NCBI RefSeq assembly: GCF_025574485.1
Contig: NZ_JAOBPO010000001.1
Location: 1,061,501 to 1,125,500 of the forward strand
Source: Kordiimonas aquimaris
Lineage (GTDB): Bacteria; Pseudomonadota; Alphaproteobacteria; Sphingomonadales; Kordiimonadaceae
Direction of reading: 5' to 3'
Length of the DNA: 64,000 nt
The notes beneath the pieces were generated by a model. It saw only the letters and a list, made by a program, of their open reading frames with translations. It did not search any database and had not been told where the DNA came from. This document shows, in pieces, positions 1 through 64,000 of this stretch (position 1 is its first letter; each line of letters opens with the position of its first letter). A program made the position numbers and the translations under genes.

Positions 1-247
1 CTATTTCACGCATCCGGCTTTTGGTGCGGTCCAGTTCACCTCTCAAGCTTTCAACTTCTTGCATCAGCGAAAGAATTGCGGAATGAACGCGGTCTGTCAT
101 CTCTTCTGGTGGGATGCCCAGAATTTGAACTGTATCATCAATACGGCGTACGCTAGGCGCATTTGATACCGTATCGGTTTCTGACGCTTTCTTTGTGGCG
201 CGCGTAGGCGCAGTGCGGGATATGCCTGGTGTACTACTGACTTTCAT
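1..247 (-). CDS. N-terminal part of a probable GGDEF diguanylate cyclase (cut by window edge)
   Basis: The reading frame starts at the ATG at 247 and runs off the left edge, so only about 82 residues are visible and the catalytic domain is outside the window. The visible part has a Ser/Thr/Ala-rich start, then VRRIDDTVQILGIP and a helical stretch with SLMQEVESLRGELDRT that looks like a short coiled coil. I recall this N-terminus from alphaproteobacterial GGDEF proteins encoded next to purE, where the helix leads into the cyclase domain. It is transcribed divergently from purE. The identity is by recall and context only; it could be another coiled-coil protein. Confidence 0.5.
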   Translation of the reverse strand, partial: MKVSSTPGISRTAPTRATKKASETDTVSNAPSVRRIDDTVQILGIPPEEMTDRVHSAILSLMQEVESLRGELDRTKSRMREI

Positions 248-359
248 TTCATTTCCCGTCGCTCTAGCCTCTGCCCCCGTCTATTATTAGTCTTAAAAGG
301 GCGGCCTCTACAAGAGAATCCTGCGGATTTCATCGTTTAAAAACGCTTTAAAGCTAATC

Positions 360-387
360 TTGCATTCAAAAGGTTGCTGCCTATAAT
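360..387 (+). promoter_or_regulatory. sigma70-type promoter for purE-purK
   Basis: A -35 box TTGCAT (360-365) lies 16 bases before a perfect -10 box TATAAT (382-387). Transcription would begin near 394, leaving a leader of roughly 48 bases before the purE start. The spacing and the perfect -10 make this one of the better promoters in the window. I saw no PurR-like operator or riboswitch beside it. Confidence 0.6.
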
Positions 388-441
388 GCGCGCTCGCATT
401 CTTTGGTTGAAAAACCAGCCTGTAATGATGGGGTTAGGGCC

Positions 442-933
442 ATGTCTGAAGCTATGCCAATTGTTGGCATTATCATGGGAAGTCAGTCTGATTGGCCGAC
501 CATGAAACACACAGCAGGTGTGTTGGATGAACTCGGTGTTGCTTATGAAGCCAAGATTGTTTCTGCGCACAGGACACCTGACCGTCTTTATGATTATGCC
601 AAGTCTGCCAAGGCGCGCGGTATCCAATGCATAATAGCCGGAGCAGGTGGGGCCGCTCATTTACCAGGAATGGCTGCTGCTATGACACCGCTGCCGGTGT
701 TTGGCGTGCCGATCCAGTCAAGCATGTTGTCAGGCAAAGATAGCTTGTTATCTATTGTACAAATGCCAGGCGGCATTCCTGTTGGCACGCTTGCCATAGG
801 TAAAGCTGGTGCGATAAATGCCGGTCTGCTTGCAGCAAGCGTTTTGGCATTGATGGATACGGAACTTGCTGATCGTTTGGATACATGGCGGGCTGAACAA
901 ACGGCATCGGTTGCTGAAACACCAGTGGATTAG
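442..933 (+). CDS. purE: N5-carboxyaminoimidazole ribonucleotide mutase
   Basis: Class I PurE, which moves the carboxyl group of N5-CAIR to C4 to give CAIR in purine synthesis. From the chosen ATG the protein has 163 residues, normal for the family. The nucleotide-binding motif MGSQSDW is at residues 12-18 and the active-site SAHRTP at 41-46, followed by [11 protein letters not shown] and the PVFGVPI segment. An upstream in-frame ATG at 403 would add 13 residues with no similarity to PurE and lies close to the predicted transcription start, so 442 is preferred. The next gene, purK, makes its substrate; the two form an operon with a 15-base gap. Confidence 0.95.
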
Positions 934-948
934 AGGCAGGAATAGATC

Positions 949-2025
949 ATGACCAGAATTAATCCAGGTGGTTCGATAGGCATTCTTGGTGGAGGTCAAC
1001 TAGGGCGCATGCAAGCTCTAGCGGCAGCTCAGCTCGGTTACCGTGTTCATGTGTTTTGCCCGGACAAAGCGAGCCCGGCTTTTGATGTAGCGTTTGCTTC
1101 TACAGTAGCTACCTACGAAGACGAAGAAGCACTGGTTAATTTCGCACGCAGTGTTGATGTCGTTACTTATGAATTTGAGAATGTACCTGCGCGCACAGCG
1201 CAGATAGTTGCTGAAAACACACTTTTACGTCCAGGGGCTTATGCGCTTGAGGTTACGCAAGATCGTCTGGTTGAAAAAACGTTTTTAAATGATGCTGGTA
1301 TGAAAACCGCACCATTTCAGATGTTTGAAACCGAAGAAGAGTTAAAGGACGCATATAAGAAAATAGGGCGCCCCGCTGTCGCAAAAACGCGGCAATTTGG
1401 TTATGATGGTAAAGGCCAAAAGATGATCAAGGTTGCCAAGGACATAGAGAATGTCATGGGTGTAACAAAGGGCGCGCCGTCCATTCTTGAAGGCTTTGTC
1501 CAGTTTGACCGAGAAATCAGTGTTGTTGTCGCTCGCAGCGCGTCTGGCGATGTGGCTGCTTATCCGGTAAGTGAAAATATCCATACAAATCATATTCTGG
1601 ATACAACGACCATCCCGGCAAAAATTAATCAGGTTGTTGAAGCAAAAGCAAAAGTAATGGCAACAAAAATTGCCAATGCGCTTGAATATGTTGGTGTGCT
1701 GGCGGTCGAAATGTTTGTTACCGATGCGACGAACGAAATCATTGTCAATGAAATGGCACCTCGTGTGCACAACTCTGGTCATTGGACAATGGACGGTGCA
1801 ATGACAAGCCAATTTGAGCAACATATTCGCGCTATTTGTGATTTACCACTTGGCCCAACAGATGCGCTTGGTGCTGTACGTATGAAAAACTTACTAGGTA
1901 ATGATATCCTTGATTACGAGCAGTATCTCAAAGACCCCAATGCAACCTTTCATCATTACGGTAAAAACGAACCGCGCGTTGGCCGTAAAATGGGTCATGT
2001 AACGTGGGTGGATAAAAGTGAATAA
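949..2025 (+). CDS. purK: N5-carboxyaminoimidazole ribonucleotide synthase
   Basis: ATP-grasp ligase that makes N5-CAIR from AIR, bicarbonate and ATP, feeding PurE just upstream. The 358 residues match the usual length. The N-terminal GILGGGQLGRM dinucleotide-like motif is near residue 10, TYEFENVP near residue 80, and the ATP-grasp core includes RQFGYDGKGQ and the metal-binding NEMAPRVHNSGHWT. The start is preceded by AGGCAGGA. The gene is followed by a pyrimidine-rich stretch but no convincing hairpin. Confidence 0.95.
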   Translation: MTRINPGGSIGILGGGQLGRMQALAAAQLGYRVHVFCPDKASPAFDVAFASTVATYEDEEALVNFARSVDVVTYEFENVPARTAQIVAENTLLRPGAYALEVTQDRLVEKTFLNDAGMKTAPFQMFETEEELKDAYKKIGRPAVAKTRQFGYDGKGQKMIKVAKDIENVMGVTKGAPSILEGFVQFDREISVVVARSASGDVAAYPVSENIHTNHILDTTTIPAKINQVVEAKAKVMATKIANALEYVGVLAVEMFVTDATNEIIVNEMAPRVHNSGHWTMDGAMTSQFEQHIRAICDLPLGPTDALGAVRMKNLLGNDILDYEQYLKDPNATFHHYGKNEPRVGRKMGHVTWVDKSE

Positions 2026-2150
2026 GCGGGCTTTTTTGTCCAGTACCCTTCTGCATTTTTAAAACACCATTCTGTCTCATTGCGGGCACATTTTCTGCGT
2101 ACCTGTCACCTTGCGAGTGATGCGAGGTGATGTTCAGGAGTGAATTGACG

Positions 2151-2882
2151 ATGAAATTTCCGATAGTTGCAGCAAGTGCTGCACTTTCAATCGGTATTGC
2201 GTTTAGCGGCTGGTTTATAGGCGGTGGTGTCTCTGATGCCAGTAAAATTGAAAGATTTGTGAGTGTAAAGGGCTTAGCTGAAAAGCAGGTAATGGCGGAC
2301 CGTGCCGTTTGGGCAATCAGTTATGTCAGCGCCAGCAATAACCTTGCCGAAGCCAGAGAAGCACTGAAAAAATCACAAACCGCAGGATTTGCATTTCTGG
2401 ATAAATACAACATTGAGCGTAGTGATATTGAGCTACAGAATTTGCGAATTCTTGATCAGCTTGCGCGCACCTACAACACCCGTGATGTTGCCTTGCGCTA
2501 TTTATTGCAACAAACCATTTTGGTGCGTACGAACAACATTAATGCGGTAGCGCAAGCGTCGCAGAATGTCGGCGAATTGCTGGATGCAGGTGTGCTTCTT
2601 GGTAATATAGAAGGCTACAATGGCAATGATGGACCGCAATATATTTTCACGCAGCTTAATGATATAAAACCAGACATGATTGCTGAAGCTACTGCTAATG
2701 CGCGGCTTGCTGCACAGAAGTTTGCTAAGGACGCAGGCGCTGACATCGAAGGTATCCGTCGCGCAGTTCAGGGAAGGTTTGAGATTTTGCCTGCAGAAAA
2801 TGCACTTGGATTATCTGAAGCGAATCAAATCCATAAAAAAGTGCGCGTTGTGACAACACTTGATTATGTGCTGGAAAGTTAA
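2151..2882 (+). CDS. SIMPL domain (DUF541) envelope protein
   Basis: Exported or membrane-anchored protein of the SIMPL/DUF541 family, whose biochemical role is not settled. Residues 1-25 from the chosen ATG form a hydrophobic signal or anchor segment, followed by the mature domain beginning near IERFVSVKGLAEKQVMADRA and ending in a typical VRVVTTLDYVL strand. An in-frame ATG at 2127 adds MMFRSELT but the Shine-Dalgarno AGGAG lies 9-10 bases before 2151, so 2151 is chosen. Its stop TAA and the stop of the facing methyltransferase gene share the palindrome TTAA at 2879-2882. Confidence 0.8.
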   Translation: MKFPIVAASAALSIGIAFSGWFIGGGVSDASKIERFVSVKGLAEKQVMADRAVWAISYVSASNNLAEAREALKKSQTAGFAFLDKYNIERSDIELQNLRILDQLARTYNTRDVALRYLLQQTILVRTNNINAVAQASQNVGELLDAGVLLGNIEGYNGNDGPQYIFTQLNDIKPDMIAEATANARLAAQKFAKDAGADIEGIRRAVQGRFEILPAENALGLSEANQIHKKVRVVTTLDYVLES

Positions 2883-3538
2883 CGTTTTAGCACCCAGGTT
2901 GCGCGTTCCGCTTCCACTTTAAAGCCATGCTTTTCGGCGAAAGCATAAACAATTTGCCGCATCGGGTATCCCTTTGTGCGGCTCCAATGCCAGTCATCAC
3001 CTGTTATGTAAGCGTTTGGCCACAGTTCGTGGCTGACCTCCAGCTCATCAGGTTTCTTGTTGCAGTCGATATAAATAACATCAGGTTCGATACCGCGTTC
3101 TTTTAGCTCGTATAGTTTATCAGGTGAATAGCCCTGAACGGGAACAAACCGGCCTTTGAATTCCTGAACATTTGCAAGTGCTGTTGGGAAGGGTTTTTGT
3201 GTCTCTACATCGTGCAGGAACTGTCGCTGGGTTTCAAGATCAGGATATTTGCGGGTGAGGTTGGGACGACCAATATAACGGCTAACTTGTTCAATCAGTC
3301 CATCATCCCAAGGGTCGATACCAATAACGTTGAGTGTAGAGTGTGTATCCAGCCAACGCCGTGTTGACGAGCACATAAAGCAGCCGATTTCAAGCAGCAG
3401 CTTTGCTTTGGTCTCAACGATAATCTCGTCGACTAAGTGCCGTCCGCCGCCGCCGAGAGTGTAGTCCCACGGCGTAACATCAGTGAGATCAGGCCATGTG
3501 ATCTCACTTTGTAATGTTGTGAAGGCGCTTTCTTCCAT
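2879..3538 (-). CDS. class I SAM-dependent methyltransferase-like protein
   Basis: A 219-residue soluble protein. A motif I-like segment LLLEIGCFMCSSTRRWL and a following acidic strand VIGIDPWDD fit a Rossmann methyltransferase fold of the Methyltransferase_24 type, and DVIYIDCNKKPDELE and ITGDDWHWSRTKG fit later core strands seen in that family. The usual GxGxG is loose (EIGCFMCSS), so cofactor binding is probable rather than certain. The substrate cannot be inferred. It converges on the SIMPL gene with overlapping stops and lies 17 bases downstream of the transaldolase gene, so it may be co-transcribed with it. Confidence 0.55.
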   Translation of the reverse strand: MEESAFTTLQSEITWPDLTDVTPWDYTLGGGGRHLVDEIIVETKAKLLLEIGCFMCSSTRRWLDTHSTLNVIGIDPWDDGLIEQVSRYIGRPNLTRKYPDLETQRQFLHDVETQKPFPTALANVQEFKGRFVPVQGYSPDKLYELKERGIEPDVIYIDCNKKPDELEVSHELWPNAYITGDDWHWSRTKGYPMRQIVYAFAEKHGFKVEAERATWVLKR

Positions 3539-3555
3539 AGAACTTTACATAGCGT

Positions 3556-4209
3556 CTAGAGGATAGAGAAGCCTGTCGCAGCCCAGTCCTTATCAAAACC
3601 TGCAAGACCGTTAGTGGTGAGCGGGTGATTGAACAGCTTGCGCAGGACATCAATCGGGAAAGTCGCTACATCAGCACCAATACGTGCACTCTCGAGGATG
3701 TGGGTAGGGTGGCGAACAGAAGCAACGAGAATTTCAGTGTCGAAACCATAATTGTCATAAATAACGCGAATATCTTCGATTAGTTCCATGCCGTTGAAGC
3801 CAACGTCATCGTGACGACCAACAAATGGTGATATGAAACTTGCACCAGCTTTGGCTGCAAGCAAGGCTTGATTTGCACTAAAGCACAGTGTGACATTAAC
3901 CATGATACCTTCAGCGCGCAGGGCTTTACATGTTTTAAGTCCATCAATGGTAAGCGGTACTTTAACGGCAATGTTGTCAGCAATTTTTGCGCACTTCATG
4001 CCTTCTTTCAGCATGGTCTCATGGTCATGGGCTACTGTTTCAGCGGAAACAGGACCTTCAACCTCTTTTGCGATTTCGGTAATAACTTCAAAAAAGTCGC
4101 GACCAGATTTTTTGATGAGAGAAGGGTTGGTTGTTACACCGTCCAGGAGCCCGGTTGCGTTCGCTTCGCGAATTTCATCAATGTTGGCTGTATCGAGGAA
4201 GAATTTCAT
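3556..4209 (-). CDS. tal: small transaldolase / fructose-6-phosphate aldolase family (TalC type)
   Basis: Class I aldolase of the short (about 215 residue) transaldolase family, acting in the non-oxidative pentose phosphate pathway. It opens with [16 protein letters not shown], followed by [13 protein letters not shown], the Schiff-base lysine in NIAVKVPLT, and the late SPFVGRHDD and [12 protein letters not shown] segments. AGGAGCG precedes the ATG at a normal distance. It is divergent from priA, and the tal-priA-atp order is frequent in alphaproteobacteria. Sequence alone does not separate transaldolase from fructose-6-phosphate aldolase activity, although members from this class are usually annotated as transaldolase. 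Confidence 0.88.
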
Positions 4210-4345
4210 GGCGGCGCTCCTTGGGTCGCTTGATTAGCTATGTTACGGCGTGAAATAACTTAACGCCTCTCACCGAAGTGCCTATTAAAGATCAGCATCA
4301 ATTTCAAGGTCTATACGTGATTGCGTATGAGCTATTGCTTTCCTA

Positions 4346-6610
4346 TTGTACATAATCAAACCGTTAATCCCTGAGCATAAGGCAGTAAAGTACGTGACAC
4401 AGGCATCGTTACTCACAGACGATCAAGAACCGATACGTGTGTCGGTTTTGTTGCCAATGCCATTTGATATGCCTTTTGATTATCTGGTTTTACCTGATTC
4501 GCCTCCGCTTTTGCCGGGCACGTTTGTGCGGGTAAAGGTATCAAACAGGCCTGCCATCGGTGTGGTTTGGGATTCTTTGAGCGGAAAAAGCGGTAAAATC
4601 TTACCACTTGAGAAGCTCAAATATGTTGATGACGTAGCACCTCTGCCTGCCATGAATGAAGAATTGCGCAGGTTTGTTGATTGGGTTGCGCGCTATACGC
4701 TTTCACCAGTGGGTAGTGTGCTGCGTATGTGTATGCCTGCGGTTGCTTCCCTTGTTGAAGTGCCTGAGAGAACACATTTCCTGCTTGGCGTTGTGCCAGA
4801 AAGTTTGCGGTTAACGCCGGCACGTCAAATGGTGATTGACCTTTTGTCAGATTCGGTGCCGCGTACAGCCAGCGAGGTTGCCCGGCTATGCGGTGTTACC
4901 AGTGCTGTTATCAAGGGGCTATCAAAAGCTGGCGCATTGACAAGTGTGCAAATTGCAGTTGATGCACCCTTCCCGCAACCAGATGTTACAATCACTGGTC
5001 CAAAACTAAGCAACGAACAAGAAACAGCATCACATGCGATTCGCACGAAAGTGCAAGAAGGCGGATTTGAAACATTCCTGCTTGATGGTGTAACAGGGTC
5101 TGGCAAAACCGAAGTTTATTTTGAAGGGCTTGCCGAGGCACTGAAACAAGACGGTGCACAGGTTTTGGTTTTGGTTCCGGAAATTGCGCTGACATCGCAG
5201 TGGCTGGAGCGTTTCGAAGATCGATTCGGCGTGGAGCCCGTGGTCTGGCATTCTGATATTGGTGCTGCAGCACGCAGACGTGCATGGCATGCAATTGCAA
5301 ATGGTGGAGCGCGCGTAGTGGTTGGTGCTCGCTCTGCACTCTTCCTACCTTTTAATAATTTGGCATTTATCACCGTTGATGAAGAACATGATCCATCCTT
5401 CAAGCAGGAAGAGGGGGTTCTGTATCATGCGCGTGATATGGCTGTTGTACGTGCTAAGCTTGTTAACTGTCCATTGGTGCTTGCCAGTGCAACACCTTCA
5501 CTTGAAACACGGTTAAATGCCGAAGCTGGTAAATATACCAAGCTGATCTTGCGAGAGCGTCATGGTCGTGCGGTATTACCTGAAATGCATGCGGTGGACA
5601 TGAGAACAGATGCGCCAGCATCAGGGCAATGGCTTTCGCCTGTTCTTGTTGAAAAAATCAAACAAACTTTAACGACAGGTGAGCAAGTGATGCTTTTCCT
5701 GAACCGACGGGGCTACGCGCCGCTGACACTATGCCGTACTTGCGGGTATCGTATTGAATGTCCAAATTGTTCAACTTGGCTGGTTGAGCATCGTTTTAAG
5801 CGCGATATTCAATGCCATCAATGTGGTTATGTAGCTGCCATTCCCAGCAATTGCCCCGAGTGTAAAGATGAGGACAGTCTAGTTGCTTGCGGGCCAGGTG
5901 TTGAACGCCTGTTTGAAGAAGTAAATTATTTGTTTGCTGATGCGCGCACAGCCGTCATGACAAGTGATACGATGACAAGTCCACGTGATACAGCGCGGAT
6001 GGTGCAACAAATTGCTGACGGTGCACTCGATATCGTGATTGGCACACAGATTGTTACTAAAGGTTATCATTTCCCGAATTTAACACTAGTTGGCGTGATC
6101 GATGCAGACCTTGGTTTGCGTGGGGGGGACCTGCGTGCCGGTGAGCGCACATATCAGCAATTGGTTCAGGTGTCGGGTCGCGCAGGCCGGGCAGAAAAAC
6201 CAGGACAAGTGTTTTTGCAGACATATGAGCCAGACCATCCTGTTGTACAGGCGCTGTTGTCCGGTGACGGTGAGGCATTTATGGACGCCGAGGGACGTGC
6301 GCGTGCGCGCTATCATATGCCTCCTTATGGTCAGATGGTAGGAATCATATTGTCTGGAACAGACCTCGCTGCCGTGATGGAACAGGGCAGAGTGCTTGCG
6401 CAGGCTGCCCCGGGTGTTGAAGATGTTGCCTTCATGGGGCCAGCGCCTGCGCCGCTCGCACGTGTGCGTGGGCGTTTCAGAGCGCGACTCCTTGTGCATA
6501 CAAAGGGGAAGGTGGCAGTTCAGCGGTTAATTTCAGAGTGGCTTGCGAGCACCAAAGCTGTCAAAGGTGTGCGTATCCGTGTTGATGTTGATCCGCATAG
6601 TTTCCTGTAG
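4346..6610 (+). CDS. priA: primosomal replication helicase PriA
   Basis: Superfamily 2 helicase that restarts stalled replication forks by loading the primosome. An N-terminal 3'-end-binding domain (VSVLLPMPFDMPFDYLV onwards) and winged-helix region precede the motor. Walker A GVTGSGKT is near residue 250, the DEEH box VDEEHDPSFKQEE near 350, and eight zinc-binding cysteines lie between CRTCGY and CPEC. GTQIVTKGYHFP and QVSGRAGRAEKPG are the late helicase motifs. The first 16 residues are unlike PriA; a GTG at 4394 gives VTQASLLTD and may be the true start, since no clear Shine-Dalgarno precedes 4346. It lies directly upstream of the ATP synthase operon. Confidence 0.93.
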   Translation: MYIIKPLIPEHKAVKYVTQASLLTDDQEPIRVSVLLPMPFDMPFDYLVLPDSPPLLPGTFVRVKVSNRPAIGVVWDSLSGKSGKILPLEKLKYVDDVAPLPAMNEELRRFVDWVARYTLSPVGSVLRMCMPAVASLVEVPERTHFLLGVVPESLRLTPARQMVIDLLSDSVPRTASEVARLCGVTSAVIKGLSKAGALTSVQIAVDAPFPQPDVTITGPKLSNEQETASHAIRTKVQEGGFETFLLDGVTGSGKTEVYFEGLAEALKQDGAQVLVLVPEIALTSQWLERFEDRFGVEPVVWHSDIGAAARRRAWHAIANGGARVVVGARSALFLPFNNLAFITVDEEHDPSFKQEEGVLYHARDMAVVRAKLVNCPLVLASATPSLETRLNAEAGKYTKLILRERHGRAVLPEMHAVDMRTDAPASGQWLSPVLVEKIKQTLTTGEQVMLFLNRRGYAPLTLCRTCGYRIECPNCSTWLVEHRFKRDIQCHQCGYVAAIPSNCPECKDEDSLVACGPGVERLFEEVNYLFADARTAVMTSDTMTSPRDTARMVQQIADGALDIVIGTQIVTKGYHFPNLTLVGVIDADLGLRGGDLRAGERTYQQLVQVSGRAGRAEKPGQVFLQTYEPDHPVVQALLSGDGEAFMDAEGRARARYHMPPYGQMVGIILSGTDLAAVMEQGRVLAQAAPGVEDVAFMGPAPAPLARVRGRFRARLLVHTKGKVAVQRLISEWLASTKAVKGVRIRVDVDPHSFL

Positions 6611-6706
6611 CTTGTATAATTAGCTGTTTTTCCAATAAAAACAATAAGATAAGATATCAACACTTGTAGCTTTTTCAAAGAATTCAGATTCTCTTGATAT
6701 GGCGGC

Positions 6707-6735
6707 TTGCAAGCATCAAATCTTCATGCTAGAGG
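6707..6735 (+). promoter_or_regulatory. candidate promoter of the ATP synthase operon
   Basis: TTGCAA (6707-6712) and TAGAGG (6730-6735) are separated by 17 bases, in the 272-base gap between priA and atpH. The boxes resemble the relaxed alphaproteobacterial housekeeping consensus rather than the E. coli one. The remaining leader of about 140 bases is rich in short T runs and has no ORF I can support. Other start sites in the gap are possible. Confidence 0.35.
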
Positions 6736-6882
6736 GAGCACGCATTTCGGGCTGGTCAGCGCCGAAACAAAGGTTTTTCTTTTGTTTGAAGCGGCCAAGA
6801 TTTTGAGCGTGTGTGTCGCTTTTTGTGGCACATTACTGGTAAAGGCCTTCTTGGTCGTATTAACCCAAAGGGATCGTCCAAC

Positions 6883-7443
6883 GTGACCTCGCACAAAGCG
6901 ATAGTTTCAGGAATATCCGGGCGCTATGCAATAGCGCTGTTTGAGCTTGCTGTTGATGGTAAGGCCGTGCCTGCCGTTGAAGCTGATCTCGCAAGTTTGA
7001 ACGCGATGATCGCTGATAGTAGTGACTTGAACGCACTGGTGACTTCCCCGATTTACAGCAGCGAACAGCAGCTTGCCGGCGTAAGTGCAGTTGCTACTGC
7101 GGCTAAACTGTCACCGCTGACAGTGAAGTTTCTCGGTGTGCTTGCAACGAATCGCCGTCTCTCATCATTGTCCGGTGTTATCCGCGCGTTTGAGCAGCTT
7201 GTCGCTGATCACCGCGGTGAAGTAAGTGCAACGGTAATCAGCGCGAAAGCGCTGACTAAAGCGCAAGAGGCTTCTCTTGCTAAGAATTTGAAAGCAGCAA
7301 TTGGTAGCGATGTTACTATTGATGCTGCTATCGATGAAGACCTGCTTGGTGGCCTTAAGGTTCAAGTTGGGTCGCAAATGATTGACAGTTCTCTTAAAAC
7401 TAAACTCGATAACCTCGCAATCGCTATGAAAGGGGTTCAGTAA
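6883..7443 (+). CDS. atpH: ATP synthase F1 delta subunit
   Basis: Delta (OSCP) subunit, part of the peripheral stalk joining F1 to the membrane sector. The frame opens at 6811, but the conserved N-terminus [15 protein letters not shown] begins just after the GTG at 6883, which is preceded by AAAGGGA; from there the protein has 186 residues, the usual size. The C-terminal segment [21 protein letters not shown] is the classic OSCP signature. Its TAA stop overlaps the atpA start as TAATG, which suggests translational coupling. The F0 genes are not in the window, as is common in alphaproteobacteria. Confidence 0.95.
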
Positions 7444-8975
7444 TGGATATCCGTGCGGCGGAAATATCTAAGGTTCTCAAGGACCAGATCTCAAATTTTG
7501 GTACAGATGCCGAAGTCTCAGAAGTGGGAACGGTTCTGTCTGTAGGTGACGGTATTGCTCGTGTATATGGTCTTGACCAAGTGCAGGCGGGTGAGATGGT
7601 CGAATTCCCGGGCGGCGTTAAAGGTATGGCGCTTAACTTGGAAAGCGACAATGTTGGTATCGTTATCTTTGGTAATGACCAGGGTATTAAAGAAGGCGAC
7701 ACCGTAAAACGGACTGGCGCCATCGTTGATGTGCCTGTAGGTAAAGGCTTGCTTGGCCGCGTTGTTGACGCGCTGGGTAACCCGATTGATGGCAAAGGCC
7801 CTCTTGTTGATGTTGAACGTCAGCGCGTGGAAGTTAAAGCGCCGGGCATTATCCCGCGCCAAGGCGTTTCCGAGCCAATGCAATCAGGCCTCAAGGCGAT
7901 TGACGCACTTGTGCCGGTTGGTCGTGGTCAGCGTGAGTTGATCATTGGTGACCGTCAGACAGGTAAAACTGCAGTAGCGATTGATACGTTCATCAACCAG
8001 AAAAACGTAAACAATGCAGCAAAAGAGGACGGCGAGAAGCTGTTCTGTATTTATGTTGCCGTTGGTCAAAAGCGTTCAACTGTTGCCCAGATTGTTAAAT
8101 CTCTGGAAGAAAACGGTGCTCTTGAGTACTCAATCGTTGTTGCTTCAACAGCATCTGAGCCTGCGCCGATGCAGTTCCTTGCGCCGTACACTGGTACAGC
8201 AATGGGTGAATATTTCCGCGATAACGGCATGCATGCTGTTATCGTACATGACGATTTGACGAAACAAGCTGTTGCTTACCGTCAGATGTCACTTCTGCTT
8301 CGTCGTCCTCCAGGACGTGAAGCGTATCCTGGTGATGTATTCTATCTTCATAGTCGCCTTCTAGAGCGCGCTGCGAAAATGTCTGATGCGCTAGGTGGTG
8401 GTTCATTGACAGCACTGCCTGTTATTGAAACGCAAGCGGGTGACGTGTCTGCTTACATTCCAACAAACGTAATTTCGATTACTGATGGTCAGATCTTTCT
8501 TGAAACTGAGCTTTTCTATAAAGGCATTCGCCCTGCGATTAACGTAGGTCTATCAGTTTCTCGTGTGGGTTCAGCGGCGCAGATCAAAGCAATGAAGCAA
8601 GTTGCGGGTTCTATTAAGCTTGAGCTTGCTCAATACCGTGAGATGGAAGCGTTCGCGCAGTTCGGCTCTGACCTTGATGCGTCTACGCAACAGTTGTTGA
8701 ACCGCGGTGCGCGCCTGACTGAGTTGTTGAAGCAAGGTCAATATAGCCCACTGCCAGTTGAAGAACAGGTTGTTTCCATCTTTGCTGGTGTGAACGGTTT
8801 CCTTGATCGGATTGCTACAGCAGATGTAACGCGTTTCGAAGAGCAGTTCCTCACTGAGGTGCGCGCGAAACATGCTGACGTGTTGAAAACAATTCGTTCT
8901 GAGCAAAAACTGTCTGATGACACAATTGCCAAGCTGAAATCTATTCTTGAAACGTTTACCAAGTCTTTTAGCTAA
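7443..8975 (+). CDS. atpA: ATP synthase F1 alpha subunit
   Basis: Non-catalytic nucleotide-binding subunit of F1, three per complex. The 510-residue length is standard. The Walker A motif GDRQTGKT is at residues 169-176, the N-terminal beta-barrel carries [11 protein letters not shown], and the alpha-subunit signature region with [17 protein letters not shown] is present. It follows atpH with a one-base stop/start overlap and precedes atpG by 26 bases. Confidence 0.98.
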
Positions 8976-9001
8976 GACACTGGATGGGAGAGGCCTGAGC
9001 T

Positions 9002-9892
9002 ATGCCAAGCCTTAAAGACCTAAAAGTTCGGATCAGTTCTGTTAAGTCGACGCAGAAGATCACCAAGGCCATGAAAATGGTTGCGGCGTCTAAACTGCGT
9101 CGGGCTCAGGAAGCAGCTGAAAGCGCTCGTCCGTATGCTGAGCGTATGGAGAAAGTGCTAGCTGGTCTTGGTGCTGCTGTAAAAGATCAGCCAGGTGCCT
9201 CGCCATTGCTTGCAGGTTCTGGTCAGCATGAAGTCGAGCTTGTTGTTGTTGCAACATCTGAGCGGGGTTTGTGCGGCGGCTTTAACACTAACATTGTTAA
9301 GGCAGCCAAAGCGCACATCCGTGAGCTTATTGATGCAGGGAAAACAGTTAAAATTCTTTGCATAGGCAAGAAGGGATTCGCGCAGCTTCGTCAAGAATAC
9401 AAGCATCTGATTATCGATACAAAAGATATGTCTGGTGTTAAAAACCTTGCATTTGCTGATGTACAACCGATTGCAACTGAAGTGCTGACGATGTTTGAAC
9501 GCGCTGAATTTGATGTGGCAACACTGTTTTACGCCAAATTCCAGTCTGCGCTTGTACAGGTGAATACGAAGCAGCAGCTTATTCCTGTGCCGCTGCGCGA
9601 AGCAGCAAACGATGATGATGCTGACGAACTAGCTGGCGCTATATATGAATACGAGCCATCAGAGGAAGCAATCCTTGAGGATTTGCTTCCGCGCAATGTT
9701 GCAGTTCAGCTTTATCGTGGATTGCTTGAAAACGCTGCGTCTGAGCAAGGTGCGCGTATGACAGCAATGGATAGTGCAACGCGTAATGCTGGTGACATGA
9801 TTGATAGTCTTTCAATCACGTATAACCGTACGCGTCAGGCGAATATCACTAAAGAATTGATTGAAATTATTTCAGGCGCGGAAGCGCTTTAG
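9002..9892 (+). CDS. atpG: ATP synthase F1 gamma subunit
   Basis: Central rotor shaft of F1. The N-terminal helix [20 protein letters not shown] followed by [15 protein letters not shown] and the C-terminal helix with [15 protein letters not shown] are the conserved halves of the coiled coil; GLCGGFNTN lies in the middle. It has 296 residues, normal length. A GGGAG run precedes the ATG. It sits between atpA and atpD as in other F1 operons. Confidence 0.97.
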
Positions 9893-9914
9893 TTTGTTAC
9901 ACGAAGGAGTGTAA

Positions 9915-11336
<1,422 letters not shown>

Positions 11337-11356
11337 GCTGAAGGGTTTAAGGCGTC

Positions 11357-11761
11357 ATGAGCGATACGCTACGTTTTGAAATTGTTTCTCCTGAGCGTCT
11401 ATTGAAAGACGCACAGGCGGCAATGGTTGTTGTGCCCGGTGCAGATGGTGATTTTACTGCACTGCCACAGCATGCACCAATGATGTCTACAATCCGGCCC
11501 GGTGTAATTGAAATCTATGAAAGCGAAGACGCTGGCCCGGAGAAGTTTTTCCTTAAAGGTGGTTTGGCACAGATTAGTCCTGAAGGTTTGACTATTCTGG
11601 CTGAAGAGGTTCTACAGCTTGATGGCATTAATGTTGACGCACTCAATAGTGATATCAATGAAGCTGTTGTTGCTGTTGAAAAAGCATCGGATGATGTTGA
11701 GCGTTTAGCCGCAGAAAAAGAATTAGCCTGGATGACAGCACTGTCTGAAGTTCTAAATTAA
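11357..11761 (+). CDS. atpC: ATP synthase F1 epsilon subunit
   Basis: Rotor foot subunit that binds gamma and can inhibit ATP hydrolysis. The N-terminal beta-sandwich is complete: LRFEIVSPERLL at the start and VPGADGDFTALPQHAPMM in the middle, with GGLAQISPEGLTILAEE at its end. A C-terminal helical part follows, for 134 residues in all. It is the last gene of the operon and is followed within 30 bases by a hairpin terminator. Confidence 0.95.
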   Translation: MSDTLRFEIVSPERLLKDAQAAMVVVPGADGDFTALPQHAPMMSTIRPGVIEIYESEDAGPEKFFLKGGLAQISPEGLTILAEEVLQLDGINVDALNSDINEAVVAVEKASDDVERLAAEKELAWMTALSEVLN

Positions 11762-11786
11762 AGCTGTTTATATAACGGTGATGAAA

Positions 11787-11812
11787 GCGGTACAGTTTGT
11801 GCCGCTTTTTTT
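11787..11812 (+). terminator. intrinsic terminator after atpC
   Basis: GCGGTACA and TGTGCCGC form an 8-base stem with one wobble pair and a 3-base loop, followed directly by seven T residues. It ends the atpHAGDC operon. Confidence 0.8.
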
Positions 11813-11870
11813 ATGTCTGCATTTGACTTAAAGCCAATGCGTATAATTTATGACTCTGAGGCTGTAATGT

Positions 11871-12326
11871 TTAAAGCAGTTCATTCAGAACTTGCTGATA
11901 TATGTCTTTTTTGAAATCGACGATATGAGCGATGACCTGATCAGGTTCTAACCATTGCCAACGTCCAAACTCTGGGTGTTCTGTTGCGATGTTTATTGCT
12001 GTGTCTTTTGTATGTAATGACATTTTGAACCATAACTGTTTTTGGCCACGGTATTTTCCGCCCCATGCTTTCCCCATCAGATGTGGAGGAAGATCATAGT
12101 AAAGCCAGTTACTTGTTTGTTTTATAATCGAAACGCGGTCAGCCGCGACCCCAATTTCTTCTTCTAATTCTCTATACGCAGCGTCCTCAGCCTGCTCACC
12201 TCTATCAATTCCGCCTTGCGGCATCTGCCACGCACCGGGTGTATCGATGCGTTCACCCGTGAAGATGCGCCCTTCGCTGTTGATGAGCATTATGCCGACA
12301 CAAGGGCGATAAGGGAGTGTGTTCAT
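11871..12326 (-). CDS. rppH: RNA 5'-pyrophosphohydrolase (Nudix)
   Basis: Nudix hydrolase that removes pyrophosphate from 5'-triphosphorylated RNA and starts its decay. The Nudix box runs from GGIDRGEQ to AAYRELEEEIGV, with the catalytic REL.EE glutamates all present, and the N-terminal YRPCVGIMLIN and the later PEFGRWQWLEP are typical of RppH. It has 151 residues. It is the last gene of the minus-strand block starting with rplU, placed 26 bases after the deacetylase-like gene. Confidence 0.92.
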   Translation of the reverse strand: MNTLPYRPCVGIMLINSEGRIFTGERIDTPGAWQMPQGGIDRGEQAEDAAYRELEEEIGVAADRVSIIKQTSNWLYYDLPPHLMGKAWGGKYRGQKQLWFKMSLHTKDTAINIATEHPEFGRWQWLEPDQVIAHIVDFKKDIYQQVLNELL

Positions 12327-12352
12327 TTCAGGCTCACAATAGACGCATGTTT

Positions 12353-13333
12353 TTACGGTGCGGATGGTTGCAGGTCAGCGATCTGGGAGACCGGCACAAT
12401 AATGGCCCCGCGGCTTTCTAGGCCTGCGGCCCATGCAGAAATAGACTCGACCGAAACGGGATAAGGGCGCGCTATACCAAGTGCGTACCCATCACGCGCT
12501 GCTTGTTGTTCCAGCTGGTCCAAGCGTTCATTTATTACGGCAGCTGACAAATCTTCATCGAGATAGCCAGTAATTGTGTTGGTCGCCGACGGAACGGATA
12601 GTGCACGTGCCATTTCAGGCCCGCGAGAGTAGGTCGAGGCTCTACTGTCAATATACATCAAGCCACGTGATTTAAGCTCTTCAAGTACTGGTCTTATACT
12701 CTGCCCAGCGGCCGTGAAACGTGCGCCCATATGAGTGACAATGCCCGTGTACCCAGTTAGTTTTCCTAAGCTGTCACGCAGCAAATTCAAATTGCCAGTG
12801 CGTGGAGCGTTAACGGTTAGTGTAAGAGGACCGGGGTCATTTTGCGGATAATTGTTAGGTTCCATCGGAACCATTAGCATCGTCTCATGGCCAGCACGTC
12901 TGGCTTGTTCAGCCCATCCGTTTATGCCTGCCCCGTACGGCGAGAACGCAAGGGTGGTTCGCGTTGGAAGATCAGATAAAGCTCGCCGCACATTACGTGC
13001 TATAGGCCCGAGGTCTGTAACAATAATGGCTATTTTGTTTAGGCCATCTGCCTCAACGGGATTAGCGGCGTATGCATTTGCAGGTTCAGTGCCGTCCTGA
13101 CCAATGATGGGCAGTGGGCCGCGGTCAGTCATCTCGAGTAACGCGGGAATCGCTTCAATAGGCATAACACGCGGTGGGATAACTTCAGGCTCTGGTGTTA
13201 TGTCCTCAGCCACTATTGCCTCTGGCTCTTCGAGAACAGGGTCATAGGTAACCTGAAGCAGCATGAGGCCACCTAGAACAATAACTAGACTCGCTATCCA
13301 GGCAATAAGAAGTGGCTTAAATGTAGTTGGCAT
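12353..13333 (-). CDS. divergent polysaccharide deacetylase family protein (DUF610)
   Basis: Membrane-anchored envelope protein of the divergent polysaccharide deacetylase group. An N-terminal transmembrane helix lies at about residues 8-28, then an acidic Pro/Glu-rich linker, then the barrel domain: IAIIVTDLGPIARN near residue 105, TLAFSPYG, HETMLMVPMEPNNYP, GIVTHMGARFT and a C-terminal LEQQAARDGYALGIARPYP. The family lies next to ctpA and envC-like genes in many alphaproteobacteria, where a role in cell wall or division is suspected. Catalysis is unproven for the family. Confidence 0.85.
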   Translation of the reverse strand: MPTTFKPLLIAWIASLVIVLGGLMLLQVTYDPVLEEPEAIVAEDITPEPEVIPPRVMPIEAIPALLEMTDRGPLPIIGQDGTEPANAYAANPVEADGLNKIAIIVTDLGPIARNVRRALSDLPTRTTLAFSPYGAGINGWAEQARRAGHETMLMVPMEPNNYPQNDPGPLTLTVNAPRTGNLNLLRDSLGKLTGYTGIVTHMGARFTAAGQSIRPVLEELKSRGLMYIDSRASTYSRGPEMARALSVPSATNTITGYLDEDLSAAVINERLDQLEQQAARDGYALGIARPYPVSVESISAWAAGLESRGAIIVPVSQIADLQPSAP

Positions 13334-13371
13334 AATGGGCCTTTGTTAAACAGTCATTACTGCAGAAAGTA

Positions 13372-14703
13372 TTAAGGCTTAGTTACTTGTAGTTCCGCAA
13401 CTTGTGCTTTTGGCAAGCTAGACATGTTTTTCAATAACTTGATTGCATGGCGCAACTGTACATCAACAACAGGTTCACCCTCCGCTGGTTTTGGGTCTTC
13501 TTCTGTCAACTCTTCTTCAGAGATAGGATCAAACTCTCCGGCGCGGTCCTGGTTTTCCTGGTCGTTGATAATATGGTTTTGTAAATCCGCTTCTCTGCGT
13601 GCCTTTAGGCGGCGTTGATTTGGAAACAGCACTTCGATATCCGGCTCAATGCCGCGTTCCTGAATGGAAGCACCACTTGGTGTGAAGTAACGAGCTGTGG
13701 TCAATCGGATTGCTTTGTCACCTGACCGGCCAAGCCTGATTTCACTTTGTACAGTACCTTTACCAAATGTCTTGTCACCTAAGATAACAGCACGGCGATG
13801 GTCTTGGAGTGCACCGGCCACAATTTCAGATGCAGAAGCTGAGTTTGCATTCACGAGAACAACAACTGGAATGCCGTCCAGCATATCTCCTGCTGTTGCA
13901 TACCAACGGCTGTTGTTCTGACGGCGGCGGCCACGAGTTGAAACAATTTCGCCGCGGCTTAGGAAGGCATCAGAAATTCGGATTGCTTCATCCAGCAAGC
14001 CACCGGGGTTGTTGCGCAGGTCCAATACAACACCATCCAACTGATCACCAGCTTCATCTAGAATGCTATTAATCGCGTTTTCAACGCCTTCGCCAGCTTG
14101 CATGTTAAATGTAGTCACACGTATATAGCCGATTGTTTCATCTTCAATTCTGTGCCGTACAGATTTCACGAGAATTTTCTCGCGCGTAATTTCAACATCA
14201 AAAGGTGCCGTTTCGCCTTCACGAACAACGGTAATATTAATGGTCGAATCTACAGGGCCGCGCATTTGCTTTACTGCTTCAGTAAGCGTTTTGCCGACTA
14301 CAGGTTTGCTATCAATGTGGGTGATGAAATCCCCGCCTTGAATACCAGCCTTGTCAGCGGGCGTGTCATCAATAGGTGATACTACCTTTACAACACCGTT
14401 TTCCATTTGCACTTCAAGACCAAGGCCACCGTATTCACCTTGTGTTTGCACGCGAACCTGTTGGTAAACGTCAGGGTTTAGGTATGTAGAGTGAGGATCA
14501 AGGGATTTCAGCATGCCTTGAATGGCTGCTTCAATAACTTCTTTATCGTCAACTTCGTCAACATATTCGGAACGGACACGCTCAAATATGCGCATTAACA
14601 GATCAAGCTGCTGGTAAAACTCATCCTGATCATTCACGGCATGAGCACTATTCGGCATTACCATCATGAATGCCACTACTGTGCTTGCTATAAATTTACG
14701 CAT
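13372..14703 (-). CDS. ctpA: C-terminal processing protease (S41 family)
   Basis: Exported serine protease of the carboxyl-terminal processing type, cleaving envelope proteins. A signal peptide covers about residues 1-22 (ending SAHA). A PDZ domain carries GEYGGLGLEVQM onwards, and the S41 core has LDLRNNPGGLLDEAI, the nucleophile serine in NANSASASEI at about residue 288 and the lysine in GDKTFGKGTVQ. The C-terminus is acidic and of low complexity. It sits between an envC-like gene and the deacetylase-like gene, a common alphaproteobacterial envelope cluster. Confidence 0.93.
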   Translation of the reverse strand: MRKFIASTVVAFMMVMPNSAHAVNDQDEFYQQLDLLMRIFERVRSEYVDEVDDKEVIEAAIQGMLKSLDPHSTYLNPDVYQQVRVQTQGEYGGLGLEVQMENGVVKVVSPIDDTPADKAGIQGGDFITHIDSKPVVGKTLTEAVKQMRGPVDSTINITVVREGETAPFDVEITREKILVKSVRHRIEDETIGYIRVTTFNMQAGEGVENAINSILDEAGDQLDGVVLDLRNNPGGLLDEAIRISDAFLSRGEIVSTRGRRRQNNSRWYATAGDMLDGIPVVVLVNANSASASEIVAGALQDHRRAVILGDKTFGKGTVQSEIRLGRSGDKAIRLTTARYFTPSGASIQERGIEPDIEVLFPNQRRLKARREADLQNHIINDQENQDRAGEFDPISEEELTEEDPKPAEGEPVVDVQLRHAIKLLKNMSSLPKAQVAELQVTKP

Positions 14704-14755
14704 ATTAACTACCTTCCACTTACTTCTCTTACGCTTTGTACATACTCGTAACTAA

Positions 14756-16024
14756 CTATCTTGCACTTGCGGTATCTCTTTTTAACCACGGTGCCGGGTT
14801 TATTGCGTTACCGTTGTGACGCAATTCCAGATAAAGGTCTTCTGACACTTTTGTGTCTTGCATCACACCAATAGGTTCACCCATTAAAACCCACTGTCCA
14901 ACAGTACCTTGCATTTTATCAAAGCCTGCAAGCAGACTATGGTAACCATCACCGTGATCAATGATCAACAAAAGACCATAATCGCGAAACGGTCCAGCAA
15001 AAACAACACGGCCATCATAGGGCGCAATTATTTGAGCATTTTTTCGCGCCCGAATTCGAATACCTCGTGACTTTCCTGCACCGTCAGCTGCTCCAAAGCG
15101 TTTAACAACAGGACCCACTGCCGGATACGGTAACTGACCACGTAATGCTCGCAACCCTTCGCCACTGCCACGCGGAATGTTTCTTGCGACGGTCGTACCA
15201 CGACGAGATGTTGTTCTGCGTGCATTTGCGCTCTGTTGTTCCAGTTTCGCGACCAATTCCCGCAAGGTTTGTGCTTCCTGTGCGTAGCTCCGTAGTTCAT
15301 TGCTTAGCGCCCGGGCACGGCTTGATGCTTGCTCTGCCTCTGCTCTACGCTGCGCCAACAGTGAAGCAAGAGTCTGTTGATTTTCGGTTAATTTTTGAAG
15401 GCTGTTTTTTAATTTAAACCGTTCGTCGGCTAAATCTTTCTGGATGGCATTGAGAGCTTCGAGGTCACGTTTTAAGGACGTGGCTTTGGCGTCAACGAGT
15501 GGCACTAATGATGCCATAATCGTTGCGGAACGTGCAGTTGAAATAGCTTCGTCTGGCTTTAGTAGCGTCAGGATGGCAGGTCGTTTAGACAACCGTTCCA
15601 AAGCTGCGATCAGTTCTACAATATTTTTGTTGTTTGCAAGAAGATCACTTTGTTTAGCATCTTGTTCGGTTTCCAGTGTGTCGATGCGCAACTCTAAACG
15701 TGAGGCATTGCCTTCAGTCACTTGAATTTCTTTAGCGGCAGCGATTAACTTGGTTGATAAGGCAGAAGCCGCAGTTTCAGCGCGCCTAGCCTGTTGTGCC
15801 AGAATGTCCTGTTGGCGTTTACTATCCGTTATTTCTTGCTCAATTTGCTTTAGCTTTTCGTTCGCATCATCTTTGTCTTGTGCGTATACAGCGCTGCCAA
15901 TGCCATAAACAAGTATGCAAAAAAGCATAGCCATATAGCAGCTGCGCCGAATGGCAGAGCTATAGGTTGCGGCTTTGATGTGATGTAGTTCTTGAGACAG
16001 TTTCTTCTGCTCCGTTGCTAGCAT
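14756..16024 (-). CDS. envC: EnvC-like murein hydrolase activator with degenerate LytM domain
   Basis: Periplasmic coiled-coil protein of the EnvC type, which activates amidases that split septal peptidoglycan. A hydrophobic export segment is near residues 28-48. Long heptad-rich helices follow to about residue 280, including TLRELVAKLEQQSANARR, and then a LytM/M23 domain starting at RGQLPYPAVGPVVKRFG. Where active LytM enzymes have the first zinc histidine, this protein reads SRGIRIRARKNAQ, and the final HxH is replaced by LYLELRHNG, so it should not be a hydrolase itself, as for EnvC. The start is one base after the gpmI stop. The true start may be a later Met (residue 31 or 33) nearer the signal. 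Confidence 0.82.
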   Translation of the reverse strand: MLATEQKKLSQELHHIKAATYSSAIRRSCYMAMLFCILVYGIGSAVYAQDKDDANEKLKQIEQEITDSKRQQDILAQQARRAETAASALSTKLIAAAKEIQVTEGNASRLELRIDTLETEQDAKQSDLLANNKNIVELIAALERLSKRPAILTLLKPDEAISTARSATIMASLVPLVDAKATSLKRDLEALNAIQKDLADERFKLKNSLQKLTENQQTLASLLAQRRAEAEQASSRARALSNELRSYAQEAQTLRELVAKLEQQSANARRTTSRRGTTVARNIPRGSGEGLRALRGQLPYPAVGPVVKRFGAADGAGKSRGIRIRARKNAQIIAPYDGRVVFAGPFRDYGLLLIIDHGDGYHSLLAGFDKMQGTVGQWVLMGEPIGVMQDTKVSEDLYLELRHNGNAINPAPWLKRDTASAR

Positions 16025-16025
16025 T

Positions 16026-17564
16026 TCACGGATTTAACAGGTTATTGCCTGTCATCTCTTCAGGTTGAGCAATACCCATAATGGACAATATTGTCGGGGC
16101 AACATCGGCTAAGCAACCATTTTCAATTTTGCGCGTGTCATTTACCATGATTATTGGCACATCAAATGATGTGTGTGCAGTATGTGGTTGGCCTGTTTCG
16201 TTGTCGGTCATCATTTCTACATTGCCGTGATCAGCTGTCACAAGCAATGCCGCACTTGCTTCTTTAGCCGCTGTTTCAAGGCGCGCAAGGCAACCATCTA
16301 TTGTTTCCACAGCTTTTATCGCGGCTGACATAACACCAGTGTGGCCAACCATGTCCGGGTTAGCATAGTTCACAATAATCGTGCCGTACTTGCCGGATGT
16401 GATTGCGTCAACCAGTTTGTCGGTAACTTCATGTGCTGACATTTCAGGTTTCAGGTCATATGTCGCAACATCGGGTGATGGTACGAGAATACGGTCTTCA
16501 CCCTCAAAAACTGGCTCAATACCACCATTGAAGAAGAACGTGACATGAGCATACTTTTCGGTTTCTGCAATCCTTAATTGAGGAATGCCATGATTTGCCA
16601 GAACTTCGCCCAGGCTGTTTTTTAGCGCTGCAGATGGGAACAAAACACTATGAAATGTGCTCAATGCTTCAGAATATTCGCTCATACCTGCTGCTGCAGA
16701 AAAGTTGTGCAGATGTTTGCGTGCAAAACCATCAAAATTGGGATCAAGAAATGCAGTAAGAATTTCTCGGGCACGATCAGCGCGGAAGTTTGCCATCAGC
16801 AGTCCGTCACCGTCTTTCATCCCGGTGTACTCGCCAATAATTGTAGGCAAAATGAATTCATCGTTCAGGTCATGCGCATACCCATGCTCAACAGCGGCAA
16901 TGGCTGATGATGCCTTGTGTGTTTCGTTGCCCATGATAGAATCGTATGCTTTCTCAACACGGTCCCAGCGCGCATCCCGGTCCATTGCATAATAGCGCCC
17001 TGAAACAGATGCAATTTTGGCAAGTGAAGGGTCGTTGATTTTACCTTCAAAGGCCTCAATGAATGCTATAGCTGAACGTGGCGGTGTGTCACGGCCGTCA
17101 AGGAAAGCATGAATGCTTACAGGAACACCTGCACCGGTAATGATGTTGGCCAGCGCAACCATGTGATTTTGATGGCTATGTACGCCGCCAGGGGATAGCA
17201 ACCCCATTAAATGGGCTGTGCCGTTCGATAGTTTTAACTTTTCTATATAAGCAACAAGCGCTGGATTGTTGGCTAGGCTACCATCTGCAATGGCGGTATC
17301 AATGCGCGGCAAGTCTTGCAGGACAACACGCCCACCACCAAGATTCATGTGCCCGACCTCTGAATTGCCCATCTGCCCATCTGGTAAACCAACAGCAAGA
17401 CCGCTTGTAGCGAGCCAGGCCCGCGGGCATGTGTCCCATAAGCGATCATAGGTAGGGGTGTTTGCTTGCTTGATGGCATTGTGTGCGATGTCATCGCTAT
17501 AACCCCATCCATCGAGTATGCATAATACAACGGGTTTTTTGACTTCAACAGAATTTGAGTTCAT
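16026..17564 (-). CDS. gpmI: 2,3-bisphosphoglycerate-independent phosphoglycerate mutase
   Basis: Manganese-dependent glycolytic enzyme interconverting 3- and 2-phosphoglycerate. The N-terminal metal site is in LCILDGWGYSD, the phosphorylated serine lies in GQMGNSEVGHMNLG, and the C-terminal metal ligands are in NYANPDMVGHTG and VTADHGNVEMM. Its 512 residues are the family length. It is followed immediately by the envC-like gene. In many alphaproteobacteria it directly follows rlmH; here an AT-rich gene lies between. Confidence 0.96.
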   Translation of the reverse strand: MNSNSVEVKKPVVLCILDGWGYSDDIAHNAIKQANTPTYDRLWDTCPRAWLATSGLAVGLPDGQMGNSEVGHMNLGGGRVVLQDLPRIDTAIADGSLANNPALVAYIEKLKLSNGTAHLMGLLSPGGVHSHQNHMVALANIITGAGVPVSIHAFLDGRDTPPRSAIAFIEAFEGKINDPSLAKIASVSGRYYAMDRDARWDRVEKAYDSIMGNETHKASSAIAAVEHGYAHDLNDEFILPTIIGEYTGMKDGDGLLMANFRADRAREILTAFLDPNFDGFARKHLHNFSAAAGMSEYSEALSTFHSVLFPSAALKNSLGEVLANHGIPQLRIAETEKYAHVTFFFNGGIEPVFEGEDRILVPSPDVATYDLKPEMSAHEVTDKLVDAITSGKYGTIIVNYANPDMVGHTGVMSAAIKAVETIDGCLARLETAAKEASAALLVTADHGNVEMMTDNETGQPHTAHTSFDVPIIMVNDTRKIENGCLADVAPTILSIMGIAQPEEMTGNNLLNP

Positions 17565-17673
17565 TTGGGGTCATCCTGAATGTTCTGCTTCGACTTAGCT
17601 TGAGGTTTCTAGGTATTCATTTGAAGTATATTGATCACGCTTCTTACTTAAGAAATTAGAAGTGTATATGTGT

Positions 17674-18333
17674 TTATACGGTTTTTTCTTCGTGAGGCAT
17701 TTCAGTTGGTAGAGGCTCTGAACGCTTCCCTTTATTTCTACTTCGACGATATTGACTTTGATACTCCCGGCGCTGCTTGGTAACTTCATATAGAACAATA
17801 CCTGAGCTAGTACCTAAATTTAAGCTTTCAATCATTCCAAACATTGGTATCGCCACGCACATTTCACTGCTCTCTACAGCCATTTCACTAATGCCGCGCC
17901 TCTCGTTGCCAAACCAAACTGCTAGCTTTGTATGTTGCTTATAGTTACCTTCGTGCAAGAAAACATTGGTCTTACCTTTAACATGTGGTGAGGTTACAAT
18001 AGATTTAAAGCCGTTTTTTTCTAAGTGATCTAAACAGTTTTTTGTGCTGTCGAAACGTTTGACAAATGTCCATTTTACGGCTGAAACAGACGTTTTTGAG
18101 AGTGATTTTCTTTCACGCATGTCTTGCCAATCATCTGGTAATGCACCACGTGTATCAACAATATAGACTTTTTCGACGCCAAGGGCATTCGCGTTTCGAA
18201 TGACTGTTCCAATGTTTTTGATGTCATGTGGGTCTTCTATAACAGCAATTAAATTCTTGCATTGGAATGGTTTTATTGCGTCTGCTCGGTTTCGAACTGA
18301 TGCTTTTGATTTTTTCGCTTTTTCGCTGTCCAT
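17674..18333 (-). CDS. TrmH/SpoU-family RNA 2'-O-methyltransferase
   Basis: SPOUT-class methyltransferase acting on tRNA or rRNA ribose. The three knot motifs are clear: NIGTVIRNANALGV near residue 40, VWFGNERRGIS near 140 and IPMFGMIESLNLGTSSGIVLYE (read in two parts) near 165. A basic C-terminal tail RREYQSQYRRSRNKGKRS probably binds RNA. In three hand-counted 60-base lines G+C was 32-42%, against about 48-52% in lines of rlmH and gpmI on either side, so the gene looks inserted. The target nucleotide cannot be told. Confidence 0.8.
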   Translation of the reverse strand: MDSEKAKKSKASVRNRADAIKPFQCKNLIAVIEDPHDIKNIGTVIRNANALGVEKVYIVDTRGALPDDWQDMRERKSLSKTSVSAVKWTFVKRFDSTKNCLDHLEKNGFKSIVTSPHVKGKTNVFLHEGNYKQHTKLAVWFGNERRGISEMAVESSEMCVAIPMFGMIESLNLGTSSGIVLYEVTKQRREYQSQYRRSRNKGKRSEPLPTEMPHEEKTV

Positions 18334-18434
18334 AGATCAATAATACCAACCGTAAGAAGTAAATTAAGAATAATGCCGACAATGGCTTTAGTTGTTCTGA
18401 GAAGTCAATCTAGGATTTGTAGTTGATTAACTAC

Positions 18435-18896
18435 TTAGTCGCGGTGGTAAGGATGACCAGCATTTATCGACCACACGCGGTATATCTGTTCGGCTATCAT
18501 CGCACGCACCATCATATGGGGCCATGTTAAGCTACCAAATGCAAGTTTCAGGTCTGCTTTTGCGATAAAGTCTTTATCCAAGCCATCAGCGCCGCCAATA
18601 ATAAATGCGAGATTGCTAATACCAATTGATTGCCAATTATCAATCTTGCCGGCAAGTTCACGTGACTTGAGAGCACGCCCGTTTTCATCTAGTACAATAA
18701 CTGCTGCACCGTTAGGGATAGCAGCGCTTAGGCGTTCCGCTTCACGTAGTTTTCGTTCTTTTGCTTGAGCGGCTTGTTTCTTAAGTTCGATCTCTACGAC
18801 ATCATATTTCCAAGGGAGCCTGTTCAAATATTGATGCACAAGCTCATATTCTGGGCCGCGCTGCATGCGGCCGATAGCAATAATGGATATATGCAA
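18435..18896 (-). CDS. rlmH: 23S rRNA pseudouridine-1915 N3-methyltransferase
   Basis: SPOUT enzyme methylating the pseudouridine at 23S rRNA position 1915. The protein starts MHISIIAIGRM and ends with the conserved HPYHRD tail; VIVLDENGRALKSRELAGKI and FIIGGADGLD are the family motifs, and LAFGSLTWPHMMVRAMIAEQIYR carries the knot (cited in part). It has 153 residues. It follows rsfS by 84 bases, as in most proteobacteria. Confidence 0.95.
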   Translation of the reverse strand: MHISIIAIGRMQRGPEYELVHQYLNRLPWKYDVVEIELKKQAAQAKERKLREAERLSAAIPNGAAVIVLDENGRALKSRELAGKIDNWQSIGISNLAFIIGGADGLDKDFIAKADLKLAFGSLTWPHMMVRAMIAEQIYRVWSINAGHPYHRD

Positions 18897-18980
18897 AGTT
18901 ATTCCTCCGGGAAGTTATCCCAGCTACATACAATGATTGAAAATAACGTGCTCTCTTGCGACTAAACTTTATGATGCCAC

Positions 18981-19409
18981 TTAGTTCAATAGAGCAGGGT
19001 CTATCACTTCATCATCCGCGCTGTCTGCGCCTGCTTCAATGTCAGTAGACCACATTTTATCCAGATTATAGAAGGTGCGTACTTCTGGGCGAAAGACATG
19101 AACGATGACATCGCCTGCATCGATCAAAACCCAATCTGCTTGCTCAAGTCCTTGTACAACAATGCCTTTTAGGCCCATTGCTTTCAGGTCTTTGACGACA
19201 TAATCGGTCAGCGCAGAAACTTGACGCTGTGAACGACCGTTTGCAATGACCATATAGTCTGCAATGCCGGTTTTTCCCGCGAGGTCGATTGAGGTGATAT
19301 CTTCCGCCTTGTTGTCATCTAGTGATGAAATAACGGATTTAAGAAGATCCTCGGCCTTAATGGCCGGGACAGGATCAGTGACGCTTGGCGTCTCCGATGA
19401 TGCGTGCAA
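18981..19409 (-). CDS. rsfS: ribosome silencing factor
   Basis: RsfS (DUF143/Iojap) binds ribosomal protein L14 and prevents subunit joining when nutrients are scarce. The core includes DIAGK-like DLAGKTGIADYMVIANGRS, VVQGLEQADWVLIDAGDVIVH and FRPEVRTFYNLDKMW. The N-terminal 15 residues are variable and the C-terminus is acidic. It lies between nadD and rlmH, the usual order. Confidence 0.95.
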   Translation of the reverse strand: MHASSETPSVTDPVPAIKAEDLLKSVISSLDDNKAEDITSIDLAGKTGIADYMVIANGRSQRQVSALTDYVVKDLKAMGLKGIVVQGLEQADWVLIDAGDVIVHVFRPEVRTFYNLDKMWSTDIEAGADSADDEVIDPALLN

Positions 19410-19425
19410 CTAGGTTTCCTTTCAT

Positions 19426-20064
19426 TTATCGCCACCACTTATTGCCTTTTTGGTCGCGAATCTCTGTGGCTGAACCGTTATGACGAGGAATCGTCACAAA
19501 GCTCCATGCCGGTGCATCGACTAAGCTCAATCGCTGATAAGGTACACGAAACCGTGCCATATTATTGGCAAACCGACTGCTTAATCCGGTTACAGAATAC
19601 CCCGGGCGGTCAAAAATCGCAATGGGTACAATCTGTGCAATTGATTGCCACTTATACCAATGGTGAAATGTTGCTAAATTGTCAGCACCCATTATCCAGA
19701 CAAATCTGGTTTTAGGCATGGCCGCGGTTAGTTTTTTAAGCGTATCATATGTGTTTCTGGTGCCGAGCCTTTTCTCAATGTCTGTTACCAGCATACGGGG
19801 GTGATTACCGATCAATGCTTTAAGGCTCTTTTTACGTTTTTTACGCTTCGCCATCCCCTGTTTTTCTTTGAGCGGGTTACCGGGGCTGACCATCAACCAC
19901 ATCATATCAAGCTTCAATCGCTTTACCGCTTCGTTTGCGACATGCACGTGGCCTTGATGAGCAGGGTTAAAGCTGCCGCCGTATAAACCAATTGTGCGCC
20001 CTTGCCAGCGTGCTGCCAGCGGCATAAGCGTATTGATGTTAACCGACGTTGGCATTCTGATCAT
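19426..20064 (-). CDS. nadD: nicotinate-nucleotide adenylyltransferase
   Basis: Adenylates nicotinate mononucleotide in NAD synthesis. The nucleotidyltransferase motif [18 protein letters not shown] is near residue 26 and the later [11 protein letters not shown] stands in place of the common S[ST]T.IR motif. The start codon overlaps the proA stop as ATGA on the minus strand, so translation is probably coupled. The 212 residues include a basic loop (MAKRKKRKK) often seen in alphaproteobacterial NadD. Confidence 0.93.
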
Positions 20065-21326
20065 GGCCTAGTGTGGCCATTGCCGCGCACGCGGTACTTA
20101 AAGCTGGTCAGTTGTTCCAGGCCGACAGGCCCGCGGGCATGAATACGCCCTGTCGCTATACCAATTTCTGCACCCATGCCAAATTCGCCGCCATCTGCAA
20201 ATTGGGTTGAGGCATTATGCATAACAATTGCACTATCAACGCGGTTTAAAAACATTTCTGCTGCGACAGCATCTTCAGTCACGATCGACTCTGTATGGCT
20301 GGATGAATAAGCCGCAATATGTGAAAGCGCTGCATCACAGTCATTAACGATTTTTACGGATAGTACCGCGTCCAGATACTCAGTGCGCCAATCTTCGTCA
20401 GTTGCAGGTTCAATGCGTGCATCAAGTGCCTGTACTTCACTGCAGCCGCGGATCATGCAACCAGCATTAATTAGCTCGTCAATAATGTCTGGTAGTTGTT
20501 GTGCAAAAGCGCGGTCCACAAGTAAGGTTTCAGCGGCACCGCAAATGCCAGTGCGACGCATCTTCGCATTAAGCGCAATCTCTTTTGCTTTTGTTGGGTC
20601 GGCATTCGTATGCAGATACACATGGCATATACCTTCAAGGTGAGCAAAGACAGGCACACGGCTCTCAGACTGCACGCGTTCCACTAGTGACCGTCCACCT
20701 CTCGGCACAATAATGTCAATAATACCATTCATCGTCAGCATTACGCCAACGGCAGCTCTGTCACGTGTAGAGACGAGTTGAACCGCGTGCTCAGGCAAAC
20801 TTGCCTCCATCAGCCCAGCAGTTAAGCAAGCATGAATAGCTGCATTGGAGTTAAAGCTCTCGCTGCCGCCGCGCAGTATCACGGCATTACCTGCCTTAAG
20901 GCATAATGCACCAGCGTCAGCCGTTACATTCGGGCGGCTTTCATATATAACGCCGATAACGCCCAGCGGTGTTCTCACGCGGCTAATCTGCAGGCCATTA
21001 GGTCGTTCCCATGATGCTATTTCATCACCTATCGGGTCGGGTAGCGCTGCAATGTCTTCAAGGCTTTTTGCAATTGATTCTATACGTTCCGCATCAAGTG
21101 TGAGCCGATCAAGCATTGCAGCCGACAGCTCTTTTTCTTCTGCTAAAGCGATGTCTGTTTTATTGGCTTTTAATATATCTTCAGCGCGTTCGCGAATATA
21201 ATTAGCCGCTGCTTTTAAGGCATCATTCTTTTGATCAGTTGATGCATGCGCCAGTGATCCAGTGGCCACGCGTGCTTGCATGCCGACCTTGTTCATTAAC
21301 GCTGAAATTGAATCTATTTTTGACAT
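20061..21326 (-). CDS. proA: gamma-glutamyl phosphate reductase
   Basis: Second step of proline synthesis, reducing gamma-glutamyl phosphate with NADPH. The catalytic cysteine is in [34 protein letters not shown] and [11 protein letters not shown] belong to the cofactor region, and [16 protein letters not shown] closes the protein. Its 421 residues match the family. It follows proB by 32 bases and overlaps nadD by four bases. Confidence 0.96.
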
Positions 21327-21358
21327 AAGTACCGTATGAGTTGTTTTGTATGCCTTGT

Positions 21359-22489
21359 TTACAAGATAACAAGATCATCGCGGTGAATTAGTGCTGCCCG
21401 CCCAGCATAACCTAAAACTGGAGTAACGTCTGATGTTTTCAAACCCATTATCAGTTTTGCGTCTGCTGCATCATATGAAACAAGCCCTTGCGCAACGATG
21501 TTTCCGTCCGGTCCTTTGCAGGCAACAAGGTCACCGCGCATGAACGCACCAGAAACATCTTTCACTCCGGCAGGCAGCAGGCTCGCGCCGCCGCTAAGGG
21601 CTTTGAAGGCGCCGTTATCAATCGTAACGACCCCTTTCGGTGCCATCATGCTCTGAATCCACTGTTTGCGGCGCGTCAGTGGGTCACTTGTAGCAGGGAA
21701 GCAGGTTGAACGTTCCCCTTTTTCAAGCCGACTAATAGGTGCCTGGCCATTACCATTCATAATGACCATTGAGCATCCGCCAGCCAGTGCAATTTTCGCT
21801 GCAAGTAGCTTGGTAACCATGCCGCCAGTACCAGCAGTGGTTTTTGCCGGACCGGCCATGGCTTCGATATCGGTGTTCAGGTCTTTCACAACAGGCATAA
21901 ACACTGCGTTGTTATCCACGGACGGATCAGTTGAGTACAAGCCGTCTATGTCGCTCAATAGTATTAACAGGTCTGCGCTACACATTTGCGCTACACGTGC
22001 GGCTAGCCGGTCATTGTCGCCAAAACGGATTTCACTTGTCGCAACAGTATCATTTTCGTTGATCACCGGTATCACACCGTTTTCGATGAGTGTTTCCACA
22101 GTGTTGCGTGCGTTTAAATATCGCGGCCTGTGTTCCAGATCATCAAGTGTTAACAGGATTTGAGCAATCGAGAGTTTTTGCGCTGCAAAAGCGTCCTGAT
22201 AACCCTGTGCGAGTTGAATTTGACCAATAGCGGCTGCTGCTTGTGCATCTTCTAGACGGTTGGTACGTTGCACCAACCCTAAGCCACCAAGGCCAAGTGC
22301 AATTGCCCCGGATGAAACCAAGATAACTTGCTTACCATTATCTCGAAGGGTTTTTATATCGTGAGCCAGGGCCTCAAGCCAGCCTTGCCTTAGCGCGTTA
22401 CCATCATTATCGATCAATAAAGATGAACCAACTTTAATGACAATGCGGTTTGCTGCTTTCAGCTTTTCCTGTGATAATTGGGTCACCAT
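21359..22489 (-). CDS. proB: glutamate 5-kinase
   Basis: First step of proline synthesis, phosphorylating glutamate; normally feedback-inhibited by proline. An amino-acid kinase domain ([39 protein letters not shown]) is followed by a C-terminal PUA domain from about residue 275, which includes [13 protein letters not shown]. The frame can be opened by a TTG at 22501, but the ATG at 22489 is preceded by GAAAGA and gives a normal N-terminus, so it is preferred. It lies 20 bases after obgE. Confidence 0.94.
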
Positions 22490-22509
22490 CACGTCTTTCA
22501 ATTACTGGC

Positions 22510-23586
<1,077 letters not shown>

Positions 23587-23685
23587 TCAGATCATTGCAC
23601 ACGCGCAAAGTGTGTGATTGATCTGCCAATCATTATGTGAAGCCAGCCTTAAAGCTATGTGACAGCCAGCAATATTTAACAATAG

Positions 23686-23714
23686 AAAAAGGCGAGCCGT
23701 ATGGCCCGCCTTTT
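23686..23714 (-). terminator. hairpin terminator after rpmA
   Basis: On the minus strand AAAAGGCGGGCC and GGCTCGCCTTTT form a 12-base stem with one mismatch around a 4-base loop, ending in a T run. It lies between rpmA and obgE, so it may end the ribosomal transcript or attenuate it. The stem is nearly symmetrical and could act on both strands. Confidence 0.65.
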
Positions 23715-23737
23715 CAAAATCACTATAGGTCTATGTT

Positions 23738-23989
23738 TTAGTTTTCTACAGAAACGAAAGCGCGACCGCTTTTGCCTTTGGAAAACTTAACCTGACCTTC
23801 AATGAGAGCGAAAAGGGTGTGGTCTTTACCCATGCCAACATTATCGCCCGGGTACCATTTTGTACCGCGCTGACGCACGATGATGTTACCGGCAAGAACG
23901 TTTTCGCCACCAAATTTTTTCACGCCTAAACGACGACCAATACTGTCGCGACCGTTATTAGAACTACCACCAGCTTTTTTGTGAGCCAT
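23738..23989 (-). CDS. rpmA: 50S ribosomal protein L27
   Basis: Ribosomal protein reaching into the peptidyl-transferase centre. It begins [20 protein letters not shown] with no leader to be cleaved, as expected outside Firmicutes, and contains [20 protein letters not shown] and [18 protein letters not shown]. It has 83 residues. It is co-transcribed with rplU, 28 bases upstream. Confidence 0.97.
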
Positions 23990-24017
23990 TAGAGTGTCTC
24001 CTTAAATGTGTGGCCGC

Positions 24018-24503
24018 TTATTCAGCGGTTTTCTTGGTTGCTTTTTTTGCAGCAGGCTTCTTGGCAGGTGCCTTCTTCGCAGCAGGTTCAGCGGCAGCCT
24101 TCTTAGGCGCTGCTTTCTTTGCTGGAGCTTTCTTAGCCGGTGCAGCTTTTTCTTCTGCTTTTGCTTCCGCTTTCTTAGGCGCTGCTTTTTTCGCTGCACC
24201 AATCGCATTCACACGCAGAACTGTAATTTCTTGGCGATGGCCTTTTTTACGGCGGTAGTTGTGACGACGCTTCTTTTTAAAGACAGTAATTTTCTTGTCT
24301 TTTTTCTGCTCAAGTACTTCTGCTGTTACAACAGTGCCTGAGATAAGAGGCTCACCAACTTTGACACCTTTGTCATCGCCGACCATCAACACTTGATCAA
24401 GTGTTACATTTTTTCCAGTTTCGCCTTCAAGTTTTTCAACTTTAATGACGTCGCCTTCAGTAACGCGGTACTGCTTACCGCCTGTCTTTACGACTGCGAA
24501 CAT
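24018..24503 (-). CDS. rplU: 50S ribosomal protein L21 with Lys/Ala/Pro-rich tail
   Basis: Ribosomal protein binding 23S rRNA. The first 103 residues are a complete L21 ([42 protein letters not shown]). Residues from about 108 to 161 form a low-complexity tail of repeated AKKAPAKKA units resembling the C-terminus of histone H1, absent from E. coli L21 (about 103 residues). Such tails occur in other alphaproteobacterial L21 proteins. First gene of the rplU-rpmA-obgE transcript. Confidence 0.95.
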
Positions 24504-24814
24504 TTCTGTTCCTTTCAGTTTTTAACGCCGCAGCAAACCGGGTGGGGCTTAACCCTTTGATATATCCCACACTTTGGGCGGTTTCCGCTGGCTATTATAA
24601 AATAGCTATTGTGGCGCCTAAATTACCTTCAGGCTGCCGAACGCGCGGAATATACGGATTTAATCCTAGGAGTCAATGGCGGAATGCCCAGAATCTGTCA
24701 TTCTTTACTGGTCACGAAAATGCGCGTTGACCACTATACTGGACACTCTTTAACATTATCACTGATAAAACTTTGGGCAAAAGATTTTTAACTATATTAG
24801 AGCAGGGGTGCGTG
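24504..24814. promoter_or_regulatory. divergent intergenic region between rplU and the nitrilase gene
   Basis: A 311-base gap with no supportable gene. It holds the rplU promoter on the minus strand and a weaker possible promoter for the nitrilase gene on the plus strand (TTGACC at 24727-24732, 18-base spacer, TAACAT at 24751-24756). The rplU leader of about 140 bases contains a small hairpin, GCTATT and AATAGC around a 4-base loop (about 24593-24608), and a GTGGG/CCCAC pairing nearer the start codon, so a structured leader is possible. Confidence 0.5.
24649..24676 (-). promoter_or_regulatory. sigma70-type promoter for rplU-rpmA-obgE
   Basis: On the minus strand TTGACT (24671-24676) is followed after 16 bases by TATATT (24649-24654). 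Both boxes are close to consensus. Transcription would start near 24642, leaving an unusually long leader of about 140 bases before rplU. Confidence 0.6.
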
Positions 24815-25750
24815 ATGACGTCGTCTTCAACAATTATCGGTGCGGTGGTGCAAGCAGGCACACCTCTTTATCAGACGCAGCAGACATTGGAAAAGCTTGG
24901 CGACATGACGGCAGACGCTGCGCGCCAGGGGGCGCAACTTGTTGTGTTCCCGGAGGCATTCGTTGGTGGGTACCCGAAAGGGATTGATTTTGGTGTTCGG
25001 CTTGGCTCCCGTACGGACGAAGGGCGCGATGATTTCAAGCGGTATTATGAAAGCGCCATTGATGTGCCAGGTGCTGAGACGGCGCGTATCGGTGAAATAG
25101 CCGCAGAGAACAAAACTTACATCGTGGTTGGTGTGATTGAGCGGGACGGTGGCACACTTTATTGCACCGCGCTTTATTTTGCGCCCGATGGTACGCTTAT
25201 GGATAAGCACCGCAAACTGATGCCAACGGCGCTGGAGCGTGTGGTTTGGGGTTACGGTGATGGTTCAACGCTTGCCGCACCCAAAACGGACATTGGCACG
25301 ATTGGTGGCTGTATTTGCTGGGAAAATTATATGCCGCAACTGCGCCTTGCTATGTACCAAAAAGGTGTTGAGTTTTACTGCGCCCCCACGGTGGATGACC
25401 GCGATGTGTGGCTCCCGACCATGCAAACAATTGCGCTTGAAGGGCGCTGTTTTGTGCTTAGTGCGTGTCAGTTCATGACACGCGGTAACGGCCCGGCGGA
25501 TTTCCACCCTGTTCAGGGCGAAGATGATGACACTGTGTTGATCCGCGGTGGTAGCTGCATCATCTCACCGCTTGGCAAAGTACTGGCAGGGCCAGTGTTT
25601 AACAAGGAGGCCATTCTGACAGCAGAGCTGGATAAATCAGAGATTATTCGTGGTAAATATGACTTTGACGTGGTGGGTCATTATGCTCGACCGGACATTT
25701 TCACACTGAATGTAAACGAGCACCCACAACAGATAGTTAAAACTGAGTAA
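24815..25750 (+). CDS. nitrilase (carbon-nitrogen hydrolase family)
   Basis: Nitrilase-superfamily enzyme that should hydrolyse a nitrile to a carboxylic acid and ammonia. From the chosen ATG the catalytic triad is Glu47 in FPEAFVGGYP, Lys134 in HRKLMPT and Cys168 in CICWENYMP; these motifs mark true nitrilases rather than amidases of the superfamily. The frame opens at 24773, but those 14 residues are atypical and a G-rich ribosome site (CAGGGG) lies before 24815. It has 311 residues. It is divergent from rplU; the AT-rich ORF just after it may be co-transcribed. The natural nitrile is unknown. Confidence 0.85.
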   Translation: MTSSSTIIGAVVQAGTPLYQTQQTLEKLGDMTADAARQGAQLVVFPEAFVGGYPKGIDFGVRLGSRTDEGRDDFKRYYESAIDVPGAETARIGEIAAENKTYIVVGVIERDGGTLYCTALYFAPDGTLMDKHRKLMPTALERVVWGYGDGSTLAAPKTDIGTIGGCICWENYMPQLRLAMYQKGVEFYCAPTVDDRDVWLPTMQTIALEGRCFVLSACQFMTRGNGPADFHPVQGEDDDTVLIRGGSCIISPLGKVLAGPVFNKEAILTAELDKSEIIRGKYDFDVVGHYARPDIFTLNVNEHPQQIVKTE

Positions 25751-25753
25751 ATT

Positions 25754-26074
25754 GTGCTTTACAGGTTTATAGTCAGTAATAAGAAGCTGTTAGCATTTAG
25801 TTTTTTGCGGTGTTTGCCGAAACTAATAATACTTATGATTTTCATAACGGGGATTGGTTTTTTAAAAATTAGTGATGTAGGGCTAGAAAATTTTCTAACC
25901 CGCGCGCCCTTAGCTTTTTCTATTCCACTATTCCTTTTTAGTCTCGTATTAACTGGCAAAAGCTATTTACAAGTTAAGAAGAAGCTTAGTGAGAAGCATA
26001 TTGACGAAACCACGTTTCTTTCGATGAAACTTAGTGAGCAAAAAGATCTAGTTGGCAAATTTGAAATCTACTAA
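25754..26074 (+). CDS. small two-helix membrane protein, hypothetical
   Basis: A possible 106-residue protein starting with GTG three bases after the nitrilase stop, with no good Shine-Dalgarno sequence. Two hydrophobic stretches (LIILMIFITGIGFLKI near residues 24-39 and PLAFSIPLFLFSLVL near 52-66) predict two membrane helices; the C-terminal third is charged. G+C in two counted lines is about 35-38%, lower than the neighbours. I do not recognise a family. It could be a real late-acquired gene or a chance ORF in a 400-base gap. Confidence 0.35.
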   Translation: MLYRFIVSNKKLLAFSFLRCLPKLIILMIFITGIGFLKISDVGLENFLTRAPLAFSIPLFLFSLVLTGKSYLQVKKKLSEKHIDETTFLSMKLSEQKDLVGKFEIY

Positions 26075-26149
26075 CTAGTCCGTTTTGTAGCCTTAAAATT
26101 GGAAAGAAACGTAATAAATTCTGGTTTTTCTGATAACCGCACTGATTAG

Positions 26150-27106
26150 CTAGCAAATGCGCTGTTTAGCTGCCTTGTACTGCGCATCTAGAATATCAAC
26201 AAACTCTGCCGTTGTGCGCACTGCATCCACGGCACCAATGCCTTGACCACAACCCCAAATATCTTTCCACGCTTTTGATTTTTCGCTGCCGCCGGAGCCA
26301 AAGCTCATCGCAGATGGGTCACTTTCTGGCAGATTGTCAGGGTCCATGCCAGCGTCGCGGATGGATGGTTTCAGATAGTTGCCGTGCACCCCTGTGAACA
26401 GGTTGGTGTAAACAATGTCGTCAGCGCAGTGGTCAACGATGGACTGTTTGTAACGCTCGTCTGCGTTGGCCTCTTTCGTTGCGATGAACGCAGAGCCGAT
26501 GTAGCCAAAGTCTGCGCCCATGGCTTGCGCGGCCAGCACAGCATCGCCTGTTGCGATAGAGCCTGACATGGCAACAGGCCCATCAAACCATGTGCGAATT
26601 TCCTGAATGAGCGCGAAAGGTGACAGTGTGCCTGCGTGCCCGCCAGCACCAGCGGCAACCGCGATCAAGCCGTCAGCGCCTTTTTCAATCGCTTTCTTGG
26701 CAAATTTATTATTGATAATGTCGTGCAACACAATGCCGCCGTATGAATGGATGGCGTCGTTCACTTCCACGCGGGCACCGAGCGACGTGATGATAATGGG
26801 TACTTTGTATTTCACGCACATTTCAACATCGTGCATCAGGCGGTCATTTGATTTGTGCACAATCTGGTTCACGGCAAACGGTGCGGCTGGGTTATCAGGG
26901 TTTGCCTGATTGTATGCGTCCAGCTCTTCGGTGATGCGTTTCAACCATTCCTCAAGCACAGGGCCAGGGCGTGCGTTCAAGGCGGGAAACGAACCAACGA
27001 TACCAGCCTTACACTGCTCAATCACGATATCGGGGTTTGATATGATGAAAAGCGGTGAGCCAATAACGGGAAGTCGTAAATTCTGAAGTTGCTGTGGCAA
27101 TGCCAT
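26150..27106 (-). CDS. nitronate monooxygenase / 2-nitropropane dioxygenase family
   Basis: FMN-dependent TIM-barrel enzyme that oxidises alkyl nitronates; in some bacteria it protects against propionate 3-nitronate. Motifs include LRLPVIGSPLFIISNPDIV at the start, GADGLIAVAAGAGGHAG in the flavin-phosphate region, GSIATGDAVLAAQAMGAD and GYIGSAFIATKEA. The frame opens at 27205, but AAAGGA precedes the ATG at 27106 and the added 33 residues look unlike the family, so 27106 is chosen (318 residues). It is divergent from the secreted HExxH gene. Other flavoenzymes of this fold, such as FabK-like reductases, are less likely. Confidence 0.82.
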   Translation of the reverse strand: MALPQQLQNLRLPVIGSPLFIISNPDIVIEQCKAGIVGSFPALNARPGPVLEEWLKRITEELDAYNQANPDNPAAPFAVNQIVHKSNDRLMHDVEMCVKYKVPIIITSLGARVEVNDAIHSYGGIVLHDIINNKFAKKAIEKGADGLIAVAAGAGGHAGTLSPFALIQEIRTWFDGPVAMSGSIATGDAVLAAQAMGADFGYIGSAFIATKEANADERYKQSIVDHCADDIVYTNLFTGVHGNYLKPSIRDAGMDPDNLPESDPSAMSFGSGGSEKSKAWKDIWGCGQGIGAVDAVRTTAEFVDILDAQYKAAKQRIC

Positions 27107-27300
27107 ATCATGTTTCCTTTGTGCCCTGCTGCGCCATTTTTTAGCGCGCGTAGTATCGATTAAAAAGTAAGTAGCGCCGCACGCGTGCGTGTCCAGAAAA
27201 ATCATGCTTATGTAATGAATGTGTTTGCTAAAGCTTGAATAAGTGCGCTTGGAGTGCCTTATTATAAACAGGGGAAAAATAACTTTGGTGATATGTCCTT

Positions 27301-28026
27301 ATGCTTAGCCGATTTATAAATAAAATCGCTGTTGCTGCGGCATCTCTTGCTGTTGGCATGATTGTTAGTGCATCTGGCGCGGATGCCGCTGATTTCACCT
27401 TCGTAGCGGAGGATGGATTACAGCCTGTTGATTATGCACATATTGAAGATGCGCTTAATGAAAGCCGTGCTTCTGTTCTAAGTAGCTTAGGCTTAACTGA
27501 ACTACAGGGTGTTGTTGTTCGGATTTGGCATAATGAAGAATTGTATCAGGATGCGATGGAGGCAACCTTTGGTGCGCGTGCGCCTGGCTCTCGGGGATAT
27601 GTTTACGGAGACAGCGAAATACGTTTGTTGTTAACCGACAGGCCCACTGCTGCGCGTGAAGCGGTGCATGAGTTTGTTCATGCCGCAAGCCTCAACTTGA
27701 ACCCTGAATTTGGTAACAATCCACGCTGGCTTTGGGAAGCGGTTGCCATATACACCGCGAATGAAACACCACATGCGCAAACAATTTTTCTGTTTCAAAA
27801 CGGTAAATGCCCGTCGTTGGCGTCGTTAAACGAACCTTTCAACCGTGGTGGTTCAATTTACGATGTTGGCTATTATTTGATGGAATTTGTTGCAAGCGAA
27901 TGGAACCAGGCAGCAATTGTGGATCTGGTTAAAACAAACGGCGATATTGAAGCTGTTTTGGGTATTGATACTGAAGCGTTTGAAACTCAGTGGTGTTCGT
28001 TTGTTCGCGGCAAGTATAGCTCGTGA
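27301..28026 (+). CDS. secreted HExxH (gluzincin-like) putative metallopeptidase
   Basis: Exported protein with a signal peptide at about residues 1-29 (ending GADA-A). The zinc motif His123-Glu124-Phe-Val-His127 lies in EAVHEFVHAAS, and 20-25 residues later WLWEAVAIYTANE supplies a plausible third ligand glutamate, as in gluzincins of the peptidase MA type. Two cysteines (in GKCPSL and QWCSFV) could form a disulfide. At 241 residues it is a minimal catalytic domain. The neighbouring downstream membrane protein gene begins about 20 bases after its stop. Substrate unknown; the peptidase call rests on the motif and its spacing. Confidence 0.65.
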   Translation: MLSRFINKIAVAAASLAVGMIVSASGADAADFTFVAEDGLQPVDYAHIEDALNESRASVLSSLGLTELQGVVVRIWHNEELYQDAMEATFGARAPGSRGYVYGDSEIRLLLTDRPTAAREAVHEFVHAASLNLNPEFGNNPRWLWEAVAIYTANETPHAQTIFLFQNGKCPSLASLNEPFNRGGSIYDVGYYLMEFVASEWNQAAIVDLVKTNGDIEAVLGIDTEAFETQWCSFVRGKYSS

Positions 28027-28047
28027 ACGCTCTTTGAGGGGGAACTA

Positions 28048-28698
28048 ATTATTTTTGCCGATATTATAGAAGCAGGAATTGTGGGTGCATTGCCTGTTGC
28101 GTGCTTTACGTTTTTGACCTTGCAATGGTCTATCGTGAGCGGAAAACTTGCCAAGTTTACCGATGCGAAAGACCTGCAGGCACAATACAAAAAGATTAAA
28201 GACGAAGCAAAGGAGGCAAAGACGAAAGCTAAAGAGCAGAAAAAACTTAACGAAGCTGAAGAAGAAAGTGGACCAAAGGAAAAAGAACCTTTTTTCCGCC
28301 AGCAAAAAGGTGGAGACCTGTTGCATGGTAAGCTGATGTTCTTCGGTGGCGGTTTTTACGGCACGATGGCACTGTTCACGTATCTGATTGTTGAAGTTGA
28401 TGAAGTGCTGAGTTTCTTGGGCAAAATCATTGATTTTACCAATTGGCATTTCAGCTTTAGTTTTCAATTTGTCATTGATCTGTTCATCAACTCAATCATG
28501 AATATTGTTGCAGCTTTTGTTTGGTTTCATACGTTGCAGGATTACGCGGATATGGGTAATGGCTGGATTTGGTTAGTGGCCGCATATGCTGGCTATTTGG
28601 GCGGCGTGCGCTTTACACGGGAAAAAGGCGATGAAGCATGGCAATTCCTGTCAGAGGAAATCGGAAAAATTAAAGGCAAGCTCACTGTTAAACGATGA
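28048..28698 (+). CDS. membrane protein of unknown function with charged cytoplasmic loop
   Basis: I do not recognise the family. The frame from the GTG at 28081 gives 205 residues, but codons are open back to an ATT at 28048 that sits five bases after GAGGGGG, the only strong Shine-Dalgarno sequence here; the GTG has AGGA only three bases away. Starting at ATT would complete an N-terminal membrane helix (IIEAGIVGALPVACFTFLTL). A very Lys/Glu-rich region (about residues 35-80, with KEAKTKAKEQKK) probably forms a coiled coil, followed by about three hydrophobic segments. It probably forms an operon with the HExxH gene. Confidence 0.6.
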   Translation: MIFADIIEAGIVGALPVACFTFLTLQWSIVSGKLAKFTDAKDLQAQYKKIKDEAKEAKTKAKEQKKLNEAEEESGPKEKEPFFRQQKGGDLLHGKLMFFGGGFYGTMALFTYLIVEVDEVLSFLGKIIDFTNWHFSFSFQFVIDLFINSIMNIVAAFVWFHTLQDYADMGNGWIWLVAAYAGYLGGVRFTREKGDEAWQFLSEEIGKIKGKLTVKR

Positions 28699-28732
28699 AC
28701 TCGCCTCTTTGTTTGGTTTTAAGGTTTGATAC

Positions 28733-29923
28733 CTAAACGCCGAGTAAATTCTTCACTTCGGCAAAAGCATCAACAGCATGGTCCAATTCACTGCGTGTAA
28801 GCGCTGCTGACATTTGCGTACGAATACGGGCCTTGCCGTTCGGCACCACAGGATATGAAAACGCCACGACATAAACACCGCGTTTCAGCATTTCGTCTGC
28901 AAATTTGCTGGCAAGTGCGGCATCATACAGCATGACGGGCACAATTGGATGCTCGCCCGGAAGAAGATCAAAGCCATGTGACGTCATCTTTTCGCGGAAG
29001 TAGGTCGTGTTGCTTTGCAACTGATCACGCAAATCGTTTGATGTTGTAACGAGCTCAATCGCTTTAATCGCGCCAGCAACTACTGGCGGGGCAACTGTGT
29101 TTGAAAATAGATACGGCCTTGAACGTTGGCGCAGCAGTTCAACAACTTCGCGTTTACCGCTGGTGTAACCACCGCTTGCGCCGCCAAGCGCTTTGCCGAG
29201 TGTGCCAGTGATAATGTCAACGCGGTCCATGCAGCCGCGGAATTCATGCGTACCTTTACCGCCAGCACCGATAAAGCCGGTAGCGTGGCAGTCATCAAAA
29301 TGTACGAGGGCGCCGTATTTTTCCGCCAGATCACACACTTCATCAAGGCGCGCGATAAAGCCGTCCATCGAAAACACACCGTCAGTGGTAATCAGCTTGA
29401 AGCGAGCACCTGCAGTATCAGCCGCTTTCAGTTGGGCTTCAAGGTCAGCCATATCGTTGTTTTTGTATCGGTATCGCTTTGCTTTCGAAAGGCGCACACC
29501 GTCAATAATACTGGCATGGTTTAATTCGTCAGATATCACCGCATCTTCAGGGCCAAGAATTGTTTCAAACAAACCACCGTTTGCATCAAAGCAACTGGGG
29601 TACAAGATTGTATCTTCAACGCCGAGGAATTTGCTCAGTGTGTCTTCGAGGTTTTTGTGAACGGACTGTGTGCCGCAGATGAAGCGCACTGAGGCCATGC
29701 CGTAGCCCCAATCCTGCAAGCCTTTTAGGGCTGCCGCGTTTACCTCTGGGTGCTGTGCAAGGCCAAGATAATTGTTGGCGCACAGATTAATAACAGAACT
29801 GCCGTCGCTGATGCCAACAGAGGCACCTTGCGGTGTTGTTATTTCGCGCTCGTTTTTGAACAGGCCAGCTTCCCTAATGTCGCTTAATTGGCTTGCTAAA
29901 TGTTCCTGAAATTGTCCGTACAT
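28733..29923 (-). CDS. kbl: glycine C-acetyltransferase (2-amino-3-ketobutyrate CoA ligase)
   Basis: PLP enzyme splitting 2-amino-3-oxobutyrate with CoA into glycine and acetyl-CoA, the second step of threonine breakdown. The PLP lysine is in [37 protein letters not shown] and [14 protein letters not shown] are family motifs. It has 396 residues and a strong GAGGAG ribosome site. It is the downstream partner of tdh, 11 bases after it. Confidence 0.95.
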
Positions 29924-29934
29924 TTATCTGCTCC

Positions 29935-30963
29935 TCAACTTTCCCAGTTCAGCACAACTTTGCTGGCCTTGCCTGCGTTCATTAGGTCAAAGCCCTGTTG
30001 AAAGTCAGTATATGGCAGTTTGTGCGTGATAACTGGCGCAATGTTCAGCCCGTTTTCAATCATTACCGACATTTTGTACCATGTTTCGTACATCTCGCGG
30101 CCATAAATGCCTTTCAATGTTAGCATGTTGAAAATGATTTTTTCCCAATCAACGTCGACCCCTTTGCCCGGGATGCCAAGAATGGATATCTTGCCACCGT
30201 GACACATGCTGTCGATCAAATCCTGAAAAGCGGCAGGATTGCCAGACATCTCAAGGCCAACATCAAACCCTTCACGCATACCGAGTTCGGCTTGCACGTC
30301 AGACAGTTTTTCATTGCGTACATCAACGGTGCGTGTAGCGCCGAGCGTCGCGGCAAGTTTCAGTCGCTCCGGCACAACATCAGTAATAACCACATGCCGT
30401 GCACCAGCATGGCGGCACACCGCTGCTGCCATGGCCCCAATGGGGCCTGCGCCTGTGATCAGCACATCTTCGCCGAGCAAGTCCCACTGCAATGCAGTGT
30501 GGACAGCATTTCCTAGGGGATCAAACAGCGAGGCAACATCAAGGTCGATACCGTCGTTGTGCTCCCATACGTTGGACATGGGCAGCGCAACGTATTCAGC
30601 AAATGCACCAGGGCGATTTACACCGATGCCGCTCGTGTGCGCGCACAAATGTCTGCGGCCAGCCATACAGTTGCGGCAGCGCCCGCATACAACGTGCCCT
30701 TCGCCTGAAACCAGTTGGCCAGGGTGAAAATCAATTACATTGGAACCGGTATCGACAATCTCACCGACAAACTCGTGACCAACTACCATTGGTACAGGGA
30801 TCGTTTTTTGTGCCCACTCGTCCCAGTTATAGATATGCATATCGGTGCCGCAAATAGCAGTGCGTTTAACCTTGATCAATACATCATTGATGCCAACTTT
30901 GGGTTCTGGAACATCTTCCAGCCACAAACCAACAGCGGCTTCGCGTTTGACGAGTGCTTTCAT
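29935..30963 (-). CDS. tdh: L-threonine 3-dehydrogenase
   Basis: Zinc alcohol-dehydrogenase family enzyme oxidising threonine to 2-amino-3-oxobutyrate with NAD+. The catalytic zinc site starts at [15 protein letters not shown] and continues with GHEFVGEIV; the structural zinc cysteines are in [15 protein letters not shown], and the Rossmann motif is [18 protein letters not shown]. It has 342 residues. First gene of the tdh-kbl operon. The leader (30964-31097) contains a GCGCCC-GGCGC hairpin of unknown meaning. Confidence 0.95.
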
Positions 30964-31097
30964 GTCTTTATCCAGCCAGTTTTAATTGCGCCGTATATGG
31001 GCGCGTTAAGCCTTTGCGTCTATTGCCTCATGGCGCATGCGGGTGCAACTGGATTCTATGATCCTGTACCCAATTTTTTGTGAGGCGAGCGTACTAG

Positions 31098-32033
31098 TTA
31101 TGTTTGTTGCCCCATATCGCCACCGTAATACAGCATTGTGGTGTGGCGCGCTTCAGCGAAAAAGAGCCATCGTTCAAAAGCCAAACCAATGAGGCAGGAT
31201 ATTGCGGCAAGAACGTATAAGCCCAGTGCGGTTCCTTGCAATGTCAACATACCTGGCACAATGAAACCGAATAACAAGGCAAGCATGCGCCGCCTTTTGC
31301 AAACGGCACGATCAGCGCGAAACCCCATTTCTTTAGTCAGGTAGTTTTCACCGCTGTGAGGTCGTTCAAATACTTTTACATCACCTTTCAGGCCTGTTGC
31401 CGTCTGGATGGTTTCTTCCGGTATAAAGGTATCAACAAACCGCCAGTACAGAAACTTGCCGACAATGCAGGCAACAAGAATATTGATAGTAAAATAAGGC
31501 GTGAACAAACTGATTATATCGTCAGCATCTATCGCGAATGACAGTGCCCGCACGATCAAAAGCCCGCTTGCTGCGGCAAGTAAAAGATAGTTCATCGGTA
31601 CCATCAAGTGTGCCCATGCGGGCACAGCCTTGATAGACCTGTATATCATGCTCGTGGCGTATACCGTAAGTATAGCCAGCACGAAGCCAATACCTGCTGC
31701 CATCATAACAATACCGTCCGGTAGTTTGAACCAGGCACCGAAGAACAAAAATGCCATAGGTATGTTGATAGTAACAGCAAGGCACCCTTCACGGCTAAGC
31801 CAAGATGAACGCCACTGTGAAAATGCACGCCATGCTCGTTTGGGGTGCCCTAAATGGAACAGGCTCGATATCAAACCTGCCGTTGCCATAAGTCCACTTG
31901 TAAATGTGATAACAGCAACATGCGTTGGCGATATGTTGGTATTCATCAAAATTGCGGCACACAGTATGCCAAACAATCCGTATCCCGCCCCCGAAAGCGT
32001 TGTGAAAATAATAACTGAAAACGCTGGATGCAT
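31098..32033 (-). CDS. soeC: membrane anchor subunit of a molybdopterin oxidoreductase (SoeC/DmsC family)
   Basis: Integral membrane subunit with about eight predicted helices, passing electrons between the FeS subunit and quinone. It begins MHPAFSVIIFTTLSGAGYGL and includes SSLFHLGHPKRAWRAFSQWR and SWLSREG, both typical of the DmsC/SoeC group. It has 311 residues. Its ATG lies one base after the stop of the FeS gene, so the three subunits are one operon. The sulfite-dehydrogenase assignment depends on the large subunit. Confidence 0.75.
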   Translation of the reverse strand: MHPAFSVIIFTTLSGAGYGLFGILCAAILMNTNISPTHVAVITFTSGLMATAGLISSLFHLGHPKRAWRAFSQWRSSWLSREGCLAVTINIPMAFLFFGAWFKLPDGIVMMAAGIGFVLAILTVYATSMIYRSIKAVPAWAHLMVPMNYLLLAAASGLLIVRALSFAIDADDIISLFTPYFTINILVACIVGKFLYWRFVDTFIPEETIQTATGLKGDVKVFERPHSGENYLTKEMGFRADRAVCKRRRMLALLFGFIVPGMLTLQGTALGLYVLAAISCLIGLAFERWLFFAEARHTTMLYYGGDMGQQT

Positions 32034-32034
32034 T

Positions 32035-32832
32035 CTATTGTTCTGCCTTATCAGCTGCGTTTGATTGCTTACCTGTTAAGCGCGTAATCATTGATTTAAG
32101 CCCATCAAACTTGGGTGTCCATGTTGAGGTGCGGGCATTGCGTTTCCTCGGTGCAAGATAAGCATTCACAGGTTTAGTGCCTTGCGAAGGCATCAGGTCG
32201 AGAGTTTCGCGTTTCGCTACTTTTTGAGACACAATGCTGTCTGGATCGCCGAGGTCACCAAAGGCGCGCGCGCCTGTCGGACATGCGGAAACACACGCCG
32301 GTACGCGGCGATCTTCAGGGATGCTGTCATCGTAAATACGATCGACACAAAGCGTGCATTTTTTCATCACACCAGCGGTTAGGTCATATTCGCGAGCGCC
32401 GTATGGGCAGGCCCAGGAACAGAGTTTGCAGCCAATGCATGTGTCAGGGTTTACTAATACAATACCGTCTTCTTCGCGCTTGTATGACGCGCCAGTTGGG
32501 CACACTGTTACGCACGGTGCATCTTCGCAGTGCAGACATGATTTTGGCATGTGTACTGTGGAGCCGTTGGCACCACACCCACCAGAGTTTTCAAGTTGAC
32601 CAATACCTAAATTATCAACGCCGGTTAGGTCCTCAACCTCGTATGAATGCACACGGTTAAACCAAACGCCTTCAGGTTCCATGCCGTATGCGTCGCGGTC
32701 TTCCATCGGGCCAGCCGCGCCGCCCGTATTCCATTCTTTGCAACTGACAGCGCATGCCTGACAACCCACGCAAATATCGAGGTCAATGACAAGTCCCAGC
32801 TTTTTATCTGTGGATTTGGGAAGTGACGTCAT
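32035..32832 (-). CDS. soeB: 4Fe-4S electron-transfer subunit (SoeB/DmsB family)
   Basis: Ferredoxin-like subunit with four cysteine clusters: CVGCQACAVSCKEWN, CLHCEDAPCVTVCPTGA, CIGCKLCSWACPYGAREYD and CTLCVDRI with CVSACPTGA, enough for four [4Fe-4S] clusters. It has no signal peptide, so it acts in the cytoplasm with the catalytic subunit. The start overlaps the soeA stop by four bases (ATGA). The basic C-terminal tail after residue 230 is variable. Confidence 0.8.
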   Translation of the reverse strand: MTSLPKSTDKKLGLVIDLDICVGCQACAVSCKEWNTGGAAGPMEDRDAYGMEPEGVWFNRVHSYEVEDLTGVDNLGIGQLENSGGCGANGSTVHMPKSCLHCEDAPCVTVCPTGASYKREEDGIVLVNPDTCIGCKLCSWACPYGAREYDLTAGVMKKCTLCVDRIYDDSIPEDRRVPACVSACPTGARAFGDLGDPDSIVSQKVAKRETLDLMPSQGTKPVNAYLAPRKRNARTSTWTPKFDGLKSMITRLTGKQSNAADKAEQ

Positions 32833-35747
32833 ACGGTTTCTTCTTCTTGGCTATCATCAGCGTTACGTGTTTGCCAGCTTGTATAATTGACTGTCTCTCC
32901 GGTCCAACTGGCATCGAGCTTTTTAAATGACTGGTGACGATCAAAACCATAAGTCAAATCCTTCGAGGGTTGACCAAGTATGTCGTTATTAGGTGCATCA
33001 AGAAGCGGTTCAGTGATGTTGATATATTCTCCGTCTTGTGTTTCCAGTTTTACCCGCACATCGAACCATGCGGCTTGTCCTGTTACTGGGTCCGAATTTG
33101 ATTGTTTGCCACCGCCTTTGACATTCAGTACTTCAGAAATAACATGATTCATCAGGAAACCTTTGTTGAACTCAGGCGCTTTCTCGTCAAGACCCCATGC
33201 GCCCTTGCGCTTTCCTATCGCATTCCATGTCCAGACTGTGCCCGGATTGCAGCCATCCATGAGGCGTAATTCAACACGCGCTTTACCGTGTGTGCTGGTA
33301 ACCCATATCCAGTCGCCGTCACTTAAGCCCGCTTGTGTGCCTGTTTCACGGTTCATGTAAAGTGCGTTTTTGTTGGTAATTTGCCGTAGCCAAGCATTTT
33401 GTGAGCCCCAGGAATGATACATGTGCATGGGGCGCTGTGTAATTGCAGAGAACGGGAACTCGTTGGCATTATCTACTGTGTGCTCGATTGGCGCATGCCA
33501 TGTTGGTACTGGTGAAAAATGTTCTTCCACACGGCTGCGCAAATGCTCTGGTGGTATACGCCCACCATGACCGCGTGCAGCATTCCGGAAACTCTGCATG
33601 ATCTCGCTATATATGTTTAGCACAACAGGTTCATTTTTAACTAGCCAGCCCATTTTTACTGCAAACGCGAGATAAGATGCATTGGCATGTTTGTAATAGA
33701 CAGCGTCTTTGGGGAGCGGATAGTGCCAGAAACAGCCATTTTCGACATAACGGTCTAGTTGCTCTGTGTTTGGTGCACCTTTACCGTGTTCGCTTCCGCC
33801 CTTACCGCGCCAACCCGCCAGTGAGCCAATACCCGGCGCGCGTTCATGGTTGACGATATAATCTGCATAACCCTTAGGGTATTTAGGCGACTTATCTTCG
33901 TTGATCAGGCCGGGAAGCTCGAGCCGGGCGCCGATATCAAGCAACACATCCTGAAAAGGCCTTACATTGCGGTCCGGTGAGATGACAGGTTGCCGGATAG
34001 AGTCTGCGGCAGCATCTGCTTCGCCGATGGGTCGATCCAGAATGGAAATACAGTCCCAGCGCTCAAGGTATGTTGTGTCTGGCAATATGAGGTCTGCGTA
34101 AGGTACAGTTTCAGAGTAAAATGCGTCAGAATAAACAACAAACGGGATGACATATTCGCCGGTTTCAGCATCTGTGTCGGTTAAGTACTTGATCGCAGAT
34201 TTAACGTTCATCGATGAATTCCATGCCATGTTTGCCATGTACATGAATAATGTATCGATTTTGTATGGGTCGCCAGCCCAGGCATTGTGCATTGCCATGT
34301 GCATCATACCGTGAACAGAAAGCGGATGATCCCAGCTAAATGCTTTATCAAGCCGCATTGGGTTGCCGGCTGCGTCAACGTTTAGATCAATCGGGCTTGT
34401 CGGAAAACCGAGAGGGACGGTATTAAGGGGGGTGCCGGCTATGGTGACAGCGCTGGCTGGCTTGTTGGGTGGTGGAACAGCCTTTGGATAAGGCGGCTTA
34501 TAGCGAAACCCGCCCGGCACATCGATGCTGCCTATCAGCATTTGTAAAATATGGATCATTCGGCACGTGTCAAAACCGTTTGAGTGTGCAGAAATGCCGC
34601 GCATAGCGTGCATGGCAACGGGCCTGCCGGTCATTTTTTCATGCTTCACGCCACGCCAATCTGTCCAAGGAATATCAAGTGTGATTTCCTGCTGGAAAGC
34701 GACATCAGCTATTTCATGTGCAATACGTTTGATTGTCTCGGCAGGAATGCCTGTTTTTGCTGCAGCATTTTCAGGTGTGTATCGCTCGTGAAAAAACTCT
34801 TCTGCAATATGCTCGAAAGCGGGGCGTCCCTGTTTACCGTTAGGTAAAACTGTTTCGCCAGCGAATTGAAAATCAGTTTCTGTACCAAGCGCGCTGGTAA
34901 CTGAGCCATCTACTTTTACTGCCAGTGGGTTACCTTCTTTGTCGCGCATGAACATGCTGTCATTGGCTGCACCCTTTGCATCACGCACAAGCCAAGTTGC
35001 ATTGGTGTACCGTGCCAGATATTTCCAATCGATAGCATCAATACGTAGCAGTTCTTGAATAAGTGCACCCACAAACAGCGCATCAGTGCCGGGGCGTACA
35101 CCTACCCATTCGTCGGCCACAGCTGAGTATCCTGTACGGACAGGGTTAACGGATACAAATTTTGTATTGTTGCGTGATTTTAGCTTTCCAATGCCAATTT
35201 TTATCGGGTTGGAATCGTGATCTTCCGCTACCCCGAACATCAGTAGATATTTGGTGTGGTCCCAATCGGGCTCACCGAACTCCCAAAAGCTTCCGCCGAT
35301 CGAGTACAAACCTGCAGCGGCCATATTGACGGAGCAAAATCCGCCATGAGCCGCATAATTTGGGGTGCCAAATTGCGCTGCCCACCAACCTGTTAAAGCC
35401 TGGCTTTGGTCTCGGCCTGTAAAGAATGCCAACTTCTTAGGGTCAGTGTCGCGGATGTTTTTTAGGCGCGGGATAAGAATGTCGAAAGCTTCATCCCATG
35501 AGATTTCTTTAAATTCACCTGAGCCGCGTTCACCGACACGCAGTAATGGGTTGGTCAGTTTTGCCGGGCTGTTTTGTTGCATAATGCCCGCTGAACCTTT
35601 GGCGCAAAGCACCCCTTTGTTTACAGGGTGATCTGGGTTGCCCTCAATATACCTGAGTTTTCCATCTCGTGTATGAACACGGATACCGCAGCGGCATGCG
35701 CACATGTAACATGTCGTAGTTTTCATCTGATCCTGTTCAGCCATCAT
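32829..35747 (-). CDS. soeA: molybdopterin oxidoreductase, probable SoeA sulfite dehydrogenase catalytic subunit
   Basis: Large bis-MGD molybdoenzyme of 972 residues. The N-terminus carries the FeS cysteines CYMCACRCG and, later, GVLCAKGSAG; FTGRDQSQALTGWWA and HGGFCSVNMAAAG follow. There is no twin-arginine signal, unlike DmsA, PsrA or tetrathionate reductase, which points to a cytoplasm-facing complex as known for SoeABC. The size, gene order and remembered sequence of SoeA proteins in Rhodobacteraceae and purple sulfur bacteria support sulfite oxidation to sulfate with quinone reduction. Other substrates of the same subfamily cannot be ruled out. AAGGAT precedes the start. Confidence 0.68.
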   Translation of the reverse strand: MMAEQDQMKTTTCYMCACRCGIRVHTRDGKLRYIEGNPDHPVNKGVLCAKGSAGIMQQNSPAKLTNPLLRVGERGSGEFKEISWDEAFDILIPRLKNIRDTDPKKLAFFTGRDQSQALTGWWAAQFGTPNYAAHGGFCSVNMAAAGLYSIGGSFWEFGEPDWDHTKYLLMFGVAEDHDSNPIKIGIGKLKSRNNTKFVSVNPVRTGYSAVADEWVGVRPGTDALFVGALIQELLRIDAIDWKYLARYTNATWLVRDAKGAANDSMFMRDKEGNPLAVKVDGSVTSALGTETDFQFAGETVLPNGKQGRPAFEHIAEEFFHERYTPENAAAKTGIPAETIKRIAHEIADVAFQQEITLDIPWTDWRGVKHEKMTGRPVAMHAMRGISAHSNGFDTCRMIHILQMLIGSIDVPGGFRYKPPYPKAVPPPNKPASAVTIAGTPLNTVPLGFPTSPIDLNVDAAGNPMRLDKAFSWDHPLSVHGMMHMAMHNAWAGDPYKIDTLFMYMANMAWNSSMNVKSAIKYLTDTDAETGEYVIPFVVYSDAFYSETVPYADLILPDTTYLERWDCISILDRPIGEADAAADSIRQPVISPDRNVRPFQDVLLDIGARLELPGLINEDKSPKYPKGYADYIVNHERAPGIGSLAGWRGKGGSEHGKGAPNTEQLDRYVENGCFWHYPLPKDAVYYKHANASYLAFAVKMGWLVKNEPVVLNIYSEIMQSFRNAARGHGGRIPPEHLRSRVEEHFSPVPTWHAPIEHTVDNANEFPFSAITQRPMHMYHSWGSQNAWLRQITNKNALYMNRETGTQAGLSDGDWIWVTSTHGKARVELRLMDGCNPGTVWTWNAIGKRKGAWGLDEKAPEFNKGFLMNHVISEVLNVKGGGKQSNSDPVTGQAAWFDVRVKLETQDGEYINITEPLLDAPNNDILGQPSKDLTYGFDRHQSFKKLDASWTGETVNYTSWQTRNADDSQEEETV

Positions 35748-35960
35748 GGTTATCCTTACAGATCAGAGGTTGTGATTTAGACATTCAACCAGCTTTGCTA
35801 ATGATTGGTTTATTCTGTCATATCAAGATTTAACAAAAATACTATGGTTTCATGCTGCAAAACTGCAGAATTTTTTGCCACCTATTCAGCATTAGGTGAA
35901 ATTTCCATTATTTGGCTGTGGCAGAAATATTTTTTCAATAACTGTGGCATGAAAGAAAGG

Positions 35961-36926
35961 TTAGCCCCACAAAGTAGGGTGTGGATAATCCATATTTCCT
36001 TCATCGTATGAAATGCCGTAAGCGCGATCTTGCGCCAAAAGCAAAGGACCATCGAGATCAACGAAAGAACACTGTGCGGCAATTAACATAGCTGGAGCCA
36101 TCGCGAGCGATGTGCCCAGCATACAGCCGACCATTAATTCAAAACCGTGTATCTGCGCATCTTCAGCAAGTAATAATGCTTCGGTCAGACCGCCAGTTTT
36201 CTCTAGTTTGATGTTAATTGCACCGTATCGACCAATTAAATTAGGCAGGTCATGTCGCGTCATGCAGCTTTCATCCGCGCACAAGAGAACAGGGCTTTTG
36301 TAACCAATGAGTGCTGCGTCAGCATCTCGAGAAAGCGGCTGTTCAATAAGTGCAACACCGGCATTGTGAAGTAACGGAGCAACAATTTTCAGGTCATCAA
36401 ATGATAGTGCTTCGTTGGCATCAACAATGATTTTTGCGTCTGGTCTTGCTGCCCTGACGGCACGAACACACTCGATAGCATGAGTTCCGCCCAGCTTTAG
36501 CTTCAAAACGGGCTGATTTGCTGCAGCTATAGCGTTTGCGGCCATTTTTTCAGGTGTATCAAGGCTGAGAGTGAAAGCCGTTTGTATGTTCGGTTTTCTA
36601 TCTACGAAAACGTGTGTGCCATTAGTTTTGGCTTCTAAATCCCACAGCGCGCAGTCAAGGGCACAGCGTGCGCCGCCGGGGGGCATAAGCTCAAGCAATG
36701 CACTGCGTGTTAGATTAGATATGGGTGTGCTAAAAAAATGCTCAATGTCGCGTTTCATGGTGGCGACAGTTTCACCTTTGTAATTGATGCCGGAGGCTTC
36801 GCCGCGTCCCGTAATGCCGTTTTTTGATAAGCATACCATCAGTGTTTCAACACTGTTACATTCACGGCGAGAAATGCGAAAAGGCTTATGCAGCGGCCAT
36901 GTTTCTATTGTTGTAGTTACATTCAT
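35961..36926 (-). CDS. dipeptide epimerase (enolase superfamily)
   Basis: Muconate-lactonising subgroup enzyme resembling L-Ala-D/L-Glu epimerase, used in recycling murein peptides. The catalytic lysine pair is in LKLKLGG, metal ligands are in VDANEAL, IEQPL and CADES, the second-side lysine is in INIKLEKTGG, and the C-terminal VDLDGPLLL resembles the DxD specificity motif of the epimerases. It has 321 residues. An N-acetyl-glutamate racemase (DgcA) role is an alternative, but the usual partner dgcN is absent. It follows the SDR gene by about 45 bases. Confidence 0.75.
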   Translation of the reverse strand: MNVTTTIETWPLHKPFRISRRECNSVETLMVCLSKNGITGRGEASGINYKGETVATMKRDIEHFFSTPISNLTRSALLELMPPGGARCALDCALWDLEAKTNGTHVFVDRKPNIQTAFTLSLDTPEKMAANAIAAANQPVLKLKLGGTHAIECVRAVRAARPDAKIIVDANEALSFDDLKIVAPLLHNAGVALIEQPLSRDADAALIGYKSPVLLCADESCMTRHDLPNLIGRYGAINIKLEKTGGLTEALLLAEDAQIHGFELMVGCMLGTSLAMAPAMLIAAQCSFVDLDGPLLLAQDRAYGISYDEGNMDYPHPTLWG

Positions 36927-36971
36927 GTTTGTTTCATTTCCGAAACGATATGTTGGCGTGACTAAACGTTA

Positions 36972-37712
36972 TCAACAAGCCCATCCCCCGCTGAAGGGTA
37001 TGGCCTGCCCAACAAAGAAGTCACTTTCACTGGATGCAAGAAAAACAGCGAGGGCAGTATCTTCTTCTGGTCTGGCTAATCGACCTAATGGAACGTCTCT
37101 AGATAAATTTGCTTGAAATTTTGGATTTTCCTGCATTTTTTCTGGGTAATACGCAGGATTTTCTACCCAATTTTGCGCAATCAAGTTCATTTGGATGTTG
37201 TCGCGCGCAAGTTCGACACCAACAGATTTAACGTATGATATCTGTGCGCCGCGCGCCGCTGTGTATGCAGCTAGTCTACTCATCGGGCGCAGTGGCACAG
37301 CACTACCATAAACAATGATTTTACCTTGGCCACGTTTTTTCATTTGTGGAACAACTGCGCGCACAAGATGATGTAAGGGATAAACCATTGCTTCAAATGC
37401 GCGGGAGAAACTATCGTCGTCTAATTCCTCTACAGTTTTGCCGTACAGGTTCTCAGAAGCCAGGTTGGCCACCAATATATCAATGTCGCCGGCAGTTTCT
37501 ATCTCGCGCTTAACACTCTCAGTGCTTTCAAATATCTCTGTACTTTCAAATACTGCGGCGCCTTCGGCCCGAAAATGCTCGCATGTTGCAGGCCCCATAA
37601 ATGCATCAGCTTGGGTAACAAAGGCTCGTTTGCCTTTAAGGCGATTCAAGCCATAAATTGCGTCATTCTCGCTTTTAGTTCTATCGCTCATACCCTCACT
37701 CATTTCAATCAT
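36972..37712 (-). CDS. SDR-fold protein with halohydrin dehalogenase motifs
   Basis: A 246-residue short-chain dehydrogenase-fold protein whose motifs differ from ordinary SDRs. The glycine-rich NAD motif is replaced by Thr33-X4-Phe38-X-Gly40 (TQADAFMG), and the catalytic Lys of YxxxK is an Arg: Ser137-X12-Tyr150-X3-Arg154. These two patterns are the published signature of halohydrin dehalogenases, cofactor-free enzymes that close vicinal haloalcohols to epoxides and open epoxides with cyanide, azide or nitrite. MKKRGQGKIIVYGSA and the C-terminal VGQAIPFSGGWAC fit the fold. Start codons at 37703 and 37691 are also possible. It probably forms an operon with the epimerase gene downstream. Confidence 0.7.
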   Translation of the reverse strand: MIEMSEGMSDRTKSENDAIYGLNRLKGKRAFVTQADAFMGPATCEHFRAEGAAVFESTEIFESTESVKREIETAGDIDILVANLASENLYGKTVEELDDDSFSRAFEAMVYPLHHLVRAVVPQMKKRGQGKIIVYGSAVPLRPMSRLAAYTAARGAQISYVKSVGVELARDNIQMNLIAQNWVENPAYYPEKMQENPKFQANLSRDVPLGRLARPEEDTALAVFLASSESDFFVGQAIPFSGGWAC

Positions 37713-37743
37713 GTCGAAAGTTGAGGTCAGTATTTATTGGAAC

Positions 37744-40242
37744 CTATATAAACACAAGCGAGATATCTGATATGTCGTTTTCAGTGATGCCTACAAGAAA
37801 GATACTGCTGTTAGTATTTGTTGTTATCAACAACCCTGATTGACCATTGATGGTTGCGTTGTTTGATGTGGCTTGAAGGTCGCTCGTACTGCCAATATTC
37901 AGTTCGGCCTCAAAGGCTAGGCTATCCGATAAATTGAAATCAGTGATCGTATCGTTACCGTGATTTGCCGCAAATGCGAACTGATCCGAACCACTACCAC
38001 CGGTGATTTCATCATCATCACGGCCTCCAAAAATAGTATCGTTGCCTTCATTGCCAAACAGTGTGTCGTCGGCATCGCCGCCAAAGATAAGGTCATTACC
38101 GGCGCCGCCAGATACAAAATCTTCATCAGTTGCAGCAAATATCTCGTCGTCGCCATTGCCCCCGTCAATGGTGTCTGCGTTGTCTGTTGCGGAACCGATT
38201 CCACCAAAGATAGTGTCGTCACCGTCGCCGCCGTTGATTTCGTCGTCACCTTGTCCACCGCCAAGAATGTCGCCGCGACCATCGCCGAACAATGTATCAC
38301 TTCCTGTTCCAGCGAAAATTACGTTCTCACCAGATGCTGTGCTGATCGCTGTTTCCGATTGGCTATCATAGGAACCACCGACTAGAAAATCATTACCCGC
38401 CCCGCCAAACAGTGTGTCGCTGCCTGCGCCGTCTGCAGTGTTCGGGTTTAAGCCGGACGCAATATCGCCGCCAACTGCAAAATCATTGCCTGCGCCGACA
38501 CCCAATCTGTCGTTGCCAGCATTACCTTGAACTGTATCATTTCCCAGGTCGTCAGGGCCTGCAAATGAATTGTCATTACCTGCGCCGCCCGAGATGGCGT
38601 CGTTACCAGCATCACCGCGCAAAAAGTCGTCACCGTCACCGCCGTCCAGACTGTCGTTGCCTGCACCACCAAGGAGGCGATTATCTGCGGCGTTACCAAC
38701 AACGGTGTCATTGCCGCCCGCAACAGTAATGTTCTCAATGATAGTTTCTGGTGTCAGAAAAATGGTGTCGTCGCGTCGCCCAACAACAATGTTATTGGCA
38801 TCTCGGTACGTAACAGTTGTTCCAACATCAATGAAAGCACCGCCGAAGAAAGCATCATCTGGCGTTAGGTTAATGACTACGGCTTCATTGCCTCCAAAGA
38901 TTTCAATCGTGTCTGTGCCGCCATTGTCAAATATTGTTTCAAAGTAACGGCCATTCACATCAAAGCGGTAAACATTATCTTCTGGTTGTTCGTCGTCGGG
39001 TGCGCCGTACAAAGTGCGCAGTGCAAGAATGTCGCCGTAACTGAAAGTTGTTGGATAAAGATCTGCACGTACGGCGGTCGGGAAAAATGCAGAAGAAAAG
39101 CTGGGTACGAGCAAAGTGAACTCTGCGCCAAAGAAAGCTTCAGGGAAGGTGCCTTCATCTGGCTCTGGGTGGGTCAGGCCAAGTGCGTGGCCAAGTTCGT
39201 GCAAGATTACAAAGTTGGCAAATGTGCCGGTTCCTGTCCGGCTTTCAAAAATAGCAATGTCGCCAGCAGTGACAGCCTGGCTTGGCAAGCCAGCAAAGCC
39301 AACCACATTGCCGCTGTCTGCTGTGTTGCCAAAGATACGGAGCGTCCCAAAGTTTTCACCTTCATCAGGGACTTCAACAAACCTCACGTTTGCCAAGGCT
39401 TCAACCTGTTCCAGGCCGTCACGGAAAACAGCTTCGCCGTTAGCTGATATGGGAATTGCGAACTCGGTTACGTCGGTTTCGTTACCGTCCTCATCATCCA
39501 GATTAAATGGGGCAATAAATGTAGCATTGGGTCCAGGGAAACTGAATGAGATGATGGCAGGACCATCGCCATCACCAAATGCGTTACCAAAGAAAAGGTC
39601 GTCAATGAAATCGTTACCCGTGTCACTGACACGCCTTATTTCAATTGGATCAGGGCGTGTAGATAATGCCTGCTCTTCAACGAACAATGTGTATGTGCCA
39701 GTATCTGTCAGGTTCACATTGTTGAAAGAGCTTGCGCCAATAAAGAATGTACCGCTCTGCGTTGGTGTAAAGATGATGCGGCTATTGGTAACTACACCGT
39801 CATCGTCATCTGAGTTGGCGACACGGGCACCATTTGCATTAAATATACCTGTTAGAAAAGGATCAAGAAGGGTGCCGCCGCCTGTTCTGCTGCCTTCGAG
39901 GTCTATTTGATATGTAACGCCTGCTTCTAATGTAACAGCAAAGAAATCAATATCATTTTCTTCTTCAATGTTAGCGGTGACGCTGCTTCCAACCGAAACG
40001 GAAAGCTGAGTAGCAATACTACCGGTTGGTTCATCGTCGGGCAGTGTTGCTGCGGCGTTTTGGGGTTCTGATGCTGTAGTCGTTGCTGTCTGATTAACCG
40101 GAAGGAACGGCGCAGTTGCTGCTGCCGCTTCTGCACAATCTGCACAATCACAACCTGTGTTATGGCTATGACTATGGCTGTGGTTATGGCCTGCGCCGTG
40201 ACTATGATCGTGTGTGTGACTATAGCTTTCAGTATAACTCAT
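37744..40242 (-). CDS. RTX-repeat M10-type (serralysin-like) secreted metalloprotease
   Basis: An 832-residue acidic protein for type I secretion. Residues about 8-27 are His-rich (HTHDHSHGAGHNHSHSHSH), followed by CDCADC. A PPC-like beta domain spans about 75-190. The zinc motif HELGHALGLTH is near residue 347, and YGDILALRTLYG matches the end of the M10 domain, but the Met-turn VMSY is here VPSF. About 250 residues (506-754) are calcium-binding GGxGxD repeats, followed by a C-terminal beta region suited to an RTX export signal. No type I secretion genes are nearby. Metalloprotease activity is likely but the altered Met-turn leaves doubt. Confidence 0.8.
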   Translation of the reverse strand: MSYTESYSHTHDHSHGAGHNHSHSHSHNTGCDCADCAEAAAATAPFLPVNQTATTTASEPQNAAATLPDDEPTGSIATQLSVSVGSSVTANIEEENDIDFFAVTLEAGVTYQIDLEGSRTGGGTLLDPFLTGIFNANGARVANSDDDDGVVTNSRIIFTPTQSGTFFIGASSFNNVNLTDTGTYTLFVEEQALSTRPDPIEIRRVSDTGNDFIDDLFFGNAFGDGDGPAIISFSFPGPNATFIAPFNLDDEDGNETDVTEFAIPISANGEAVFRDGLEQVEALANVRFVEVPDEGENFGTLRIFGNTADSGNVVGFAGLPSQAVTAGDIAIFESRTGTGTFANFVILHELGHALGLTHPEPDEGTFPEAFFGAEFTLLVPSFSSAFFPTAVRADLYPTTFSYGDILALRTLYGAPDDEQPEDNVYRFDVNGRYFETIFDNGGTDTIEIFGGNEAVVINLTPDDAFFGGAFIDVGTTVTYRDANNIVVGRRDDTIFLTPETIIENITVAGGNDTVVGNAADNRLLGGAGNDSLDGGDGDDFLRGDAGNDAISGGAGNDNSFAGPDDLGNDTVQGNAGNDRLGVGAGNDFAVGGDIASGLNPNTADGAGSDTLFGGAGNDFLVGGSYDSQSETAISTASGENVIFAGTGSDTLFGDGRGDILGGGQGDDEINGGDGDDTIFGGIGSATDNADTIDGGNGDDEIFAATDEDFVSGGAGNDLIFGGDADDTLFGNEGNDTIFGGRDDDEITGGSGSDQFAFAANHGNDTITDFNLSDSLAFEAELNIGSTSDLQATSNNATINGQSGLLITTNTNSSIFLVGITENDISDISLVFI
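37981..38728 (-). repeat. RTX nonapeptide repeat region
   Basis: Tandem, imperfect 27-base units inside the metalloprotease gene, encoding GGxGxDxx(L/I/F) repeats such as LLGGAGNDSL and ISGGAGND. The product folds into a calcium-filled beta roll after export. The units are interrupted twice by non-repeat loops (NPNTADGAG and SQSETAISTASG). Confidence 0.85.
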
Positions 40243-40425
40243 TGGAACTCCAGACGCAGGTTATCAGTATGGTACTAAACTTAAGACCAATAGATTAATA
40301 CCGCGCAAGATTAATCAATGATGAACAGTTTGTAACTTCACAATCAAAGGGCTGACTTGTGATGCTGTAAACCAAGTAAGCTGGAGTTTAACAGAGGCAC
40401 ACTTTAATGCATTCACGGAAACGTT

Positions 40426-40692
40426 TTAAGCAGACAAGATTGTTGTTTCAACTTGAGCTGCTTGCACGGTTACTATCTGCCTGATTTTATTGAGCAAAGC
40501 ATCTGCATTTTGATCTTCGACATCGCAGCAAAGCAGGCTTATCCATTGCATGCCATCTTCGGTTTTTTTGGCTGACATTGTGTCATAAAAAATACCGCGG
40601 ATAATGAATAGCTCTAATACTCTCGCGAGAGTACTCGCCTCAGATTTGGCCTGAATAGAAAAAAGTGTGCGTGATTTACCTAGCATAACCAT
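40426..40692 (-). CDS. small ACT-domain protein resembling acetolactate synthase regulatory subunit
   Basis: An 88-residue protein with a perfect AAGGAGG five bases before its ATG, so it is very likely translated. The sequence fits one ACT fold: LFSIQAKSEASTLARVLELF for the first strand and helix, RGIFYDTMSAKK, then WISLLCCDVEDQ and a second helix ALLNKIRQIVTV. This resembles the small IlvM/IlvN type of acetolactate synthase subunit, but no catalytic subunit gene is nearby. It is divergent from an Lrp-family regulator gene 130 bases away. It may bind an amino acid and regulate a distant enzyme; function is unproven. Confidence 0.7.
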   Translation of the reverse strand: MVMLGKSRTLFSIQAKSEASTLARVLELFIIRGIFYDTMSAKKTEDGMQWISLLCCDVEDQNADALLNKIRQIVTVQAAQVETTILSA

Positions 40693-40821
40693 AATGGCCT
40701 CCTTTAGCGATGAAGCAGGAGGTTATGTTGATTTGAGAGGAAAAGGTGCCCTAATGTTGACTATATAAGCTCAAGTATGGGAATATATTCTATATTTTAT
40801 ATTAAAGCGGGATAATTTCTC

Positions 40822-41289
40822 ATGCTAGATGAGCTTGATATACAGATATTACGTTTCATGCAAAAAGATGCGCGCATTTCGATGGCGGACCTGGCTGATA
40901 AGGTAAACTCTAGCAGGTCGGTTGTATGGCGACGCATCCAGCGACTGGAAGAAGACGGTGTTATAAAAAAGCAAACTGTCTTAATTGATGAAACCAAGGT
41001 GGGACTTGATGTCATGGTTTTTGCTCATGTGAAGATGCAGGCGCAAAACAGGGATAGTTTACCAGGATTTATTACGAAAGTTCAAAACTTTCCCGAAGTT
41101 ATGGAATGCCACACCTTGATGGGCGATATAGATTTCTTGTTAAAGGTACTGGTCAAAAACGTGAAGGCGTATGAGGACTTTTTTTGGAATCGGTTATCCC
41201 AAATTGAAGGCATTAGAGAGATTAATTCTTCCATTGCATTAACCGCAGTAAAATCCACAACAGAACTGACAGTGCCGTCATCGCGTTAG
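40822..41289 (+). CDS. Lrp/AsnC-family transcriptional regulator
   Basis: A 155-residue DNA-binding regulator. The N-terminal winged helix begins LDELDIQILRFMQKDARISM with recognition region VNSSRSVVWRRIQRLEEDGVI, followed by the RAM (ligand-binding) domain with VMECHTLMGDIDFLLKVLV. It lies between the divergent ACT-protein gene and the ABC permease gene, either of which it could control. The effector amino acid cannot be predicted. Confidence 0.92.
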   Translation: MLDELDIQILRFMQKDARISMADLADKVNSSRSVVWRRIQRLEEDGVIKKQTVLIDETKVGLDVMVFAHVKMQAQNRDSLPGFITKVQNFPEVMECHTLMGDIDFLLKVLVKNVKAYEDFFWNRLSQIEGIREINSSIALTAVKSTTELTVPSSR

Positions 41290-41379
41290 TTATCCATTGA
41301 CTAAAGTATAGTAATTTATTGCTGGACATGTTTGAACTGAGTTATGTCATGCTTGAGCTAATTGCACGGCAGCTAACTT

Positions 41380-42423
41380 GTGCGCTTTATGCGTAAATTG
41401 AAAGCCCTAAGACAGATGGTTAATCATCAAGTCATATCTTACAAGGCGTTAAACATTGTACTCGCGTTCGGTATTATAGTTGTTGGCTTCACGGCCAGCA
41501 TGTTTGGTCAGGTTTCACTTACATTCTCGCAAGTAATTGGCGGTTTGTTCGGGCAGGAAACCACAGCCATCAATATTATTGTGCAAGAATTGCGATTACC
41601 TCGCATATTACTGGGCGGTATTTGTGGCGCCGTGCTGGGATATGCAGGTGCGTTGCTGCAAGGTTTACTGCGTAATCCACTTGCAGACCCGGGTGTGATT
41701 GGTGTTTCTGCCTCGGCAAGTTTGGGGGCGGTGGTGGCTATTTACTTTGGACTTAGCGTTTATTCGCCTTTTGCTGTTCCTATTGCAGCGATTATGTTTG
41801 CGTTATTGGCAACCGTAGTTTTGGCTGTAATTGCATCGCGGGATACAAGTATTTTGACATTGATATTAGCCGGTGTTGGTATTTCCAGCATAGCAGCTGC
41901 CGGTATTTCTCTTGTGATGAACTTTGCGCCGCAACCAATGACATTGCAGGAAATGATCTTGTGGATGATGGGGTCACTTGAAAATCGAGGATTTAATGAC
42001 CTTTATCTATCGTTACCATTTGTGCTTGTAGGTTTAGTGTTGGTTTTAGGAGTTGGAAATAGCCTAAATGCCTTGGGTTTAGGTGAGGAAACTGCACAGA
42101 GTCTGGGCGTAAATCTGAAACGTTTACGCTTGCGTATTGTCGGTGGCGTTGCTTTTTCGGTTGGTGCAATGGTTGCTGTTGCGGGTGCAATTGGTTTTGT
42201 TGGCCTTGTGGTGCCGCATTTTGCCAGAACCATGGTTGGTCATGAACCCAAGCGCGTATTAGTGCCGAGCGGATTAATGGGCGCTATATTAATCATGATT
42301 GCTGATATACTCACGCGCCTTCCGTTTGGGCAGGGTCAGTTGAGACTAGGTGTCGTAATGGGCATTATTGGTGCCCCGATGTTCTTGTATGTTGTGCTTA
42401 AAACCCGGTCGGAAATGCGATGA
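41380..42423 (+). CDS. FecCD-family ABC transporter permease
   Basis: Membrane permease of the iron-siderophore, heme and vitamin B12 importer class. About nine to ten membrane helices; the family motifs RLPRILLGGICGAVLGYAGAL (cited in part), QGLLRNPLADPGVIGVS and VGFVGLVVPHFAR-like IGFVGLVVPHFART are present. The frame starts with GTG at 41380; the ATG at 41389 (MRKLKALRQM) is an equally good start. The stop overlaps the ATPase start as ATGA. No periplasmic binding protein is encoded next to it, and I saw no cobalamin riboswitch in the short leader. Confidence 0.9.
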   Translation: MRFMRKLKALRQMVNHQVISYKALNIVLAFGIIVVGFTASMFGQVSLTFSQVIGGLFGQETTAINIIVQELRLPRILLGGICGAVLGYAGALLQGLLRNPLADPGVIGVSASASLGAVVAIYFGLSVYSPFAVPIAAIMFALLATVVLAVIASRDTSILTLILAGVGISSIAAAGISLVMNFAPQPMTLQEMILWMMGSLENRGFNDLYLSLPFVLVGLVLVLGVGNSLNALGLGEETAQSLGVNLKRLRLRIVGGVAFSVGAMVAVAGAIGFVGLVVPHFARTMVGHEPKRVLVPSGLMGAILIMIADILTRLPFGQGQLRLGVVMGIIGAPMFLYVVLKTRSEMR

Positions 42424-43220
42424 ATATTACCGCAAAAAACACACCGGCTTTGTCGGTGTCAGGCCTTAGTCTTTCAATTGATCAAAAGCAAATCCTTGAT
42501 GATGTCTCAGTGACTATCAAACCTGGTGAGTGTGTTGGCCTGATAGGCCCGAATGGTGCTGGTAAAACGACATTGTTGCGCGCGTTACTCGGGCTTGTAT
42601 TACCTGATTCTGGTGATGTGATTGTTAACGGTCAATGTCTTGCTGCGATGACAATTAAAGAGCGGTCGCGCTACTTTGGATATTTGGCGCAAGGAGCGCT
42701 TGCACATTGGCCAATGACTGTTCGCAGTATTGTTGAACTGGGTCGGATGCCACACAGGCACCCTTGGCGTGATTTATCGCCTCAGGACAAAACAATTGTC
42801 GACACAGCAATGGAGCGAACCGGTATATCTGAATTTGCCAGTCGTTTGGTGACCAGCCTTTCTGGCGGGGAGCGCGCACGAGTGATGCTCGCGCGGGCAA
42901 TTTCAGTTGGCGCGCCCTTCCTGTTGGCCGATGAACCCGCCGCTTCGCTTGACCCTCATTATCAACTTCAGATGACTTCATTGCTAAAGCAACAAGTAAG
43001 CGACCACTGTGGTGTGGTGGTTGTGATGCATGACTTAAACTTAGCGCAGCAATTTTGTGACCGCCTGATTGTTATTGATGCTGGCAGGATTGTTGCGGAC
43101 GGAAAACCGGACGATGTTTTAAGTGACGGCTTGTTACAAAGCGTATTTCGTGTTGGTTCTGTGCGTTGGTCTGAAGGGGGCACAAGCTATGTTGTGCCCA
43201 CCTTGAGCAATGCTGGCTAG
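42420..43220 (+). CDS. ABC transporter ATP-binding protein (FecE/BtuD type)
   Basis: ATPase partner of the permease just upstream, with which it overlaps by four bases. Walker A GPNGAGKT is at residues 43-50, the Q-loop in FGYLAQ, the signature LSGGERA at 147-153, Walker B in PFLLADEP and the switch histidine in VVVMHDLN. It has 266 residues. Similarity to both iron-chelate and B12 ATPases leaves the substrate open. Confidence 0.92.
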   Translation: MNITAKNTPALSVSGLSLSIDQKQILDDVSVTIKPGECVGLIGPNGAGKTTLLRALLGLVLPDSGDVIVNGQCLAAMTIKERSRYFGYLAQGALAHWPMTVRSIVELGRMPHRHPWRDLSPQDKTIVDTAMERTGISEFASRLVTSLSGGERARVMLARAISVGAPFLLADEPAASLDPHYQLQMTSLLKQQVSDHCGVVVVMHDLNLAQQFCDRLIVIDAGRIVADGKPDDVLSDGLLQSVFRVGSVRWSEGGTSYVVPTLSNAG

Positions 43221-43230
43221 CTTTCTGAAT

Positions 43231-44313
43231 TTAAAAGCCGAGAATGTAACCCTCACGCGGCTTTGCTGTTCCTTCTAGTGTGTTTTTGTATACATCAGTG
43301 ATAGCATTTTCACCGTTTTGTTCAATTACATCAACCCAATCAACGGCCTTACCAGCAAATGATATCCATGCTTCGCCCACACGTGCCTGAAAGCCCTCTG
43401 AACCTAGCTCTGATGAGCGTTTTTGCGCCTGAGCGGGGGCAAAAAACAATATGGGTTTAGCACCGGGTAATTCCGAGGTGTTACCCATTTTATCCCAGTG
43501 TGAAGCACCAACAGAGCAGCTGTATTTTAGGTTGTCAGTGAAATGATTATGTACGGTTGCTCTTACGTCTGCGTTACCGGCCATATCGACAAATACAGTT
43601 GGTATGTCAGCGTTTAGTGTGGTTATTTGGTCGTATCCTACAACAACGTCGTACAGGTCCATGCTTTCGACAAAAGCTGCATTGCTTGGGGAGGTTAAGC
43701 CAACAACAGTAATATTTTCTCGTTTTGCCAGCTGGAAGGCCAAACCATATGCGGTTTTGGAAGATGCGCTGGATAATACGACTTGAATACTGTCAAAGAA
43801 ACCATTGTCCTCTAGAAAATCATCAATAAGGAACGATGTGGTAAAAAGTGGCCTGAATAACATCTGAACTTCTTCAGTATCGGCTGTATAGCCGGGGTCG
43901 ACATCGGTCCGTGTATAATAATTGTAAATAGGGCTAAGTTCTGCTCGGTGTGCTTTGCTATCGAAGAATCCTGCAGGAGATACCTTTGCCGGAGAAATAA
44001 TAAGGTGGCTCGACATAGGGTAATAGCCGTACAATTTTTCGCCTACCTTAATGCCTTCAATTGTACTTTCAGCAACTGTTGCAAATCCCCATACAGGAAC
44101 ACTGCCCATGCCTTCTTTGGCAGGGAAGAAGTTCCAATATTTCATTGCGTCACCAAAGGCGGCGTATGTGATGTTGTTTGCTGTGAACGCAAATCGTTCA
44201 ATAGCGAGGCGAACTTCACCGGGTTTCAATTCTGTCGATGTCGCAGAACAAGCTTCATTGAAATGTGTTTTGCTGATATCGGATCGGTCAACAAGTAATT
44301 CGGCTGAAGTCAT
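43231..44313 (-). CDS. DUF2855 family protein (MDR-like fold)
   Basis: A 360-residue protein that I recognise as the DUF2855 group, distantly like medium-chain dehydrogenases. FTANNITYAAFGDAMKYWNFFP near residue 50 and GYYPMSSHLIISPAKVS are typical, and VVLSSASSKTAYGLAFQL plus VVGLTSPSNAAFVES stand where the nucleotide-binding strand and loop would be. The canonical GxGxxG and zinc ligands are missing. Its function is unknown. It is convergent with the ABC ATPase gene and divergent from the MscS gene. Confidence 0.8.
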   Translation of the reverse strand: MTSAELLVDRSDISKTHFNEACSATSTELKPGEVRLAIERFAFTANNITYAAFGDAMKYWNFFPAKEGMGSVPVWGFATVAESTIEGIKVGEKLYGYYPMSSHLIISPAKVSPAGFFDSKAHRAELSPIYNYYTRTDVDPGYTADTEEVQMLFRPLFTTSFLIDDFLEDNGFFDSIQVVLSSASSKTAYGLAFQLAKRENITVVGLTSPSNAAFVESMDLYDVVVGYDQITTLNADIPTVFVDMAGNADVRATVHNHFTDNLKYSCSVGASHWDKMGNTSELPGAKPILFFAPAQAQKRSSELGSEGFQARVGEAWISFAGKAVDWVDVIEQNGENAITDVYKNTLEGTAKPREGYILGF

Positions 44314-44487
44314 TATGTGTCCCCTATGGTTGATTTACCTAGAATGTAGGGCGCACATGATTGAAATCAAAGAGCACAATAAACAAACATTTTTTGATGT
44401 TTAACGGACATAAGCATTGTCTTTGGGACACATTTTGGCTTATCCAATAGAAAGCCGGGGCCGAGGTATAATATTAAGGGTTATAAA

Positions 44488-45315
44488 ATGGATTTCTTAA
44501 ACGACGATTCAATTAACTGGGATGAGTTGGTCTCTCAGGGAATTGACGCAGGTTTGGTTTTGCTCAGCGCTTTCATCGTACTCATTATTGGCCTGTGGCT
44601 TGCAGGGTTTGTGGAGCGCCGCCTAACGGCACTGTTTGCCAAAAGTAACAAGGTCGATGCGACAGTTTCTTCGTTCCTGTCTAACGTTGGTAAGTATGTT
44701 GTCATTATCTTTACCGGCATTGCTCTTCTTGATCAGTTTGGTGTTGAAACAACAAGTCTTGTTGCCATTCTTGGTGCTGCTGGTCTTGCTATTGGTCTTG
44801 CACTTCAGGGCACAATGTCAAATCTGGCTGCCGGGGTAATGTTGTTGATCTTCCGTCCGTTCAAGGTTGGTAACTTTGTAGAGGTTGCAGGTGAAGCAGG
44901 TGTTGTTCACTCAATTTCCTTGTTCACCACCATGCTTGATACCGGGGATAACGTGCGCGTTATTATTCCAAATAATTCAGTTTGGGGTAGCTCGATTAAC
45001 AATTACAGCTTCCATGATACGCGTCGTATTCAGCTGGTCTTCGGCATTGGATACGATGATAATATTGATGATGCGATGCAGGTTATTAAAGATGTTTTAG
45101 CGGCTGATGAGCGCTGTCTTAAGAATCCAGCCTCAGTTGTTGCTGTAACGGAACTTGGCGATAGTTCTGTGAACATCATGGTTCGAGTTTGGTGTGCATC
45201 AGGTGATTACTGGCAGCTTAGCTGGGATTTGCTGAAGACAACCAAAGAAGCGTTTGACGCTAAGGGCATTAGTATTCCTTACCCATGCCGGTCTGTTTAC
45301 AACATGACAGCATAA
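44488..45315 (+). CDS. mscS: small-conductance mechanosensitive channel (MscS family)
   Basis: A 275-residue inner-membrane channel that opens under membrane tension and releases solutes on osmotic downshock. Three N-terminal membrane helices end in the pore helix AAGLAIGLALQGTMSNLAAG, with the characteristic Gly/Ala packing, followed by the beta domain FRPFKVGNFVEVAGEAG and IIPNNSVWGSSINNYS. AAGGG precedes the ATG. It stands alone and is followed by a terminator. Confidence 0.92.
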   Translation: MDFLNDDSINWDELVSQGIDAGLVLLSAFIVLIIGLWLAGFVERRLTALFAKSNKVDATVSSFLSNVGKYVVIIFTGIALLDQFGVETTSLVAILGAAGLAIGLALQGTMSNLAAGVMLLIFRPFKVGNFVEVAGEAGVVHSISLFTTMLDTGDNVRVIIPNNSVWGSSINNYSFHDTRRIQLVFGIGYDDNIDDAMQVIKDVLAADERCLKNPASVVAVTELGDSSVNIMVRVWCASGDYWQLSWDLLKTTKEAFDAKGISIPYPCRSVYNMTA

Positions 45316-45395
45316 GGGGTTATGCCGTTTATAGATTGTAAGCCTGGTCTGAATTTTAGTTAAAAACACTAAGATATGATCGATCTCAATATTGA

Positions 45396-45433
45396 CACCG
45401 CGCGTGGTTCTTATACCGTGCGCGGTGATTTTT
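45396..45433 (+). terminator. hairpin terminator after the MscS gene
   Basis: CACCGCGC and GCGCGGTG form the base of a 13-base stem (two wobble pairs further in) around the loop TCTTAT, followed by ATTTTTG. It lies 80 bases after the MscS stop. Confidence 0.7.
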
Positions 45434-45535
45434 GTTGTAGCTAGGTTATTCTTGTGTTTGGCCCATATATAGCAGCAACATGAGCAAGCATTGCCTTTTG
45501 GCGACATTATGGAAAATAAAAAGGGGGGATCGATT

Positions 45536-47620
45536 ATGAAACTTATACTCAGATCGTCTGTAGCGGTTGTTGCTTTGTTGGCAGCAGCATGTTCAGAAAA
45601 CCAACAAGCAGATACAGCAAATACAACAGAGGCTGTTGTTGAAGCAGCGCAAGCACCTGAATTGGGAACATGGGGTGTAGATCGAACTTCAGCGAAAGCA
45701 TCAGTCAAGCCGGGAGATGATTTCTTCGTGGCGGCTAACGGTGCTTGGCTTGATACATATGAAATTCCAGCTGACCGTACTGGTTACGGCGCTTTTAATG
45801 TTTTGGCGGATCGTTCGCGCGACCGGACCAAAACTGTTATTGATGAGCTTGCTGAAGGTACATACGATCAAGGTACCGTTGAGCAGAAGATCAGTGACTA
45901 CTATAAAAATTATATGAATGTAGAAGCGATTAATGCACTTGGCATTGAACCATTGCAGCCAACACTTGACGCAATTGCATCTATCGGATCAATGGACGAT
46001 CTGATCAAGGCATTTGGTCGTGAAGGTATCGATAATACGATTTCGCCAATCAGCTCTAATATCGGTATTAACCGCGGTAACCCGGACGAATATATCCTTA
46101 ATATGGGTATTGGTGGTATCGGCTTGCCTGACCGCGATTACTATCTTGAAGATACTGAGCGTTTCCAGCAAACGCGCGCAGCTTACAAAGCGCACATTGC
46201 CGAAATGCTTGGTTTTGCTGGTGTCGAAGATGCTGACGCTAAGGCCGATGCAATTATTGCGCTGGAAACGAAGATAGCTGAGAAGCAATGGCCGCGTGCG
46301 GATCGTCGTAACCGCGATAAAACTTTCAACCCCATGAGTTATGCTGATTTTAAAACAGAATATGCTGATTTTGATTGGGATGCATTTTTGTCTGCTGCCG
46401 GCATTGAAGGCTTGCAAAACTTGAACGTTTCGCATCCGGAACCACTTGCTGCGGCAATGGAACTGATTAAGTCCATATCTATGGACGATTGGAAAGCGTA
46501 CCTTACGTATCATGTCATCAGTAATCATGCAGGACTATTGTCTGAAGAGATTGATACCGCAAACTTCAATTTCTACGGTAAGGCGCTGCGTGGTCAGCAG
46601 GAGCAACAAGATCGCTGGAAACGTGGTGTTCAGCGTGTTGGTGCAAGAGCTGCACTCGGTGAAGCTATCGGTCAGGTATATGTAGAGCGTTACTTCCCTG
46701 CTGAAGCTAAAACGCAAATGAACGAGTTGGTTGCAAACCTGCGCACAGCCATGGGCGAGCGTATTGACGGTCTCGACTGGATGGGTGAGGACACCAAGAA
46801 AGAAGCTCATGCGAAGTTGGCATCCTTCAATCCGAAAATTGCGTATCCGGATAACTGGCGTGACCTTTCAGGTATTGAAATTGTTGCCGGTGACTTGTTT
46901 GCCAACGCAAAATCAATTGGTGCCTTTAACTATGCGGATCAGATTGCACGACTTAGCCGTCCAACTGATAAAACTGAATGGTTCATGACACCGCAAACAG
47001 TTAATGCTTATTATAATCCTCAGTTTAACGAGATTGTTTTCCCTGCAGCCATCCTTCAGCCACCATTCTTTGACCCAGCAGCAGATCCTGCCGTGAACTA
47101 TGGTGGTATCGGTGCTGTTATTGGTCATGAGATGGGTCACGGTTTTGATGATCAGGGTTCCAAGTCGGATTACCGCGGTATCCAGCGCAACTGGTGGACA
47201 GATGAAGACCGTGCAAACTTTGACGTAAAGACAGCTGCACTGGCTGCGCAGTACGACAAGTTTTCACCTGTTGAAGGCCATTTTGTTGATGGTCGTTTCA
47301 CGCTTGGTGAAAATATCGGTGACCTTGGCGGCCTTTCAATGGCGTACCATGCATACAAGCTGTCACTTGGTGGTAAAGAGGCGCCAGTGATTGATGGTTT
47401 AACCGGCGATCAGCGTTTCTTCCTGTCTTGGGCACAGGTATGGAAGCGTAAAACACGCGAGCAAACTGCAATTAACCTTCTGAAAGCTGACCCTCATTCG
47501 CCTGGTCAATTCCGTGTAAACGGCGTGGTGCGTAATATGGATGAATGGTATGCAGCATTTGATGTGAAGGAAGGCGATGCACTTTACCTTCCACCGGAAG
47601 AGCGTATTTCCATCTGGTAA
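45536..47620 (+). CDS. M13-family lipoprotein metallopeptidase (neprilysin/PepO type)
   Basis: Periplasmic lipoprotein peptidase cleaving small peptides. The ATG at 45536 follows AAGGGGGGA; the earlier in-frame ATG at 45491 is rejected because the signal begins at 45536. The lipobox LAAAC places the lipidated cysteine at about residue 19, and S-E-N after it does not give a strict inner-membrane signal. The zinc motif His531-Glu-Met-Gly-His535 lies in VIGHEMGHGFDDQG, with the third ligand Glu592 in GENIGDLGGL and the NAYY motif before. It has 694 residues, full length for M13. Confidence 0.93.
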   Translation: MKLILRSSVAVVALLAAACSENQQADTANTTEAVVEAAQAPELGTWGVDRTSAKASVKPGDDFFVAANGAWLDTYEIPADRTGYGAFNVLADRSRDRTKTVIDELAEGTYDQGTVEQKISDYYKNYMNVEAINALGIEPLQPTLDAIASIGSMDDLIKAFGREGIDNTISPISSNIGINRGNPDEYILNMGIGGIGLPDRDYYLEDTERFQQTRAAYKAHIAEMLGFAGVEDADAKADAIIALETKIAEKQWPRADRRNRDKTFNPMSYADFKTEYADFDWDAFLSAAGIEGLQNLNVSHPEPLAAAMELIKSISMDDWKAYLTYHVISNHAGLLSEEIDTANFNFYGKALRGQQEQQDRWKRGVQRVGARAALGEAIGQVYVERYFPAEAKTQMNELVANLRTAMGERIDGLDWMGEDTKKEAHAKLASFNPKIAYPDNWRDLSGIEIVAGDLFANAKSIGAFNYADQIARLSRPTDKTEWFMTPQTVNAYYNPQFNEIVFPAAILQPPFFDPAADPAVNYGGIGAVIGHEMGHGFDDQGSKSDYRGIQRNWWTDEDRANFDVKTAALAAQYDKFSPVEGHFVDGRFTLGENIGDLGGLSMAYHAYKLSLGGKEAPVIDGLTGDQRFFLSWAQVWKRKTREQTAINLLKADPHSPGQFRVNGVVRNMDEWYAAFDVKEGDALYLPPEERISIW

Positions 47621-47640
47621 GATAAAGAACTTATTCAATT

Positions 47641-47668
47641 AAGGGTCGGTTTTTCCGGCCCTTTTTTT
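47641..47668 (+). terminator. intrinsic terminator after the M13 peptidase gene
   Basis: AGGGTCGG and CCGGCCCT pair with one wobble around a 4-base T loop and are followed by seven T residues. The rest of the gap to 47875 has no recognisable gene. Confidence 0.8.
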
Positions 47669-47875
47669 ACGTTCATTTTTCGGGCGTGTTTTATACCCAC
47701 CGTGACCTCAATATCCTGTGATCATATCCAACTGGCTTCAGCGTAAAAACTCAATAATTGGGGTTTAAAATGACAATACGTTGAAAGCACCGCGAGGCTA
47801 TAGACACTAGCCTGATCAAAAACTAAGCCTGATCCTCAGTTAGCACGACCTTTGTTATAGTAAGGAGTTTGGGGG

Positions 47876-48577
47876 ATGAACCAAGTGGATGATATTTTAG
47901 ATCTTAGTCATGATCTTCTACACAAGATGAAACATATATTGGTTGCTCTTGAAGAGATGGAGGCGGTGACAGGCGGCGGCGTTGAGCCTTTGAAAGATCG
48001 GATTGCTGTACCTGCTCAAGAAGGATTGGAGCACTGTAGCAAAGTATTGGAAAAATATACGCGCCGCGCCTGTAAATCAAACGATGGTTTAACAGAAATA
48101 TATGTTGCAGAGTTTCTACAAGAAATCACCGATAGCCTTAAGAATCACTATGGTGAGTCAGTACAGTTTTTCATTCATTGTACACCCGACCTTTCGGAGT
48201 GGGTGTGCGAAAAGCGGTTATACAGAGTGGTTTTTAATCTGGTCAAAAACGCGGCAGATGCGGCTATTGGTAACAAAGCTGATGGCTCGGTGTCTATTTT
48301 TGCACACCATCGCAGCAGTTCGTTGAAAATTGATATTCGAGACAATGGCGTTGGCCTTGACGAATATGTTGTACGTCAGTTTGCTGAACGCGCGGGTGAG
48401 GTGAAGATTGATATCGGCAATGAGCAGGGCGATGGTTTGCCAACTGTGTTTGCATTAGCTCATCAAATGGGCGGGCGACTTGCTTTAAAACACACTGGCC
48501 GAGAAGGTAGTGCTTTTCGTCTTTCTATTCCCAGCTTGATACCCCAAAAAAATGAAAATAGGATCATGGGCATTTAA
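47876..48577 (+). CDS. soluble histidine-kinase-like ATPase without sensor domain
   Basis: A 233-residue cytoplasmic protein with a short N-terminal helical part and a C-terminal HATPase_c domain. The N box is RVVFNLVKNAADAA, the G1 box DIRDNGVGLDE and the G2 region GDGLPTVFALAHQMGG, so ATP binding looks intact. The likely phospho-acceptor is His12 in LDLSHDLLHKMKHIL, which lacks the usual proline of HisKA H-boxes. No membrane helix, PAS domain or response regulator gene is nearby. AAGGAG precedes the ATG. It may be a phosphorelay or signalling ATPase; its partner is unknown. Confidence 0.7.
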   Translation: MNQVDDILDLSHDLLHKMKHILVALEEMEAVTGGGVEPLKDRIAVPAQEGLEHCSKVLEKYTRRACKSNDGLTEIYVAEFLQEITDSLKNHYGESVQFFIHCTPDLSEWVCEKRLYRVVFNLVKNAADAAIGNKADGSVSIFAHHRSSSLKIDIRDNGVGLDEYVVRQFAERAGEVKIDIGNEQGDGLPTVFALAHQMGGRLALKHTGREGSAFRLSIPSLIPQKNENRIMGI

Positions 48578-48585
48578 TGTGGAAT

Positions 48586-49458
48586 TTATGAAATCCCTAG
48601 TATCCACTTGCGAAAGGCGCTGACTTTATAGCTACCTTCAAGATGTTCAGCATATACAAGGTAATACGCTTCCTTGCTTTTAACAGGTTTCCCGAAATGA
48701 GCCTGCAGATTGCCTGCTTTAATATCGTCTGCGATATACATTTGCGGCAGAACAGCGGCTCCCAGGCCTGAGCGCACAGCTTCAATCATCATGGTGAAGT
48801 TTTCAAACTGTGTGCCTTGTTTGGGTTTTGTTTTGTGATTACCTCTGGCATCGAACCAATATTGCCATGCACTGGGCCGGGTGCGCATGTGTAAGTGGTC
48901 ATATTCATCGAGGTTTGCGTCCTGCATTCTTTCAATAAGGGCAGGGGCAGCTACTGCAACAACATGTTCTTCATGGATTTTGTGACTAACATAGCCTGTC
49001 CAGACGCCGTCACCATATTGCAGTGCAACATCGGTTTTGGCTTGGACGAAGTCATCATGGGTAAGACCTGTTGCGATATTGATTTGAATATCAGGGTTAT
49101 TGCTTGTGAAACTACCGAGTTTAGGGATTAGCCAACGGGAACCAAATGTTGGCAACAAGCCAACTGTCAAAACCTTGTCGTAAGCACTCCATGTCAGAAG
49201 TTTCAGTGTTTGTGTCTCAAGTTGATCTAAGATGGGCGTCAGTGCATTTGCGTATTCAATGGCGGCTTCTGTCGGAAGCAGGCGCTTTTGTTGCCGTTTG
49301 AAAAGCGGTTGTTGCACGAAGCTTTCCAGTGTTTTGATCTGCCTACTAACAGCGCTTTGTGTCAGGTTTAGGTTATGGGCAGCTTGTGTGACATGCCCGG
49401 TTTTCATGACAGCATCAAAGCATTCAAGTGCAGATAGATTGGGAAGCTTTCGTTTCAT
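48586..49458 (-). CDS. gcdR: LysR-family regulator, probable GcdR
   Basis: A 290-residue LysR-type regulator. The N-terminal helix-turn-helix is LPNLSALECFDAVMKTGHVT (start) to AAHNLNLTQSAVSRQIKTLE, followed by a periplasmic-binding-like effector domain. It is divergent from gcdH, and the same gcdR-gcdH-gcdG arrangement is known in pseudomonads, where the regulator responds to glutarate or glutaryl-CoA metabolism. A T-N11-A palindrome lies directly upstream of its start. Confidence 0.8.
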   Translation of the reverse strand: MKRKLPNLSALECFDAVMKTGHVTQAAHNLNLTQSAVSRQIKTLESFVQQPLFKRQQKRLLPTEAAIEYANALTPILDQLETQTLKLLTWSAYDKVLTVGLLPTFGSRWLIPKLGSFTSNNPDIQINIATGLTHDDFVQAKTDVALQYGDGVWTGYVSHKIHEEHVVAVAAPALIERMQDANLDEYDHLHMRTRPSAWQYWFDARGNHKTKPKQGTQFENFTMMIEAVRSGLGAAVLPQMYIADDIKAGNLQAHFGKPVKSKEAYYLVYAEHLEGSYKVSAFRKWILGIS

Positions 49459-49462
49459 ATTG

Positions 49463-49477
49463 ATTACTTTTTGTAAT
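49463..49477. promoter_or_regulatory. T-N11-A operator in the gcdR-gcdH intergenic region
   Basis: A perfect inverted repeat ATTAC-TTTTT-GTAAT, which contains the LysR-type T-N11-A pattern, is placed five bases upstream of the LysR start codon in the 110-base divergent gap. This position would let the regulator repress itself and act on gcdH. Confidence 0.5.
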
Positions 49478-49568
49478 GATAATATCGCAAAATGTCGCTT
49501 TTTATTGCCCTTAGAATCTTATATACATGCAAAAAATTAATGAAATCAATAATCTTGGTGGGTGTATT

Positions 49569-50747
49569 ATGTCTCAAAAAGCTAGTTTTAAATGGGAAGA
49601 TCCGTTCCTTCTGTCTGAGCAACTTAGCGAAGAAGAACGCATGATTGAGGCAAGTGCTGCTGATTTTTGCCAGTCAAATTTGATGCCGCGTATTTTGGAA
49701 GCCAATCGGCATGAAGTTTTCGACCGCGATATTATGACAGAGCTTGGCGAGGTAGGACTGTTAGGCGCAACGATCCCTGAAGAATACGGCGGAGCTGGTG
49801 TTAACCATGTGGCTTATGGGTTGATCGCACGAGAAGTTGAGCGGGTCGACTCTGGTTATCGCTCTGCTATGAGCGTGCAATCGTCATTGGTGATGCATCC
49901 AATTTATGCATATGGAACTGAAGAGCAACGGCAGAAGTATTTACCTAAGCTTGCCAGCGGCGAGATGATTGGTTGTTTTGGTCTTACGGAGCCGAACCAC
50001 GGTTCAGACCCTGGCGGTATGCTGACCAGAGCGGAAGCTGTTGATGGTGGTTACCGTGTGACAGGTAATAAAATGTGGATTACCAATAGCCCGATCGCTG
50101 ATATCGCCGTTGTTTGGGCCAAGCTTGATGGTAAAATTCGCGGGTTTGTCCTTGAACGTGGCATGGAAGGCTTTTCGACGCCTAAGATCGAAGGCAAAAT
50201 GTCGCTGCGCGCATCTATTACTGGCGAAATAGTAATGGATAATGTGTTTGTTCCGGAAGAAAATTTGCTGCCGAATGCAAGTGGGCTTTCGGGACCGTTT
50301 GGTTGTTTGAATAAGGCACGTTTCGGGATTGCCTGGGGTGCACTTGGTGCGGCAGAGTTTTGTTGGCACGCAGGCCGGCAATACACACTTGACCGTGAAC
50401 AGTTTGGGCGTCCGCTTGCGCAGACACAGCTTATTCAAAAGAAACTGGCCGATATGCAAACGGAAATTACGCTGGGCTTGCAAGCTTGCCTGCGTGTTGG
50501 CCGTATGTTGGATGCGGGAATAGCTGCGCCAGAAAACATTTCACTCATTAAACGTAATAGCTGCGGCAAGGCATTGGATATTGCCCGTATGTCACGTGAT
50601 ATGCATGGTGGAAACGGTATTTCTGATGAATTTCATGTGATCCGTCATATGGTTAATCTGGAAACAGTGAATACCTACGAAGGTACCTATGATGTACACA
50701 CACTTATTCTGGGCCGTGCGCAAACTGGTTTGCAGGCGTTTTTCTAG
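49569..50747 (+). CDS. gcdH: glutaryl-CoA dehydrogenase
   Basis: Acyl-CoA dehydrogenase that oxidises and decarboxylates glutaryl-CoA to crotonyl-CoA in lysine and glutarate breakdown. [17 protein letters not shown] carries the flavin/substrate loop, [10 protein letters not shown] the flavin-binding strand, and the catalytic glutamate is in [10 protein letters not shown]. The ATG at 49569 follows GGTGGG and gives 392 residues, starting [20 protein letters not shown]; an upstream ATG at 49527 adds 14 residues without similarity. It is the first gene of an operon with a CoA-transferase gene. Confidence 0.93.
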
Positions 50748-50756
50748 GGGCATCTT

Positions 50757-51992
50757 ATGGCAGGGCCTCTCAGCGGAATTCGTGTACTCGATTTAAGTCG
50801 CATATTAGCGGGGCCGTGGGCAACGCAGTGCCTGGCTGACCTGGGTGCAGATGTTATCAAGGTTGAGCGCCCTGGCGTTGGCGATGATACGCGTACATGG
50901 GGGCCTCCATTCTTTGAAGATGTATATGCTGACGGAGGTCAAACGGCTGCGTACTATATGTCAGCTAACCGGAACAAGCGATCAATCGCAATTGATATAA
51001 CTGGTATTGAAGGGCAGGCGGTTATTCGCCGTATAGCTCAAGAATCTGATATCGTTGTTGAAAACTTTAAAGTCGGTGGTCTTGAGAAATATGGTCTTGA
51101 TTACAAGTCCTTAAGCAAAATCAATCCGGGCTTAATATATTGCTCAATAACCGGATTTGGACAAACCGGCCCTTACAGTGAACGCCCGGGCTACGACTTT
51201 CTGGTGCAAGGCCTTGGTGGTATGATGAGCATTACTGGTGAGCGTGATGACTTGCCTGGTGGCGGTCCACAAAAAACTGGGATCGCGACGGCTGATATTT
51301 TCACAGGCCTTTACGGTGCTATCGGTATTCTTGCTGCCCTGCAACATCGCCATAAAACTGGCGAAGGACAACACATCGATATGTCTCTATTGGACACGCA
51401 AGTATCTGTGATGGGTAATCAAGCGCTTGGCTATATTGTTTCCGGTAATGAGCCGAAGCGGATGGGTAATGCGCACATCAGTATTGTGCCTTATCAGGCG
51501 TTTGCAAGCAGGGACGGCCATGTAATTTTAGCAATTGGTAATGATGGACAGTTTGTTCGGTTCTGCAAGGCGGCAGGCGAACATGGCTTGGCTGTCGATG
51601 AAAGGTTTAAGACAAACCCTGACCGCGTAAAAAATCGCACGGCGCTTATTCCAATTATTGAAGACATCATGATAGGGCGAACTACCGATGAGTGGATAAG
51701 CTTGCTCGAAGAACACAATGTGCCAGGTGGACCGATTAATGGCATGAAGCGTGTTTTTGATGATGTACAGGTGCAAGCGCGAGGCCTTGCACAGGAAATA
51801 GTGCGAAATGGTGAAGCGCCGATGCCGACGATTGCTAATCCTATCAAGTTCTCTAAAACCGAAATCGAATACCGGTTGGCGCCACCAAAACTTGGTGAAC
51901 ACACAGATGCTGTGCTGGAAGAAGTTTTAAAACTTAGCCCTGCTGAACGTGCAGCACTGGTGCAAAAACTGAACAACCACGGCGGCATTTAG
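50757..51992 (+). CDS. gcdG: CaiB/BaiF CoA-transferase, probable glutarate CoA-transferase
   Basis: Family III CoA-transferase. The N-terminal segment GIRVLDLSRILAGPWATQCLADLGADVIKVE (cited in two halves: GIRVLDLSRILAGPW, LADLGADVIKVE) and the catalytic aspartate in HIDMSLLDTQ are present, with the C-terminal GGPINGMKRVFDD. It has 411 residues. Ten bases after gcdH, it probably moves CoA from succinyl-CoA to glutarate, supplying glutaryl-CoA. The donor is an inference from the partner gene. Confidence 0.85.
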   Translation: MAGPLSGIRVLDLSRILAGPWATQCLADLGADVIKVERPGVGDDTRTWGPPFFEDVYADGGQTAAYYMSANRNKRSIAIDITGIEGQAVIRRIAQESDIVVENFKVGGLEKYGLDYKSLSKINPGLIYCSITGFGQTGPYSERPGYDFLVQGLGGMMSITGERDDLPGGGPQKTGIATADIFTGLYGAIGILAALQHRHKTGEGQHIDMSLLDTQVSVMGNQALGYIVSGNEPKRMGNAHISIVPYQAFASRDGHVILAIGNDGQFVRFCKAAGEHGLAVDERFKTNPDRVKNRTALIPIIEDIMIGRTTDEWISLLEEHNVPGGPINGMKRVFDDVQVQARGLAQEIVRNGEAPMPTIANPIKFSKTEIEYRLAPPKLGEHTDAVLEEVLKLSPAERAALVQKLNNHGGI

Positions 51993-52134
51993 CTGTTATA
52001 TTCTTGTTTGTGGCTCGCTTGACTGACTTGCCTTCACCAGTCGTACACAAAAGGTTTATTGTGCTTGATATGCACTTGAACACATCCTGCAATATACAAT
52101 TGCCAAGGCTTAACTAGAGGTTAGAGGCATTATA

Positions 52135-52608
52135 ATGATTAAACGTATTTTGATTGCGGTTTCTTTGATTTTGGGCGGAACATATGCAGCTGCTGCAGGC
52201 GAAGATCCAATTTATACAAGTTGGACAAGTAGCAAAGCTGTTGGTGGTTATGACACTGTTGCATATTTTAAAGAAGGCAAGCCTGTAAAAGGTAGCAAGA
52301 AGTTCAAAACAAAATATATGGACGCTGAGTGGCGTTTTTCTTCTCAGGAAAATTTGGACCTTTTCCTCGCTGATCCGGCGAAATATGCACCTCAATATGG
52401 TGGTTATTGCGCTTGGGCTATGGGCGGTGCAGAAAATGGCACACGGGGTTTCACGGCAAGCGGAGACCCTGAGATATGGAAGATTGTCGATGGCAAGCTA
52501 TATCTAAACTACGACAAAAGCGTTGCTAAAAAATGGAATGTCGACATTCCTGGCTTTATTGAGAAAGCAGACAGATTTTACCCGGAAACGGTTGATCTGG
52601 AAGAATAA
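52135..52608 (+). CDS. exported YHS-domain protein
   Basis: A 157-residue protein with a signal peptide at about residues 1-22 (ending AAAAG) and a YHS domain: GYDTVAYFKEGKPVKGSKKF, WRFSSQENLDLFLADPAKYAPQYGGYC and LYLNYDKSV. This group is found in many marine and soil proteobacteria; metal binding is suspected for YHS domains but the function is not known. GAGGTTAGAGG lies before the start. It is followed by a terminator. Confidence 0.85.
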   Translation: MIKRILIAVSLILGGTYAAAAGEDPIYTSWTSSKAVGGYDTVAYFKEGKPVKGSKKFKTKYMDAEWRFSSQENLDLFLADPAKYAPQYGGYCAWAMGGAENGTRGFTASGDPEIWKIVDGKLYLNYDKSVAKKWNVDIPGFIEKADRFYPETVDLEE

Positions 52609-52615
52609 GTACTAA

Positions 52616-52646
52616 AAGCCCTGCTAACCATGCGGGGCTTTTTTAT
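52616..52646 (+). terminator. intrinsic terminator after the YHS gene
   Basis: AAGCCCTGC and GCGGGGCTT pair over nine positions with one T-G wobble around a 7-base loop and are followed by a run of T residues. It separates the YHS and VOC genes. Confidence 0.75.
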
Positions 52647-52701
52647 AGTGGTAGCATACGCACAAGCGCTGCTCACAGATAAAATTACAATGGGGAAACT
52701 T

Positions 52702-53208
52702 ATGACTAATTATAGAACCGCTTTTTTGGGATCGCTGTTGGCGGTTTTCTTTCTTTTTGCGCCAACGTTAATTGTAGCTGCTCAAGATAAAGAGAAGCCG
52801 GTTACACTTGGTGTTAACCACATTGGCTTGGCAGTAAAAGACTTGGAAGCATCTGCTGCGTTTTTTATTGATACTCTGGGTTGGCGTAAAGCTGGCGGCG
52901 TAGAGGATTATCCGGCCATATTTGTAACGGACGGCAACATGTTTTTGACACTGTGGCGCGTTACTGATCCTGCAACATCAAATGATTTTAACCGCAAGAA
53001 CAATGTTGGCTTGCATCATCTTGCTATCACTGTTGAAAGCTTGGATGCACTTAACATGTTGCATGAGAAATTTAAGTCTGTTGATGGTTTGCGTATTGAG
53101 TTTGCGCCAGAGTTTTTGGGCAATGGCCCTACCACACATATGATGATCCGAGAGCCATCAGGCAATCGCCTCGAGTTTATTGTGCCGGCAAGCCGTATCA
53201 AGCAATAG
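52702..53208 (+). CDS. exported VOC-family (glyoxalase-fold) protein
   Basis: From the ATG at 52702, which has GGGGA six bases upstream, the protein has 168 residues and starts with a signal peptide (about residues 1-27, LLAVFFLFAPTLIVAAQ). The mature part is a single VOC unit: VNHIGLAVKDLEASAAFFIDTLG, LHHLAITVESLDALN and GNRLEFIVPAS, with histidine and glutamate positions that could bind a metal. VOC enzymes such as glyoxalase I are normally cytoplasmic, so export is notable. Substrate unknown. Confidence 0.75.
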   Translation: MTNYRTAFLGSLLAVFFLFAPTLIVAAQDKEKPVTLGVNHIGLAVKDLEASAAFFIDTLGWRKAGGVEDYPAIFVTDGNMFLTLWRVTDPATSNDFNRKNNVGLHHLAITVESLDALNMLHEKFKSVDGLRIEFAPEFLGNGPTTHMMIREPSGNRLEFIVPASRIKQ

Positions 53209-53216
53209 ATGCGTAA

Positions 53217-54194
53217 TCATTTATCCTCGAAAACAACACCATGCTGCGGCGTGGTGTTAACAGACAATTCAAACACATCTGGTCTGCTGTAGTGACCGTG
53301 TGTATCAAGCGTTTGCCATTCTTCCATTTGTTGATTGAGGTTAATTTCTCCAAATAGTGTACTCGCTTTTTCAAACACTGGTTCAGTAATATATGCGCCG
53401 TCAGCCGCTATGATGGCACTACCGCCACTATGGACATAATCTGACGGTTCCCCCGGCATGGAGGCAAGCATAGCCTCTGCATCTGCTTCATTTATGTTGA
53501 GTGATTGGAAACCTTCCATAATATCACCAATCGTCATGATTGACCCTGCGGCTGCGACAGCGCAGCGCCCCTCAAATGCATAATGTCGGCTGGCTACTTG
53601 ATGCATTTCTTTTACAACAGGCCACTGTGCTATATGCAAAAACTCGCGTTTGGCATGCATGGCAGCTCGTGCAAGCGGCATCCAATGCTCCCAGCAAATT
53701 AAACTGCCAAGTTCACCCCACGGGGTTGTGGTTGTGTGTAGGCCGGAACCATCCCCGCGCCCCCAAACAAGCCGTTCAGTGTAGGTTGGTACAAGCTTTC
53801 TGTGCGCTTTTGGTGTCTTCTCGCATGGCGCAAATGTAAAGGTTGTATTGTACAGTGTTGCACCGCACCGTTCGTGTGTTCCCATAACAATATAGGTGCC
53901 AGTTTTGTCTGCGACCTCTTGCAGGCGAGCAAGGTTTTGATCGCCTGCTACTACGGCGTTCTCTGCGAGAATGCGAAATAATGTTTTTGCACCTGTATGA
54001 TCCCAGATAGATGCCTCGGGCGCGAAATCGAGCCAAACTGGATAGCCGGGCAGCCAACACTCTGCAAAACTGACAATGTCAGCACCGTTTTTAGATGCGT
54101 TTTCAATTAGCCCAATGGCTTTGTCGATGCTTGCTTCAAGATTAAGGAATACGGGCGCTTCCTGTACTATGGCAATGGTTGGTTTTTTTTTCAT
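53217..54194 (-). CDS. second nitrilase (carbon-nitrogen hydrolase family)
   Basis: A 325-residue nitrilase with catalytic Glu45 (FAECWLPGYP), Lys133 (HRKLVPT) and Cys167 (LICWEHWMPLAR), and the WGRGDGSGL segment after the lysine as in other true nitrilases. The residue after CWE is His here but Asn in the first nitrilase at 24815, and the insert FQSLNINEADAEAMLASMPG (residue ~230 on) is specific to this copy, so the two are not recent duplicates. It converges on the VOC gene with a very short gap. Substrate unknown. Confidence 0.87.
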   Translation of the reverse strand: MKKKPTIAIVQEAPVFLNLEASIDKAIGLIENASKNGADIVSFAECWLPGYPVWLDFAPEASIWDHTGAKTLFRILAENAVVAGDQNLARLQEVADKTGTYIVMGTHERCGATLYNTTFTFAPCEKTPKAHRKLVPTYTERLVWGRGDGSGLHTTTTPWGELGSLICWEHWMPLARAAMHAKREFLHIAQWPVVKEMHQVASRHYAFEGRCAVAAAGSIMTIGDIMEGFQSLNINEADAEAMLASMPGEPSDYVHSGGSAIIAADGAYITEPVFEKASTLFGEINLNQQMEEWQTLDTHGHYSRPDVFELSVNTTPQHGVVFEDK

Positions 54195-54373
54195 AGCGTT
54201 ACTTCACATCGGAGGTTTTGTTCTCTTTGTCTTGCACAGTATGTTGCGGATGCTGATCCTTCAAACAAGTTTTTAGACATGAATGTGGAAAATTTTTTCA
54301 AAATCAATAAAGTACCCAAGCTTGTTAAAATTTGCGGCGCTGTATTTTGCGCCGCGCTTTAGGGATTATCCAC

Positions 54374-56122
54374 ATGAGATTTATCGTTGGTTTACTATTT
54401 TCGGTGGCTGCATTGCTTGGACAAGGCGCATTGTATGCACAGTCATCGACGCCGATCATTACTTACAACACTCAGTTTCATCCCACGCTTGCCCGCAATG
54501 GTATGGTTGTGAGCCAAGATGAACACGCCAGTAATGCAGGTCTTGAAATTCTTAAACTTGGCGGTAACGCGATTGACGCTGCGGTTGCTACCGGGTTTGC
54601 GCTTGCGGTAACACACCCTCAGGCTGGTAATCTCGGCGGCGGTGGTTTCATGATGATTTATCTGAAATCTGAAGACCGCGTGATTGCTCTTGATTATCGT
54701 GAAATGGCGCCAAAAGCTGCGTCAAAAGATATGTTTCTTAACGAGAACGGTGATGTGGACAATCGTAAGGCTCGCTTCAGCATGCAATCAAGCGGCGTTC
54801 CTGGCTCAGTTATGGGGTTAACCGAAGCCCAAAGAAAGTATGGTACATTGCCATTAGCAACCGTGATGGCCCCAGCAATTCGCCTTGCCGGTGAGGGGTT
54901 TCCTGTCTCGTGGGCGCTTGCATATTCGCTTGATCGATATAAGGGACGCCTAAGTACGGATGATGCTTCTCGTAATCAGTTTTTCAAAGTTGATGGCAGC
55001 AGTTATCAGGAAGGCGAAATTCTGCGTCAGCCTGAGCTAGCCAAGACGCTAACTGAAATTTCAGATAAAGGTGCGGCCGGATTTTATGAAGGCTGGGTGG
55101 CGGACCGCATTGTGGAGTCTATGCAAACGCAAGGCGGACTAATAACGCATGATGATTTAAAAGGGTATTTTGCGAAAGAGCGTGAAGCACTTGAAGGTAC
55201 GTACCGAGATGTGAAAGTTGTTACAATGCCGCCTCCGTCTTCCGGTGGTGTCCATATTCTGCAAATGCTCAATGTTTTTGAAGGTTGGGATATGAAAGCC
55301 CTTGGCCATAATAGTGCGAACTATCTGCACCGGCTGACGGAAACAATGAAGTATGCATATGCTGATCGGTCGAAATATTTAGGTGACCCGGATTTCTTCA
55401 ATGTTCCAATATCTGCGCTAACAGATAAGGCATACGGATCGTCTATTCGCCGTAAGATTAAACTGGATGCCGCAACGCCTTCCACAGAGATTGCGCCTGC
55501 ACCAAACCTACCGGATGAAAGCAAGGACACGACACATTTTTCCACAATGGATGCAGCTGGCAATATGGTTGCCAATACCTATACGCTCAACTTTAGCTAT
55601 GGAAATGGTCGTTCAGTCGCCGGTGCTGGGTTTTTGCTAAACAATGAAATGGATGATTTTTCTGCCAAACCGGGTTCGCCTAATGGTTTTGGTTTAATTG
55701 GTGGAGTAGCCAATGCGATTGAGCCGGGTAAACGACCACTTAGCTCGATGACACCAACTTTGTTGTTTAAGAATGGTCAACCTTATGTTGCTACAGGAAG
55801 CCCAGGAGGCTCAACGATTATAACAGCAGTGTTGCAAATGGTTATGAACATTGCGGAATTTGATATGAACGCTGCGACAGCGACAGCACGCCCGCGCATA
55901 CACCATCAGTGGTTTCCTGACAGGCTGATTATGGAGCCTGGGCATTCCGTAGATACAAGATTGCGCCTTGCCGAAATGGGGCACAATGTTAGCGGCACAG
56001 CTTCATATAATGAAGGTGAACGTGTGCTTGGTGCAACGATGACGATCCTGCGCCGTCCTGATGGTTTGATCAGTGGATCAGCCGACCCTCGTAGGCCCGG
56101 AGCATATGCTGCTGCTTACTAA
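54374..56122 (+). CDS. ggt: gamma-glutamyltransferase (glutathione hydrolase)
   Basis: Periplasmic N-terminal nucleophile hydrolase that cleaves glutathione and other gamma-glutamyl compounds. A signal peptide covers about residues 1-23 (LLGQGALYAQ). The proenzyme is self-cut before Thr386 in DTTHFSTMD, which becomes the small-subunit nucleophile; GGNAIDAAVATGFALAV and LGGGGFM-like NLGGGGFMMIY are in the large subunit, and GSPGGSTIITAVLQ near the end. The frame opens at 54332 but the signal begins at 54374. It has 582 residues. Confidence 0.95.
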   Translation: MRFIVGLLFSVAALLGQGALYAQSSTPIITYNTQFHPTLARNGMVVSQDEHASNAGLEILKLGGNAIDAAVATGFALAVTHPQAGNLGGGGFMMIYLKSEDRVIALDYREMAPKAASKDMFLNENGDVDNRKARFSMQSSGVPGSVMGLTEAQRKYGTLPLATVMAPAIRLAGEGFPVSWALAYSLDRYKGRLSTDDASRNQFFKVDGSSYQEGEILRQPELAKTLTEISDKGAAGFYEGWVADRIVESMQTQGGLITHDDLKGYFAKEREALEGTYRDVKVVTMPPPSSGGVHILQMLNVFEGWDMKALGHNSANYLHRLTETMKYAYADRSKYLGDPDFFNVPISALTDKAYGSSIRRKIKLDAATPSTEIAPAPNLPDESKDTTHFSTMDAAGNMVANTYTLNFSYGNGRSVAGAGFLLNNEMDDFSAKPGSPNGFGLIGGVANAIEPGKRPLSSMTPTLLFKNGQPYVATGSPGGSTIITAVLQMVMNIAEFDMNAATATARPRIHHQWFPDRLIMEPGHSVDTRLRLAEMGHNVSGTASYNEGERVLGATMTILRRPDGLISGSADPRRPGAYAAAY

Positions 56123-56144
56123 AAAATGGATATATGCGTATATA

Positions 56145-56176
56145 AAAAGGCCACCGGAATGTTCCGGTGGCCTTTT
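56145..56176. terminator. bidirectional terminator between ggt and the RND genes
   Basis: A perfect 15-base stem, AAAAGGCCACCGGAA against TTCCGGTGGCCTTTT, with a 2-base loop, lies between the converging ggt and RND permease genes. A/T runs on both sides let it stop transcription in both directions. Confidence 0.88.
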
Positions 56177-56195
56177 CTTTGACTATATAACAGGC

Positions 56196-59100
56196 TTATT
56201 CAGCTTGTCTCGGCACCGGTTGTGGGCGTTCACGACCACCGCCAAACAACCGTATAATGCGGTCCTTAAGTCTGCCCGTTCCCTGTCCGATGTCATCGCC
56301 GATTGCATAGAGACATGGCACCATCAACAAAGTAACAAAGAAGGCAATCAATACGCCAGAAGCCAGCGCTACAACGATGGGCTGTAAGAAGGCTGCTTGT
56401 ATGGAACGCTCCAACATCATTGGTACCAGCCCGACAAATGTTGTCACAGATGTCAGTAGGATAGGGCGGAAACGAGCCACACCAGCTTCAACAATTGCTT
56501 CCTGAATGCTCATGCCACGATCACGCAGTTTATTACAGTAATCAACAAGCACAAGGTTATCGTTAATGACGACCCCGGCTGCTGCGGCTATACCAAAGTA
56601 GCTGAAGATTGCCATCGTCATGTCTACTACCAAGTGGCCATAAACTGCACCGACAAATGCATATGGAATAGCAACCATGATAGCAAGTGGTTGCCAATAG
56701 CTTTTGAACGCAATAGCAAGCAACATATACATGGCAAAGAAAGCAGTCAGGTACAGACCAACTACGGTTTTAACAAAGCGTGCTTCACCTTCTGCCTGAC
56801 CAATTTGGCCACGCACTATGCCCGGATAACGTTGTTCCCATTCAGGGAAGAAGTTTTCCCTCAGGTCTTCCATGATATCTTCACGAACATCGTTTTTCAT
56901 GTCAGCGCTGACACGTGCGGCTCTGTTCATGTTCCAGCGAACAATCCGTGTAATCCCAGGTGCATATTCAAGGTTAGCGATCGCCGTTAAAGGTACTTCG
57001 CGTCCATCGTTCGTTCTTACGCGGAAGTCTTGTAAGCTCTCGATGGATCGCCGTGATGATAAAGGATAACGTACCATTACCTTCACATCCTGTCCTTCAC
57101 GTGGCAGGCGCTGTACTTCCTCACCAAAATAGGCTTGGCGAACCTGACGAGATACATCTGATAATGTAAGTCCAAGCTTTTCTGCGCCAGGTTTTAACGT
57201 CAGGCGTAATTCTTCAGATGCGCTATCCAGGTTATTGCGAATATCATATAAATCATCATATTCGCGCAGCTTAAGCTCAAGGTCTGCTACCGCTTCACGC
57301 AACAAATCAAGATCAGGGTGACGAACAGACAGTTCAAAGCCTGGATCATTATCGTTCTGTGTATAGCGAACAGTGACTAACTTGGCATCAGGCACATCAC
57401 CCATTAACTCGCGCAGGCGAATAGAAGCATCCTTAGCCGACATATCGCGTACTTCCGGCGAGGCAAGTTTCACGATTGCGAGCACACTGTCGCGGCGTGA
57501 ACGTGTATACCAATTTTCAATCAGTTTACCTTCGCCGCCAGTGCGAACATTTACTTCTTCTTCCAGTGCTTTTTCGGCTGCTTGTAATTGTGCCAACACT
57601 TCAAGAGAGCGGCTATAAGGAGACCCTTCAGCCATTTCTACATTGACGGTAATTTCGTCTGACTCGATATCCGGCATGAAGCTTTTCTTCACATACCCGA
57701 TGCTAAACAGACCAAAGCCAATCACTAAGACCGCAATAAAAATGGACATAGTGAAGTAACGGTTGCGAATACTCCATTGGCCAATACGGCGATATTTATT
57801 TTGGGCAAAATTAGTGATGCTGTCAGCTATGCCCTTTTGGAAACGACCAAAACGGCCCAGGTTTTCACGTGGCTTCAACGTGGAAAGGTGAGCCGGCAAG
57901 ATTAGCAATGATTCTACAAGAGAGAATGACAGCGCAGTGATTACAACCCATGTAATTTGGCGCGTAAACTCACTTGTTGATCCATCGATAAACACCCACG
58001 GTAAAAATGCGATAATTGTCGTTAATACAGCAAAGATAACCGGTTTGGCTACCAGCTGAGTACCGAAGACTGCGGCGGTAATACCTCCGCCAGTTTTCTG
58101 ACTTTCCGAGTGGATACTCTCACCCACAACAATCGCATCATCGACCACAATACCTAATACGAGCAGGAAGGCGAATGTGGATAGCATGTTAAGTGAAATG
58201 CCGAGGCTTGGCAGTAATATAAATGCACCAGCGTAGGCTGTTGCGATACCAACAGCTACCCAAACAGCAACTTTGGGGCGTAGTGTTAAAAGAAGCACTA
58301 TCAGAACGAGAGCCAAACCCTGTAGGGCAGCACCGCTGATGGTTTCCATGCGGCCTTCAAATGCTTCGTTTTCATCTGTCCAGAGTGTTAGTTTTGCACC
58401 TGCTGGTAAGCTTGCCTGCCGTTCGTCAATCCATTTGCGGATAGATTTTGACGCTGTCACAATATCCATTATTTCGGTAGACATAACTTGAAGTAACACA
58501 GCAGGTTCGCCGTTCAGTGTTGCCAGGATTTCGTTATCTTCAAATCCATCAACAACTGTAGCTACATCTTTAACGCGGATTGTAGCGCCGTCACCGTTTT
58601 GGCTAACAATGATGTCACCAAATTCGCGCTCGGTATCGGCCATCGCACGTGTTGCAATTTGTATCTCGCCTGCTTCAGTTCTTACAGAGCCACCAGATGA
58701 GTTAAATGAACTGTTACGAATGGCAGTTGCAACTTGTGCAAAGCTCATATTGTAGCGCCGCAACGATTCTTCACTTACCTCAATTGACACTTCTTCATTG
58801 CGAACACCAAACAGTTCAACAACGGATATGGCAGGTAACTGCGCTGCCTCTCGCCTCAGTTGTTCTGAAAGGCGCTTTAAAGCCCGTTCTCCAATATCGC
58901 CGTGAACAGCAACGCGAATAAACTCGTCGCGGTTAACCCATTGTTGCACGCGTGGAGGTTCAATGTCGCGCGGTAGTGATGAGATACCATCCACGCGAAT
59001 TTTCACATCGTTCATAAACTGAGTGAAGTCCACGCTTTGTTCGGCAAGGATATATATTTCGCCGCGGCTTTCAGCGGCAAAAGAGCGAACCCATTCTATG

Positions 59101-59330
59101 TTGTCCAGATCACGGACAGATTCTTCAATTTTGGTGACAATCTGTTCTTCAACTTCTTGAGGACCAGCGCCGGGCCAAGCAACAACAATTTGCAGGCCTG
59201 GGAACCGTACTTGCGGCTCCATCTCACGTTCCATGCCAGTAATGCCGAGAAAACCAGCCAGAAAAATACCGACCATTAACAGGTTGGCAGCAACTTTATT
59301 ACGTGCCCACCATTCAATAATACCGTTCAT
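56196..59330 (-). CDS. RND efflux permease (HAE1/AcrB-like)
   Basis: A 1044-residue inner-membrane proton-driven exporter. The two-fold repeat is complete: helices 1 and 7, two large periplasmic loops, and the proton-relay Asp pair in GIVVDDAIVVGES near residue 395. The C-terminal GVVINDNLVLVDYCNKLRD is the matching helix in the second half. It shares an operon with the adaptor gene, whose TAG stop overlaps the ribosome site GGGGGA of this gene. No outer-membrane factor gene is nearby. The substrate cannot be predicted. Confidence 0.92.
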   Translation of the reverse strand: MNGIIEWWARNKVAANLLMVGIFLAGFLGITGMEREMEPQVRFPGLQIVVAWPGAGPQEVEEQIVTKIEESVRDLDNIEWVRSFAAESRGEIYILAEQSVDFTQFMNDVKIRVDGISSLPRDIEPPRVQQWVNRDEFIRVAVHGDIGERALKRLSEQLRREAAQLPAISVVELFGVRNEEVSIEVSEESLRRYNMSFAQVATAIRNSSFNSSGGSVRTEAGEIQIATRAMADTEREFGDIIVSQNGDGATIRVKDVATVVDGFEDNEILATLNGEPAVLLQVMSTEIMDIVTASKSIRKWIDERQASLPAGAKLTLWTDENEAFEGRMETISGAALQGLALVLIVLLLTLRPKVAVWVAVGIATAYAGAFILLPSLGISLNMLSTFAFLLVLGIVVDDAIVVGESIHSESQKTGGGITAAVFGTQLVAKPVIFAVLTTIIAFLPWVFIDGSTSEFTRQITWVVITALSFSLVESLLILPAHLSTLKPRENLGRFGRFQKGIADSITNFAQNKYRRIGQWSIRNRYFTMSIFIAVLVIGFGLFSIGYVKKSFMPDIESDEITVNVEMAEGSPYSRSLEVLAQLQAAEKALEEEVNVRTGGEGKLIENWYTRSRRDSVLAIVKLASPEVRDMSAKDASIRLRELMGDVPDAKLVTVRYTQNDNDPGFELSVRHPDLDLLREAVADLELKLREYDDLYDIRNNLDSASEELRLTLKPGAEKLGLTLSDVSRQVRQAYFGEEVQRLPREGQDVKVMVRYPLSSRRSIESLQDFRVRTNDGREVPLTAIANLEYAPGITRIVRWNMNRAARVSADMKNDVREDIMEDLRENFFPEWEQRYPGIVRGQIGQAEGEARFVKTVVGLYLTAFFAMYMLLAIAFKSYWQPLAIMVAIPYAFVGAVYGHLVVDMTMAIFSYFGIAAAAGVVINDNLVLVDYCNKLRDRGMSIQEAIVEAGVARFRPILLTSVTTFVGLVPMMLERSIQAAFLQPIVVALASGVLIAFFVTLLMVPCLYAIGDDIGQGTGRLKDRIIRLFGGGRERPQPVPRQAE

Positions 59331-59339
59331 AATTTCCCC

Positions 59340-60527
59340 CTACCGTGATGCGATTGCAGGTTGACCAGCGGTGCGCTCAATAGGAAGCGCTGCCATGCCA
59401 TCAAACACACTACGCACAGGAGACGTAACTACCTTGTCGCCTGCTGAAAGCCCGTCAGTAACAATTACACGGTCCTCTGAAGTAGAGAGGATGTTAACTG
59501 TACGGATTTGAAGTTTGTTTTCTGCATCTATAACGTAAGCGCGATCATCGCCGCGTAAAGCTGTTCTTGGCATAACGAGGGCATCGTGCGGGGTAACACC
59601 GTTAATATCAGCTGTCACAAACAATCCAACAGCAAGCGGCATACCGCGATCGGCAGATGCGCCGTATGGGTCATTAACTTCTGCAATTGCGTACACAAGG
59701 CGTGTTTGGCTATCTACAGATGCGTTAACACGCACAATCTTGCCGTTCCAGGTTCGTTGTTCACTACCAATATTGGCTGTGAATGTTACTTGCGGCGCGC
59801 GTCCAGCTTCTGCGACATAGCCGATTGGCAAAGCAAGTTCGCCGAGTTGTGCATCAGTTAATGGCAAGCGAACCTCAACTGTATCTGTTGCAAACACACG
59901 GCCGAGCGTTGTGCCCACGCTTACAAATTGGCCAACGCCAATATTGCGCTCGAGTACGCGGCCTTCGAAAGGCACCTGTATTTTTGTGCGGCTAAGATTG
60001 AGTTTTGCGTTTTCAAGGTCAGCTTCAGCAGCACGCAGTTTAGCTTGTGCTTCAGCAACTTGTGGTTTGTTCAAAGCAAGGGGTGTAGGCTCACCGTCGT
60101 TAACCCACTCTTCCCATTGTTTGGCTTTAATTTTTGCATCTGCCATCTGCTGTTCAAGCCTAACGCTTGCTTCGGCAACGCGGGCTTCGGCGCTTGTGAC
60201 AGCCAAACGGTAATCAGAATCTTCAATCTGAATAAGTGTTTCACCGGGTTGAAAACTGCCACCTTCTGCGAAAGAATCGGAAACCTTGATAATTCGCCCA
60301 GCTACTTGTGGAACGAGATTGATATCAGTTTTGGCTCTTACTTCGCCCTGTGTGCCAATAGATATTGTGACACGTTCAGAACGAACCGTATCTACATATA
60401 GCGATACAGGGCGCGGTTCTTCGATTGTTTTTTCAGGAGCTTCTTTTGCTTCGGCTAGTACCATCACGGAACCAACACCAGCAGCTACGACCAACACAGG
60501 TGCAGCAAACTTGAGTATTTTCCTCAC
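59340..60527 (-). CDS. RND periplasmic adaptor (membrane fusion protein)
   Basis: Adaptor linking the RND permease to an outer-membrane channel. After a short anchor helix (KFAAPVLVVAAGVGSVMVLA) come the lipoyl halves (GTQGEVRAKTDINLVPQVAGRI, cited in part, and VPFEGRVLERNIGVGQFV), an alpha hairpin with LRAAEADLENAKLNLS, and beta domains. An upstream ATG at 60575 is in frame, but GCGAGGA lies just before the GTG at 60527 and fits a start there, giving 395 residues. First gene of the two-gene operon. Confidence 0.88.
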   Translation of the reverse strand: MRKILKFAAPVLVVAAGVGSVMVLAEAKEAPEKTIEEPRPVSLYVDTVRSERVTISIGTQGEVRAKTDINLVPQVAGRIIKVSDSFAEGGSFQPGETLIQIEDSDYRLAVTSAEARVAEASVRLEQQMADAKIKAKQWEEWVNDGEPTPLALNKPQVAEAQAKLRAAEADLENAKLNLSRTKIQVPFEGRVLERNIGVGQFVSVGTTLGRVFATDTVEVRLPLTDAQLGELALPIGYVAEAGRAPQVTFTANIGSEQRTWNGKIVRVNASVDSQTRLVYAIAEVNDPYGASADRGMPLAVGLFVTADINGVTPHDALVMPRTALRGDDRAYVIDAENKLQIRTVNILSTSEDRVIVTDGLSAGDKVVTSPVRSVFDGMAALPIERTAGQPAIASR

Positions 60528-60597
60528 TTTATCCTCGCATTTTTTTGTCGTTTTTATACCGTGGCTTTTTGCCACTTTTTGGTTATTTTTTATTTAT

Positions 60598-60626
60598 ATC
60601 CTATTTAGATATAGGAGTCACTTCAA
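60598..60626 (-). promoter_or_regulatory. promoter and operator-like dyad of the RND operon
   Basis: On the minus strand TTGAAG (60621-60626) and TAGGAT (60598-60603) are 17 bases apart. The perfect inverted repeat TCCTAT-6-ATAGGA (60599-60616) lies across the spacer and -10 box, the place expected for a TetR- or MarR-like repressor. The leader then holds a GTGGC/GCCAC hairpin at 60561-60580. No repressor gene is adjacent. Confidence 0.5.
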
Positions 60627-60761
60627 AAAAATAAACCCATCTAAGCTCAAAATATTGTCCAAGTAGCATAGAGATGTGAAATTTTAGGGCCGAGTTTATA
60701 ATTTGTGAACTATTGAGTAGTAATTTGAATGCTCGAACGTTCATTAAAAGGTTAAGGCGTA

Positions 60762-62315
60762 GTGGCGGCCAATACATTCACATCATTCCAGAACTCATCA
60801 TATGATTTTCGTGCGCAAGCCGCTTTGCTAGATACAGTGTCTGAAGGCATGATTGTTCGCCGCGGTGATAAGTTGCTATACCTCAACAAAGCCATCATGA
60901 ACATGTTCGGCGTTGATGCAGATAGCGCTCATGAACTGGAAAAGCCAGTTAGCGAATGGATACATCCTGAAGACAGGCATGTTGTTGAGGATGTATATAG
61001 TAAACGGGTCAAAGGCGATCTAGCGCCCGATATTTATGACTTTCGCATAATTAGTATGACAGGAGAAGAGTTATGGATATCTTGTCGTGCTCAGGTCATT
61101 GATTGGCATGGTGAACCTGCAGTAGCCGCCAGTTTTAAAGATATCACCGTGCAAAAGAAAAGCGTTGATAACGAACAGTTCACTATGGGTTTGTTCGAGA
61201 ATATTTTTAATGTCACCCCTGAGTTTATGCTGTTATTTAATCTTAATGACGGGTGTGTCGTTGATGTAAATCCTACTTTCTTAAATGTGTTTGGTCGGCG
61301 GCGTGAAGAGGTTATTGGAACACCGATTGAAGAGCTTGGTATTATTTCTGACCCAACATTTCATGAACGTTTCATCGAAGAATTAAAAACAGCAGCCTTT
61401 TTGACTGACATCCCGGTGGCACTATCAACGCGCGGCGGCCTGATGCGGCATTTTCGTCTATTTGCCCGTAAAATTGAAGGTACAGGTAAACCATATTTGT
61501 TGATGACCGGCCGTGACGTTACCGATGAAAATGCGCGCGCACAGGAAATGCAGCGCAACCGCGATGAGGCAGAACTATCTAACCGTACGAAATCTGAATT
61601 CCTGGCGAATATGAGTCATGAGTTGCGTACACCGTTAAATGCTATTCTTGGCTTTTCCGAACTTATCCGTGATCAGATCACCGGACCACATGCAGTCGAT
61701 AAATATTCAGAATATGCGGCAGATATTTATAAAAGTGGTAGCCACTTACTTTCAATCATCAATGATATTCTTGACTTGTCCAAGGTTGAGGCTGGCCGGT
61801 TGGAAGCGCATCTGGAATGGTTGAACCCTTCTGTTTGCCTTAACATGTGTTTAAGCCTTGTAAATCAGCGCGCTTTTGAATCTGGAGTAACGATAGATTC
61901 TGACTTTGATAACTCACTACATCTTATGGCAGATGAACGATTGCTTAAGCAGATAGGATTAAATCTTCTATCAAATGCTGTGAAATTTACGAAAGCGGGC
62001 GGCGTTGTTAATTTTTCACTGGTGCGAATTGAAGATCAGGGCGCTTGCCTGAAGGTTGCGGATAGCGGTATTGGGATGACACCTGAAGAGATTTATGTTG
62101 CACAACGCCCATTTGGTCAGGTTGATTCTAGTCTTAGTCGCCGACAGGACGGCTCAGGTCTTGGCTTGCCACTGGTTGCCGCTTTCACCGAAAAACTGGG
62201 AGCAAAAATGACAATTGAAAGCAAACCTGACGTTGGTACAACAGTTTGCATTCATTTCCCTGCCAACAAGATACGCCTTATTGATCAAGCAGATGAAGTG
62301 ACGGACGTTATTTGA
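60762..62315 (+). CDS. PAS-domain sensor histidine kinase
   Basis: A 517-residue soluble kinase. Two PAS domains (about residues 20-130 and 140-260; motifs ILGLE-like VSEGMIVRRGDKLLYLNKA and NIFNVTPEFMLLFN) sense an unknown signal. The HisKA domain has the phospho-acceptor His286 in ANMSHELRTPLNAILGF, and the ATPase domain has N box LNLLSNAVKFT, G1 VADSGIGM and G2 GSGLGLPLVAAF. It starts with GTG after AAGG. No membrane helix is seen and no response regulator gene is adjacent. Confidence 0.92.
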   Translation: MAANTFTSFQNSSYDFRAQAALLDTVSEGMIVRRGDKLLYLNKAIMNMFGVDADSAHELEKPVSEWIHPEDRHVVEDVYSKRVKGDLAPDIYDFRIISMTGEELWISCRAQVIDWHGEPAVAASFKDITVQKKSVDNEQFTMGLFENIFNVTPEFMLLFNLNDGCVVDVNPTFLNVFGRRREEVIGTPIEELGIISDPTFHERFIEELKTAAFLTDIPVALSTRGGLMRHFRLFARKIEGTGKPYLLMTGRDVTDENARAQEMQRNRDEAELSNRTKSEFLANMSHELRTPLNAILGFSELIRDQITGPHAVDKYSEYAADIYKSGSHLLSIINDILDLSKVEAGRLEAHLEWLNPSVCLNMCLSLVNQRAFESGVTIDSDFDNSLHLMADERLLKQIGLNLLSNAVKFTKAGGVVNFSLVRIEDQGACLKVADSGIGMTPEEIYVAQRPFGQVDSSLSRRQDGSGLGLPLVAAFTEKLGAKMTIESKPDVGTTVCIHFPANKIRLIDQADEVTDVI

Positions 62316-62340
62316 TTGTTAATGTGACATACTGCGAGTT

Positions 62341-63615
62341 TTAAGGCTTGCGTTCGATTGCCCGCCAGCCAATATCACGCCGACAGAAACCTTCAGGCCA
62401 TTCTATTGTATCAACTGCAATATAAGCGCGCTTCTGTGCTTCACGGGTGCTTTCCCCCATAGCAGTAACATTTAACACACGCCCACCAACAGCTTGTAAA
62501 ACATTATCTATGTTTGCTGTTCCTGCATGAAACACGTGCGTTTGCTCTAATTGTGTTGCGGCTTCGACACCGCCAATATGACTGCCTTTCTCGTATTTTC
62601 CTGGATAGCCTTTTGTGGCCATTACGACAGTTAGGGCTGTATCTTCGTACCAATCTGCAGATGCATTTTTTAGGTTGCCTTTAGCAGTTGCTATCAAAAG
62701 CGGCACAATATCTGACTTTAGACGAGATAATAGAACTTGGCATTCAGGGTCGCCAAAACGGCAGTTGTATTCGATCAATTTGGGTCCGTCAGCTGTTATC
62801 ATTAATCCAGCAAAGAGAACACCTTTGTAGGGATGGCCCATATCATCCATTGCTGCCACAGTTGGTTTAATAATGTCCTGCTCTACAGTTTCAATCAAGG
62901 CAGGTGTCATAACAGGAGCCGGTGAATAAGCCCCCATCCCGCCTGTATTTGGTCCAACATCGCCTTCCCCTACGGCTTTATGATCCTGCGCAGTCGCCAG
63001 AGATAAAAAATGATGTCCATCGGATAAAGCAAAGAAGCTAGCTTCCTCACCTTCCATAAATTCTTCAACCACAACTTCTGCGCCAGCATTTCCGAATGCA
63101 CCCTCGAAAATGAAGTCAATGGCCTCCATGGCTTCCTTAACTGTTTCAGCGATAATAACGCCTTTTCCAGCGGCAAGGCCGTCCGCTTTAACCACGATAG
63201 GAGCACCATTAGTTTCAACATAATTTTTTGCGTCAAGCGCATTTGTGAAACGCCCATAAGCTGCCGTTGGAATATTGTAGCGCGCACAGAGGTCTTTGGT
63301 GAAACCTTTAGAGCCTTCTAATTGAGCCGCGGCAGCCGATGGGCCAAAAACATTTATACCGGCAGAATTCAAAGCATCTGCAATGCCTTCAACAAGTGGT
63401 CCTTCTGGGCCAACAACAACTAATTCAATGTTGTTGTCATTACAAAAATCAATAACGTCTTTATGCTCACTAGTATTCAAAGCCACACATTTTGCACAAT
63501 CAGCAATACCAGCATTTCCAGGTGCACAATAAAGTGTATTAACCAAAGGGCTTTGGGCAATTTTCCATGCAAGTGCGTGTTCGCGACCACCGGAGCCGAT
63601 AAGAAGAATATTCAT
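62341..63615 (-). CDS. purD: phosphoribosylamine-glycine ligase
   Basis: ATP-grasp enzyme that joins glycine to phosphoribosylamine in purine synthesis. [18 protein letters not shown] at the start, [30 protein letters not shown] and [14 protein letters not shown] are its motifs. The upstream ATG at 63627 adds only MDYK and the conserved start is at 63615, giving 424 residues. It is divergent from xseA, an arrangement common in alphaproteobacteria. Confidence 0.95.
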
Positions 63616-63762
63616 TTTGTAATCCATTTAGCTGTCGTCTTGAAAGCAAGCCTCTTGTATCATAGGTTTGTGAGCACTCAAGGCTGAAGTGCAGCCTAAT
63701 GAATATGATTATGCTGGGCAAAGCTAGCTGAGTACTTTCCATTGTATGAATGAGCAGTATTT

Positions 63763-64000
63763 ATGAATGAAGACTGGGGCGTAACAAATGCCCAGGAATA
63801 TACGGTTTCAGAGCTATCTGGTGCTTTAAAGCGTGCTGTTGAAGATCAGTTTGGCTTCGTTAAGGTGCGCGCTGAACTCTCAGGGGTTAAGCACGCCGCG
63901 TCGGGGCATTTATATTTTGGCCTGAAAGATGATAAATCTGTTTTGGATGGTGTTTGTTGGCGCGGTCAAGCACAGCGCCTTTCGTTTCGACCAGAAGACG
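63763..64000 (+). CDS. xseA: exodeoxyribonuclease VII large subunit, N-terminal part (cut by window edge)
   Basis: The first 79 codons of XseA, which degrades single-stranded DNA together with XseB. The visible OB-fold start reads EYTVSELSGALKRAVEDQFG, then VKVRAELSGVKHAASGHLYF and LKDDKSVLDGVCWRG, matching XseA. The gene runs off the right edge. It is divergent from purD, about 150 bases away. Confidence 0.88.
   Translation, partial: MNEDWGVTNAQEYTVSELSGALKRAVEDQFGFVKVRAELSGVKHAASGHLYFGLKDDKSVLDGVCWRGQAQRLSFRPED

Follow-up and report, generated by a model that had tools for sequence, protein, structure and literature searches.

What does an SDR-fold protein from Kordiimonas aquimaris do if the residues that would bind NAD(P) in its relatives have been exchanged for others? 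The initial annotation of the window, by which we mean the whole stretch of 64,000 nucleotides that was analysed, had proposed from two motifs that one of its genes encodes a halohydrin dehalogenase. We examined this reading by motif and column comparison, structure matches, a phylogenetic tree and gene neighbourhoods.

The reading frame and its family placement

The features on which the argument depends are the following.

36972..37712, minus strand: candidate halohydrin dehalogenase gene (open reading frame, phmmer against the PDB, tree, column comparison)
37593..37616, minus strand: motif 1, residues 33-40, T-QADA-F-M-G, occupying the site of the SDR glycine-rich cofactor motif
37251..37304, minus strand: motif 2, residues 137-154, S-X12-Y-X3-R, the Ser-Tyr-Arg triad
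37164..37175, minus strand: QNWV, residues 180-183, at the SDR P/F-G segment (column comparison)

The frame at 36972-37712 encodes 246 aa from an ATG start with zero internal stops, and both motifs lie intact within it at the residues where they had been placed. Motif 1 (TQADAFMG, T33-QADA-F38-M-G40) begins at residue 33, and motif 2 (SAVPLRPMSRLAAYTAAR, S137-X12-Y150-X3-R154) at residue 137. The fingerprints published for halohydrin dehalogenases are T-X4-F/Y-X-G and S-X12-Y-X3-R (in passages of PMC4989007 and PMC11976700), and those of ordinary SDRs are T-G/A-X3-G/A-X-G and S-X10-14-Y-X3-K (in a passage of PMC11976700). The window protein carries the first pair, with T-X4-F/Y-X-G near its N terminus and S137, Y150 and R154 in the second pattern, and lacks the classical SDR pair. 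Its exact start codon is uncertain, because residues 1-22 lie outside the region that aligned to solved structures.

Among the best 60 of 444 phmmer matches in the PDB, the top places were taken by 7b73 (220 bits), HheB 4zd6 (208), the HheB variant 5b12 (204) and 8xxb (197), followed by 6a41, named a "dehalogenase" (113), HheA 4z9f (92) and HheA2 1zmo (90), while ordinary SDR depositions from outside this group scored at most 75 bits. Identity to the window protein is 51% for 7b73 (over 223 residues), 47% for HheB 4zd6, 46% for 8xxb, 32% for 6a41 and 30% for the engineered HheC 4ixt, so that the nearest solved relative is only 51% identical. The deposition names of 7b73 and 8xxb mention SDR only, and both motifs are visible in the printed alignments of these chains. 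We take 7b73 to be HheD2. The description of HheD2 in part of PMC5892878, as a gammaproteobacterial protein of 230 aa with four copies per crystal unit, fits this identity, and 4zd6 is given as HheB in the legend of Fig. 2 of PMC4989007. Pfam and NCBIfam returned generic SDR domains only, and the protein fell below the curated cut-off of every NCBIfam model among the matches listed (25 of 182).

A maximum-likelihood tree of 106 rows (quick search, SH-aLRT support only, midpoint root) included HheB, 7b73 and five ordinary SDR rows as references, with HheA and HheG sequences left out. The window protein falls into a 9-row genus clade (SH-aLRT 99), a 14-row clade that also holds three Rhizobiaceae and two genomes from the window's class (SH-aLRT 93), a 68-row clade with HheB (SH-aLRT 90) and a 77-row clade that adds 7b73 and 8xxb (SH-aLRT 95). 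HheC and 6a41 belong to another clade of 19 rows (SH-aLRT 90), and the five ordinary SDR rows stand at the far side of the tree from the window clade. The protein thus groups, by tree and by PDB ranking, with characterised halohydrin dehalogenases and apart from ordinary SDRs, and not inside the classical NAD(P)-dependent clades. Sequence evidence places it firmly in the halohydrin dehalogenase family.

The nearest named enzymes each share some features with the window protein and differ in others. The 7b73 chain has both motifs and QN at positions 180-181, but it lies outside the window protein's 68-row clade on the best tree; when the Kordiimonas rows were constrained to group with 7b73, 8xxb and L024, the joint clade was not rejected (AU p 0.21), a comparison with subtype D in which 7b73 is the sole HheD reference and E and F references are absent. 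Later members of that subtype, HheD19-38, are listed as 57-95% identical to the verified HheD-HheD6 in a passage of PMC4989007. HheB 4zd6 also has both motifs and shares the 68-row clade, but it sits in another subclade on a long branch (the program warned of long branches for HheB and several other rows) and has H and T where the window protein has N181 and V183. HheC (PDB 1pwx group) has the same Ser-Tyr-Arg triad and the expected reaction type, but belongs to its separate clade.

Motif specificity and the replaced SDR columns

As a control for the motifs, we collected 1553 distinct open reading frames of at least 150 aa from 118 fetched loci. Both motifs at SDR spacing were present in 86 of the 98 frames closer to the window protein, in 0/28 SDR frames with an ordinary SDR as the nearer relative and in 0/1427 non-SDR frames of the fetched loci. 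The co-occurrence of the two motifs is not chance. Twelve of the 98 frames miss the motif pair: four are short, at 161-200 aa (L106, L016, L032, L096); five are full-length and keep motif 2, with motif 1 not in place (L033, L034, L036, L037, L045_2); two adjoin another HHDH-like gene and carry neither motif (L041_10, L045_1); and the last is a 23-bit match (L084_55). The HHDH-like proteins of L033, L034, L036, L037 and L045 may be natural variants of motif 1. The motif-less SDR-like frames at L041:2239-2967 and L045:559-1287 directly adjoin an HHDH-like frame, possibly as parts of a hetero-oligomer.

In a first alignment of 49 rows, the window protein plus 48 of 68 full-length frames, T33, G40, S137, Y150 and R154 were invariant. 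A wider alignment set 74 close relatives and 23 more distant HHDH-like frames against 28 ordinary SDRs. Position 38 is F or Y in all 72 close relatives not gapped at this site (two are gapped; F in the window protein) and G in 28/28 ordinary SDRs; position 154 is R in 74/74, a pattern that includes the window protein, versus K in 27/28. Position 109 presumably lies near the catalytic Asn of SDRs; 74/74 close relatives have M or L there (M in the window protein), and 26/28 ordinary SDRs have N or H. The pattern extends to position 180 (Q in 74/74; P or F in 28/28), position 181 (N in 66/74; G in 24/28) and position 185 (N or S in 74/74, with N in the window protein; T or S in 27/28), while Tyr188, found in 74/74 close relatives, is carried on an extra segment absent from 25/28 ordinary SDRs. 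The more distant HHDH-like frames have R154 in 21/23 and F or Y at position 38 in 16/23.

These columns fit a nucleophile pocket where SDRs have the nicotinamide site, a pocket of which QNWV at residues 180-183 is likely to form part by analogy with the family. The NAD(P) site of the window protein thus appears to have been dismantled: the glycine-rich motif, the catalytic Lys and further SDR columns are all replaced, which argues against the intact cofactor site that would have spoken for an ordinary SDR.

Distribution and gene neighbourhood

The gene was found in 8 of 19 Kordiimonas genomes, the source genome included (E <= 1e-30). Nine of 98 relatives searched had a match at the same threshold, the ninth being a partial, more distant HHDH-like protein at 44% (L016). 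In a sample of 385 genomes of the class, 47 matched at E <= 1e-25, again with the source genome included, and nine others carry proteins of 43-64% identity (L017-L025), 9/9 with both motifs. A genome scan yielded 73 loci, mostly from metagenome-assembled genomes and including a few partial or weak matches (L114, L116, L117). Within the genus the gene is common, and in the class its occurrence is scattered and not common; the description of such enzymes as rare consequently does not suit the genus and agrees better with the class sample.

Two neighbours on the same strand flank the gene.

37744..40242, minus strand: upstream gene for an RTX-repeat protein of 832 aa (Pfam), with a PPC domain and a metalloprotease-like motif, HELGHALGLTHP, read in the translation
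35961..36926, minus strand: downstream gene of the MR_MLE superfamily, dipeptide-epimerase-like, 321 aa (Pfam)

A related RTX gene stands upstream of the dehalogenase gene on the same strand in all eight Kordiimonas loci, the window included. In the window 31 bp separate the two genes, and by called starts the distance is 34-52 bp in six of the seven other loci; in L051 the called start overlaps the RTX gene, and an alignment-placed start gives 34 bp. No terminator-like site was reported in the window's gap; the region as a whole has no excess of them over shuffles (5 vs 4.8). Co-transcription of the two genes is plausible. In two of the eight genomes (G003, G018) the RTX match contains a stop codon. 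Dehalogenase-free genomes also have relatives of the RTX protein, at up to 55% across the searched portion, so that the RTX family as such does not require the dehalogenase. The N terminus of the RTX-repeat protein is histidine-rich.

On the other side, the epimerase-like gene lies 45 bp from the dehalogenase gene. It has the MR_MLE domains of the enolase superfamily, and the initial annotation's name for it, dipeptide epimerase, is a presumption. A close orthologue (56-64%) is present in 8/8 genus genomes with the dehalogenase and 0/11 without it, the latter having epimerase-like copies at no more than 49%, and shared inheritance of a block is enough to account for this co-occurrence. The dipeptide epimerase was rejected as an explanation of the dehalogenase, since the two genes are not adjacent elsewhere in the genus: a flavoprotein-family gene lies between them in 7/7 other loci and, in five of these, a formyltransferase-family gene on the opposite strand as well (families from Pfam on one member per cluster).

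Further neighbours in the window, named from Pfam, are a DmsABC-like molybdoenzyme operon, a zinc alcohol dehydrogenase, an aminotransferase-fold protein, an AsnC regulator and a FecCD transporter; the alcohol dehydrogenase and the aminotransferase-fold protein would be threonine dehydrogenase-like and Kbl-like, respectively. The DmsABC-like operon occupies window positions 31098-35747, with the epimerase-like gene on one side and the Tdh-like alcohol dehydrogenase gene on the other; none of the seven other Kordiimonas loci showed it beside the epimerase. A Pfam scan of ten neighbours in the window showed no pathway for haloalkanes or other halogenated compounds. We also rejected deducing the substrate from these neighbours, as none points to a halogenated compound. 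Over 71 related loci, with frames called by a simple script, no clade-wide partner gene emerged, the largest neighbour cluster covering 17. The epoxide hydrolase families EHN (PF06441) and LEH (PF07858) gave 0 matches in the source genome. A Trp_halogenase-family gene occurs elsewhere in the genome; this match says little, because the model also matches 5 of 14 control genomes.

Mechanism, alternatives and natural role

The motifs, the PDB matches, the tree and the replaced SDR columns together make it very probable that the gene product is, as had been proposed, a halohydrin dehalogenase that works without a cofactor, and that it belongs with HheB and 7b73; reaction and pocket are drawn from the family as described in part of PMC4989007. 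Against this reading count the modest identity to the nearest solved relative, the SDR-only deposition names of two of the four best PDB matches, the generic SDR domains in Pfam and NCBIfam, the lack of EHN and LEH matches in the genome and that of a haloalkane pathway among the ten neighbours scanned. Ser137 would hold a vicinal haloalcohol, from which Tyr150 would take the proton, with Arg154 lowering the pKa of the tyrosine; the resulting alkoxide would displace the halide, which would leave into the pocket formed by motif 1 (T33, F38, G40) and the QNWV loop, at the site that holds NAD(P) in SDRs. In the reverse direction, the epoxide would be opened with halide, azide, cyanide or nitrite. 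Sections of PMC4989007 count 37 novel genes plus 26 additional sequences as motif-positive up to 2016 and report confirmed activity for 19 enzymes selected from such motif searches; the window protein would be an addition to this already known family.

The generic SDR matches in Pfam and NCBIfam are what one would expect of a classical NAD(P)-dependent SDR that had acquired both motifs by chance, but the lack of the motif pair in every ordinary SDR of the control set, the missing glycine-rich motif and catalytic Lys and the placement on the tree leave this reading with next to no probability. A non-catalytic SDR-fold protein serving as companion of the RTX protein would explain the constant adjacency of the two genes in the genus; we consider it very improbable, since the catalytic residues are all intact in the genus and the wider clade, and the wider clade has other neighbours.

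Harder to set aside, and still quite unlikely in our judgement, is a cofactor-free SDR-fold enzyme of the same clade that in the cell carries out some related addition or elimination, with an epoxide or beta-substituted alcohol of natural origin as its substrate, and turns over haloalcohols only incidentally. It would agree with the want of a halogenated-compound pathway among the ten neighbours scanned and with neighbours that vary by lineage (no cluster beyond 17/71 loci), but the clade shows no variation in the triad or in the residues of motif 1, and the part of PMC4989007 cited above reports halohydrin dehalogenase activity for enzymes chosen by the two motifs.

A lead on the natural role of the halohydrin dehalogenase comes from other lineages, where glutathione transferase genes of three distinct clusters stand directly upstream of the dehalogenase gene on the same strand. 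One cluster, C22, is found in seven loci (L078, L079, L084, L092, L093, L094, L103), overlapping the dehalogenase gene by 4 bp in L078, L079, L093 and L103 and by 1 bp in L084 and L092, with the start uncertain in L094; the others overlap by 4 bp (L070) or leave gaps of 57 and 44 bp (L086/L098). The gene row of the C22 loci, from Pfam on one or two members per cluster, runs from a TauD-family dioxygenase through the glutathione transferase and the dehalogenase to a 6-O-methylguanine-DNA-methyltransferase-like gene. Counting one row per cluster, GST_C was found in 4 of 36 coupled neighbours versus GST_N_2 in 2 of 125 distant ones (Fisher p 0.023), a count that, being limited to the 25 families listed, compares different GST models in the near and far sets and in which many frames may be spurious. 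The far set was 125 of 310 clusters drawn at random, minus clusters already in the near set. The fourth row is weak (the downstream gene of L085, GST_C only, E 6.8e-5); without it the figure is 3/36 (p 0.07). The hypothesis was formed after the data had been seen, and the enrichment is weak and only suggestive. Among the Kordiimonas loci, no glutathione transferase was seen adjacent to the dehalogenase.

Conjugation of the epoxide to glutathione would provide the dehalogenase with a sink for its product. This leads us to a doubtful proposal, in which such enzymes in several proteobacterial lineages might detoxify natural halohydrins, with the upstream-encoded transferase capturing the epoxide in place of the epoxide hydrolase of known degraders, and with transferases encoded elsewhere in Kordiimonas. 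Our literature searches returned no title on a natural role for halohydrin dehalogenase and glutathione and none joining Kordiimonas with halohydrin; absence from print is not claimed for either.

Our findings would extend an enzyme family with uses in epoxide chemistry by a branch from Kordiimonas, and they would offer a natural setting, outside pollutant-degrading isolates, for asking how these enzymes benefit their hosts. The glutathione transferase neighbour in other lineages provides a testable hint on that host role.
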